Of a DNA stretch of 64,000 nucleotides, positions 1-64,000 are shown one piece after another. The notes beneath the pieces were generated by a model. The model searched no databases and was not told the DNA's origin. It worked only from the letters and a program-made list of their open reading frames with translations. Each line of letters starts with the position of its first letter. Within the stretch, counting starts at the first letter, position 1. The position numbers and the translations under genes were made by a program. Origin of the DNA: Ptiloglossa arizonensis (taxonomy: Eukaryota; Arthropoda; Insecta; Hymenoptera; Colletidae); NCBI RefSeq assembly GCF_051014685.1, contig NC_135059.1, positions 4,774,001-4,838,000 of the forward strand. Reading direction: 5' to 3'.

Positions 1-795
1 AGATTACGGGTTAGAGCGTGGATATGTTTCGAACGTTTCGATTCCGTATCGTTCAGGCACTTCTTGGTGAAAAATAATAGAGATCGAAATTATTTTATTC
101 GAAACAAAAAGAAGAAGAAAAGAGCCTGAAAATTACGCATGCGAGAAGAATAGAGACGGAGAATTCTTTACGAAAGATCAACGAGAAGGAAACGTGAAAT
201 AGTAAATATTCCGGATGCTAGTTGCACGGTTCGAATGATCAGAAGTTGAAAGAATTATTTATTAGAGCTTGCAAGCAAAGGTAACGTTGTTCTCGTTGCT
301 ATTCTATCTTTTCGATAAGACAACGAAAAGTGACAATTACGAATAGACTGTATTCATTGCAAATCCTTACAGTTCGTACATATACATACTTTCGCTCGTC
401 GAATATACGTTATGCGTTATTTGCAAATATACTTCCCCAAAAATGAAAAAGAAACGCACGGATCCTTCACGTAGAATACCGATAGCATATGCGTCCCGCG
501 GAGGTACTTTTGGTTTCTCTTCGCTCGTAACGTAAAAAAGAACGATCCTCCTCGCTAAGAATCGATCAACGAGTCTCGATGGCAATTCGGATCGGGTCCT
601 CTAGGACCCCTACGTGGGGTCGTACCATTAACCGCGAAGTACCTGGGTACCCGGTAATCGATGGAGCACGGAAACGAAATTTCCCCGGAAACGGGGCGGG
701 CAGATTCATCGCGCGTCGCTGTCCCCGACGGTGGTGGAAAATTGCGAAAAATGGCGTGTCCAGATATCTGCCGCCAACGGATCCGTTGCGGAATG

Positions 796-812
796 AAAAA
801 AAAAAAAAAAAA
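796..812. repeat. A tract
   Basis: 17 consecutive A in GC-rich DNA. I see no retrotransposon body next to it. Confidence 0.9.
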
Positions 813-1008
813 GTAGGGAGGAGAGAGGGATTGGAGGGACAATGTTCGACGCGGTACGGCGCGGCAGGTCGAGGTGGACGACGCCCCGAGGCACAATGCC
901 GTTTCGCGTCCGGCTCGTAACTCCGATAATTGATTTAGCGGCGGATCAGGAACGTAATACATAACTGCTTCGCACGTGGATGGGAGGTAGGAAGGGTAGG
1001 CGAGATCC

Positions 1009-1031
1009 GTTTAAACTTAGTTTAATTAAAC
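1009..1031. promoter_or_regulatory. Adjacent palindromes with homeodomain-like cores
   Basis: gtttaaac (1009-1016) and gtttaattaaac (1020-1031) are each perfect palindromes 3 bp apart. The second contains TAATTA-type core sequence. Any regulatory role is inference only. Confidence 0.25.
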
Positions 1032-1426
1032 CGTGGATTTATTGGGCACGCCGGGTTGATACGTACACACGAAGACAGACCGCGCCGCACCGCCTGGCGA
1101 CAAGGGGTCGCGTCGGTGTAGCCTGGCTCCCCGTGGGGAGTTCCAGGCTCTCGGGGAGGGTGTTTTGGGGGTGTGGGGGTGCAGGGGGTGGGAATCGGTA
1201 GTTACGGCACCGAACAGAACGCTACACGTGTCCCGAGGCCCCTGATGTGTGCGTGTGGGTGATACAGGTGTGCAACGGTGTACACGCGATTCAGACGGGA
1301 TAGAATCTTCCCGAATGGCCCCGGGAGAGATATTGTCGAGCATCAATTCGGATAATGGCGGCCGGTGATCTAAGAAAGCGACGCTCCAGGAAGAATCCAC
1401 GCGAACATGTACGTATAGTATATTTA

Positions 1427-1450
1427 TATGTGTGTGCGTGTGTGTGTATG
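1427..1450. repeat. (TG)n microsatellite
   Basis: A tg run with one cg interruption, in GC-rich DNA. Confidence 0.9.
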
Positions 1451-1850
1451 GGCGTGTATTTTCCGTTTCCGGCGGCCCGAGCGGATAATAAGAGTGAAAC
1501 GAACGGCCCGAGTAGGGGGGGCGTGGAATGGGCGGGGAACAGGGAGAATGTCGAGGAATTAGTCAGGACGCATATTCAGTCAGGTGAATCGTAGTTTAAC
1601 GAAGGACAGACAGGTCTTGCTAGTTTGCTGGAAATGGTAAATTGGCGTAGACGAGGGCGAAGTTAATTGAGATGAAGGAGTTGCCGGGAATTGGGTTGAA
1701 GCGCAACGACCAGTTGTTTTGTGTCAGCTGTTCAGCCGGAGTGCTCTCTCCGTGGCCTCCGCTTCTTCAACGTAGTCGTCGATCGTTTCGATACACGCGC
1801 GCTCGTTCCCTGTACCGTAATGAAATTAACGTATCGAGATATTCTTGGTA

Positions 1851-4800
1851 GTTTTAAAGAAGAGTACCGTTAACGGCACGCGAGCACGGTTTTCGAACGC
1901 GTACAGGGTGTCTCTTGTTGCGATGGCTGCATGCAGCGTTACGATGGTTCTGCGCGCGTAAAAAACGAATCGAAAATCTGGAACAACGGTTCTTCCTTCG
2001 AAGCTCTGTTCCCGAGAAAATCGGTCTCGAAAATCGGAGCACGATTCGGCTAACGCGTGCCGCTACGCTGCTCGTTATTTCTACTCGTGTTGGAACTCTT
2101 AAACATTGGTTACGGTACGGTATTTTTCGTTTCACTCGCTTTCGTCTTTCGACTCGTTAAAACGGTTCGCATTGGAACGAACGATATCGCGCTACCGTCG
2201 ACGTAAACGCGAGTAGAATCAACGAGCAACCGATATCTCAATCGTATCCGTTGATCGATCGCGAGCGTGATTCTTCTCGTAAATCGTAACTCGAAAAAGA
2301 AAACGTTCGCTTCGCCGTTTAGCGATATTTTCTCAGCTCCGATACCAACGGTATCAGACACCCGGTATCTATCCGTAACCGGTTGAATTTAAAGACGACG
2401 ACCTAACGCAAACGGGGAGCGGTATCTTAAATATTTGCACGGATGAGCAAAGTTCCGCCGGAGCGTGTCTAATTAGCGACAACTAATTATACGAAACAGC
2501 AAATATATAGCCGGGTCGATCGTAGAAGTTCCAATTACCACGGGAGAGCGTAATGTGGCTCTGTTTCGAGAGACGAGACGTTCGCAGACGCGCTATCTTA
2601 TTGGCGCGACGACTATGGTTGCGTTCATTAAAGTTCGACGAACAATTGATCGCCCGCCGCGCCATCTTGTCGCGCGAAAGCGAATTTCGCCGGGCGCAGT
2701 TGAAACGCTCTCTATGGGCATTAATAAGTTAATCGCGCGAATTCGTCTCTTTGTCCCGAATCATCTTGGAGCTCTGTCTTCTAGCGATTAAACGCTTTGC
2801 ACTCGGAACAATTGCGAGATTATTATGCGGCGACGACTATTCGAGGTAAAAGGTAAAAGTCACGGTAAACGGACCCTCGTTGCGTCGTTTCGTTTATCAT
2901 TCACCTCTTTGTCCATTTTTACGTAATCTGCGATTCAACGCTGATAATCCAAGCTGTGATTTCTTTACGACTTTTCGTTATCCGGTTGCTAATTCAATGT
3001 ACAAATCTCGAACGTGTACTTTTATTGTTGGAAAATTATTCATTCTCGACGTACAATATTTTACTCGTTTGAACGGTTTCTAGGCATTTCGAGGCGAAAA
3101 TATTTGTATTGTTTCTCCGGTTTAATTCTGCGAGGTTCTATGCGATACGTTTAAGATTAGAGGGAAAAGAAAAGGGAGAAGAGAATTTTGATCCATCGAA
3201 ATAGACAGTATTTGACTACAAATGTATTTTAATTATTTGTTTATTTGTTCATTGTCTTTATTGCACACAATTCGTACAACAGTGCATACAACGCAAGCAT
3301 TCGTTCAACAAAGATGAAATCTATGTGCGAAGATATAGTGCACAATGGAGACGAGATGCAACCGAATCGCTCTTTCCAAACCTATCCTTGCGAACCAATC
3401 GGTTCGAAATCTATTTTATTTGTAAACACGTTTTTCAAAAATCCACCCTTCCGTTCCTGAAAGATTAACGGTAGAAAAATAGTCATTTTTTGAACTCATC
3501 GGAAACGTACAATTGTTACACAATATTCCTCTGTACATAGAAACAGAAAACGCTTTTTTACAAATCCCCATCACGCGTCGGGTATATAACCAAGCTTTTC
3601 CGATTCGTTTATAACATACAGACACGCGTTACGTAGCTATTCTACGAAAGGATTGGTCGACAAATGTCCACGTTATATATTACATATTTTTCTTCGAAAA
3701 TTATTTCTCATTATAGGGTATCGAAAACCGTGAAACTTTGAATCACACTTTTCTTTGTAGGATCGTTTCGTTGCTGAAACAAACGATAGTCACGTTATCA
3801 GCGCTGCTCGAACTTAGTTTCTCGAACAGCGTTCCTACTTAGTTTCAACTTTTTTTCGAATTTTCGAACGTCTCCTATCAACCGTGCGATCGACGTCGCA
3901 AGGTGATCTTCGTTCACGGAATTATCGCTAATTTAACAATTGTGCGCTCGTTCTCGTGCAATTTACTTCGCGCAATCTGGGAAAACTTCTTGCCGATCTC
4001 CGGGATATTTTCATTTAGAGCGGTTCACAGCGGGCGTGCGTAATTAAAAGAAAAAGGGGAGGCCCCTCGTCCAGAGAAAAAGCCACGACGCGACACGACC
4101 CAACCGGAAAGACTTTTTAGTTTCCACCGGCCACCTGCAACCCTACGCGTTCCAAGTTGCCGCTAATAAACGGAGAAAATGCAAGTCGGCGAGAGCGAAA
4201 GACGAGCGGAGGAACCGCGACTCTCGGTCGAAAACATGTAATCCTTGGACAGGCTGCTTTGTCACGATCCCGCGAACCGTGGCAAAAACAAACGTGGCAG
4301 TTTCGCTTTATTAATTACCACCGACAGTGTCGTCCGCCGCTTGTCATTAATAAGGAATTAATGATCGAAAGTTATCGATCGCGTATCGTTCCCGAGCTCC
4401 TATCGGGACTCTTTCCAGTGTGGGAGTTTTGGGAACGACTCTTGGGAAAATTTAGGTGATACTTTTCGAGGATGAGATTATTGCGAAAGAAGCTGAACAA
4501 TCTATTTGAAACTTTGCGCATATCTACATTTCCAAGTTATAGGAATCTTTTGAAGAATATTTGTCCAAGTAACACTCGTGCACACCTTTGTTCGGATGTC
4601 CACATTTCACACGATGACACTCGTTCTGGTCGTCCTGAACCGAATAAAAAAGATTCTCGTTCCGAGTATGGTTGTCACCAGAACCGAAAGAGAAAAAATT
4701 CTCCCTTCAAATTTTCTCCGTTTGTCGTACATCACTATAGAGTATACTCGCTTCCCTTAAATAAAGAAACATCCCGGTGACTTATTCTTTTTAATTCCAA

Positions 4801-5690
4801 TACGATACTCCGCGAACACGTTCTGAAAAGGTTGGCCAAGTTCGCGCTAAGCGTGGTTGAAAGGGAAAGCGATTTTTCGGGCCAGTCGAACGGAAATACT
4901 TACTCAAAGGTTTAATCGTCGGTAGCGTAGAAAATTGTTTTCCGTGGCGGAAACTAAGCCGCTCGCGGAATAAGACGAAGGCCGAGGGCAGGCACTGAGC
5001 TCGACTTAATCTCGTAATCGACGCGTCGCCGGTCCCAACCCGGGCGGAGTCGAATTGAAACAATTTCTGCAGGGAAAAACCCAAGAAATGCAATCGTCAG
5101 CGAGCCGCCGGAGACACGGGACGTTTCCGCCTTAATCCTCGCCCGGGACGAGTGTTTGTGAACGAGAGCGTTCTAGAAGATATCTCTGACCGACTAAAGG
5201 TAGGAGGAGGAGTACGGCGCGGGTGGTTGCCGTCTTTCGATTACGAGCCACTGTCCTAGAGTTTGCACAACGGCCGTGAGGGTCCTGTGTCCATTACCCG
5301 AGCCCGAGCCACACCCGCTTGCGCGCCGCTGATTTCCAATACCTTATATTTGCGGACTCGCGGACGAACGAATCCACGCCGGGAAGGTTCCCGCTCTCGT
5401 CGGCCATCGTTCCACGTCCATAGAGTTCGTCTCGTGTGTCTAATACGCGGACAAAGAACCCGGCCGTGGCAAACAATAACAGCGGGGAACGACAGGAGAT
5501 GACGAGGCGCAATCGAGAAGAAGCTTTTATCCTCTATCCCGGGGATTAAAGGAGCACCGTCCCTGTCCCGGGGAACGATTGCTCTCAATTAGCTTTATCT
5601 GTATTTACGGCAGGTTGCCGGACCGAGGGTGGAACGGACACCGTCGCGGGGGAGGAAGGATAACCGTTTGATTCTTTGGGTAACGGATGA
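1851..5690. other. No gene seen
   Basis: Mixed composition. 2880-4020 is A/T-rich, and 4790-5690 is GC-rich with overlapping random frames on both strands. A TAAT-rich patch near 4.3 kb is the only local feature. Confidence 0.6.
4303..4372. promoter_or_regulatory. TAAT-rich cluster
   Basis: ttattaattacc, cattaataagg and aattaatgatcg lie within 70 bp between GC-rich stretches. A candidate enhancer core by composition only. Confidence 0.2.
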
Positions 5691-8600
5691 AAGCATCGGA
5701 ATCGTTTCCACTTCTATCAGTGGCTGTTCGAGGTTACTTTAATTACGAAGGGCGAGGGGATCCTTATCAAGACCCGATAACGGTATATTTGAATCAACGA
5801 CGGAAACGATACCGATGCAATCGATACCGACGCCTAAATTATCGTTCGATAGAGCGTCAAACGCAATCGGTATCCCATTCGATTCTTCTAGGAAAGTATA
5901 TTAGGTAGGTTACACGACAGGTATGGTTACACGGTAGGTTATTATTGTGGAGTAAAATATATATGTATAGGAAAATATGCCTATTCCTCTGTTATAATAA
6001 TATATTCCCTCTGGATTACAGATGGAAACATAGGGTCTGCTTAAGGTCACGACGCGTACAAAAGGAAAAGTCAAACCCGCTCGCATCGTGAAACACACAC
6101 GTTTTCTCGAATACTCTTTTTTAACTTTTTTTCGATACCGGTCGACTCACCGTATCGGTCGCTGGTTACATTACAACTGATCTTTTGTTTTTCGCACTGG
6201 GCTTCAATGAGCTATCGATTTACCGAAACAGTCGAAACTCGTCCCTACATTATTAAGGTTACACGATAGGTATTTCGTACATCGCCGAAGTAATCCCCTG
6301 TTAATGAGCTGCGTTCTCCCTCGATAGAACGTCGTATTCCCGCCATTTATGTTTCTCCGCTCGGGGTATCGCTGAACACTTTTGTATCTCTCGTAGTATC
6401 TCCACGGGAGTATTATCGATATATTGGCAAGGTAGTCCCGTTAAAAACGATCCCAAACACGATCTCGTTGGATTAGTTTCAATTACGCGCAAAATTTGTC
6501 AAAAGTCTCGCCGATTTGCCAAAAATACTCTCACGGAGACACAACGAGAATGAGATAAAAGTACAAGTTATTAACTGTCGAGATAGCTCGATTCCAGGAG
6601 CAAATTCTCCAATGTCTCTCCTTGGATCGTTTCGTGCGAGTCGACGGTGCGTTTTAACGAGGAATTACCGTACTGGAGCGAGGACCCCGCAGGGTCCGAA
6701 TCGATTTCAGTAATGTACACGTCACACGATTTCCAAAGGGCGAGGGTCGAATCGATGATTGTAAACAACGATTAATTCCAACGGGACGGTGCGTCTCGTG
6801 CATCAAATTAATCGACACGGCCAATGGAACGACGATTTCGACATTTCGGAGCTCGGAAGAAGTATCTCCTCTCGCGCCGTTTCCGACATCGATTAAAATT
6901 CCAAAGCGGAACGCGCAATTTTAGTGCCCCGTTCTCCTCGCATCAGTATCGTTTCAACTTCGCGGACCAGACGGGGTTTACGAGCTCGAGGGAGGGGATG
7001 AAGCAGTATTTCGTTTTACCGAAAGCGGTAAAACGAAACAGGTAAGGGACACAGTGGCTCCTTCGAGTTCCTTTTTCGGTCGAGGAATTCGTTACGTTCG
7101 ATTTCTCTCTCTCGCGCGCCCTGGTACAGGAGTTACTTCGGGAGCGGGTTTGAAACACGGAACCAATTACGAAACGAACAATATCCGCGATTATGACACC
7201 GAATGAAAAACGCAGCGTAATCCCTGTACCGTGAATTTCACTGGGAGACAACGTCGCGAAATTGTCCCCTTCGATGGGTTAGCTTTGTTTACACCGAGCG
7301 GAGAGTTCGAAGCCTGGAACGGTGTTAAGGTGATGGTACGGTTGGGACGAGGGTGGGGTGGGACACGAGGACGAGCAACGAGAAATAATCCTCGCGAGTT
7401 CGCGGAGCGACACGGGACAGAAATTGTCGGACGCGATCGGCCGAATTCCGCATCCATCGGCGCAACAGAATTGGCTTTATCGTCGCTCGTGACCCTCTCC
7501 TGTCTCCAGTGTCTCCCTCCCTGCTGTTTCCACGAACCCCGTCTCTAAAACCGACGTGGCCGTTGCGGTTTGCTCGCCGCTGGCGAAGGGGTGGGGGACG
7601 AAACGGGAGACGAACGAGCCAACCGGTGGAACACGACGGGTCGCACAGTGGGAGGGGTGTACGCAAGTGGGGGGCCGAGTTCGCGGTCCGAGATTGGGCC
7701 GGGGCGATAAGGAAGCCCGTTACTTCATTGAAATCTGACGTGTAACAAATTGCAGCGTCGATAGGTGGTACGTCTAGGGTCGTGGTAATTTTCGGACAAC
7801 CGTGCTGTACAAGCTGAAATAAAACGGCGAAAAAGTGTGTGCTTCCACGAGTATGGAAGAAACACGAATTCTCGTGGATCACGCGTGTGTACGAGGTAGG
7901 AGATGGGTGCTGGTTATATCCAGCAAATTGTTACTGTTAGTTTTTTCGCGACTCGCGCGAGACGAGCCGTGTCAAACGGTTGTATCTCGACAGTTCGAGA
8001 AACGAATATTTTCCGCCGTTATTAGAGCATCTGTTTGTCATTTGTTGAGCATCGTTTCATACGGTGATTAAGTGGAAGAGGTAGGAGCGTAAGACGTCTT
8101 GTATGGGGAAAGTTTCATTCGGTGTTCCTAATCGTGGAGAATCTCCGGGATCAATAGGGTAGACTGTAAGATATTTGTATCATTGGAGGGAATTATTCTA
8201 AAAGAGATTTTCTGGGAGAAATTTTTTGCGCAAGGATAATATTTCGTTAGGTAGGTTCTCGGTGACGGTTAAGGCTGCATTGGACAAATTACTTTCATTT
8301 CTCGTTGTATAACGGAGACGATTAGGAATTCCAACGCATCCGCTAAAGAATTTGACGCATACGTTACGATATTGATTATAGATTTCCGCTCGAAATATAT
8401 TATGCATCCGATGGAATGCTATGTGGTCTTCAAACGCGGTCAACGACCTATCGCGCAAGGTGAACATCAAAGTGATACGCGTCCAATGATTTGTTCCAAA
8501 CGGTATATCTTGCACGAACACACATTGTCCCAAATTATGGAACTTTTAATTCGTAGATGAACGAAGTGCGTGGTTGTAAAAAATGATATTCGCAGGAGTT

Positions 8601-11600
8601 TGCAACTTCGAACAACTTTGCGCGACGAAAGCTCGAAATTGTTTCAGAATCGACTTTCGATCTCGGCGACGAAGCGCGAAGGAACGAAGTTGACCTCGAA
8701 AAATTGTTTCGACGATGCGTTACACGAAAGTGAACATTGTTTCCATACGTTCCACAGCCTCGAAGATTTAATCGCGTCGAACGTTTCTCGAGACTCTTAC
8801 TTCGTACAATTACCGCTGCTGGGAAATTTACGTTTCACGGGGGGCAAAAGAAACTCGTCGTTTGTCCAACGTTTGCAGAAAGTTCATTAAAGCGGATTAA
8901 AAGCGGGCGAGCGAGCGTATTTCCCCCGTTGTAACAAATAGCCGGAAGATCGACTTTAAATGCGAAACTTCTTTCAACACTTGGCGAACGACAATACGGT
9001 TCGTTAACTCGAATAATCTTGAACCGAGACTTCTCCGCTTAACAGACCTTTTTAAGGGCCGTCTGTTAAAGCGAAGAGAGTCATTTTCAGTCGTAAGGGC
9101 CGTCGCGATGAAATTATTTTCTTTCAGGCTTCTATTGCCTACGCGTCGCTGCAAACTCGTTCAGATTTATCCGCCTCGAAGCGTTTCGCGACGATAGAAA
9201 TCCGTCGCGCGGCTTCTACTCCCTTTCGCTCATCGCTCCCTCAGTTTTCATTCAATTTTTTCCCCCGGAAATAAACGGGATGAATTCAATAGTACACCAA
9301 TTAAAATATTTACAGTTCGATAAGTAATGTTTCCTAACGATTTACGGGCATAGCTCCGAGCGAATGAGAAAAAGTAACGTATAATACGGCGAAGCGTAGC
9401 CGTTGATAATAACTGTTCATCGACTGGTATATTTTGTACTAGTTAAATTACTCGTCGTTATCCAGGATGGAAAGTATTGTTCGATCGTAAAAATTATTTG
9501 TAGCTTTCTCAGATGTACAATACACGTCGTTTTGTATTTTTTTTTTTTTTTTCTTTTAGCGACACCATCAAAAAAGGTAACTCTATTACAGTATATTCTA
9601 TACTGAATTCTATTAACATTTAATACGGGATACTGTCGAAATTTAATTTCCAATGGTAAGATTTCTACAATTTTTCGCAGCTTGGACTTTTAGGCCGCAC
9701 TATCTAATATAAGAGAATCCTATATACGCTCCGATTCAGTTTCGTGCCAATCGTTTCCGCCATTTTCCTGTGACGCGATAACATGTATACAGAGAAAATT
9801 GCGATTTTTCATCTCGGTAACTATCGATTCCAGCGAAAGTTTGCACAGTACAAAAAGGTTTCGAGATTTAATTTTCAACGGTCTTTGTTACACGAGTTTT
9901 TGCAAAAGAATATATAACAATAAGCGAAATACCGTGGGCAATTTAGCGGTCAGCGTAACCGTTTTCAATTCACCGATAAAAATTTCGGACGCGACGTAGC
10001 TCGGACTATACAAATTTAGTTTTCAATTTGAGATACGGTGTTCAGGATTAGGTAGTCGAGTTAGTCTAACGCGCGGTTGAAAGTAATTATAAATCGTTTA
10101 ACAGACCGTTGAAAATCCCAAAGGCAAAGGCAACGGCTCTCGAGCAATTTTTGCCTACATTTTGAATGTTCAACGGCCCGTTTCTTCTGTCAATAACTCA
10201 GTGAAAGAGAATTTTTCTGCAAGCATATGAAAGAAGTACTATCGTTTAGCTTCTAGAAGCTTCGATCGCAGGAAATTCCACGAGTCATCGAACATTACAG
10301 AAGCTCGTAATCCAGTTCCAGCCTACAACAAGAGTCGATGCGCGTTCTCAATCTAGGAAATAATAATTTTCGCTCGAGGAAGAGTATATATTTAGAACCT
10401 CTAGAAGAGGTGAATTCGTGCCTAAAAACAACCTGTACACTTTTCCTTGTGATTCGTTCGCCTTACCCCTTGACCGCAAATATTTTTAACCGTCGATAAG
10501 AACTTTGAATCGATCGCATGGATTATTTCTTTCGAAAATATTAGAAATCTAGAAATAGTTATAAGTACACCTGTAAAATTGTATATTACCCGGCAACGCG
10601 CAAGCACGTACCAACGATCTAGGAGCAATACGGATCAATGGAAACAACGTTCAAAGGATTCAAACGTTTTCGAACTTCGTAGTCGTTGGTGCTCCTCTTG
10701 TAAATCTCTCGGTACCTTAATAGCGCAGCATTCGCAGAATGTATTAATTATTTCGCTCTGTGCTCCCGTTGCCGGCACGGCTGAAAGGCTCGATCAGTCG
10801 CGACGTAATCTATTAAGCCGAGTGAAACGAATTGCACTTTGGCCGATATCGGAGGGAAGCTGTGACACAGCGACAGGCAAAGGCACGTCGCCTCACTCAC
10901 AAGGGTTGAGTGAAAATGGAAAAGAGCAGCGAAGAATGAGGGGGTGTCGATGACGGCCGATGCTAAAAATGCCTTCTACCTTTTATCAGCTCGAGCGCAG
11001 GCATAATTTAAGGGAAAAGGTGGGTAGGAGGTGGTACGGGGGAACCGTTATTAAAAATGAATCCTTGCGGGCGAAAAGGAGACACTGTTGCGACATCGTC
11101 GCGCGTTGCGAGAGGTTATTAGCGAAAATTTGGAAGTAGGTTGCGATCCAAAGTTCTCGTTTGGTAATTTGCCCCAGCCCCATCGTAACAGGCTTGAGAC
11201 CTAACCGCGAACCGTTTCGCGATCGAGTAAATTATAAAAGTTCGATGACGTCGACCCTTTTGGTGACTAATTTTTTCGAAGGTGAGCCTTTCGCTCGGAC
11301 AATGAATCGCGCTCGACGCACGGGGCTCACCGGTCCGCGAATCCGATAATTAAGCGCGACGCGGCCCGATAGGCTCCGGTTTTAATTAAAAAGTTGCCTC
11401 GCGTTCCTTCGGTCGTTCGAAAAACCATACGATACGGATAGTTCGTTAGCTGCCCCCGTTGAAGAATACGCTGGCCATTCATTAATAAAGCAACATTAAC
11501 CGCGTCTTTATTATGAACGTACCCCGTACTTATGAAAGATTACCTTTCCCGCTCGTAATGAAGGAATATTACATAATACTCCGTGTATTTTTCCCCCGTT

Positions 11601-12960
11601 CATCAAACGATTAATTATTCTCGTTTACGCCGTGGAACGTCGACTTACGTTACCAAGAATTACCACTTCCGCGTGGCTGAAACGCGGTTCGGGAGATGTT
11701 TCATCTACGAATGTCTACTGACATTTTGTATTCGGCCGGCTGGTTCTCCAAAGCGACTATCATCTCCGAGAAAATGGAAGACGATAATCCGGATGGTTTC
11801 GTTCCGGTTGTTTTCTAAACCTGAAAGTCGGAAACTTTCTACAGTCTTCGTTCGTTTACCGATTACATTTGCTAGGTACTATATTGTTACCAATAACGAT
11901 ACAGATTTCTAACGTATTCTTACGTCAATTGACCTAATTAAACGAATAAGCTTAAACATAGAACGTCTAACTTAAAAATCGTGCCTGTGATCGACCAAGG
12001 TCTTTATTTAAAAATGTCTTTATTTAATTCCGACTGGCTTAGATAAAATTCCAATAACTGATCTCTAACACGCTTCCTTTAATTTCCAAGAAGTGACTTC
12101 GGTCACCCTTCTCTAGCACCCTATATTTTCCTAACCCATGCATTCCCGTTAGTCCGACGAGACGGAAATCGAGAAGATTATTAATCTGTATCGTTATCCG
12201 ACAATTTATACAGTTTCTCTATCGAAAATCCATCATAAAGTATCAAATTTCAAAAATGGTACCGATTGGAAACATTCGGTGTCTCTGTACCCTTGAAAAC
12301 AGACAAACGTTCAACATTTCGGATAGATAACCGTCTTGCGGTACGCTTCTCGGTTAAAAATAGTTTCTCCGTGTTGTTCCACGAGAAAACTGGCGGGTCC
12401 GATTTCCTCGAGTGGTTTTTACGCAGGGACCACGTTCTGGCCGTACGACAATGCACACGTGTGCAGTAAACCGAGTAATATCGTCGGGTGATCCGTCGAG
12501 CGTTCGCAGTCCGATCGTAAAGCGGCTGAAAAAGTCCGCCTTAGATACCGACGGGGAAACTTGAAAATTCTCTCGAAACGAGCGCTCGCGCCGTTCCCCC
12601 GAAACAACCGGGGGGACCATTTTCCATCGCAGGTACCTCCACGGAACGTTTCCTCCGGGTACCCGCCAGCACCGGGAAAAATAAAATTTATGCCCCGATC
12701 ACGCCCGGGCCGAGTTTTCTCATTACCATCCAGCCGCGTCGTATCAGCCGTCTCGGGATCTTAATGTACTATCGTACGGAGAAACGACGCGGTCTGGTAA
12801 ACGACAGGGAGAATACTCGGCATTGTTGTCGAGCGTGCCTCGCGCAAAACGTTAAGCGATACCGACCGACTGGCTAAGTAAAGACGGCATCAACGTCGCC
12901 CTCGGACTAATAGTATCCGTTATTCGTATACCTTTGTTGCGCGTGTCGGTCTAATGACGC
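5691..12960. other. No gene seen
   Basis: Alternating CpG-rich and A/T-rich DNA. A repeated ggttacacg(a/g).aggta word occurs at about 5909, 5928 and 6258. The longest frame (185 codons, minus strand, 7325-7882) is rich in R, P and T, overlaps frames on the other strand and has no domain I recognise. Confidence 0.55.
9537..9552. repeat. T tract
   Basis: 16 consecutive T, then ctttta. No element body is recognised beside it. Confidence 0.9.
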
Positions 12961-15900
12961 GCCCGGCCATTGTACACCGCGCGCGGTATCGAGATACGAG
13001 AATCTTTCCTCGATGGAAACTCGATGTTAAGAATACGGAACGAGGAACTCCAACCGCGATCATCGCTGCATTCCTATCTAGGGGTTAATAGAACGCCACT
13101 TCGAAGAAGAGGGTATATCCGTTCCCGCGGAAGATATCGTACTATGCACTTGTCTCGCTAATCGTCGAAAATCAGACGATTCGCGATCGAAGCGTAGGTC
13201 CAACGTCTTTTCGATCGGTGGTGGAATTTTTGCGGTAGACTATTTAGATGCGATCGCGCGTGTATTTTTACGTATAATTATGTGTCGTACGTAACGACGT
13301 ATGCAAAACGTATGTAAAGTATAATTTTTCTTTTCTCGTTTGGTTTGAGAGGAGATAGGCGGAAACTCTCGTATATTGAATGAAGAAAGTGTATTTGGAA
13401 ATTTGAAAATCTTGTACGGATCTTTGAACTGATATGTTCTCGATCGAGATATTCGAGAGTTGTACTATATTCTTCGGTCAGTTTTGCGAAATTGACGTTT
13501 GTTCGTGGTTCCGTCGGTGGTTTTCTCTTTTCTGCGTTCCGCGAGAGATCGCGTCCCGAAAACGGGGCGCTCGAAAAATCTTTTCATCGCGGCTTGAAAA
13601 ACGAAGTGTGCGATTCGCTCGCCACGGATTACCTTCGCATTCGGTGTTCCATCGCGTGGCTATCGTTCTTCGTGAACGGAAGAGAAAAATCAAGCGCGGT
13701 TCGGTTGGTCGTTTTCGCTCACCTGGAACGGCCATTCCGCAGGTGTGTAGAGCGTTGCAGCCGGATTAGTTCGATACGGTTTATTCCGCGAAATAAAGAG
13801 CCGGTATTAATTTCTTGTCTTCGATTTGTTTTTCACTGGGAACAATACTTCCCGTTCTGGTTATTTACGAGCAACACGGCACTCTACAGATTTGCCAGAT
13901 TAAAGGCGGGTCTTCTTGGCTATAAATTAAAACCTTAAGCTCGCCTCTTCCTTTCCCTCGTTTCCTACCGAGACTCCGTCGAGGATCCGTGTAAATATCC
14001 ATTGCGAGCGTTTCTCCGAGAAGTAGGCGTGGTGAAACGTTTTTATTCCGTTTGAGATCAATCGCGGGGTCGACGAAACGTTTCCTCTTCTTTGCGAAAT
14101 ATTGTGCATTCCGGTGCAGACGCCGTTGATTACACGAAACTCGTTAATTAAAACCGGGATTGGACGCGAAATAGAGTAACAGTAGCGCGGAGATCTCAAA
14201 GGTAGATTACGAAAAACGACCACCACCGCCACGACTCCGAATAATTTCAGCATCGTAGGCGAAAAATCATCGTGTCTTTCGATCTACGACGATTTATTTC
14301 AAGACGGTGTTCCACGGTTGCGATAAACTCCTATTTACCGAATCCTAATCTCTCTAGGAAACAAACGAGCACTGTATAATACCTTGAAAATAAAAAGTAT
14401 ACGATACAAATCTTTCTAACTCCAAGAAGTAAAAGAATCGACTTTTTGTTGTCCATTCGATCGGAAAATCTTCCATTCGAAATACATCGTATTCAAATCA
14501 AATTGATCGTGTCCATAGGCCAAATACCTTTTCGATTTTTTTCAAACGTACCGTGTATTTCTCTGAAACCGTTCAAAGACCATCGGGAAATCATTACTGT
14601 TAGCGAATAAAATAATCGTAACTATTCGTCCGCGTGAAGATCATTAACGATAGTTTCAATACGGAAGAAGAGTCCAATATTTGGAAAAATGTAAAATTAC
14701 TCGAAGAGCCAAGAAAATCTCTTTCTTCCCGAGAGGAGCCATCTCCCTTTTCGCGCGGTGTTCAATTTATCCTCCACTCCACTCGTTTTCGATTTAATCT
14801 TCTCCGAAAAATCGGAATTTTTTCGCGACGGTACATCCGATACGTACATCCATACATCCGTACATCCACGTACATCGTTCGTTGAAACCAAACACTTATT
14901 AGTTTTCCCGAAAGGGGATTCCAAAGTGGCGTCGCTTGAACCTCAACAGCGACAGTCGTTCGATTCGCGGTGCGGGCGTCCCAGAGGCAAGGACTTCCGG
15001 TACCACGGGCTGCGTGTCGCATATCCGATTGTTCCCCACGAATTCGCGGCTCGCCGCATGGCTCATTAGTAACCTTCTAAATTAATAAGCAGTTAGTTTG
15101 TTCCGTCGGTTCGTTTGACTTGGCACGCATGCGCGCTACGTAACAACGAAGCGGATGCGCGCACACCGAGAGATCGACGCCTGGGTTACGTATCCTCGCG
15201 GCCGAGGAACAGTGAAACACGGAACGAGCAACTTATACGTGTGGACTCTTGGAGCCAATTAACGTTCAAAAGCCACGGGTCAGCACGTTCTATTCGTTAA
15301 TTGAGCCAATCCAAGAGTTTACCTTAACGGATAACGTCCGTGGAGAGCAGCGGGTCGAGAGCAGGGCCGACGTAAGAAGTGGGGAAACAATTGGGAAGTT
15401 CAATCACGTTGGCCCGGACTTGGGAACCGGTTGGCCACCTACGGACCTATGGATGGCTTTTGTACATGTTTAAGAGGAGGTTTCGGGAACGGTAAACGTT
15501 CCAGCGGAGGGACATAATTGAGTTCATTCAACACTTCGATGGAACACGAAAGTTCAAATGTAAGAATAGGGACGATTTATGCTGTGGTTACGTACTATTC
15601 ATTTCTGTATCGTGGTACCAATTTGGGCGACGACCCAACAATTTCAACAATGGTTGAAACCAGTCGCACGAGGAGATTCGATGAAGACAATCTGTCTAGC
15701 AAACGAATGACATTCATTGTATCGTTTAACTCAATGGTAGGAATTTTTAACACGCGGTCGAATAAATCGGTAAGACTTGTCACGGTGTTCGTCGAAGTTT
15801 GTCATTTTCTTTCGTTGTTGTCCAAGCAGGATTGCGTTTGTACTCTCTGTGATCCTTTTATTGAAATTACAGTCCAAAATAGGATAATTTAATCTCAAGG

Positions 15901-17189
15901 GACCTGTTGTGTAGTAACGATGGCCTTTACGGTTACTCGCGTTGATACTTTCGACCGATTTCGGATCGTTCGAAGGTTAAATAATAAACGTGGTCTCGAA
16001 TCCTCTCAGCGAACTGCTGTTTATTATATATACTCTGCCCTAGAACCTACCCAGCGAATTTTCGATGACGAACACATGGGGCTATTTCGAACGCGATCGG
16101 TTCCTCAATTTCCTCGAGAAGGAAAACCTATGTTTCCTCTTGTACAAAGCACGAGAAACGCTATGCTAATTAAATGGGCCAATTCCTAGAATCGACTGTG
16201 CCGGTCCCGGAACTGACTCGCCATGGTAGCGTCTTATAATATTGTTGCCCAAGTCAATTAGTACAAGAATTCTGCCATTTTTCTTCAAAGTATACACTCG
16301 ACGAGTTTCAGTTTCAAAACGATATATTCGACAAGCAATAGTTTCGTTGAACATTATTCATGGATATTCGTCGCGTTACGATAAACATGTTACGATTCCA
16401 GAAATACATATTTACAACGTTCTAAGGTGCGATTACAATTATTCGCGAGTTCTAATACGGTAGACACCGAGAAGTAGAATCTACGGAAACAAAAGATCCG
16501 TGGGGGCTACGCGGAAACTTTTACAATTCCAAAGGTCTTCGGGGACCGAGAAGTTCAAGAACCACTGTTCCGGCGCGTAAATTGCTTATTTAGCAACTTT
16601 ATTCGCCGCGATGAAGAAAAAGGGTACAAGTTCGAGTATTACGTATCTAAGCGTGAAAATCGAGACAAACAGTCGAGACTCGACGAATCTACCGTTCTGT
16701 GACCTGTAATCGCGCTGAAAAGATATTCTTAACTTTTAAAAACACGAGAATCTTATCGTCGATTTATCGCAAAAGAACGAAATACCGCGAACCATGATTT
16801 CCGCAACGCTGTCTCGCGCAAACGCCGTACACTTGGAGCGTGAGCGGAGCAAGGTTTTCAACAACGAGCGCAAAAGTATCCGTTCTCTGTGCTTTCCGTG
16901 TGGCTTGATTGATGACATTAAGTAGCTTTCTTTTATTCGTTCGCGAGCCCGCTCGGTTTCCCACGACACGGTTTTTCAATCGTGACTGATTCGTTTGTGA
17001 TTAATGTCAGCCGTATCTCTTCCGGTTTAGCAATATAATGCCCACGGTGTGTTCATTTATTACAACGCGCCGGCCGCGTTATTTATGACCAGCGGAGCAC
17101 TTAATACCATTTCTCCGGAAGTGGCTTTCCCCTCTGGACGATTCGCGAGCCGCCGTTTGCCTCGCGAGCTCGACGCAGCGTGACGGCTA
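12961..17189. other. No gene seen
   Basis: Frames of 100-148 codons at 13.4-14.2 kb and 15.5-15.9 kb overlap antisense frames and carry no recognisable motif. The gtacatcc array at 14.8 kb is the only repeat noticed. Confidence 0.55.
14831..14877. repeat. Short tandem array of gtacatcc
   Basis: gtacatcc or acatcc recurs five to six times with 2-4 nt spacers. Confidence 0.8.
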
Positions 17190-17261
17190 GGGGTGGAGGT
17201 GGTGGTGCTGGTGGTGGTGGTGGTGGTGGTGGTGGTGCGAGGACGGTGGTTCGGTGGTGGT
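17190..17261. repeat. (GGT)n-rich microsatellite
   Basis: A run of ggt triplets interrupted by gct, gcgagga and tcgg. No supported coding frame uses it. Confidence 0.95.
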
Positions 17262-17400
17262 TATGTAAGCAAGATTTATCGTCGCGCTCCCGTTTTCTTT
17301 AACTTTTAGCGTTGGTCCGTATTTCGGTCGTTGAATCCCTAATTTAGTATCAATTTCGCGTTATGAATCGCGCGACGTCTTGGCTAACCGGCGACCAGCG

Positions 17401-17443
17401 CGTCGTTGGGCGTTCGTTGGGCGTTCGTTGGGCGTTCGTTGGG
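17401..17443. repeat. 11-bp minisatellite
   Basis: cgttcgttggg is repeated three times after a shortened first unit (cgtcgttggg). Confidence 0.95.
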
Positions 17444-17470
17444 CGGCAACTCGAAATAAATCACGGTCCA

Positions 17471-17499
17471 TGACGACGACGTGGACGACGACGAGGACG
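17471..17499. repeat. (GAC)n-rich tract
   Basis: Interrupted gac triplets just 30 bp after the 11-bp minisatellite. Confidence 0.85.
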
Positions 17500-20400
17500 T
17501 CTCGGCGCTGCGCGTATATAAGATCACGCGACGGTTATTGTTTTTCATCGTGGCGCGGCCGCCGCGATCCCGCATCGAATATTCATGCGCACCGCTCGCG
17601 AGCCCGTGGAAAGAATCGTTCCTTTGAAATTAAACGCGGAACTCGACCGAAAAAGACTACGGGAAGTGGAGAACGGGGCTTGGCGAGCAAATACACAGAG
17701 TCTTCGATGCGAGAGGGGCTTGTAGAAAAGGGACGAGGGAGGGTCACGCGACGCAATAAACTCGTCGAAACGCGGCAAGACGCGACGAAAGGAAGACGCG
17801 AAAAAACCTTAAGCATCCATTGACCCGGTTTCTCGATCGTTGTTGTCGGAGCGAGTTCTCCTCCGTGTTGGAAAATTCCTTCTCGCTTCATTTGGCAACG
17901 CTCGCTACGGTGCTCGAGAGGGAGGGGTGGAGGTAAAAATTTGAAACCCTTTCGTTCCAGGGAACGATAAGAACGCGAAGAAAGGTAATCCGACTGAAAA
18001 AATAGCCAGGTATGGACAAAATGGAGGAAAGAGAGGAACACGGAGATTAAAGTTAATATTAACGAAACTGTTTAATCGTCGGCTGATTCGTCCCTTCGTC
18101 CCAAGTACTGCTATTTACCTTAGGTTTTCCACTTTCCAGTTTTCCCCTGGTACTCTCATCGACACTTTGCTTAGCTCGATATTGTAGGAATTTTATTTAA
18201 GTAGCGGTGGTTATAGAATAAGGGTGAATAAAGTTCTAGGATATGCGTGTGTCGAATGTTGTAGTAGTTGGAATAAAATATTAACGAAATACACGATTAA
18301 TAACTACGCTAACTACGCTCATTACGCTGACTACGCTGACTATGCTGTTCTTTCGCGATACGTGAAACCAAATATCAGCCAAGTCAAGATCTTCCAATTG
18401 AAATTAGCCAGAAATAGCTAGTTAACGTTGCCGCGATATTGTTTCCCATTCACAATAACCACTTGGCATAATTTAATCTTATAAGCATCTATATTTGCAA
18501 ATTGGTCCTCGAAATATTCAGTTCCTGAAAACGATGTCGAATCGATGTGTCTCTTAGACTTTTACCAACAGAAGCACATGATTTCAAGGGAAATGATTAC
18601 AAAGTTCCCGAATCGTTAGCGTAAAATATTGCAATTCTTCGTAATACGTCTGAATAATTTGTACGCATTGTACCACTATGTATTTTTCCATGATTAATTT
18701 CCCATCTCTTTAGATACCATATTTCAAGTTTCGAGTTAATCGGTTCAACGTTTCAAAAATAGCGTGAAATTGAAATCGACCGGTAACGATTGGGACATCC
18801 TGTAGCTTCTTGTCCCAGTTTGCTCGACGAGTTCGCTGAAATTCTTCGCGAAGGGGACGCGTGTTCGGTCTCTCTCCTCTGTATCTTTTCGCGATGCTAC
18901 TACGAGATCGACAGCGTGGACAAAGAAAGCGAAAGCCGGTCGGGAAAGAGATAACACGGGGAATGAAAAGAAGGGAGTGGCTCCGAGGTGGGTGGAGATG
19001 GTGGACAAAGTTAGCCGTCGCGGAAACTTCTTAGCCTTTAATCTAAAAATCTCCGAACGAAACGAGAGTCCAGCCATCGAGAGCAACTTGTCCGTGGAAT
19101 TCACAGGTACGTGAACGGAGTTTTTTTTTTTTTCTCTCGTTTTTCTACCCCTGCTCCCTTCCCCCCAGTCTTCCCCAATTCCTCCAGCCGGTTCGACTCA
19201 TTTCTAGGAGGATCTCTTCGTTTCCTTTTCGACGTTCCCAGCCACCGAGGATCCTCTCGAGCTTTCGGGCCGCTCCTCTTCGATTATAAGCTTTCCACTC
19301 GTATTCGTCGGCCGGTTGTTTCTCTATTGGTCCCTGGACACTGTCCGGTTGTCTTTTCCAATCTCTTGTCACTGCATCGACGTCACCCCGGCGACCCAAC
19401 CGTGCACGCCAGAAAGAAGAGATAAGACCCTGCGAACAGCGTGGCGGAGTACGGTGGGGCGATCGGGGAGTTGAAATCGAATATAGGGCGGCGAAGAAAG
19501 AAAAAAGGAACCCGTGAGCGACGCAATCTCGCACACCATGGAAACGATACTAGCGTTAGACTCCGGGAAATCTCCTTCGGGAATCTTCGCCGCGGGACAC
19601 CTGCGCTCCGAGATCTCGAGAGGAGATCCCCGGGAAAATCGGGAATGCTGTACGTGTGTGCGTGTGTTTCTATGCACGTGCGGTAGAAACCACGCGCGCC
19701 CGATATGCGTGAACAGAGAACACGGGGAGTAAGATATTTCGGATGCCTCCTGGTCGTACGATATACATGTATCCGGTGTTCGGCGTCTCGTCGATCTCTC
19801 GATCGTTCGATCGGTGCGAGAGAATCTCTGGAAATGGAACACGAACATTGTACTCGATCTTCGCTGAGCGGTTTCCTTTTCCTTTCTTTTTTATCTTTGC
19901 TTGGTAGTTCGCGATTCGGGACGTATTATTGGCCGTACGTATTTGTTACGGAGGCCGATGAAATCCGATTCGCGGCCGGACGAAGCGATATCTTCGCAAA
20001 AATCGTTGGAAGACGGCGATCGTGGATTGAATAGCGTTCCTAGGCGGATACATGATGCATCATAAATTCACCGGGGAATTGAAAAGTTTACTAAGAATGC
20101 AAACGCGGAACGGTTGAGGAGGTCGATGTATCGTAGAATGGAGAACAGGGAGCTCACGGGGACAGGGAGAGGGAATGCTTCAATATTTAGCAAAAATAAT
20201 GGGAAACGTTACGGAACGATTATTTCAACAAGTGACGCAATTTTCGTTGGTCGATTTCAATGTACCGCTTTATTTAGTGTCAAGCCTCGATCGTCCTCTC
20301 GCTCGTTCCACGTGGAACATTTTTTCATAAAAACTCCATCGTCTTTTTGCTAATGGGCTTCTCGCACTGGGCGACCAACCCTTCATTCGTGGTGACTCGC

Positions 20401-20551
20401 TACGACCGAGGTTGTAGCGTTTTTTTTTTGGAGTTTATGACGCGCTTTTGTTATCGAGGTCAAGGAATTTAGACTCGAAGAAACATTTCATTGGAAAATA
20501 AAATGCTGCAGCGACGAGGTCGGACGTTGAGGAATTACTCTGTCGAGACCG
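17500..20551. other. No gene seen; GC-rich at both ends
   Basis: A tatataag word at 17515 follows the minisatellites but no product follows it. The 147- and 152-codon frames at 17.4-18.0 kb lie on opposite strands of the same GC-rich DNA. Frames at 19.1-19.9 kb are of the same kind. 18.2-18.8 kb is A/T-rich and contains the 9-bp minisatellite. Confidence 0.55.
18302..18346. repeat. 9-bp minisatellite, five units
   Basis: Units of the form (a/g)actacgct, with cattacgct and gactatgct variants. In one plus frame they read as NYANYAHYADYADYA. The enclosing open frame is only 65 codons and has no other sign of coding, so I treat it as a simple repeat. Confidence 0.9.
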
Positions 20552-20791
20552 AACGGCCAAATAAAAGAAAAAATTTCAATCGTTTCCAAGTACCCCTATT
20601 GACTTTTTAAAATCGAAGAAGTTCGAATACACTGGCTTTGGATTTTGAGTAAAAATTGTTTACCGTTTTTTACTCAAAACGGCCAAATGAAATAGAAAAT
20701 TTCAATCATTTCCAAGTACCCCTATTGACTTTTTAAAATCGAAGAAGTTCGAAAACACTGGCTTTGGATTTTGAGTGAAAACTGTTTACCA
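20552..20791. repeat. 126-bp tandem duplication
   Basis: The block beginning at acggccaaat (20553) recurs 126 bp later, with a shared stretch covering tttccaagtacccctattga and the following ctttttaaaatcgaagaag. Copies differ at a few positions. An inverted repeat (ttgagtaaaaa at 20645-20655 and tttttactcaa at 20667-20677) sits at the junction. No protein is encoded. Confidence 0.92.
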
Positions 20792-23156
20792 TTCAGTTTC
20801 GATGTAGTTGTGGCAAGTTGCGTATCATTATTTTCAGATTTTTATCTCTCGAGTGGATTTTCATTTTGCTTTTATTTATTATCCGTGTTTGAAAAATTGT
20901 CTTCGCAAAGTACTGACGCATCTATTCGCGAAAAAGGTACATTATCCGGAATACTTGGTTCGACCATTAAGCACTAGCGACCTACTTAAAAAGCATTCCG
21001 AGAAACAATTTTTACCAGCATTGAAATTTATTCGAATATCGTACAGTTTTTAGAGTTTGAAATTGAGACCCGGATAGAATGTGCATTCTTTTATAAATTA
21101 ATTTATATATATTACAAATAAGAGAAATTACATTCAGCAATAATATACTCATTTCTTCTAGTCTCTACTATTTCCAGACGTTTATTAACGAATGTTTACC
21201 TCACCTTGATAAGATTCTTCGCCTTGAAGCGCAAGACACTAATTATTTTCTCGAATACTATTCGTTGTCTCGTACAACGAACCGTTATCTCAATATTATT
21301 GTATACGCGATATTATTTTCTCGCGTCAAATGTATTCTCCTCCCCTCGTAAAGTATTTTCAAAGGCAATGTACGAAGAACGAGCATCGATTTTCCAACAA
21401 CGATAATACGCAACGCGGTAACGAACTGTCACGTCGAACGAAAAAATGTCACGGCGCGTAAAAGGGTTGAAAAGTAACCACTGGAGCACGAAACAAGATG
21501 AGTTCGGTTACTCGCTTCCTTCGAGTTTTTCTCCCTTGGAAGTCGCAGGTGCCTCGACGTCAATGTTGAACGAATCTGCGAGGAGCGAATTCATTTTCAC
21601 GGAAGTGCTAAGAATGGTACTAAAGCTGCCGCCGAACGGAAAAACAGTTTACGTTTACGCGCACCGGTGGCGGTGGATCGTGGTGGCCTGACAGCTTCGT
21701 TACCATCTACATGATTTTAATAAAGTAGGAAGTAATTCGAAAGTTGCACGGATAGGAAGTAGAGTGGGGCGGAGACGGGTGTGGAGAGGAAGCTTTCGGG
21801 CCGAACTTTCGATACTCCGGGGGATAACGATCTCGTCGAAACGCAACGTGCCCGGTTGCTACGAGTTAAGGGTTAAAGAGGCGCGAACTTACAATTGGAT
21901 GCCAAGGGGCAAACGTATGGTACCCTATCGGAAAACTTCCGGACATCGAGTACATATTTCTTCCGCTCGGCAAAAAGACCCGGGCGTTCCTCGAGGAGAG
22001 GTTTTAGCGTTTTTCGAAAACTGCGCGGGGGAGTTTGAAATTCCTCGAGATAGGGGTAGATTTACTGGCCTGGAAATGGAAATCGGGATCCCTCGCGAGG
22101 GCAACGTGTGTTCTCGGGGGTAAAATTAGAGAATCGAAAAGTTGTACGCGAAGTGGTGCAACTTGGCGTTGCACGGGCGTTCGATTATCGGAGAGACATT
22201 TATAACTTTGCTACCGAGTGGAACCGTTCGATGGATTTATTTGGAAAAATTCTCTCTTCGTAGAACGCGTTGAGCGAGATGCCGTGTCGGTAACCGGTGA
22301 CCGACGATGGAAAGTATAAGAAATAATATCCCGACATGGGAGACCAAAATTTCAAGATTACGGGAAAGAGAAACGTTATCGAACGTTACTTTTATCAATA
22401 TTGATAAATACGATACGGTGTTCGTCGAAAGGTAAGATTTTTCATCGCTGTTTTTAAAAAATTTTGCGATTTTCGTCGCGCAATTTCTAGCGCGAATTAT
22501 TTTCGAATTGTTTTCTATCGTCTTTGTAACGTTTCATGGAAAATTCTTTCGCATTAAATACTTTTCAATCTTCTTTTGCAGCCTGTGATACAACGTTTGA
22601 ATCAAGTTAATGGTATCGCGCGACGTAAACAAAAAGGTAAACACAACGCGTTCGACGCTTAACGCGTTAAAGAGTCTTTGAGCGAATAACGTAAGCGGGT
22701 ACCGTTTTAATCGTTAGCACATTATAATCTGCACAATCTCGTAATAGCTTTCACCGTGTAGTGGAAAACAACGTTCAAAATAATTAACGACGCGACTGCA
22801 GAAGATACAAACAACGAAACACCGGATTTACCATGGAAGATAATTCTCGCAAGAGGAAGATTTTTCACGGACAAAAAGGTGAGAAGAATCGTCCAAGAAA
22901 GAAACGATGTTCTTCTTCCAACCCTGATTAGGGTCTTGAGAAGGGTTTCTCTCTTCGGGGGAGTTTTTTTTTATCGAGAATTGCTGGAAAGAATTGGACA
23001 AGGTTTATTGGACACAATGTTTTCCGACACAGTGGTATCGCAACGTAGTACGTTGAAATTAGAGTTACGTCTCGGCAGTATTAACAGGACACATTGTTGT
23101 AGAATGATAGAGAATGGTGTGTGTGTGTGTAGACGATGGGTCAGGTGGATTTTCTG
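20792..23156. other. No gene seen
   Basis: A/T-rich to about 21.4 kb, then CpG-rich. Short splice-like blocks near 22.58-22.64 kb and 22.83-22.88 kb are discussed under rejected observations. Confidence 0.55.
23116..23130. repeat. (GT)n microsatellite, short
   Basis: Seven gt units just upstream of the TATA-containing segment. Confidence 0.9.
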
Positions 23157-23640
23157 CGATGTTGACATAGTGCAGGCCCATCGACTGGTGACCACCTGAG
23201 AGCCAGGCCTACGCTTTTTCCATTCCTCAACATGCGTTACATAAGTCACGTAGGCCCCAAACTTTTGAGTATAAAAAGGGCAGTCGCCTTGAACGAGGGT
23301 TAATTGTTCATAGCATGTCTCTGGACTTAGGATATGGTTGATTGTAGTGTGATTTGAGACGAGGATGGTACTTCGTGGGCTAAAGAGTAACTGGAAGTGT
23401 AGTTGATTACGATTGTGGAGTATCTGGAGAAGGGTTGTCTACTCTGGTATAGTACATTACGATTGCAAAATACCTCGAGAAGTTTTTTCTACTCGGGGTA
23501 CGTTGTTGTTCGTTATAACTGGTATGTTAGTAGAATCAATATCTCATATAATCCCGACCTTAAAAAAATTCTACATTGTTTTTAGACGACCAAGCAGATA
23601 TTTGAATTTTTGCGTTTCTTATATTCTATATTATTGAACA
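23157..23640 (+). promoter_or_regulatory. TATA-containing segment, possible solo LTR
   Basis: A strong TATA box (gagtataaaaaggg, TATA at 23270) lies after an inverted repeat (ggcctacg at about 23207 and cgtaggcc at about 23249). A TG-initiated start (tgttgacatag) and an end in attgaaca (up to 23640) give TGTT...AACA ends, as in LTRs. I found no matching target duplication, partner LTR or primer site, so the LTR reading is weak. A host core promoter on the plus strand is the alternative, but no coding start with a convincing product follows. Confidence 0.3.
23406..23508. repeat. Imperfect 50-bp tandem pair
   Basis: attacgattg recurs at 23406 and 23456. The two units share the order attacgattg..., ata/tat.ctcgagaag or ctggagaag, ctactc and g.ta. 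They lie downstream of the 23.27-kb TATA box. Confidence 0.6.
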
Positions 23641-26355
23641 CCGTTGGAGGATCATGCCCGATGAAATAGTTCCTTTTCAATTCGATCGAAGAGAGTGACG
23701 TTAAGTTAAGTTCAAGAAAACTTGAATGTACGAAAACGTCTACTTCGGAACACGGGTAGACGTTAATATTCCGAAAGCTCTCGACAAAATCTCCTTACGG
23801 TGGTCATCACTGGAGAATAACGAAGTTTTTGCTCTTCGTCTCAAGAGCTTAGAGAGGTGGATCTCTCTGTCGCGCGATTATACGACTTGTAGGGTTTCTC
23901 GATGAAAATATCGCGCGGTGTATTTTTCTCCGGAAGAAACTGCCGTCCAAGGATACAAGAAAACGATGTATGCTCGAATCGTAATTACGTAGCACGAAAT
24001 ATTCTATACTTTACAGAAAAATGATCATTTTACGAAGATTCTGATAATGACAAAAAAATTCCAGAAACAACTACTGCGTACCCTTGCTCATCTACGGTCT
24101 CCTGGATTAACCGTGTTGCAACCTCTTCCCGCGTGTATTTTCTCCCGTGTACGGAATGAATAAATAAATCGACGAACGCGAACAAAGGCAACGACTACTC
24201 GAAAAAATCGAGAAACAAAAGCAGCGGTGAATACCGAAACTTGGTCGAAAGAACTAATTCGTTGCTCGCGCACCAACGTTCCATCATCGTCGACACGAGC
24301 TACCGGACGGTCAACGACAATATACACCTTTCAGATCTATAGACGCGAGAAACATCGAAATATCGAATGTAAATCGTCAAGAGTAAGCAGAAAGCGCGGA
24401 ACGGTCGGTTTTTGCTTGTTATTATTCTTTTTTTTTTTTATTTTTTGCCCCCCGTGCCAAGGGGGTAGAGGAGTCCGCTCCGGTTAGTCTGTCACCTGCA
24501 ACGTTCGTCCGCGTCAGCGCACCCAAATGCCACGCTAGTTTTTGCCGGCAAATCGGTCGCGCTCCACGGAGATTGTTTATGCAATTATTAACGGTGACGG
24601 GAGCCACGGAACGATAGGAGAAACGGAACGAGATTGACGGCCGTCGAATCGATCGAACGAACAGGTAAACGCGGAGTCGCCGATGCGTGTAAACGTCCGT
24701 TGTTCGAGTTGGCGAAAGCGAGAAACGGGAGAGACTGGGGGGAGAAAGAGAGAAGAAATAGAGGGAAAAAGAGGATGAGAGAGAGATAGAGATAGAGAGA
24801 AAGGGCGAGATAGAGAAAGAAAAGAGAGAGAGAGAGAAAGGGTGATGCTGGTTCCGGTCCAGCGGGACAGTCGGAACGAAGAGAGATCGAGAAGCCGCGG
24901 CGAAAAGTTAGGGAAGGTGGGGGGGATGGTTTCGAGGGCGTTGGAACCATCCCAATATCCGGACAACGTGAAATAACGTTTTCAATATTCGCCGGAAACC
25001 TCGCGCGGACGAGAGCTCGTGGATTTCTGCCACCCCCTCGATTTTTAATTCTCGACGCGCAGGGCCGAGACCCCCGGTATTAGACACCGCTGTAATTTAC
25101 CAAGGGGATTCTTCTGGGGCACCGTGCCGCTTCAGGATCCCGAGCGCGTCGCGGTACGAGGATTCTTCGGATGCCAGTCACGGACCGCAAGATCGATACC
25201 AAAACCGGTTCGATACCGTGGAGCGCGAAAAAGGGTGGAATTCTTTTTTTCGGGAAACACATTAACGGGGATGCATCGACACGCGCGCAAGGTAGCAGTG
25301 GTATTTTACCGCGTTGGACCGCGTCGGTTGCAAACATCGTGTTGTTCTCGAGGAACGATCGAACTCGAAGACTATCCTACCGGTGGGACAGAATGATTTT
25401 TTTCGTGTCAATACCGACACTGTCCGACACGATTTTTGCGTTCCAATAACCATTGAGTGACACCCCACAGCCATACTCCCCAAACAAGAATCCGGCGGTC
25501 GAATTGTTGTAATTCGAATTAGAATTCATTCTAAAAAATCAAGAATTTTCGACAATAATGACACGTTACGTGAAAAGTAAAAACGTTGCATAGCTCCGAT
25601 CGGTCAGCGAAAATAGAAGAGTTTCTCGAATATAGTGGTATACAATTTATCAATTGGTTTTGGCTCTAAATAGTTATAAATTAACGTCAATGTTTGAAAA
25701 AGTGCCGAAGTGTGTATTTTTGCTACATTGTTTTTGTATTTTAACAAAAATTTCTTCACCTAGACCTAGACAAGTTTGATTTTTCTTTCAACACTTCAGG
25801 GTACTGTCCTTTTCTCCCCATATCTGTCTGTGGATACCAATCACCAAACTATAATATGATGTACTATTTAATCAATTTCAATTTACAGAAATTTCATTAA
25901 CATAATATTCTGCATTTTCAGCCAATTAGCCCGATACTAACCGCAACGGAAGACGTAGTAATACCGATTACCAGGTTTCGCCACGTGGAGGTTGCTACGA
26001 GCGGGGAGCCGGCGGGAGGTAGATGGAATCAAAGTCCTATTGATCTCCCTCGACGAGCAATACAAAGGAAATTACTAAACCGGCAAAATGGAAGGGAGCA
26101 AAATTCCTTCGATCTTCTCGTTTGGTTCCGTCGAGGGATTACATTAGGGAAAAAATGCGGCAAAATTGGGAAGGACGCGAACCGTGAGTTGGGCCTACAA
26201 GGTCGGTTCTGTTTCTCATTAGTGGACCCGATTGGAGAGGAAATGCCTAAAGGAGTGCCTTGTTTCTTCCAAATCTGTGCCAAGAGCACACGCAAGTGTC
26301 ACGTAATAATTCGGTATTTGACAGAAAAAAAATGTTGATCTCCAACAGGTGTAAC
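23641..26355. other. No gene seen; one open stretch near the end
   Basis: Contains the purine tract at 24.7 kb. 25.5-25.92 kb is A/T-rich and CpG-poor, unlike its neighbours, which hints at old inserted DNA. From 25922 a frame runs 138 codons to a stop at 26338 after a splice-acceptor-like tgcattttcag. It has no recognised domain. Confidence 0.5.
24721..24845. repeat. Purine-rich (GA)n tract, 125 bp
   Basis: Almost pure A/G on the plus strand, with gagata and (ga)n cores. Such mirror-symmetric purine runs can form H-DNA. In insects, GA repeats are also bound by GAGA-type factors (known for Drosophila). The long minus-strand serine/leucine-rich frames here are products of the repeat. Confidence 0.9.
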
Positions 26356-26494
26356 TGGTATCCATTGGAAGATCCGTGAGTCCCAGCACCGATTATGGTC
26401 GGCAACTTTGAGTAGACTTGTAGGTCCCATTGCCGACTATAATCGACATCCATGCGAAGACGTGTGGATTCTAGTATCGATTATGATCGGTATC
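26356..26494. repeat. Degenerate three-unit tandem repeat, about 44 bp
   Basis: ccgattatggtcgg (26389), ccgactataatcga (about 26432) and tcgattatgatcgg (26477) recur every 43-45 bp, with a ccat..gaaga or gtccca segment between. Each motif is itself a partial inverted repeat (ccgat.at.atcgg). Confidence 0.6.
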
Positions 26495-26815
26495 TGTTCA
26501 CAGAACATTTCTATCGTTTACCTTTCAATTTTGATTACTTTACATTCCTTGTTATCGTTGAACAAATATCTGTTTGCAAATTTCACTTAATCTGTTAAAT
26601 AATCGACTCTGTCGTAGCTAGCTGTATTTGTTTCTTTTGTTTCGTTTGCTCTTTCACGATTTTCTAACGTATTCTTTTGTTAGCCACTTTCTCAAAGGCT
26701 CAACGTTGTTATTTCACCCAACACTTTCTCCGCGTTTCTCTTCAAATGTCCTACCTCTATTTTTCCATTAGCTATTCTTTTCTGTTTCTATTTCCGTGCT
26801 TCTTTTATTTTTCTT

Positions 26816-26846
26816 GCCCAAGAATCGTCGACTCGACGTCTTGGGC
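26816..26846. other. Near-perfect 14-bp-stem palindrome
   Basis: gcccaaga-at-cgtcga-c-tcgacg-tcttgggc: both stem segments pair perfectly, with a 2-nt bulge on one side and a 1-nt centre. It stands in pyrimidine-rich, CpG-poor DNA. It could extrude a cruciform, form an RNA hairpin or be a binding site for a dimeric factor. Confidence 0.7.
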
Positions 26847-29800
26847 AGTTCCTAACCGAACCCTCGTTCGACACGATTCTTTTGTTGTCATTGTTATCGT
26901 TTTTGTCGTTGTCATTATTATCGTTGTCGTTAACAGGATAAACCGAGTCGAAGTACTCGTTTAATTTGTCACTTAACCGTATTGTGCGGTAGTACTACTC
27001 GAGTCTTGGACTTGGATTGGTGCAACGAGGATCACACCGCCCCTGAAGAACTCTCGAAACACTTGACTTCGAATTTTTCATTTTCAAATCTCTCGATAGC
27101 AGACCTTCCACACCCAACGTTTTCTTACATCTAAAGTTATCATAGTCTAAAGATAGTTGCACTCTAGTCTTTGAATCGTTACGATTACATCTCCGACAGT
27201 CGCGTTCGAACTATTTTACTATAATACTATATATATATTCTTGTTGGCCATAGTTTTTCGATAAAATACAGTACCACAGTAACGAGTTTTCCTTGCGAAC
27301 ACATCTCAATTTTCAACGTCGCTACATTACCTTAATTTGTAATAGAGATAGTGCATCCGCGTCATCGTACGGTGCACCTCCACGGTGCATCTATTGGATG
27401 CAATCTTTTCTCCGCGATAAACGTTTCAATGATGCGTGAGAGAATAATAGAGAGGGAGGGGGCGTATGGGAGAAAACAATTCCTAAATATACAGTGATAT
27501 TCTTTCCACAAAGAAAAAGAAAAAACGAATTCCGTGCGGAAGAACGATATGTGGTGCACTACGGATTCTTATAGTAATTTTTTGATAAACTCTCCCTTAC
27601 TGAATAACGAAGGGATTGTATCTCTTTCGTGTATCGAGAAGATAGGGGAAAAAGTGTCGCAAGAATCAATAGGGAAAATTCCTCGTTGAAAGAATATCGA
27701 ACGACCAGCTGTGATAAAATATTAGGTAACACGCATCTTGGAAAGTCTTTTTGAGAAAGTTCTCTTGACTCGTGTGGTCGATCATCGTTGCGTAATTATT
27801 AATTAATAATGCACCGGTATGTTCGTTTTTATCGTAAAGAAATCCTATATTTTCCTTCGACGCTATCGTAGCACGATCCATTAGCTGGAACGACGCTCGT
27901 TACAACCCATGAAAGTATATATCGAGCGAAATCCAGTCTTGGGAATTTTCAAATCGAATTCGTTATGCCGCTAATCGCGAGCTAATTCAAAGGAATCCCC
28001 GGAGCCGGTTTTACGCGGCTAAGGTTCGCGAACGAATTCAACCGAAACAGGAATCTTCCTCGGGGCTGCTTCGAGTGTTGTTCGGTGGAGGTTTGAAAAG
28101 CATCGATGGAATTTCAGGAACACCGCGGGTTCGGCCAGGAGAGTCATCGATATCGATAACAAGGGGAGATCTCTAAAGCCCCGTGCCTCTGTATCGGATC
28201 TCCGCGATAATCCCGGGCTAGTGTACTTCCTTTCAGCCGCGTTTGCCCCCGATATTGCTCCGTCGGTGCTGGAGGAGGTTATTCGCGGTTCCGGAAACCG
28301 CATTCCGGACACGAGATTCTCCCAGACGCCGGAGAAACTCTCCGCACAAGTAGACGAAAAAGAGAAAGAGGGTACGGTGGATAGGGCTCGGAGAGAAAAG
28401 AAACAAAGATAACTCGAGATGCACGCGATGCAACGCGGGGGAATAAAGTTCAGCGCACATAATTCGGGAACCGCCTAGCCCGTGGCTGCGATTACGGACG
28501 TATTCCAGGGGCGGTTTTATCCGTTCGGGGTAGTTTTACGGTACGCGGAGCGGCGCACGACGAACCTCGAAGGTCGTAGGTAGAGCACGACCAGGCAGTT
28601 CGGATGAGCAATAAAAGTGCATTATTTCAATAACCGAACCGATTCTTCCGAGCCAACGGCCTCCGACGACAGGAAACAACATCCCCTGGCTCACGGCCAA
28701 GCGGTAAAGAAATGCTGAAATCCCGTCTTCCCAATAATCGGATGTGTTCCTGCAGTGTTTCTGGCACAATGCAGTTATCCACTTCGATGAATTTATCCCC
28801 TTCCCCCCTCCACTACCCCCGAACGGCGACTTCCCTGCTCCTAAGTTGTTTCACCCCTTTCCCGATTCCCCGATCCTCAATTCACCCCGCCTCTCGTTCT
28901 CTGATTCCGTATTCTTCGCGTCGCGGCCACTTTTCCGGGAGGACGTTCCCCGGAACTCGCACGATTTTCGATTCGACTCTCGAGGAAGAACGTTAGATTC
29001 CGTGGCACCTTGGGACTCGGAGCTATTGCAACGATTTTTAACATTCTTTTGGTGGGAGTCCCGCGGAACGAAACTCGTTGTTCGTGTATGGAACATTTTC
29101 TACTGTACTCCCGAGGAGAAGTTTCTTAACCGGTTGTACGAGATTTGCAAGTGTAGAATACACGAAGAACGAACTACCAAAATTAAACAGATTGTGATTT
29201 TTCTATCGGAGAAAGTTATTATCAACGATTACAGAAGGACAGTATTTTGTTCGAAGGGAATATTTTCGTTTGTCTAATTCTAGCACTTAAGTAGTTTCGT
29301 TCTGTAATGGGAGATTTCGATTAGTAGAAAAGTCTCGTGTAATATTTCCCTAAAACGAATACTCACTTCTTTCGCATATCGTACGTTTCTTCGATCGGTG
29401 ACCAGCATTCTATTCGCGATGTCATCTTGTCACTTCTGTGCATTCAATATCGCGTGTCGTTCCAAAGTAGAATCGCACTTTTGCCTATAAATATTCGTTT
29501 CGGATGAAAGCGGTGTAAAACTTTTTACTCCTTTTGTCGAGGTCCATAAGGTGGCGGTATTGTTCCAGCGATACGATCGAGAAGACGTCATAACCTCGTT
29601 TCTTTATCAAATAAATTGCCGTGTACATATATACCTACGTTTAAGAACGTGTTACTGAACTGTTTTAAACGCTATAACAAGACGATAATTCGGAGAATGT
29701 AGCAACGAAGATACCAGAAAGTAAGAAAAAATAGACGAATCTTATAAAGAAAGTCCCTCTTCTCTTGTATCGTTTTCGAAATCTTAGCCACGATTCGAGC

Positions 29801-32477
29801 TACTTGAAATAATTGTACGCCAAATACAATCTACTTTGGTTTGCTAAAATTTACCACGTAGAGTAATTCCCATGAATTTTGTGACAAGACAGAGTCATTC
29901 AACGGAAATAACGACGAACTTTTAAGTTGAAATCGAGATCGAACTAAACCCCTTGCGGTTTAACCGTGTCTCCCAGGCGTAGACAATGTTTAACGTCGCG
30001 GTCCAACCATGTGGAAGGCAAGTTAAAGTTTAGAGCAAAGTTACCTATTCGCTACTTTATGCGTTACAGCCGAAACGTTTATCGCGATACAGAAGAATAT
30101 ACGTTTTTACGTTGCCGCAGCTTCTGTTCTCGTTTTGCAGATACGATGCAAATCTGTTAAACCGGCCGAGTTTTATTCCGCATAAGCCAGTAAGCCAACG
30201 TTTCTCAAGCTGTGTACCGTGTGTTGCGCACGAGTGTCCCGTGAAAAATCGTAATTAATAATTCAACGAATAAAACAGAATCGATAAATTTCCCTCGATT
30301 CCAGCGTACGTACATAGCTTTCGTTTATCGTTCGTCATTTTAAACATTAACGAACGAATTTGCGATTCAAAAGGACAGGAACGTTAATTCCAACGATACG
30401 CGATATGTACATATTTTGTATTCATTTATTTTTCAGAGAAATACGGACAGTAATTCGATTATTCGGTATCCCAGGGACCGAAACGTCTCTCCCGATACGA
30501 CTCGTAATATTTTCGGAACAGACTTTTCTTCGTAGAATACTTCTTACGTTGTTGAGGTTCCAATAAAGTGTATTACGAAAATGCTTCCATCGACCGATAC
30601 AAAAGAAATGTCACATTTTTTCTACATATTCTTTTGTAAGAAAAGAGAAGCTTTGTATATTGTTAACTTTACGTCGTGAAAACGATCGTCGGAAGCTTTC
30701 AAGAAAACTGAAATAATTCTCACGATCTCGCATAGAATAACGCGATCGTTGCTACCGAGGACGTCGTTTAAAGTGTCTTCATTTCCGCTTAAGAGGACGA
30801 ATGTTTCGCGCGTTACAGTCGGAAGAGTTTGTCGCGAACTCCGCGACGCGCGTTGGTACCATAGATCGGGATATAATACGCGAGTGGGGTGTACCCTGAC
30901 GTAATATCCCGCGTCGGTAGATTACACGAACAATGTGGGTTTTGCGTAACCGGGGACAGCTGGATTAAAGAGAAATTAACGAGTGACCGGGCCGCAAGAA
31001 CGAGTAATAATGGCTATGTGAATCATCCGCCAGACCCAGGTTAACCGGACCTCCCTATATTGCTCCCGCGAATATTTTCGACCGGTTTTTCCAGGATCAG
31101 AGTTTCATTAGGTCTCTTACGTACTTGACGCGGGACAGATAACGCAAACATTCACTGTAATTCCTACCGATGCTCGCGAGAGTTTCGTTACGAGCCGTTT
31201 CACGCAAATATCCGTTTCTCTTTTCTATTTTAAGTGGTCCATAGGTACCGCGTTATCTTCAAAGCGATCCACGATTTGGCTGGAAACACTCCGCAACCTC
31301 GCGCTTTTCGTGCTCGACGAACCGAGTCGAATCTGAAAATTGTTTTGTTCAAAGATTAATGACTCGAAAAACTCATCGGTGATAGTTGCTATTCTTTTTT
31401 CACTTTTTTCACTTCGATCCGTCTATCGATCGATGTTTTCGCTCTCGTGTTTGTGCTCGTATCTATTCGATTTGTGCATGTTCCTGCGGTTAGGTTTGAA
31501 AGGAATTTTGTAATATTACCGTAACTGTACACTAGGCGTTTACGAACTATTTGCTATTTAAAAATAGTTTTGCTATTTTCAAAGTCTGTGGTACAGATTT
31601 GTATTTTCCTAAAAAAGGGTTCGTCGATTTCAAGATTCGTTCTCTTGCTAGAAGTATCTGTCTAGCGTTTCAAAAGTGGTCAATTAGCAAATAATCGCCA
31701 GAAATTAATCGATATATCATTCAGTTTGAACACCTTGTACGCGGCTCTTATAGATCCGTGACATTTCTGTCATTCTGTGATATATTCCATTTATTTGTAT
31801 TGGCAGCTTAATCGATCTTTTATACGTATATTGAGTGTTACATTAAGTTCACATCTCATAACATATCGGTCGTACATACGAAAATATTTTCAGATAATTC
31901 ATGTTACTGAAGTTTCTTTTTTTTTCATTTTTAATTCCAATAAAAATTTTTAATTACCCTTAAAAAGTATTGTCGATTTCATCCCCTCGAAATTACCCTA
32001 TTTTCGAATACACGAAAGTTAACGAAGATTCTTTCGAAGGTCGTTATATAATTGAATGACTTACAAATAAACGTTGAATTTATTTTTCAAAGATCGAGAA
32101 TTAATTTACACACCTATAGCGTCGAGAAACAATGTCGACGAAAATTGCAAGAACGTTCGTAATTAACGTAAAAAAAAAAAATGATCGAGTCGGTGGTCGT
32201 GACGGGGGTAGGTGCGCCATGGCGCAAAAACGGCTCGTTCGGGGTGATTTCTATTTCGGAGTCCAGGGCGGAACAAAGAGGAACAGAAACGACACGCAGC
32301 CGCGTATGAATCTTTCTGAACAGCAGCGATTTTTCAGAGGTATCGTCAGCGATCGTTCTTCCTCCCCGTTCTCTTTTTTCTCCCCCTCCTTTTTTTCTCC
32401 TTTTTCCGTTTTTTTTTTTTTTTTTTTTTTCACCGCATTTCGTCCGAGCGTTTCAGCGGCGCGAAACGTCACGGACG
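26847..32477. other. No gene seen
   Basis: 26.5-27.3 kb is pyrimidine-rich on the plus strand and CpG-poor. 28.0-29.1 kb is GC-rich with random long frames (up to 177 codons). 29.3-32.1 kb is A/T-rich with no frame above 70 codons and no repeat noticed. Confidence 0.55.
32409..32430. repeat. T tract
   Basis: 22 T within a longer pyrimidine-rich stretch (32355-32430), just before duplicate copy A. Confidence 0.9.
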
Positions 32478-32770
32478 AATTCTCCGCATCCGTCGGCACC
32501 GAATCGCCGGCTTATTCACGCTGCAACGATGAAAGGGGGAAAAGTGCTTCGTGCCGGCAATAAATAATAACGAGATCCACCCGGTCGATGCGCCTCGCGA
32601 ACGATACGACTCCGCGCGTTTTCCTCTTTTTTCGCCCGAGACTCGCCCGTTTTCATCTCGCGGCTCCTGCCAGTCTCTTTCTACGGCGCGAAATCACCGG
32701 CTACCGTTCGCTCGAACGTGGTAATGGCACCCGAACCGAGGCCCGAGATAATTTCTGCCCAGCGAAGGTA
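32478..32770. repeat. Diverged duplicate segment, copy A
   Basis: The core ggcaataaataataacg.gatcca.cccggtcga.g.gcctcgcg.acga (32556-32613) is shared with 33686-33736. Weaker similarity continues on both sides, through aattctccg upstream and gaaat.ac...ctaccgt....cgaacgt.gtaatgg downstream. The pair is in the same orientation about 1.1 kb apart. No common protein frame is obvious. An old local duplication or an unknown interspersed repeat are both possible. Confidence 0.7.
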
Positions 32771-32860
32771 CGAGTCCCCGTGTAAAATAATACATTTATT
32801 TCCCACGTGGAATATTTTCGATTAACACGCGGTCCAGCGGGAAACGAAAAGACGACGAAC

Positions 32861-32893
32861 GCGTATATACGCGCGCGAGCGCGCGCGAGCGCA
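32861..32893. repeat. GCGC-rich repeat with palindrome
   Basis: gcgtatatacgc is a perfect 12-bp palindrome. It is followed by two gcgcgcgagc units. Confidence 0.85.
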
Positions 32894-33532
32894 GATTGCA
32901 ATTTCGATTTAATTTTTACTCCGCACGGTGGATTTATATATTTGTACAAGATCGATGTATTCGTGCTTTCCGTATAGAACGGTTCCCTTTCGTTAATAAT
33001 ATAATAAATGTTTTCAACAATGAAGCCCTGTATCTGTAATTACCTATATTAACGTATTGTGTACTCCGCTGCGCGGTTTGCGATCGATTTTCATATTTTT
33101 AGAACACGAGTGGTGCCTCTGGTACGAAAAATTCGCAAATTCATTATTAAATGAAAATTCGCGAAACAGTATTCGCATCGATCTTTGTTTTCGTTCGTTT
33201 TGGTACAATTGCGGAATTCTTTTCCATCGTCGAATGGAAGTATTGTATTTCTATGCAAAAAATGCATTCGAGAAAAATCTTAGATCGGTAGATATAGAGT
33301 ATTGCCTAGGCCCGCGTCGCTGACAATAAGACACTTATTTGCTCCTTAAAATTGTTTAAAAGTCGATAACGCCTTAACGTACCCTGTTATCTATAAGAAG
33401 GATCCAAAATCTATGTTCTCGTTGCGAGTGAAAAATTAAGCAATCTCCAAATTAACGCGGTCTCGAAACCGAGGAACAGAGATTCAAATGATCGTTATTC
33501 GCTACGTTGGAGACGACTTTTTCCACGACAAA

Positions 33533-33836
33533 TAATTCTCCGTTCGTGTTCCCGATCGCGAGGAAGATTCCGCGGGCGAGCTGGTTCATACGCTTCGTGA
33601 CGTCGAAAGAGGGGGATGGGGCGTAGGAGGATGAAAAGGAGGAAAAGGAGGAAGAGGAAGAGAGATAGGAATAACGATTCGCGCGGGCAATAAATAATAA
33701 CGGATCCAGCCCGGTCGACGTGCCTCGCGGACGACGTTCCATTTTTTCCCGGTTCTCCGTCGTCCCACCACTCCCCTTTCAGGGGTGAAATGACTACGTA
33801 CCGTCAGCGGAACGTAATAATGGGGCCCTGAACTTT
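33533..33836. repeat. Diverged duplicate segment, copy B
   Basis: Second copy of the segment described at 32.5 kb. It contains an extra purine-rich insert (about 33609-33668: agga/ggaaa repeats) that copy A lacks. The best-conserved part is 33686-33736. Confidence 0.7.
33609..33668. repeat. Purine-rich tract (agga/ggaaa)
   Basis: Plus-strand purine run with agga and aaaagg units. It lies inside duplicate copy B and is absent from copy A, so it expanded or was inserted after the duplication. Confidence 0.8.
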
Positions 33837-36800
33837 ACGCCGTCGTATCTCACACCCTCGTTACTCGGCCCTTACTCTCCTTCAACCCGGAACGAATCCT
33901 ACGTCGTTCGTCCGCACCTCGTCCGAGTCTCCATCTGTGTTCTCCTCTTCCGACCGACACCACCGTATCCCGGTGTAACGGATAACTCTTTATTACCAAT
34001 GGGAATTCCAAGTTCCACGGCGTTGCCCGTTCCCCCACTCGGTTCGTTCCTCACGGTGGCAGTGTCTACCCGATATTACGTATGCTAATGCCGAAACCTG
34101 CTGGAAATCCACGCCACTTTCTCGCGAATTCTCCGGCTCCGTTCTCCATCACCTTTCTAGTCAGTTTCTCTTCCGCAGTCTCTCTTTCTACGGTCTTCTC
34201 CTCCCATCCGACCGTGATTCCCGAGCATCGAGGGGCGACTGTTGCTGCGATGGAAATCCAGTGCATTTCATCATCGAGCGACCGCGCACGCCTCCGTTAA
34301 AGACTTCTCTCGCGCCCCCGGAATTCCATTTCTGTCCTGATGTATATTCCCACCTCGTTCTCGCGTCGTTTGGCCCGCACACCCCCGCCACCATCGAGGG
34401 ATGCACGATTCCAGAAATGGGTTGGGTACGGGGCGTAGAAATCGCCGGACCATCGAGAGATTCGGGATACCATCGGATGGGACGACCGAACGAATCTTTC
34501 GACGTGGATTTCGAGGCACACTGAACGCGAGCTGGATTTAAATATCGGGTGGATCGTACGATTGGGATACTTTATATCGCAGTATCCATTCTGGATAGTG
34601 ATTATTATTCTTTTTTGTATTACGACACTGTGGAATTATTTATTGATCGAAACGATCGATACTTGGAGAATAGCTGGTTAACATAGTAAATAACGTGACA
34701 GAACTCTATTAAACGCTTCACGACTCTCGTCTCAACACTGTTTTTCCTCTCGAAAAAGGAAAGGATCTTACTTTTTTTGACTCACTCCCACCACACACTC
34801 TCCTGATTCCTCACTCGACGCTACCAAACTTCGTCAACCGTCTTTTTGTTCAGCCTGGCTCGAACCCTCGTCGATTTCTGCTTTTTCTTTCATTGTCCTC
34901 TCCTAGGCACAGTTCTTGAACTATATTCTCTTAATGTTACGTTTCCTTCGTTATCCTAAAATTACGATATTACAATATCTATCACTAGAGGTTTACATCA
35001 CCTATCACCTATACCTTATATCGGTATATTGATTCGCTTCGTTATTATTATTACCAGCAAAGAGACGTTTTGAATGAAAGTTGAACGATTCAGAGGGGAA
35101 TATTTTTCGAGAATATTTTTTTACAAGTAGAGGCGTAAAGGACCTTGGAAGGTAATTTTTCTCGGTGTTTTCCGCAAGAAATTATTAACCCATGCCGAGA
35201 AATTAGTTTAGGAAATATTTCAACTTCACGTCTCTGACTTTCGCTTTGAAATAGTAGGATATTGTTCCGAGGTTTTTAGAATTCATTGTCGACAATTACG
35301 AGCGTTCCTTGACTGAAGCATACGACGATCATCTTTACTAGATTTAATTTCGATTTCTCTTTTACGTCTGATAAAGTTACTCTTGCAATGATTTTTAGAA
35401 TTTTCCTTCAAAGCAAAGTATTTATAATTTCTCGATGAGCATACCTTAGTTAAAAACTGCAAGTTCGGATTAAATTTAAGAAGGAACGCGAAAAACTACT
35501 ATAGTAACTCGTTGTATAGTATACGAATGACGTCTTGCGGATAACGAGTATAATCGTACCAAAAGTGTTAAAAAACTCAAGCCTCGTGTCGAGTGTGATT
35601 TCGAGGACCATGGTCTTCGAGTTGTCGCACCGATGCGCGAGTGCGACAAAACAGCGAATCGCAAAGATCTTTGAAGGGAATTTTTTATTTCGTTCGACGT
35701 ATACGGCTGGTAATTCGTCGCAAATAGGAAAACCGTGCAAGAAAATTGCGAATCGACGGAAGACAGAGAGAATCGACGATTAAAAGAACGTTCGAAGCAC
35801 GTTCTGGAAGCGACATGGAGTTTCGCTTATTTTCCGGTCGGGGCACCGCACGTGCGTCCACGATAAATTATAATAATTCGCGCGGGAATGTAATCTGGCC
35901 AACAAATTCGAAATGTCAAACACGCCGCCAGGTCGTGTAGTTAATAACGTTAATTTAGCGACGGTCGTGCAAGTTCGTGGACCGGGCACGGCGTTTCGCA
36001 ACGGCGATCGAGTCCGTAAGTAAAATTCACGTTTCCGCGAGCAGCCGCTCGAAACTGTTTCGACTATTTTTGGTCGACGAACTGCACGATCAGCTGTCAT
36101 CTAGTTTGCCAGAAACGAATGGAGTTTCTGGTCGTTCCGTACAATTGGGGATGGAATGGATTAAACGCATCCAATTGCGCTCGGAAATCGTAATGGCTCG
36201 TTTCGAGTCTATCTTTTTTCCCTTTCGTTGCGCCTGTGTGGGCCCGCGTTTGTGTGTTTCGGGTACAATGCTCGTCGAAAGTTCTCGTTGCCAAACTTTT
36301 ACGAGGAATTCGTCAATTTTTTTTAATCAGGCCAGGTTACCGTGCTTAACGGTTCGGCGATACTGTCACCGTACACTTATTGTTTGCGTCGTGGCGATTA
36401 TTTCGGTAAACCTAAACGAATGTCCAACCGTTACCAAATAGTGAACTCGAACGATTTAATGTTCGATAATTGAATGCCAAAGGAACGATTTGTAGGTGGA
36501 TTCTCATGTGCCATTTGTTTCATATCGGTGTACGTTACAATGGAAACATTTACACATTTACACTCCGCTATTTCGAATGTTTCTTTACCTTAAATTTCGG
36601 GTTATTTTTCATTTCCATTACTCGGTCTGACTTGTCGTCTTTCCCGAATAGAATCCGGTCGATTTTAATTAAACGAATGAAATATATATCGACATTGAAG
36701 AGAAAGGAAAATAGCAAACTGTTATTTTTTTCACTTAATAATTATTTCTCGTCGCAAGAAAAAGAGAAGAACGTTGAGAAGGTATTCTTCGTAAGTCTTC

Positions 36801-38801
36801 GGTGCTTACGAGTGTTTACCTCGAAAGTTTGAAATATTCTGCAGCGCACCGAAGAATTTTCCAAGGCGCGGTAGCGGACAGTTTCAATACCACCGTACTA
36901 ATCCGTAGAAAGACTAATAATAAAATGGAAGATAGAGTGCTTCGATCGGAATTTCTTCTCTGCGATAGAATTGTATCGTTTAATTAGCAATCGATCTTGC
37001 AGTGCTTCATATTGATTTCGTTTTCGTTCGTTCAGTCCCCTTTTCATTCCTCTTTGATACCATCCACTCTCGCCCATGCGTCGATGTCACGACATTCTTT
37101 CCTAGATACCGCCGTCACTTCCCCTTTTATTTTTCGCAATAGAATAAAAAGTTTCGCGAGCCGGTTGATTGACGTTAATTAAATTCCATCGGATCAATTT
37201 TCATTCGTTACGGTCCGTTTCGAACCGAGCGTTGTACTTCTTCTCGTGTTGCCGCACATCCGAATCCCTCTCATTTTTATTAAATATCCTTCGATTCCGT
37301 TCCAACGTGTTCGTAATTTGCGTTGTTAGCTTTGCCGAGTCGATAGTTTCTCCTTGCTAAAAATAATAATAAATATCGTTATTAAATTTCATCGACGAAT
37401 ATTCGTCTCTTCGACGAGTCATCAGGCACGATACCAACGCGTCTCGGTCTAGACGAACACGATAACGATAGTAAAATATTTTGATTGCATCAGCATTGTA
37501 CGCATCGCGAAATTCCGTATGCAGTAAAAAAAAAATACACACCAGTAAAGATAAGTATACGTTTAAACCCGAATAATACGAGTGAATTAAATTGAACGAC
37601 GAATCAAAGAGAACCTTACATTACGGATAAATGTACCGTAACGGTACGATTCGGTGCATACGAAAAGGCTGTATTTAAATATTTCATGCGAACCGTATTT
37701 CGTTATTCGATACATTTTATAATACATTAAGAGACAATACAATTGCCTCCGCGGGTTATTATTTCGACATCGTCGATAAGTTCCCGTAAAAAAAAAAAAC
37801 GCTTCGAAGACGAACGTTAATAAACGATGGAAATAAGAGAGCATTTCGATAACGTGATTATTTTCACGAAGTAGATATTTTTCTTTCATGCTACTCGGGG
37901 TCGGTCTGCTTTGTCTCGCGTTGTAACGGGAACTCCTCGATATTGTACACTTCCAAACGAACGCGTTGTTTCTCGTATTTCTCCTCCGTGTGGCGCTTTA
38001 CCTTACCTTCGTCCCTCGGAGGGTAATGGCGCGGAAGAGAGCACGTTAACCGTGGAAACGAAAAAAGAAGGCTCGTTACTTGGTAGATACCGTGTACACG
38101 TGTTTCGGGACTTATTGCAAAGCGATCTGCCGGCGTAAGCACGGTTTATTAACTTGTTTTGCTCGTGTTCGTAGCGACGTCGCTCGTTCAAAAGCATCTA
38201 CGTTACAGTGGCTCGTTGGGCGACTTTTCCGAAAGCACGAGCGGAGAATTTATACGAACCTGTTCCCACGTTTATGGCGCCCCGATATTAAAGGTGAAAC
38301 TTCGCCGAATTCCTGGATCATTTGATTAAGTACCCGTAATGGAAGAGCAGTCGATCGTGAACCACGGGATATTACGATCGTTCCTGTTGCGCGTTAATCG
38401 TCGTTATAACGGATGAAACGAACTTTCCTCCTCTTCCGCGCGTGTCCCTTGAATTTGGAAATTAACGTTATATTATAAATTTAACGAAAGCGTAATTAAA
38501 AGCGCGATGCGCGTATAACATAATGTATTCGTGAAACAAAACGGTATTTATTAAACGCAAATAATCGAACGTTTCGTTCACGTTCGAACGAAAGGATCGC
38601 GCGTAGCTCGCAAAATTCACGCGTTACGAACTCTCGAGATAGTCTTTTGCAAAATTAATGTCACCGATTGATCTACGCTTCGCGAAACATTCCTCGGAGC
38701 GTTTTTGAACATGCAGACGTGGTTTTAATTAAATTTGCCTCGCTTATATCCACGACTTCCTTTTCGTTTTGTCCCTGTCCCTCTTGTGTCACACTTTGTT
38801 A
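33837..38801. other. No gene seen
   Basis: 33.8-34.5 kb is GC-rich with overlapping random frames. 34.7-34.95 kb is pyrimidine-rich. A 154-codon plus frame at 35.98-36.44 kb lacks motifs. The flank where the young retroelement inserted (38.4-38.8 kb) is ordinary A/T-leaning DNA. Confidence 0.55.
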
Positions 38802-38806
38802 ATACT
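38802..38806. repeat. Target-site duplication, left
   Basis: atact directly abuts the LTR end and is repeated at the other end of the element. An extra a before it also matches if the LTR boundary is moved by one base, so the duplication is 5 or 6 bp. This length is typical of Ty3/Gypsy-like integrases. Confidence 0.75.
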
Positions 38807-38872
38807 TTGGCGGCGCTAAATTAAAGTATGTGAGGAAGGAGCGAACGGAAATAGGAAAAGGAAGTGGGGATA

Positions 38873-38941
38873 AGCGTTTCATCCCGGGCCTGCTAGTGGA
38901 CTCGTCAGTAAGGCATCCTAGCAGGCCCTGCCTTATACGCC
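38873..38941 (-). ncRNA. Type III hammerhead self-cleaving ribozyme (3' LTR copy)
   Basis: Read on the minus strand. Stem III pairs GGCGU (38941-38937) with ACGCU (38877-38873), closing with one G-U pair, and is the open stem. The cleavage triplet is GUA, cutting after A at 38936. Stem I pairs UAAGGCA (38935-38929) with UGCCUUA (38915-38909), 7 of 7. The first core strand is CUGACGA (38908-38902), a CUGANGA match. Stem II pairs GUCC (38901-38898) with GGAU (38884-38881), with a G-U pair next to the core. The second core strand is GAAA (38880-38877). All invariant core bases are present. Loop I (GGGCCUGCUAGGA) and loop II (ACUAGCAGGCCCG) share an 11-nt complement, which could give the tertiary loop contact natural hammerheads need. 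The arrangement, with stem III open, matches retrozyme and viroid-like hammerheads. Activity is inferred. Confidence 0.87.
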
Positions 38942-38969
38942 GGGACATTGGAAGATCGGTAAGAGGTCG

Positions 38970-38977
38970 TATATATA
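38970..38977 (-). promoter_or_regulatory. TATA box in the 3' LTR
   Basis: Same TATATATA element as in the other LTR. If active, it would drive transcription out of the element towards lower coordinates, with a start near 38947. Transcripts from here would lose only a short leader to the adjacent ribozyme. Confidence 0.5.
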
Positions 38978-39064
38978 GCGATCGGAGCAGGTACGGGAAC
39001 TTGCGGGAAACGGTAGGTGGTGAGTTTCCCTCTGGTGGCAAGCGTGGGTAGTGCCGCCACATAA

Positions 39065-39071
39065 CCCCCTT
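39065..39071 (-). other. Short polypurine tract
   Basis: The minus strand reads AAGGGGG, then TTA, then the 3' LTR (its first base T is at 39061). This is the expected place for the plus-strand primer. It is short but distinctive in its surroundings. Confidence 0.5.
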
Positions 39072-39558
39072 GCCAGTGGTAAACGATACTTTGAAGTTCC
39101 GTCCTGATGTCCCAGTGGCGTAGGTATTTGTTCCGTAGTTCGGTTTGGCACAACAGGCACAGGAGGAGGTTGTCCAGAGCGGTGGAAGAGAAGAATGCTT
39201 TTCTTTTTCGTAGTAAGGCCCAGCTGCTGTCGATTGCGGAATACGCGTGGCGAGCATCGTTTGCTCAAGCCGCGTTTTCGCTTGTTGTCCGACGTTGATG
39301 CGTGCGCGTACCAGTATTTATGAAACGCATCGGTGTGGTCGGTGAATAATGTCGACAAGCTGCCTGCTGTCCTCCTGGGGTTGATCCTGATGGTTAGCCG
39401 GGAGTATAGCGTTCGTGTCGTCGCTGGCAGGTCGAGGAGTCAACCCTCGGAGAGGGGGATTTACGAAAAATCGGCCTTTACGTTGCGTTCCTTCCATCGT
39501 CTTGTGCTGCACCTGTACTGCTGCTGTGCTGTTGTCCAGAAGGTTGCGTGTTGCTAGA

Positions 39559-39569
39559 CGGGGTCACCA
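39559..39569 (-). other. Primer-binding site, tRNA-Trp type
   Basis: The minus strand reads TGGTGACCCCG, starting 2 nt after the 5' LTR. Eukaryotic tRNA-Trp ends in a CGGGGUCA acceptor arm plus CCA, so 11 consecutive bases match. The next bases diverge. An 11-nt match at exactly the expected place supports LTR-type minus-strand priming. The tRNA identity comes from remembered tRNA-Trp consensus sequence and is not a search result. Confidence 0.65.
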
Positions 39570-39637
39570 CTTTGGCGGCGCTAAATTAAAGTATGTGAGG
39601 AAGGAGCGAACGGAAATAGGAAAAGGAAGTGGGGATA

Positions 39638-39706
39638 AGCGTTTCATCCCGGGCCTGCTAGTGGACTCGTCAGTAAGGCATCCTAGCAGGCCCTGCCTTA
39701 TACGCC
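39638..39706 (-). ncRNA. Type III hammerhead self-cleaving ribozyme (5' LTR copy)
   Basis: Identical to the copy in the 3' LTR, shifted by 765 bp. Cleavage is predicted between 39701 and 39700 on the minus strand. Cleavage here and at 38936/38935 would release a 765-nt RNA with 5'-hydroxyl and 2',3'-cyclic phosphate ends, the form that is ligated into circles in known retrozymes. Because the ribozyme lies just downstream of the TATA box, it should sit at the very 5' end of the transcript. Confidence 0.87.
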
Positions 39707-39734
39707 GGGACATTGGAAGATCGGTAAGAGGTCG

Positions 39735-39742
39735 TATATATA
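39735..39742 (-). promoter_or_regulatory. TATA box in the 5' LTR, just upstream of the ribozyme
   Basis: The minus strand reads TATATATA. About 30 nt downstream, the usual TATA-to-start distance, gives initiation near 39712, only about 11 nt before the predicted cleavage site. The TATA core is retained in both older relics (around 40663-40670 and 52439-52448), which supports function. I see no strong initiator match. Confidence 0.6.
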
Positions 39743-39826
39743 GCGATCGGAGCAGGTACGGGAACTTGCGGGAAACGGTAGGTGGTGAGTTTCCCTCTGG
39801 TGGCAAGCGTGGGTAGTGCCGCCACA

Positions 39827-39831
39827 ATACT
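39827..39831. repeat. Target-site duplication, right
   Basis: atact, identical to the left flank. Intact duplications at both ends show that this is an original insertion and not a recombination product between two elements. Confidence 0.75.
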
Positions 39832-40560
39832 ATACCTATACATTTTCTCTTTCTTATTTCCTTTCTTTCTATAACTTTTGCGCCTTGGACTTTTACATCA
39901 CACTGCACTCGTACATTTTTCATAGTGTTACGAAAACATTATTATTCTTCTTATTATTATTAATATTATTCCTATTTAGAGATTCCTGTTTAGAGGTTCG
40001 AAAAGTAAAGAAACTCTTTTAATGTTACTACTATATTTATTTAAAAAGAAAAGATTCGCTCGCACTAACTCTCTCGCAGTTAAACTTTCTTCGACTCCGA
40101 TTCACTTTGACAAATCTCCAAAGAAACAAGTGTCCCGATCGCGTTTCTCTCGCACCCGATATTTTCACACGCATTCGTCCCCTTTCATTCTAATCCTAAA
40201 CCTTTCTCGCTCCGTGCATCTGGTCAGGTTCACTCAAAATTCCTCAGTCTGGCACCGTCTCAATTGCTCGTATTTCGCAGCTTAGTTGGACATTCTCTCA
40301 TTCCGTTCAAGCACTCTTCTTTCACGCCTGGAAAACACTTCGCTCGCTCGTAAATCCCAAACATTCTCCACATTTTCTCAGAAATATACGTATTCCGTCA
40401 CATTCCCACACTATTACGAGAGTACTTAAAATATTTAATTTGATATATTATTATAATCATTATTCTAAGAGTATCTCTAACGTTCGGATTAGTGTTGAAA
40501 AGAGTCGAATTTGAATAAATGTAAAAAAATTAACCGCCATTCGTCAGTTCTTCGACAAGT
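39832..40560. other. A/T- and pyrimidine-rich spacer between young element and relic LTR
   Basis: CpG-poor and pyrimidine-biased (especially 40060-40420), with tta/att triplet runs at 39.94-39.97 kb. It could be decayed internal sequence of an older retroelement whose LTR is the 40.6-kb relic, but I see no PBS, PPT or coding motif to prove it. Confidence 0.4.
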
Positions 40561-40806
40561 GTTTCCCGCCTAGTTGACTAGACTGTTGACTACTCGACAA
40601 CGCGCCTAGTTGACTAGATCGCGCCTAGTTGACTAGACTGTTTCCCGTACCAGCTGCGATCGATATATATACGATTCTTACCGATCTCCTAATATCCTGT
40701 ATAAGGCAGGGCCTGCTAGGATGCCTTACCGATGATAAATCCACTAGCAAGCACTAAATGAAACGCTCTCGCTTCCTTCTGCTATCTTCATTACCTATCG
40801 CCACAA
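40561..40806 (+). mobile_element. Degenerate solo LTR of the retrozyme family, with ribozyme relic
   Basis: Clearly related to the 38.8-kb LTR but read on the plus strand. It shares the tttcccg/cccgtacc region, the TATATATA box, cttaccgatct, the stem I hairpin and gatgaaacgct. Stem I (40702-40708 with 40722-40728) and loop I are unchanged. The core reads CCGATGA at 40729-40735 in place of CUGANGA, so the invariant U is lost. Stem II is broken, and GAAA remains at 40760-40763. Three 16-bp units (cgcctagttgactaga at 40567, 40603 and 40622) interrupt the upstream part. No partner LTR is visible nearby, so I read it as a solo LTR. The left boundary is uncertain. Confidence 0.78.
40567..40637. repeat. 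Three-copy 16-bp repeat inside the relic LTR
   Basis: cgcctagttgactaga occurs at 40567-40582, 40603-40618 and 40622-40637, with gttgactactcgacaa between the first two. The block sits where the intact LTR has a short segment between two ttcccg motifs. It therefore looks like a local expansion or a small insertion in the U3 region. Confidence 0.85.
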
Positions 40807-42689
40807 TTCTTTCGAGAATATTGCACGACGTACTGTGTGTAAATGCTCTACCGTGACTGACCGTAGAATACGAAACACAGATATTGAACAAACAAACAGC
40901 GATAAATAACGAACCGTTCGTCATCGTCGAATAAGAGCCAGTATCGGTCGAGTAGAAAAACGAGTCCGTAGAAAACTAGGAGGCTAGACTTCGTGCAAAA
41001 TCGCATTATCCCGAAGATGTTCCGATTTCCCCGGGATTGGTTCTCGTTCCACGAAATATTTCCGCGTCCACGCCCACCCCGAGGCGTTCGCCCAGATCGC
41101 GAAATATTCCAGGAGTTATGTGTACCTTTCGGTTCGCTGGGCAGGACTGCAATTCCCTTAACGCGCTCCTCGACCATGGGTGTGCACAAGAGGGGTCGAG
41201 GGTGAGGGTGTGGAAACGAGCCAACAAAGAGGTGTTTTCTCCGTACGGTCCGCGCGCCATAAGACAATAAACGCCCCCTTTCAGGCGTTACCGCCACTGT
41301 CCAAACTTCTCGCGCATGCGCGCGCTGGAATAAAATTTTCGCGATCCTCCCGAAGAAGACCGCGTTCATATTCCTTCTTAATTATTTTTGCCCGCGAAGA
41401 GATCGTTTGCGACAAGATACCGCGCCATACGTTTCGGTCGGGAAGCTTAAGGGACATCGACGTAGATTGTGCTCAGACCGCAGCCATTTCCCGGAAGTCG
41501 TGGGCGCTTGCCACACGTGCTAGTACGTAATATCCTTCCGGTAAAAGGGACGCTCGGTGTTTCGATAACGAGCCGCGCATCGTTGCACCGACGTTGCTGC
41601 GCGAAACGAGCCCGCCGGACTTGTTTTCCACGACGATCCTCGCGAGGACTTCCCGATCCTCCATCGAGAGGATGGAGACACCGCGCCACGATCCGATACC
41701 AATTGTTTTCGATCCCCCTTGTTCCTCTTCGCGAATATCGTTATCGTTTCGTCGCGAAATTGCCGCGCTCTTTTTCGATGCGCTTCCCCTTACCACGGTG
41801 AAAACGTGTCGCAACACGGATAAAATTTCCCCGATCCTGTAACGAAGAAATTTTCTTGTTCCGGAGATAATCGATGTAGCGCGGAAACATTAACCTTCCG
41901 AGCTGAGTTGCGCTCGCGATGATTAATTTATTGCTTCGGCAAAATTTTTCCCACTTGGAGAGGAGAGAACATTTCGCTACACCGAGAGAACATTTACCGA
42001 ACAGAAGTAATCGATGTTCCGTGGAAAGATCACTTTCGCGACGTAGTGAATTACGATTGAGACGATCGACTTATTTATCGAGAAGAATTTTTTTTATTCC
42101 GGCGAGGGTGATTATTCGAACGCCAGATAACGAGACATTAAAATATTACCAAGCTGTACGTGTGTATAACGTCACTTGTCCCCTTGTCGGTGAAGAAATT
42201 CTTTGAAACTATCTTCGAATTCTTTCACCGAAATGTCGTTTATCATCGAGTGGAGTTTGCCCCGCGGAAATTCCTCGCTTATGGTAATTTACGACGGATA
42301 AACCGCGAGCTTCGCGACCGCGACGATCGACCATCGCCGTATAAGGTTTTCCACGAATCTTCGCAAATCGTTGACCCCGTTTCTCGTCCCAAGGTCCCCC
42401 CGTCGCGTTTTATTTAACAAAGTAAGGCTCCTTACCGGGCCTGGTTCACCCTCGAGAAATGTCTCACCTAATCCGCGACGCAGCGCATCGACTTTCTTTC
42501 GTCCATTACTTTTATCGACCACTTTCGCCCCGAGACTTGTTCCCAAGTTTTGCGTCGGCGTTCAGAGCTTTTTGTCGGCACGAAGATTCTTCGAGAATAC
42601 GAAATTACGCCGATTTCTTTTAACGAAGCGCTATTCGTTACCAGGTCCCATTTACCCTCCGCTTCGTCGAACAGAGGGAAAACGCGGAG

Positions 42690-42724
42690 GAGGAGGAAAA
42701 AAAAAGAAAAAAAAAAAAAAAAAA
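42690..42724. repeat. A-rich tract
   Basis: ggagga followed by A runs with single g interruptions. The lysine-rich frame here is a product of the repeat. Confidence 0.9.
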
Positions 42725-43069
42725 CAAGACGAAAGCTCGAGAAATAAGTGCGCGAGGGAAAGAGTGTCGCGGGCTACTCGCTAAACGGCGTCTAAAGCTC
42801 TGTCCGCAAGCTAAGTAACGAGCTTTCGACTAAACTTTTTTCCTGAACGGCTGCCAAGTGGTCGAGGAGGTCCCAAGGGGTTGAAAGAGAAGAGAGGGCA
42901 AAACGGTCAGGAAGAAAGGGGAAAGTAAAAAGAGAAGAATCCGCTTCTTCTCTTTCGTCCAACGTTTTCGTCCTTCGGCTAGCTTCTTCTCTCTCCGTAA
43001 GTTTTTTACTCGCGACAAGCTCTCATTAAGCTCATTTTCCGTTCAATATTAAGTATCCTTCAAGAAGAG

Positions 43070-43102
43070 TCTCTCTCTCTCTCTCTCTGTCTCTCTTTCT
43101 CT
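43070..43102. repeat. (CT)n microsatellite
   Basis: Nearly pure ct repeat, interrupted by gt and ttt. Confidence 0.95.
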
Positions 43103-46100
43103 GCACAGTTTATTCTTCTCTGCTCAGCCGCGTTTCAGCGTCGAGGAAAGCCGAAATCGTCGAAGAATCCGATCGTTGCGCGAAATCCTTGGTTCGCGGC
43201 ATAGACAACTCGTACACGTTGACAATACTCGCGTACTCGCTTGTACGTTACAGCGTTTTTTTCCCCGCTGCAATTTAATATTGCGGACAGATTAACAAAC
43301 TGTACGCGCGTTTAAACTATACCGACGATAGAGAATCGTTTGTAGAGTGAAGTGTTTGATATTATCTAGGAGAGACCGAGCCCGCGTTAATTTGCGAAGG
43401 GTGCGTGTGGCTTTTTGCAATGCGCGTTGAGAACGTGTGTGTACGTGTGAGCTTTGGAACGAACGCAGCGAGCAAAGAGATGGTCGAAAAGCGAGCACGG
43501 ACCAGTGTGGCACAAAGTGCGGTGAATAGCTTTAGAATACTCATTTTTCTTTTATCCGCTTCAAGTGTATTGTCAACTCGACCTCCCGACCTCGCAATTT
43601 CTATCCCGAAAATATTGCACCAACGATTGTGCACGAATATAGTCGAGTACACTGTAACAACAAAGGAATAATTGTTAACTCCGCGACAACGAAGGATCCA
43701 TCGCGTACGCGTGAATAGACAATTAACGCGGAAGGATTCGAAGTAGACTCTGTTCGGTTTTCGGTTCGATTCTCTCGATTTAAATTCGATCGACGTAGGG
43801 GATGAAATCACGAGATAAGAATTAGGTGTGATTATTCAAAAGACCCTGAGAAGGGATTACGGAGAAGTGGGGGCTCGTTCCAGGAAAGCCGAGGAAAGCG
43901 AGATACAAGCGGATGGTTATGAAAAGGAATGGGGAGTGTCCGGAGAAAAATGCGCAAGGTTTTTACCATGGTCGAGCGGCGCCTTCTAACTTATGGCCGT
44001 CGAATGTGAAGCGTTTCTGGTACGCAATTATCTTTCATGCTTTTGGAAAACATTTTTTCGTGCCTTCGAATAAGAATTTGAGTCGCTTCCTGTCACCGAT
44101 GAATCGATTATTGCGAAATCGAGGAGCGATAAACCAAATCGTGGATTTTAAGGAAATTTCATTTAGGATCGGTGAAGTAAGCGAGCTCGTAGGTCGTGTT
44201 CAAGGAAGTCGAAGGGCGGAAAAAATTCAAAGGTAGGTGAAACGAAGTCTCGACTGTGTTGGGAGAACGTGAAGGAAGTTATTGGATGTTGTAATCGACT
44301 GCAATTCGGTTGAAAACTATAACGATACACGATGTTGCGTGAAAGTTCGTCCCCTCGTTCCTTGTTGAGACCAATGTTCACGTACGAGACTATTTGTATG
44401 TTTCATCGCGGATTAGTCGCGTTTTCCCGGTAAATTAACCTTGAAAAATTAACGTCCACAGTATGTGTACTGGGCGATTGTTTTATTTCGGCAAGATGGA
44501 AAATCTCACAAAGAACCGAAGACACTAAACACACGTTCTTCAAAAAATTGTACAATACAGAGGAAAGCGTTGTATGATATAAATAATTTTTCTATCCCCG
44601 TTCATACTAACAAACATTCGTAAGAATATTTTTTTTTATGCCATGGGTTCCTCGCGAGATTTTTCACCGCATCGAGACGAAACAAAATATATACAAACAT
44701 TCTGTATACTTAGCATATCTACAAAGTCTAGTAAACTGATTAGTAAAAAAGTTTCTAACCGATTGAGTTCTACTGTTCACATTCTATACGAGTTGACTTT
44801 GTTCGACCAAGCTATCGAATCCAAATAAACCATAAATTCTTCAGGACAAACATTACAATTTTCCACTTCGTGTCTTCTACCTCAATCGCGTTACCAAATC
44901 CAAGTAAATTAAAAGGTACATTCCCATAGATGAACGTTTCCATTAAAAAATTTCTATTTCCTACCGAACGATTATGAAAATCATGAAAACCAACACGAAT
45001 GACCGTATGTATCATCGTACCGTATAGGAGACAGAGGATTCACTACGTTGATTCTTATTAGACTCGATTATTCTCTCGCGACTCCCGTTATCCGTATTGC
45101 GCGAGAAAATGTTTACGGTTGCGTCCACCCGGTTGATATCGCGCGATGCGTGGTAAACTCGTCCGTCCAGCTGTCCATACATCCGAAAACGAGGCAATCA
45201 TGCGTTTCGGACGCGTGGATAATCAACGGGACGCAACATACCGGGCGTGCATCGTTCCGCGCGAAATCGTCGCCAACGGGGTTTGTTTAGTAGCTCGATA
45301 TTCGAAGGCCATCCGCGAGCGGCTCGTCGCGTATTACCGCGCCCGTTCGTGCGATATTACTCGTTCCGCGAAATCGTCGAGCTCGCGTTCCCGCCGGAAC
45401 AACCGCACCGTTCAACTTCCACGGATTTAACGATCGGCACGCGTAGCACGGAATCTCTTCCCGTATTGCGAGATGCGCTTTTCGATGACTACGGAATAAA
45501 GGATTCCGAATGACAATGGCCTCGGTTCGAATTTTATTCCGGCGTAATTAACACTTTCCCTCGTGTCGCGTTCAATTCGCTGCGTTGGATTTCACGCCCT
45601 CCGAAACAGAATGGAAAGCAATTTGGTCCCGTTATTTCGCACGCGTATTCTATATTTACGCGCGGCGAGTTAAACGTGGGATATTGCTGATCTTCTCGTG
45701 GAACAATTTTAATTGAACTACGCTCGGTCGGTGCAACGGTTCGAGTGACGGAAATAATCGATATTTAATATTTCTTTCGACCGGTGCGACGAAGATTCGT
45801 ATTTCGTACGAAGGTACATCCGTGAGATCGATTCGAGCAGCGATGTCGAGTGTGTGTTTTGCGCGTTCGACGACAGTGTCGTTCGTTTTCGTATATAAGA
45901 ATCTTGTTCTTCGTTTCGTGTCGATTCTCGTTCCTTTCTCGAGCCATTAATTTCGTTTAAATACTCGCGCTAAAATTCGTCTTCGTTTGGTAACATCCTG
46001 ATCGTCGATTGGGAATTCATTTGTATCTAACAGTGTTGACGTACGCACGCGACCAAGTGTCAAATTGTCGAGGTCGCGCAGCATTCATCGAGGTAAACGG

Positions 46101-48090
46101 TAAAGAATCAAAGGACGTTGTTGGGTCTTTGTTTCGTTATCTAACCGGACACCGTGTGTTTTGTTTCATCGACCATCGGTAGAACGAGAACAGTCAAACG
46201 GTAGTGACCGGGTAGATTACGTAAATGGGACTATCCTCGGGGCGATACCGTGTAAGTGGAAAGGTCTCGTTCCCGAATAGACACATTCTATTTACACAGT
46301 GGATCCAACGACGCGTATCGAGTAGACGAACACTGACGCTGCTCGACAATGGCGGATTCGACCCAGTGTCCGAGCAACCGGGTCATGCTTCGGTGAAACG
46401 AGTACGTAAGTGGCCGGTATCGTACGGGTCGGACACTTCGTGAAATTTAATAATTATCGTTCCTGTCCGGACCGATCAAATAAAATTAGACACTCTTTGT
46501 GCGGGCACTCTTCAAGTGGAACGTTCCGGTTCGTATTCAGACGTTACGACGACGTAAATTAAGTTACTTCGCCTCTTGGTCGGCCCAGAGTTCCACATAT
46601 TTGTTTCCTCGTATTTCGTACACTACTTCCACTCAATCGCGTTCTAATTCGAAATTTAGAAAGCTCGATACGAGTCGAGATTAAATTCCTTGAAAAAAGG
46701 GATATTTTCCAACTTTCTTTTCTTTCGTTCCATACGAATAGAAATTGCTTTACACATTGAAATAATTGTGCACTCGTACGGAATAATAGCGTAAAATAAT
46801 TCTGGAATCGAAAATGAAATACGAGACTTATCAACGTTGGAAGATAACTCGCAAATATAATATATATACACACGGACGTTAATTGTCGCGAAATAGGTTC
46901 AACATTTCGCTCGAACGTAAAAGTCGTTTCGGATTACAGCGCGCAGGAAAGGGTATACGTTTCACCGTGTAAATAAATATCAACGGTATTCGTGACTTCC
47001 TTTAAAATTATTCAAATTACATATCGTCGCAACCAAACGGGATAATTAAATGACCGTTTCGCGCAGGACAGCCTGCCCGATGGTTTACACGCTCGAGCCG
47101 TGCTGTTTCGTAAATATTTTCCGTTCCTTTGGTTACCAGAACGCGATAACGCTCGGTTCGAGAGCGAGACGATTTATTTCCTAATTTCGAGAATCGCGCA
47201 GGTTCACCAGCCGCGAGACGTCGCGCTCGCGCACGTTCGAGCGGGTATTTCGAATTCGACGAGGAGAACGGAACGCAGGTTGATTGCAAAGTACCGGTTC
47301 GTTTCGCAGGCGGTGTATCTTGATAGAAAACGGGCCGCGGAACAGCTTGACGGCAGATAATGATAAAGAAAAAAAAAAAAAGAAGAGCACGAAACGTCGG
47401 ATGTCTGATGCTCGCGCGAGCACCGAGAGAATTAGAGGCGACGTCGCAGACGACGTTGCAACGAGGTAATAGCCGAATTTTGGTGACGCTACGAAGCCAA
47501 GTGACGACTAACGAGACACATTCATCAGCCGCGAAGATACAAGGAACGAGTTTCGTCCCCCGTCATGCTACTCCAATTCGCCCCGCGAATAACGCACTTC
47601 AGCTCCGCCTGAATGTGTCGTTGCGCCCGTATCCCCATGGCCGTACAATTTAGAACGATACACAGGAGCGAGCGCGCAGCTGCGAGCATAGTTTCGCAAA
47701 TTGTATCTACGTGTCCATTTTACCCTTATTGTTGGCCCGGTCGATCTTCGCGGCCGTTCTTTCCCCGCTGTTTTTCCGCTACCCCGAAAATAATAAATCT
47801 CCGCGCGCGATCCGCAATCCACGCTCGTTCGTACCAAGACCGCAATTGGCCGAGCTTCTAGATACGTCGTCGGACAATTTCGTTGTTTTTCTTTTTTTTT
47901 TTTCTTTTGTTTGGGGGAGATCCGAAATTTAATCGGGCGCAGCGATCCTATTTTTCGAAATACGTTTCGCTCTACGAAGAAGCACTTCGGTTTGCGAATT
48001 TTTAACCGATGGTAAATCGATCTTGTTTCGTGGAACGTCGTTTATATCCACTGATCTTCACCGAATAGTATATTCAATAATAATTACTGT

Positions 48091-48212
48091 CGTTGTGATA
48101 CTACCAAAGTAGTTGTTGTATACTACCAAAGTAGTTGTTGTATACTCCCAAAGCAGTCGTTGTATACTACCAAAGTAGTTGTTGTATACTACCAAAGTAG
48201 TCGTTGTATACA
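48091..48212. repeat. 22-bp tandem array with a hairpin in each unit
   Basis: Five units start at 48100, 48122, 48144, 48166 and 48188, with a partial unit before them. Each unit holds actac-caaa-gtagt, a 5-bp inverted repeat with a 4-nt loop, followed by tgttgtat. Unit 3 reads actcc-caaa-gcagt, which breaks part of the stem. Confidence 0.93.
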
Positions 48213-51200
48213 ACTAAATAGCGAGCTTGTAGTTAATTCGAAGAAATAACTCGTCCAGTAGTCTTTAAAGAGTATTCAACGATATCAAAGTTTCGAAATC
48301 TAAAGTGCTTCTCGAGAGAAATTGTAGGAAATGTAACCGATGTACAGAGTAAAAAAAAGGAACGTATATTTATTATGAATAAAAATTTGTAATACTGTCA
48401 CACTGGGGGGGCCTAGCAAAGAAAAGTTCACCGAGGTGCGACAGTCACGTCGCAATAATAATCCAAAAACAGGTGACGATTTCACTCACGCCAGCTCCAA
48501 GATGCATTGTCTCTCGGCTCATATTGGCCTCCGTTGTTTTACTCAAACAGAAATAATAATATAAATTCCTTTACGTTAAACAATATGCATTATAGAAACG
48601 ACAAACACAGGAGGAAGTGCAAACAATAAAACGTACAATGATTGGACATCGACGAAGAATAGGAATGAACTTAATAAATAAGTTTCCGAGTAAAATGGAG
48701 ACAAATTCTATTGTACTATTTATTGTACAATTGAACGATGTATGTGCGATTACAGCAAAGTACCAAATTCTACCAGTATAGAACAAAACTTATCTACCAA
48801 TTATGTTTGCTTCCTGAATACGCTTTATTACACTTGGTGAATAAATTTTCGTAAACGTAATTACCGAGTCCTCCAGTACTTCCTCCATTGTTCGATAAAG
48901 CAACACTTATCGTTTTGCTCGTAAATCGTACACTTCGTAATATTGTTTTTCTCGAGTGGAACGCTAAAGCCCAAGAGTCGTAACGTTAACGTCGGTAGCA
49001 AAGCACCGTTATTTATATTAAAATTTCTATGGTGGATTAATTTAATAAATTCATCGTCCCCGCTGTCACTCGACGCTCCACCGGTGTGTATTACCATCGT
49101 ATATTTACGCTCGTTTTCTCGTCGTCTGGTCCACTCGGGCGCATATGATATTAGCCCGCACACGTGTACCGGTCGTTACGTTACCGGAACGTGTCTTGTT
49201 TCATCGTTCTCGCGACGCGGAAACTCGCGTAAAAATTCACGCGCGATAACTTGGAACGCTCCTCTCGTCGAAAGCTACGATAAAATCCTCGCGAGGATTT
49301 CAATCGTTCCCTCTCAAACGGTAAGAAGAAACCGTCGAATCCGTGAACAGAGATCGGAGATAGTCGGTAGAGTAACGATTTTGCCTGGGATTTAAATCTA
49401 TCCGATTCGAGGGGCAATTATCGAGGGCAATATTTGCGCCGCGTCGTTGTAAACTCGTCGAAGCCGCGGTAATTAATTCCGTGATCGACGATGACGTCGT
49501 CGGGCCAATCGTACGGCCTGGAGTATCTGTCAGCGGCGCTTTTCCGATAACACTCGCGCGCAAAAGCCAGCCGAACCGTCCCTTTCAACGAGGGGGCTCG
49601 CGCCTCATTAAATGCGCTCACGTGCCTGACGAAAAATCAGGTACACCACTCTGGCCCGGTGCAATTACATTATGCGGGTCTCGTCCCCCTCCGTTGGTCG
49701 TAAAAAAGAAAAAAAAAAAAATGAAAAGAAAAGGAGAGATCGCGCAACCACCTGCTACACGACCGTTTCGCAACAACCCTCGGCAGTCCCTCGTAACTCG
49801 TAAACCGACAACCCTCCTAGCAGGGGTGCCGTCACTGGCGTACCATTGATTCCGCGCAGCGACCGAGCTGAAACTCCGAGAATTTTCAGCCTCGACTCTT
49901 GGTCTTGGATTTTTGCCCCTGCCCTTAAACTACATCGGCGCGTTCAAGGGGAAAAGGCTAGGACGTTGCAGCGCGAATCAAGCAAGACCGCGCGCTTTTC
50001 AAATTAATTCGTTACGGGAGATGTAGTAATACGATAAGAGATCCACGAATGTAAATAAACGCTCGCTTCGTTTCTTTTTGAAATGGATAGTACATCCAGG
50101 TATCTCGAGCATGCTTTTGTCCATTCGTAAAAGCATAACTCTAAATTGTGAAGGTTCTCGATTTATTTTTCTGCTCACCTTTGGACGAAAAATATTCCAG
50201 ACGAGAAAGACACTTAATATTGAACGATATTCATTGAGAAAAACTTGTGATATTACTCGAGTATTCATTGTAAGAATAATTAGCGAATTTTCTTGCACTT
50301 ACTCGAATTAATATTTCTCACGGTATTGTGTACTCTTCGTGTAAATTCTTCTTCGAGAATTAATATTCGAACAGTGATTTTCGGACAATGGTACCATATT
50401 CAAGAAAAGATACTCGAAATAAAAATATTCGAGTGCTCGAACATTCGAAATTCGTTCGTAGTATTATATCTGTAAAGTACTCCTATAGTTTCAGGCCCAG
50501 TTGCGAGTACGCTTTCGCGTTCGGTTTCTCCGTGTTTGTCACCCATCCTGTTGTTCCCATTTTCACGCACTCGTCTTGTTCTCCGTACCATCGCGGCGCG
50601 GAATCTACCCTCGCTAATCTCTATTTCGTATTTATCGCGCGCAAGGTTCGGTTACTTCGGCTAGAACGAAACAGCCACAATTCGATGCGTTCGCGAGCCG
50701 TTCGCAAAGTTTCACAATTTCGAGCTCTGGCAGAAAACGCGAACGGGCGAATCGCTTGGACAAGAATCGATCTGACGTTCCGAGATTTACAGTCTAGTTT
50801 TACGCGAGGCGAACCGCGAAAGTTCCGTGTCGAAGCCGCAAATTGGCTCCGCGGCTTAATTGTATCGAGGAATTAGAAATTCCATTTAAGGCCACCGATA
50901 ACGTCCCCGCTCGTTCCCGAGGACGCTCGATTATTCGGAAAGTTCTTCCGAACGAGGGAGAAGTATAATGGTCTATGCAGATAAGGGACCGTAACGGTCG
51001 CTTCCTCGCAATTCGACCGATGATCGCGACACTTTGTTCAGCGCGAGCATAGAGCAAGTTCGACGCGAGAGACGCATCCGCGGGTACCACGACGTCTTTC
51101 GTCGGATTTATTACCAGGACGGTTATTTCGAGCTTTCCTCGAGAGAATCGATCTCTGATTTGAGAATAGCCACTTCTTGTACAAGGTGTACAAGTGTCTC

Positions 51201-51440
51201 GATTATTTAACGTTGCATCGAAAAACTTCTTCAAACGAAGTTTCAGGATTCGAAGAGACGTGTACAGTGATCGAAAGAAAGTGTTTCGAAGATTAGTGAT
51301 TTTTAAAAATTGGAATCGTGTATTTTTTATTATCCACTTCGTATCAATTGGTCCAGTTTCGACTCATTTCCCACGAATCGTAACTTTATACTAACGAGAT
51401 CGCGACTGCTCGAATATTATCTTGTACTTTTAACTTTCAC
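48213..51440. other. No gene seen
   Basis: 48.25-48.85 kb is A/T-rich and CpG-poor. It includes a perfect 6-bp hairpin (tgcgac-agtcac-gtcgca near 48437) and a G7 run, and may be old inserted DNA of unknown type. 49.0-51.4 kb returns to CpG-rich background with random frames. Confidence 0.5.
49702..49721. repeat. A tract
   Basis: Six A, g, then 12 A. No attached element is recognised. Confidence 0.85.
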
Positions 51441-51967
51441 AATAGATTCCAATGTAACTCTGTGTCAAACTCGTTCGGAAACGCTCTAGATTTAGTTCTT
51501 TCCAATGTTGCATTTGCGTGTATTACGTACACTAAAATAATTACTAAATATTATCAACTTGGATACGTTGTCTGCACGTAGAAGAATAGCTGACCATAGT
51601 TTTATTTTTAATTTAATTAATATGTCCATTGATCGCTCCTCTGTTCTTACGCAAATCAATTTCTACGTGCCAAAATGTGTACTTGGATCTAGAGCAGGTT
51701 TTTGGATAAAAGAATCTAATTAATCCAATTATTACTGACTCTAGCACTCTTTATGATCATATCTGTGGATCTTTACACACCTTTAAAAGCAAATTGCGCA
51801 AGAGTATTCATCAATGTCTTTTCTTTTCGTATAACCCAGAGATGTACACATCCCTTCCTCGTTACATTAATTATAAATATAATTCGTGCATCTTTTCCAT
51901 TTTTTATGCATACATTTCGTACAAAGGGTTTCGGACCGTTTATAAATAAATAATAATAATAATATTA
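51441..51967 (+). pseudogene. Decayed non-LTR retrotransposon 3' end (endonuclease and RT remnants)
   Basis: From 51441 one frame reads NRFQCNSVSNSFGNALDLVL and then SN. The GN-LDLVLSN pattern is typical of the apurinic endonuclease domain of Jockey/CR1-like elements. After a deletion and frame change, 51547-51723 encodes LDTLSARRRIADHSFIF, then NLINMSIDRSSVLTQINFYV and P, before a stop. This matches the usual conserved stretch after the RT core in insect Jockey/CR1-type ORF2. Further on (51728 onwards) SLHTFKSKLRKSI resembles the ORF2 C-terminus. The copy ends in a TAA-rich tail (about 51940-51967), as in I/Jockey-like elements. Most of the RT domain is missing and the frames are broken, so the copy is dead. 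The clade is inferred from motif memory. Confidence 0.7.
51940..51967 (+). repeat. TAA-rich tail of the non-LTR relic
   Basis: A run of taaa/taa units ends in aatattac directly after the decayed ORF2 remnant. It marks the probable 3' end of the insertion. Target duplications are not recognisable. Confidence 0.6.
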
Positions 51968-52367
51968 CAATCCGTCGTAATCGATGTCGATACAAATTTA
52001 TGGACCATTTACATTTAATTAACGAAAGTATCGACACGTGGAATTACCTTATTTGAATCGAATTAAATGTTCAAAATGGCAACTTTCGGTATTGATACGT
52101 GCGTGTAAACATCCTGTGGAATATCATTGCGAATAAATGGTATAAAGTCTTACGATAAACGGTGGCTAACAGAAACGTAATGATGAATCACAAATATTAT
52201 TACAACGCTTGCTACGCAGCTTTCATACCTAGGATTTTGGGTCTACTTTACTTAGGTTACGATGACCCCCATTAGGTCTTTGTGTGGGATCTCTCTTTCT
52301 CTCTCTCTCTCTCTCTTAATTATTCGTTCTTTTATGTTGAATACGTAACTCGTTGACTCCTGTCTCA
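51968..52367. other. A/T-rich spacer between two mobile-element relics
   Basis: Low in CpG, ending with a CT microsatellite. No frame or motif recognised. It lies between the non-LTR relic and the older solo LTR, so this part of the window has accumulated insertions. Confidence 0.5.
52291..52317. repeat. (CT)n microsatellite
   Basis: A ct run with one ttt interruption, about 50 bp before the older solo-LTR relic. Confidence 0.95.
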
Positions 52368-52562
52368 GCACTTACCACACTTGTCACCAGAGGAAAACTG
52401 ACAATTTCCCGCAAGTTTTCGTAACTGCTCCGATTGGTGTATATATATAAGACAGGATCTGCTAAAATATCCTACTGATAAGTTCATTAGCAAGCTGGAG
52501 ATGAAACACTGTTCCTTCCTTTTCTTATCCTTTAACTGCTTCACTTTACATCAGCGCGCCAA
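52368..52562 (+). mobile_element. Older solo-LTR relic of the retrozyme family
   Basis: Alignable over most of its length to the young LTR in the plus orientation. It begins gcacttaccacacttgtcac, then has ccagagg, tttcccgcaagtt, ctgctccgat, a TATA run (52439-52448), the ribozyme region and gcgcgccaaa at the end. The ribozyme core is CTGATAA at 52475-52481, where the invariant G is changed to A, and GAAA is at 52503-52506. Stem I keeps 5 of 7 pairs and the spacing after the TATA box is shortened. No second LTR, PBS or PPT is visible next to it. It is non-functional and older than the 40.6-kb relic. Confidence 0.72.
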
Positions 52563-53684
52563 ACTCCTTTAGAATGGTCGGTTCCTCTCATGAGCCATCT
52601 TTCAATGTTCTCCAGAAAAAGAAAGCTTCAATTCTTCGGATACATTGATTCTTTTCTATTGAATTCGATTCGACCTGACCATGTTCAAGCTTCCACCGGG
52701 GAACATGAATCCAATTAATAACATATTAAAATCGATGAAAATGAACACGATTTCCCCGTTACGTAACGCCAGCAAGATTGAATGCAATCGTCCAGCAAGA
52801 AAGCTCCAAAGAATCGACACTCGAAGAGAGCAAGCTCTTTGTTCGAAGAAATCGTTCTGCGACGTTACTGGAAGAACACTTTCCTAGAGAGTAATAATTA
52901 TTCCCAGCCGTAGCCAAGTCCTTGGTAGTATAAACAAATTCTAAATCCGACGACGAGAACACGCTTCTCATCGACAAAGCGTGGTCCTAACAACAGGAGC
53001 GTTATCCAGGGTTCTCGTCGAAATTGGACTCCGAACGAAGACAAAAGAGCACGTTGTTTTCTTATCCGTTGGTGATTTCGTCCGGGAGAATAATTAAGGG
53101 ATGGTAAAACCAAGGTGGTCGATATCGAGACGAAAATTCGTCGGCGAGGCCAGATGCCTCCGCGTTCCAACCCGGAATAAAATTTTTCTCCAGGAGCTAC
53201 ACAGCGCGGGCGTAAACGCGCGCGAATCTCGTTCGGTGAGAGTCTAATTTTCTTAGAATAACATTGACGTTACTTGCAGCCGTGTGCTAGGAAAATTAGC
53301 AGCGGTCTTTAAAACACGATTACATCCAAGGAGAAGCGTCTCGTCTCCCTCTCCGAATCCTCCTGGTTTCTGACGGTTCGCAAACGAGGGTCGTTTTCAC
53401 GATGCGGGGATAAAACAGACTCGAGGACGTCGACCGCTTGTAAACCCTTCTTGCGGGGATGCGGTCTACGGCGACGTCCAAGGCGGTCCAAGAAAATGGA
53501 TATCGGTGTGCCTGGAACGTGTGTAACTTTACGCTCCAGGGGGGCGGGGGACGAGGAGGCGAGGGCACCGTGAGCTCCGTATCTCGTCCCCGTGACTCTG
53601 GATTTAAAGTTAAATCCGTGGGGCTAATGGCCGCTCGGAAGTTATACGCTGTCCTTTTAATAAAACCGCCGAAGAATGGAGTAC

Positions 53685-53755
53685 GTCGTGCAATTTATAT
53701 AATTAGCCGACTTAATTAACATACTTAACGTACTTTCCGCTAATTAGGTATACCA
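53685..53755. promoter_or_regulatory. TAAT-rich cluster
   Basis: Several taattag, ttaattaac and ctaattagg words in about 70 bp, flanked by GC-rich DNA. This resembles homeodomain-site clusters in insect enhancers. No conservation data are available here. Confidence 0.2.
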
Positions 53756-56700
53756 ACGTCCCGAACTCTTTTACATTTATTAATAGTCGTTCCGGGTTCA
53801 GTCGTCCACCATCCGCGATAGCCCGTTTCTAGTTCGCGGCTCTCTTTACGCGTTTCGTCCGACAACCGCGAGCTCCGTTACGTAGCGCGTACCGTTTTCC
53901 TAATTGGCACGGTTTGAATTTTTCCGACACGGAGTAATTCCCAGCGATTAATCGGAACGTGCAACTGGCGTGGAACCGCCCAAAGAACGACTACGAGCGT
54001 CCAGGAACGAGTTTCTTCGTTCGAACGTTGCGTCGCGGTGAATGGCGATTGGTCGCGATAATTTATTAAAAAAAGCAGCACGGTTCGCGTACGTGCCCTC
54101 GGAGTTTACGATCTTACACTCGATACGTGCGTCAACCGTTGCCAACACGATCACCGAATCGAGTTTCTTCCAACGGTGGTTACGATTTTCTTTGAACGTT
54201 CTCGAGACTAAATCCATAAGTGAGGAAACCAGCAACGACGATCCAAAGATGGTTTCCTAATTCCGTGATCTCTGCGAGCTCGTAGGCTCGCCGGGAACGT
54301 CGCGAAGTGTTCCTTGTCTCTCGAAGGAACTCTGCCATAAATTAGAATCTCTTTTACCTCCTCTGCTGGTTTACGATGCGTCAATTTCACTCGAGAGCCG
54401 CGTGGCTGGATTCCCAGAGATATTTTTCGCTCGTGCTCGAATCCTTGAGAAACGCGCCAGAGACCAGCTCCCGAACGGCATTTACCCTTTCGAACCTAAT
54501 ACCGAGAGACGATACTTTTCGAGATGATCGTAGAACGTTGGAGAGAGTTTTCTGGTCGTCGTGGAGCTCGCGTTATCAACGAGGTAAAAATCACGCAGAA
54601 ATTACGACTACGAGGAAAGAGTACACGGTCAGCGTTACTTCGAACGTTGCTTCGAAGATACGATAAATCCGTACGTGGTCGCGTGGAACGTGTACAATTA
54701 CACGGTAGCCTAAACGACAGATTAAGCGGAACAGAACCGTTCTCGACCGGCGTTTCGAGTAGAATGATACCGCCGCGTAACGACGGACCGAGTAGCGCGA
54801 ACGCGTGCACGTCAGCCGGGCCAAGTAGAACGAGCCAGTCACGAGTCAGCCCCGGCACGAATAATTGAAGAAGGCTCCGGCACGTCGCCGATGCGCCCAA
54901 GCTAGTGGAATTAAACCGTTCCTGGTCAAATACTACCGGTAGACTTCGTCGTTAAAGGCTCATTAGCAAAGAAATAAGCGTAATTGATTCGTTCGTCGTC
55001 GAGAGGTATACGCGGTTTAGAGAACCGAAAAATTGAACGACTTTTACGATTTTTTCTCGAGAAAACTATCGAACTATCGATATTGAATTCTATACAGATA
55101 TTTCGTTACATTCTCCCGAGACGTATGAATTTTTTCGTGTAAAAATAATGGATTTTGTTAAAGTAAGAACGTAACAAGGAAAGATTCGTATTCTGAGCAA
55201 ATGCGACAATCGTACAGAATGTAAGTTCATTCGTAGCGGAACATTTCTTACTATTTTCAACCGCACTGTTACTGTAAAGAATCGACAAAGCGTTTCCGTG
55301 TAATTTCGAGCAAATTCTCCGAACAGTGTTCCAACTTCTTTGGAAGAGTTCACACTGCATCGTATAAAATCAACGCGGAGCTCTCGGATTCGTTCACAGA
55401 TAGTAATAAATGGGTATACGTACGCGTACACGCATTGAAATTACTGCGGAAGACTCTTTGGATCAACGTACGCGTCCCTTTTCTTCGTTCTCCGTCAAAT
55501 TTGTTTAAAAACGAGTACAATCTCTCCATTTCACCGTAAGCTAGTGGCTGGTGGATCGACTTACAGCGACGTTCATCGATTCCCGTCTATCCCAGTTGGC
55601 GTCTAATATCGGACGGATCGGCTCGGACGAAAATGAAATTAAGGGCAGCGGGGCAAAGTATTTCCTTGGAAGGAGATTCATTGGACGCCAGTTAGACGCA
55701 ATATCGGATCGAGACGGCAATTCCCCATCGTCCGCGCGGCTCCTGCGTTTTCGATAATCCGCTTAATACCGGTTTGCCCGTCCAATGGGAAACGTGTACG
55801 GTTAAAGCGATCAGAATCGAATCATTCGATTTCCCGGCGATGTTCGCGCGTCGAACACTCGAATGGAGCAACGCGTAACGATCATCGCGTGAATTGCAAC
55901 ATTCACCCGCGACGCCGCGTCGATGGCCCCCGACCATACTGCGCCAGATTACGCCGATATTCGCGAGCGTACTCTCCGCCGTCATTACAATTTCAAAGCG
56001 GCCGAACGATCGGCCCGATATCAACGTGAGAACGCGTTGTGTGCTTACGCTCGCGAAATTTTTCCATCCCCCAAACCCACCCCCTATCCACAGCCTCGTT
56101 TAGCGTACGTTTTCACTCGCAATCAACCCGATGACTGCAAAGCGAATTTTCCTAGCCGTTCGCGTTATATCCTTCCCGTGAAGTGTTCCCGATTCGTTTT
56201 GCTCTCGCCGGAGAGCGACGAACGGAGGAGCAACGTGAATTCGTTTCACCGGCTGAACTGGTGGCAGAAAAATTGTAGATGTCCGAACAAAGGTAAAAGT
56301 CGTTGACTGATACTTCCACGATATCGAACGACGAAGCGAAGAACGTTCCGTGAAGAACGACTCGTCGAATTTATCGAAAGTTCTGGAACACCGCCATGCG
56401 CGATGTGAGATGCAAGAATTGTTTAACGTATGGTTAGAGGTACTCGGGGCGCAGAAGCGGAAAAACGTTCCGAGGTTGCTAAGAGCGCGGTAAATTGCAA
56501 TACGTGAAAAATAAATAAAATTGTTGTATAGTCAAAGAACCGTTTATGTATTTGTTTAAACCGATCGCACAAATTTTAAAAAGCGTGCGATTCACGTGCA
56601 ACTGCACAGTTATTTGAATAACTTTTAAATTGACCAACCAGTTATAGGTATGATCGTTACTTACTGTGTTTGAACCAAATATCGGTAAATCGAAACCTCT

Positions 56701-58311
56701 GTCGCTTGGATTTTTCGAAGAACGAATTGTTTTCAATGGTTGTCTTCGGCGAGCGGAGAAAAAGTCGCGGCTTAAGCTTCCGGACGTCTTTGATCTCGAT
56801 CCGATGTCGCGAGACATCGTATTATCTCTTTTAATCGTTACTTGGTCTGAACGCGAAACGACGTTCCGTTGTCGGGAAACTAGAAAACGGGTGACACGGC
56901 CGCGTTTCTTTAACGTCCGTCTGAAAGCTCTGAACGGTAATCGAGCGTGATCCTCCTTCGAGATACATTTTCCACGCGTGTAAAGCGCGAGACGGTTGAC
57001 GTAAGCTTAGTCGCGAGATGACTACCCCGTTATACGTGATATCTGCTTAGTATCACGACGCTACAGCGTATCTGCTTTAATGGCAACTAGACTCCGTTCG
57101 AATTACGCGATTCCACTTCGCGCAACTTTCAGCATTCCGTAACGACGATTCCACGAAAATTGAAACTCTCTCCGGTCCTTGACACGGATCTATTGCTTTA
57201 AAATATTGAGAACGATTCGTGGTTAAAGTGTATTATCGACTCTGTGGAAACTTTGCGCGTCGACTCTTGGAAAGAAATGAGAATTCGAGGAACGAAGGGT
57301 ACGAAAAATCGAAACGGAACGTAATTCTACTTTGGCGTTGTTTCGTTTACACGTGTATGTAATAAAATATAAATTAGTCGACTATAAGCCAGAATTTGTT
57401 GCGTACGTTCGACGAACCGGGAGCTTATATTCTTTTTTAATGCTCCTCCACTTGCCACGTTTCCTCAGCACCGCTTTATTCCACTTGGAACGCAAAGTGC
57501 ACGACGACAAAGCGATTTCTCGTGCAAATATAAATCGATGGAAAATCATTTTTCAACTCGGAAAGAATCTACACGTTCGTTAACAATAAGTATATCTGGA
57601 ATAATTTCTCGCGAAAAATAGGCAACTGTTGTTACTCGATCGTCTTCGATATAATATACGAGAAAGTTTCCGAATCGTAATTAATGCGAACGTGGAACGC
57701 TTGTTTGTCTCACGTTATTGGATATCGATCTTTGGAAACTCTTTGCTACCGACTGCCCATTTGTGAAATTCATCACCGATTCAATTTCATTCGCCGCGTA
57801 TAAATCGTTCGAACGCAAACTTCACGAAAGCACAATCTTGTAACATAAAACTTAAGTTACTTTACACAATCGTTAAAGAATTACTTTCTTATCTCGGTAC
57901 CATCGTTGCCTAGTAATAATTATCTTTTTCCTATTTCTCGAGAATTCTACCCCACCGTGTTTCAAACTGGTATTTTTCGCGTCCTGGAGAGAAAGTATTG
58001 TATCGTACGAGCCCGATGAATCTCAATCTGTCTATTCGTTCGTTAGCCAGGCATCGCTTGCGTCGAAAAGAGGAGACGCGAGCGAATACAGCCGCGAGAA
58101 TCCTAATAAAACCGAAAGAATCAGCAGTTGCCCGCGATTTCGAGCGACGCGATTGCATCGCGAGTCTTGGTGGATACAGGTGGAATAAAGCGCGAGAGAA
58201 TGCGCGAGCGAGCGCATAATCAGCAAACATTGTTCCCCGGGGATGGGCAGGGGCAGGAGGGATTTCAATGGATCCGCGGATTCTCCTCTCGTCGTTCGAC
58301 GACGGGAAATA

Positions 58312-58353
58312 CGTCGCGTCGCGTCGCGTCGCGTCGCTTCGCGTTTTTTTTTT
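58312..58353. repeat. (CGTCG)n minisatellite followed by a T tract
   Basis: About six cgtcg units with one cttcg variant, then ten T residues. The long stop-free frames crossing this site (up to 221 codons on the minus strand) are favoured by the CG-only repeat. Confidence 0.9.
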
Positions 58354-59818
58354 TCGATAAATTCATCATTCGCAAATGGAAGCCAACGAATGGCAAATCC
58401 AATACGAACCGGTTGGTACCGGGCCAGAGGAGGTTCGATCGGCGTCGTTCTCGTCAAGGCTTCCGCCTTGTTATATAAAGATGAAACGCTCGCAATACGG
58501 AAGTGGGGCCGCGAGAAGCCGTCGATCTCGCGAGAACGAGAAAGAAACGCGTGGACCGTAAAGGAGGGAACGTTTCCCCGAGAACAAAGAACGAGCGGTA
58601 GGACACGAGGACGGTGTAGGGAAGGGCGGTGCTGAAACAGGGTACTAACCAGAATTGTCCCTCCACGGCACCTTGACGGTGTCTCGCGCACGTACACCGC
58701 CTCGTGTCCCGGTGTGTTGGCTTTGCCCGAGACAACTTGACACGTTTCCCCGTTTCTAGGAGTCCTCCCGCGTCTCTCGCTGAGCTATTCCCAAGCATTG
58801 CCCTCTACTCTCCCTATTCGGCCTCAACGGCGCGCACCTTCGATCGCCCTCACCAGGGTCGAGATTCTCCCTTTTGACCCACTAGCTCGGTTATCGCTCG
58901 CACGATCCCCGATCCGGTTCTACGCGCGTTACGGCGCGTCGCGTTATCGTCGAAAGAGCCTACCGTGGCAACGGTATTGCCAACGACGAGATCGGGCTCG
59001 CATTCGTCGTACAAAATTGTGACCCGACTACACCTGTCGGCTCGATGACGACGTACTCCGCCGCGTAACACTCGAAACGCCGATGAAACGTTTATCGAGG
59101 TATATGTCTCCCCGCAAACACTTCGAGTTCGATGGGTCTACTGAATTCGAAACGCGCTCCTTTTCTTCGTTCTCGTCGTTCGCGCTATCTTGCGAATACT
59201 TATTACGGGTTTTGGAAATTTTATATGAACGTCGGAACCATTACATCGCAGCTCTTGACTCTCGAAGATCCTGTTTGGAAACTACGTTATCAAATTTATA
59301 CGATAGCTTTAAATTGTACGATTGGGTATTCCCAGAACGCGGATTTAATCGGCTAGATACGTTTCTTTTTTTTTAATTTTTGTTTTTTTTGTTTACGTTT
59401 ATAAGTAATCGTACGACAACAGAAGGGCAAACGACGTACGAAAGAATGGCGATTATATACGTAATAGATACCGAAACTGTACCAACAATTACACCTCCGT
59501 TTCGTCGCGTACGTTACCGAGTCTATTTTTAACCTCGTTCACCAAGCCGAAGAAACTCAACGAAAGTGTCGGATCGATCCACGGGTCGAACTTCGTTTAT
59601 ACGCGAACGGAACGTCGCTATTTACATTGTCAGCGAAAGAGAAACGTTGCACGAATTGAAACTAGCGCACCGAGTAAAGTACTTGGATGTATTTCAAGTA
59701 GAATAAGGCCGTGTCCGATAAGACAGGTACGCTGCATACGCGCGCTGCAGGTCCGACGATTTGCGAGTGGAATTGTGGTTCACATCGCTAATAAACTCAC
59801 GTTCGTGCTCGATCGAGA

Positions 59819-60474
59819 CGTCCATAGGTGGAGAATCAGCTCGCATTGTGCCGTGTACGCGTAAGTAGATTAGAGACGTGCGTGGTCAGACGCCGAGCAA
59901 GTAGAACGAGATTTCGATAAACAACCGTAAACGCGCTGCTATCGAAAATACCTGCCCCTCGACACTCGTGGGAATTTAAAATCGTCATTGTTACCGCGAT
60001 TATTTCTCCTGAATCCTTTTTCCGTGTAACAGAGGACGCCCATAGGTGGAGAATCAGTTCACATTGTGCCGTGTACGCGTAAGTAGATTAGAGACGTGCG
60101 TGGTCAGACGCCGAGGAAGTAGAACGAGATTTCGATAAACAACTGTAAACGCGCTGCTATCGGAATCACCGGTTCATCGACACTTTTGGGTATTTAAAAT
60201 CGTCACTGTTACCGCGATTATTTATCCTGAATCCTTTTTCCGCGTAACAGAGGACGCCCATAGGTGGAGAATCAGTTCACATTGTGTCGTGTACGCGTAA
60301 GTAGATTAGAGACGTGCGTGGTCAGACGCCGAGCAAGTAGAACGAGATTTCGATAACCAACCGTAAACGCGCTGCTATCGGAATCACCGGTTCCTCGACA
60401 CTCGTGTGAATTTAAAATCGTCACTGTTACTATGATTATTTATCCCGAATCCTTTTTCCGCGTAACAGAGGACG
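59819..60474. repeat. Three tandem copies of a 218-bp unit
   Basis: Units begin at the ccataggtgg motif at 59822, 60040 and 60258, giving an exact period of 218 bp. The copies differ by scattered single substitutions (for example cagctcgc against cagttcac, gagcaag against gaggaag, and gataaacaac against gataaccaac) with no visible indels. I see no open frame shared by all units and no Pol III box pattern. Each unit contains acgcgtaagtagattagaga, a conserved central block, and ends with cctttttccg.gtaacagagga. It could be a short satellite, a replicated regulatory unit, or a piece of a mobile element. Confidence 0.95.
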
Positions 60475-63400
60475 TTCGAACTGTTTATGAAATTCGATCG
60501 CGTAATCAATTGTGGAGTCCCCGATTCGCTCTCCGGTCACGCATTACAAAGCTTCCATAGACATCGTGCTACCGATACTTCCATAATTGCGGCTGCCTTG
60601 TGTACATTCACCCGTGGAAATCCGAGCGTCATCGTAATCAAATCGGATTAAATTAAAACCGTTGGTTACATCGACGTGGCTACGGTCTACGTTCTTCTGT
60701 AATCTGTTCGCGCCGAAGCGGCTACGTCAAAATTTCATTAATCGTGGTAACCGGGTCCGGGAAGCTCAATCTTGGCCTTCCTTTGCCTATTAATCTGAAC
60801 GAAATTATTAAACCCGTTGATGTTATACTTGGCGTACGTGTTCGAGTACGCTTCAAGAACTCGAAACAACTTTCTCGAGCGTCGATGATTTTTTGGTATC
60901 GAAGGAACATGGAAAAGGAAATTGTTTTACCGTCTCTGTAAGAATATTAAATCGATTCTTATTCCGTGTATATTCTTATTTAATCGCGTGAACCTGGATT
61001 TGTAACGAATAGTCAAACACCGAAGTGAGAAGTTGATTTTTTTTACGGAAAATTGAACCCTCGTTGTGGAACAACGACAATTTATACGCGTTAAAGATCG
61101 GTTAACTACGTCTCGAGATTCATTGAACACTGGCTAGGAAAATATTTCGAGGTGAAACTAGTTAAACTCGTACTGGTATATGTCGCGTACGTCTCGTCGT
61201 ACTCTCTAAACAAAGGAAAAAATTTCTAGAGCAGTGTACTCTAAAGCGAGGTACGCGACCCCTAACAGGGGTAACTTACGACCCAAGAAAGACGCGAAAG
61301 AAAATGTGAAAAACTCGAATATCTCTCTCTACCAATACATCCATCTTCGGAGACTATTTTTCGTATAATTTCCATCTCGTCTCGTCAAACTTACTACACA
61401 TTCGAGTGTACAATATTTTTCTCTATTCAGAAAGTTCGACAACTACTATCTTAATCGAGAATAACGACCGCGCGTGTCCAAAGTCGAAACTTCTTAAATT
61501 ACAGATCACCTCGAAATTCAGAATTCGAAAACTCTGGTCTCGTATCTCTTTCGTATCGTGTAAATCTTGACTCTAACGCGGAAAATTTCTCTTTCTTTGG
61601 GGGATGAAGGGTGTTGGGCTCCAAAAAATGGAAAAAATCACTCTATCGGACAATCACCCAACATTTGAATTCCATCGAACATCGGTTCAAATATACCTCG
61701 CCAATAGTTTCTCGAAAGATATTACGAATCCTTGTAACTAACATTTCGAAACGCTGAAACACCTCGAAACTCCTCATCGCCAGAGGTGTTCTTATTCCCG
61801 TACAAATACGAGCTTCGACCTTTCATGTATCTTTCAAACGTCGTTCAGAGTACGAGCTCTGTTCGTAACCCTTCGAACGCGACGCGATTCCTGGTTTCGG
61901 ACTATACAACGTTTACCATCGCAAGACGGTCGTTCAAGGGGGCAGCAACGAAGATCGAACTCAGCAACGAAGATCAACTATTTCACAGCGAAACTCCCGC
62001 GTGAAAGGTATCGCGCTGTGAATCGCGAAAGCTGATCGAATCCGTTGAGCGGGTGAAAAAATATCGGTGCCCCGGCCGGTGAAAGATGAATGCACAGGAA
62101 CAATGAGCGCGGGTCGTGTTCGTTCCTTCTTTTTCTTTCTTCCTCTCTTTCTCTCATTCAGCCCCCGCTGACACCTAATTTTCTGCGCTTCAACCCTAAT
62201 CTGACTGATTCTCCCACTGTCCGCCCCGCCCCCTACTCTTTTCCCCGAATATACGAGGACGACGCAAATCTCGACGCTTTCTTGGGATTACCTTTGTCAC
62301 AGGAGGGCGAGCGGGACGGGAACGGTACTTAAAGCCTCGAGAACGAAATTCGTCGAGCGCGCTTCAATTTCCGTTCCCGTTTCCGTCGCGAGTTGCACAG
62401 ATTACACGTAATAATTCAAAATACGCGCACGCGACGTCCATTGCGAATCGCGCCGCTACGGGTAATAGTTTTAGGTGGGGTGTAGAGGGGAGGAGGTACG
62501 AAAAACTTGCGGGTGGCTCGAGATCTCGAGGAAAATGGATCGAGGAGAAACTAGTGGCACGAATCGATCTGTGTATCGAGAGGGGGCCCCCAGAGGCCAA
62601 CAGGATCCGAGCGGTAAATTATTCAATAAACCGGTCACGAATGCACATTTTTCTTTGAAGGCAACGACAGGGAATAGAATCCGTGGCAGTACTCAATTCC
62701 CAGCGCCCGAGCGCGACGAGACGGTTTCGATTGGCCGTAACCCCTCCACGGGCCCCTGGCGGAATCGGGGGTCTCGGAATTTCCAAGAAGCAATTTGTTA
62801 GAATTCGTGATACTTTTCTGCCTCGATTTCTCGGTGGTTTATTTTTTTTTTTTCTTCTTCCCTTCTTCTTCGTTTCTTCTTTCTTTTTTTTTTATTATTT
62901 ACGACTGGCATAAATCGACGCGGGACCGGTCGCTCGAGCCGCGCGAAACTTTCGCAGCGGTGAACTAATACGGTCGGAGAACTGAAAGCCGTGGTGGGGG
63001 AAGGGTAGGGGGGTTTACCGACCCAGTTGGTGCGGTCGGTGGCCTCGGGAGAACGAAAACCCTCGATATAAATCGCCGCTGGGCTCTAATTCTCGCCGCG
63101 GTTTATATGTTATTGCATTTATCACGCGCACGTGACCCGTATTCGCGGCCGGGACGCTTGGAACGCGTAGCCCCGCCCGCCGTCGTTCCGCTGCGACGCT
63201 TTCAGTCTCCCTGTGTGGGTAACGTACGTTACGTCGTTGCACGCGATCGCCACATACGCGAACACCTGCGATAATAACGATAGTACGTCTTCATTGTGCT
63301 CGGTTGCACGTCGATTGCAAACGAATAACCGTGTCACGGATTAAGCGAAACGAAAATAACGCGGAGAGAAAGCGACGACCAGCTTGACCGTAAAGGGCGA

Positions 63401-64000
63401 AATTACCCGATAATTAGGTAAAATTGAACGTCGTGTACAGTGATTACGTTGTAATCGATAGAAGCGAATACGAAGCATAGTTTTGATAGTTCGATCGAAG
63501 GGAATAATTACTCGAGATGAAAAATATTTTCGTCGGTGTAATGTGTACAATATTCCTAGTGTTTTTATCAAAATAAAATGAGCTCGAGTGGAGAGTACGG
63601 GAAATTGGGATTGTATCGATGAATGGTATATATATTTAAAGAGTTTTTCAATTTTAATCAGTTTCTTCGAATAACGAATACGTATCGGATGAAATAAAAA
63701 AATTACGAGGGGTAACCGTTGTTATCCGTGAATCGATTTTACTCAAACTCTAATCGAATCTCGAGACGAGAATACAGATCTTAAATACAAAGTTTCGTTG
63801 AAATCGATTCGATTGTTCGGATGCAATCGTAGTGCCAGACGCACACATATGTATGTGCATTGGCACGAGCACTCGACCAATTTTTTTTTTTTTTTAATAG
63901 TCAAACGGTGATCGTAGAGTCTCGAAACCCCTTTTTGCGTTAAATATCGTTTGGAATGTGGTTCGATCACAATATCTTTCATTTCTTCGGATCACGAAGT
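60475..64000. other. No gene seen
   Basis: 60.5-62.0 kb is A/T-leaning, with a small hairpin acccct-aac-aggggt near 61258. 62.0-63.3 kb is GC-rich with two T-rich patches (62.14 and 62.85 kb). The final 700 bp are A/T-rich. No supported gene or repeat family. Confidence 0.55.
63880..63896. repeat. T tract
   Basis: About 17 T near the right end of the window. Confidence 0.85.

Follow-up and report, generated by a model that had tools for sequence, protein, structure and literature searches.

The window analysed here, a 64,000-nt stretch of the genome of the bee Ptiloglossa arizonensis, contains a complete LTR element whose sense strand is the minus strand, together with two older relatives of its LTR (Table 1). 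The host genome comprises 999 Mb in 2,016 contigs, and the CpG observed/expected ratio of the window is 1.71, a high value of the kind that points to Hymenoptera. In the older of the two LTR relatives, the 5' strand of stem III of the motif described below is gone, the core reads CTGATAA, and one loop pair is altered on both sides.

Table 1. Features of the LTR element and of related sequences, in window coordinates; LTR positions are counted along the sense strand.
Feature	Position	Strand	Basis or remark
Whole LTR element, 1,021 bp	38806..39826	- (sense = minus)	Direct repeats; boundaries recur in 36/38 intact units
5' LTR, 256 bp, TGTGG...CCAAA	39571..39826	-	Repeat comparison and family boundaries
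3' LTR, 256 bp, identical to 5' LTR	38806..39061	-	Repeat comparison and family boundaries
Internal region	39062-39570	-	Between LTRs
4-bp TSD, ATAC on plus strand, 5' side of element	39827..39830	.	Window sequence and family comparison
4-bp TSD, ATAC on plus strand, 3' side of element	38802..38805	.	Window sequence and family comparison
TATA box TATATATA in 5' LTR, LTR 85-92	39735..39742	-	Sequence; LTR 86-121 invariant in 54 distinct LTRs
Type III hammerhead of 5' LTR, LTR 122-188	39639..39705	-	Predicted cut between 39701 and 39700
Type III hammerhead of 3' LTR	38874..38940	-	Predicted cut between 38936 and 38935
U5-side segment of 5' LTR, LTR 189-256, hypervariable	39571..39638	-	Copy comparison
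U5-side segment of 3' LTR	38806..38873	-	Copy comparison
PBS TGGTGACCCCG	39559..39569	-	tRNA-Trp 3'-end match; starts one base into internal region
Second 16-nt tRNA-Trp-complementary block AACACGCAACCTTCTG	39537..39552	-	Downstream of PBS
PPT AAGGGGGTTA	39062..39071	-	Sequence; adjoins 3' LTR
Predicted 765-nt unit between cleavage sites	38936..39700	-	Length and ends computed from sequence
Older LTR relative, 80% identical, spans ribozyme, altered core CCGATGATAAATCC	40642..40785	+	Window comparison
LTR relative, older still; two pieces, 76% and 72% identical	52368..52528	+	Window comparison

The ends of the element were fixed by comparison with its family. Among the 38 units that retain both ends (counting duplicated loci), the four bases before TGTGG reappear right after CCAAA in 36, and a 5-bp reading matches just 15; because the family copies fix the target site duplication (TSD) at 4 bp, the LTRs are 256 bp long and the TSD in the window is ATAC. 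This corrects the 5-bp duplication (atact) given in an earlier note on this DNA, which had also described two identical direct repeats of 255 bp; their identity was confirmed, at a length of 256 bp. The PBS and PPT lie on the minus strand in the positions that the note had given them, and both are widely kept: the PBS (TGGTGACCCCGTCTA) is present in 49/49 of the insertions compared below, and the final 22 internal bases, at the PPT end, are identical in 47/49. Both the PBS and the 16-nt block downstream of it are assigned to what we take to be the tRNA-Trp sequence. The block is found with all 16 nt in 17 of the 49 insertions and as a 13-nt part (ACGCAACCTTCTG) in 46, and a possible role for it is that of an extended primer contact. 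With its 1,021 bp, the element is TRIM-sized, slightly above the 1,000 bp mentioned in the available text of PMC3532108, and has no Pfam match to a mobility gene.

On the sense strand, an ATG-initiated ORF runs from the 3' end of the internal region into the 3' LTR, with a length of 150 aa in the window. Of 34 units, 18 have a 116-aa version of this ORF, 5 one of 106 aa, 3 one of 141-150 aa and 8 one of just 35-43 aa, and no sense-strand ORF exceeds 150 aa in any of 38 units. Pfam searches gave no match at E≤1 for three ORFs of the element and none for 20 ORFs elsewhere in the window. The earlier statement that the element lacks coding capacity therefore agrees with the Pfam result, and is weakened by the 26 of the 34 units in which the ORF reaches 106-150 aa. 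We tentatively read the ORF as non-coding; this partly shared frame may nevertheless be coding, a point that counts against the interpretation as an LTR retrozyme developed below.

Each LTR carries a motif consisting of GCGUA, a 7-bp stem I, CUGACGA, stem II and GAAACGC, with GUA as the cleavage site. In what we take to be the standard hammerhead numbering, all core bases are present (C3, U4, G5, A6, N7, G8, A9; G12, A13, A14; and the pair A15.1-U16.1). Stem III is the open stem, which makes the motif a type III hammerhead, and it lies on the same strand as the PBS and PPT. The pair 10.1-11.1 of stem II is G-U in 26, A-U in 4 and G-C in 1 of the 31 aligned distinct sequences. Both loops are 13 nt long, and each contains an 11-nt stretch that is fully complementary to one in the other loop. 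A hammerhead with every core base, three paired stems and a GUA site in both LTRs is thus seen in the sequence, as had been claimed, and recomputing the distance between the cleavage sites again gives a predicted unit of 765 nt. A chance motif was considered and ruled out: a pattern combining the core with stem II matches twice in the window and not once in 100 shuffles, and the full type III descriptor likewise matches twice, once per LTR, compared with no match in 300 simulated windows of the same size searched on both strands. That an LTR element here carries a hammerhead motif is near certain, and the motif is likely to be a working ribozyme.

The covariance-model scan suggested in the earlier note gave a positive but weak result. 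The Rfam model Hammerhead_3 listed a single match, to one of the two identical copies, with 22.8 bits (E 0.2), below the cut-off of 48.5; nothing in the window attains a gathering score, and none of the four older loci searched has a Hammerhead_3 match at E≤1. The 13-nt loops with their 11-nt complementarity have probably lowered the model score. A genome scan with RF00008 returned 0 matches and is uninformative, since 14 control genomes likewise returned 0. Rfam was accordingly set aside as the main proof, its score being too weak to carry the ribozyme claim.

The genome search for relatives proposed in the same note recovered a multi-copy family. At least 45 matches were obtained with the whole element (the best 40 of 900 candidates being scored), and further queries were made with the internal sequence (best 40 of 281 candidates scored) and with the older LTRs at 40642-40785 (best 40 of 1,018) and 52368-52528 (best 40 of 805). 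Additionally, the LTR/PBS junction was found at 282 sites within 3 mismatches, vs 2 for a reversed control pattern. From 38 further stretches and the window, 40 units were assembled, 36 with two LTRs (including L047, a tandem running off its contig end) and 4 with three. At least 6 arrays with a spacing of about 760 bp occur among the 100 junctions listed out of the 282, and the family includes solo, dimeric and tandem forms. The four three-LTR units sit in a short AACGTAT satellite and, given this location, were possibly made by recombination. A number of copies are located in satellites and segmental duplications, and the internal segments resemble mosaics of subfamilies. Outside this genome, two scans of viral contigs gave 0 matches, and one match of a degenerate pattern in prokaryote genomes, in a Heimdallarchaeota MAG contig, was taken as chance.

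Conservation along the element is strongly uneven. Among 84 LTRs (54 distinct), LTR 86-188 contains 0 variable columns and LTR 199-247 varies at 14.5% per site, in a set that is young by choice because its members were ranked by similarity to the element in the window. A second set, chosen by internal sequence, comprised 15 elements (30 loci minus 13 duplicates and 2 incomplete copies). They diverge from the window copy by 1.1% over the ribozyme, 1.3% over LTR 86-121, 2.2% over LTR 1-85, 5.5% over the internal region and 12.5% over U5, so that the ribozyme is kept above the internal region and U5, along with the promoter. The expectation that the ribozyme core would be conserved above the LTR background thus holds against the internal region and U5, with the adjoining promoter region about equal. 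In the 35 units from the whole-element search, the core CTGACGA is present in 74/74 LTRs. An older copy (L049) has the core CTGATGA with unchanged stems. The string CTACGAA, counted 8 times, was dropped as a core variant; it also occurs in the internal region of the element in the window.

A recurrent departure from the canonical core concerns U4. The elements L074/L075 and L102 each carry the variant U4C (CCGACGA) in both of their LTRs, L067 has it in four LTR pieces, and it is common among older LTRs; the count among older-LTR matches is biased, since the query 40642-40785 itself carries C4. In the internal-chosen set, 2 of the 30 LTRs have U4C and one has CTGACAA (G8A). The incomplete copy L079 is also C4. 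According to the available text of PMC3088659, the A6-N7 phosphate contacts U4, and U4C would therefore be expected to impair the ribozyme; a look through the literature turned up no measured activity for this variant. Elements with this probably weakened ribozyme have moved too; the recurrence of the variant indicates that a perfect core is not always required, and either C4 retains some activity or C4 RNAs move in trans.

The two LTRs of single insertions were compared in 49 fully cuttable two-LTR insertions, 45 of them with a perfect 4-bp TSD. Thirty came from the 40 units described above, after 4 three-LTR and 6 partial or duplicate units had been dropped; the other 19 came from 35 loci (30 from the internal query and 5 of 30 from the query with the older LTR at 40642-40785), from which 2 incomplete and 14 duplicate loci were removed. 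Among the 45 TSD-perfect insertions, the LTRs are identical in 15 and U5 differs in 29, and 18 have at least 3 differences in U5 and none in LTR 1-188 (U3 and ribozyme). Outside the AACGTAT satellite, U5 differs in 21 of 36 insertions, 12 of which have at least 3 differences there and none upstream. Summed over the 45 insertions, LTR-pair differences amount to 256 in U5, 19 in U3 and 10 in the ribozyme, and a single old element, L076, holds 11 of the 29 upstream differences.

Polymorphic sites behave in the same way. U3 polymorphisms are concordant within insertions (3 discordant vs 28.8 expected from random pairing), while U5 polymorphisms are discordant 203 times vs 437 expected, or about half. 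In the first 30 insertions, discordance is low at 201-208 (3 vs about 15), approaches the random level at 232-237 (9 vs 9.6 at 237) and falls back at 242-243 (4 vs 12.2 and 2 vs 7.1). This rise and fall indicates that a simple gradient of U5 discordance toward the PBS is absent.

In the ordinary LTR pathway, a single U5 is the source of the U5 in either LTR, and ageing would affect U3, ribozyme and U5 alike, which rules it out as the source of a mismatch restricted to U5. As neither process yields this pattern, it suggests that one of the two U5s is supplied by a second RNA, as a ribozyme-trimmed or circular template could need. Within this sample, which consists of the best-matching copies, the mismatch pattern itself is solid; the two-template mechanism is our interpretation of it. 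Nor is the signature proof of a circle, because much the same outcome would be expected if two linear RNAs were packaged together and the PBS was read through.

We propose the following mechanism. Pol II would initiate about 10 nt upstream of the ribozyme, directed by the TATA box at LTR 85-92, with the transcript start predicted at about LTR 115. Both ribozymes would cut the transcript after GUA, giving a 765-nt RNA without terminal repeats that could be ligated to a circle. The complementary loops would pair either as a loop-loop pseudoknot within the active fold or as a hairpin that switches the ribozyme off; in the text available for plant retrozymes (PMC4918200), circles are reported in which the ribozyme is masked by a complementary stretch, and the missing R for the first strand transfer is accounted for by a circular template. 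The PBS, the PPT and the 4-bp TSD suggest that the bee element is probably mobilised by a tRNA-Trp-primed Ty3/gypsy element: tRNA-Trp would prime at the PBS, and the Ty3/gypsy reverse transcriptase and integrase would act in trans. Because the trimmed RNA is without R, the cDNA would require a second template on regaining the PBS; if the template is a circle, the reverse transcriptase would come back to a U5 that it had itself degraded and would have to switch template. A second RNA that began within the ribozyme, or at the start near LTR 115, would give U5 and no U3, leading to LTRs that agree in U3 and the ribozyme and differ in U5. On balance, we favour a circle as the template. The complete course of events, in which reverse transcription proceeds once around a circular or self-trimmed template, U5 is degraded on return and synthesis is finished on a second ribozyme-ended RNA, so that an R-less RNA rebuilds the LTRs, is offered tentatively, as a scenario that is possible rather than probable. 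If the two-template reading is true, LTR pairs already differ when an insertion arises, and elements of this class cannot be dated by their LTRs.

An ordinary hymenopteran TRIM would be another, though in our view unlikely, explanation of the locus. The hammerhead might then be active but unused for mobility, trimming or removing only some transcripts, while R-bearing Pol II RNAs would be reverse-transcribed normally. TRIMs do occur in Hymenoptera, as the available descriptions of the ant PbTRIM (PMC3532108) and of Helenus (PMC10886601) demonstrate; moreover, U4C copies have moved, LTR 86-121 and the ribozyme are conserved to about the same degree, and the U5 signature could come from co-packaged linear RNAs. 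Such an account leaves the invariant core of the 74 young-set LTRs unexplained, and a ribozyme beside the inferred start in each LTR would cut any transcript that folds. Furthermore, the normal pathway gives identical U5s, yet these differ in 29 of the 45 TSD-perfect insertions.

The U5 mismatches could instead have arisen after insertion, through gene conversion or ectopic recombination rather than reverse transcription. The size of the family, its mosaic-like internal segments and the location of several copies within satellites and segmental duplications would allow for this. We nevertheless consider it quite improbable, since conversion would have no reason to spare U3, where sites are concordant while those in U5 are not, and since 12 of the 18 TSD-perfect insertions with at least 3 differences confined to U5 fall outside the satellite.

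The remaining alternative concerns the ribozyme itself. The same letters can form a stable long hairpin that excludes the hammerhead, with a predicted minimum free energy of -30.3 vs -12.2 kcal/mol for the nested hammerhead (pseudoknot left out), and this counts against the ribozyme fold. Double changes were found in 7 of 26 pairs, a number equalled by 2 of 500 shuffles; they comprise 2, 1 and 1 pairs in stems I, II and III and 3 of the 11 loop pairs. With the partners slid by one column, 6 double-change pairs were still counted, but only 33% of cells were paired; covariation is therefore used as support only. A conserved segment that is no ribozyme but a promoter-proximal hairpin (GGGCCUGCUAG/CUAGCAGGCCC), for example for packaging, dimerisation or protein binding, with a coincidental core, would fit the 18 kcal/mol advantage, the weak Rfam score and the loop-pair changes (compatible with hairpin and pseudoknot alike), and yet it is very hard to credit given all catalytic bases and three stems in the right order, a combination absent from every simulated window, the unchanged stems around the CTGATGA core of L049, the double changes in all three stems and the loop-loop pseudoknots predicted in about 40% of hammerheads in the available text of PMC3088659.

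Taken together, the sequence evidence supports the reading of the element as an LTR-type retrozyme in an insect lineage, with self-cleavage and the 765-nt circle as predictions. Quite probably, it is a plant-like LTR retrozyme, a non-autonomous LTR retrotransposon of TRIM size whose LTRs encode a type III hammerhead. A literature search by titles and abstract openings, covering few subscription papers or preprints, found no animal LTR retrozyme. The idea is not entirely without precedent, as a 2020 review (PMC7761336) in its available text names insects among the carriers of type III hammerhead elements that possibly seeded LTR retrozymes, and hints at unpublished insect elements of this type. 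The two-U5 signature is a new observation. Should the reading be true, plant-type LTR retrozymes occur beyond plants, and their design either crossed kingdoms or arose twice; the element would also be an animal source of circular RNA of unit length, carrying a pseudoknotted type III hammerhead akin to those of the insect HDV-like agents. Its many fresh copies make it testable how LTRs are rebuilt from an R-less RNA, an open point of the retrozyme papers, and the U5/U3 concordance test is simple and applicable to plant retrozymes and ordinary TRIMs.

Among known systems, Penelope-like elements and Terminons are coding elements without a tRNA PBS or PPT. The bee element has no sense ORF above 150 aa in 38 units and no Pfam match, and its hammerhead has a type III fold, unlike their minimal type I hammerheads; it resembles them, as far as they are described in the available text (PMC7229834, PMC11167929), in being an animal element with hammerheads in terminal repeats. 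Animal retrozymes were said in the earlier note to be mainly non-LTR elements with type I hammerheads, and the accessible parts of PMC7229834, PMC7761336 and PMC11722881 describe them so. Like these metazoan retrozymes, the bee element is non-autonomous, hammerhead-bearing and found in tandem, and a circular RNA, observed there, is expected here (PMC7229834). They are described in the same text as type I tandem repeats of about 170-400 nt without LTR, PBS or PPT, whereas the element in the window has an open stem III, LTRs, a PBS and a PPT.

The insect and HDV-like type III hammerheads share the Watson-Crick pairing between loops 1 and 2, and appear in the available text (PMC7936874, PMC3088659) as isolated genomic motifs or HDV-like circles, with no LTR elements among them; an atypical form with long helices is described there as not found in hymenopterans (PMC7936874). 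Closer in architecture are PbTRIM of the harvester ant (PMC3532108) and Helenus (PMC10886601), which are likewise short, gene-less hymenopteran LTR elements with a 4-bp TSD. Going by its available description, PbTRIM differs in its LTRs of 152-184 bp, its tRNA-Leu PBS and the lack of any mention of a ribozyme (PMC3532108). Helenus, compared by description, is characterised by a tRNA-like Pol III promoter in its LTR (PMC10886601); ARAGORN, which scans for tRNAs and not for degenerate A and B boxes, found no tRNA in the window. Hymenopteran Helenus families include some with a tRNA-Trp PBS, which is also used by Gypsy-32_NVi, according to the same partial source (PMC10886601).

The closest counterparts are the LTR retrozymes of plants, whose plan the earlier note had recognised in this element: LTRs of a few hundred bp, a 4-bp TSD, PBS and PPT, a type III hammerhead and a unit of about 700 nt agree with what the available text of PMC4918200 describes. 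As in the Jatropha elements (PMC4918200), there is one type III hammerhead per LTR, a PBS and a PPT, a 4-bp TSD, and solo and tandem forms, and the unit of 765 nt compares with 697-776 bp there. An LTR promoter, as predicted here, has been shown for NbRZ1 of Nicotiana (PMC12029980). The differences, as far as the plant elements are described in these partial sources, lie in the animal host, the PBS (tRNA-Trp type vs tRNA-Met in plants), the LTR length (256 vs about 330-350 bp), the loops (13 nt with 11-nt complementarity vs the usual 6-8 and 4 nt; PMC7936874) and the GC content of the unit (53.7% vs >55%; PMC7229834). The bee element is further set apart from the plant LTR retrozymes by its hypervariable U5 and the mismatched LTRs that go with it.

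Among the stretches of the same genome that carry relatives of the window element (L-numbers), 12 loci (L080, L081, L083-L089, L091, L092 and L100) exhibit a common target duplication, AACT. Since the adjoining flank bases are also the same in all of them, these loci probably represent a single insertion, multiplied within a larger repeated segment. Other copies (L019, L025, L044 and L045, as well as L013, L032 and L042) are located within a short AACGTAT satellite; all four of the 3-LTR units (tandem forms with three LTRs) in the first sample are among the copies there. This satellite looks like a hot spot for insertion or recombination.

In L067, a complete element was observed within the U5 of an older LTR, preceded by two LTR fragments that both end at LTR position 187; this arrangement could reflect either a nested insertion or repeated events at a single site. 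In L108 and L109, both old copies of the LTR, most of the ribozyme, stem I and loop 1 has been lost through internal deletions.

Features located in the window and in L067
Feature	Location	Strand	Detail
Complete element in older LTR	L067:1311-1691		insertion site TTCT
tRNA-Trp-complementary blocks	window:39537-39569	minus	11 nt and 16 nt, short loop between
ATG ORF	window:38799-39257	minus	starts in internal 3' end, runs into 3' LTR
snoU61-like match	window:41837-41905	plus	weak, 21.2 bits (cut-off 55)

The two blocks complementary to tRNA-Trp suggest a primer contact extending past the PBS (primer binding site). The ORF is 152 aa long when the flank is included, and 26 of the 34 units have it open over 106 aa or more; a Pfam search with this ORF returned no match, nor did one with 20 long window ORFs outside the element. 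The snoU61-like match is probably due to chance. Over the whole window, CpG observed/expected is strongly raised (1.71), as is typical of Hymenoptera.
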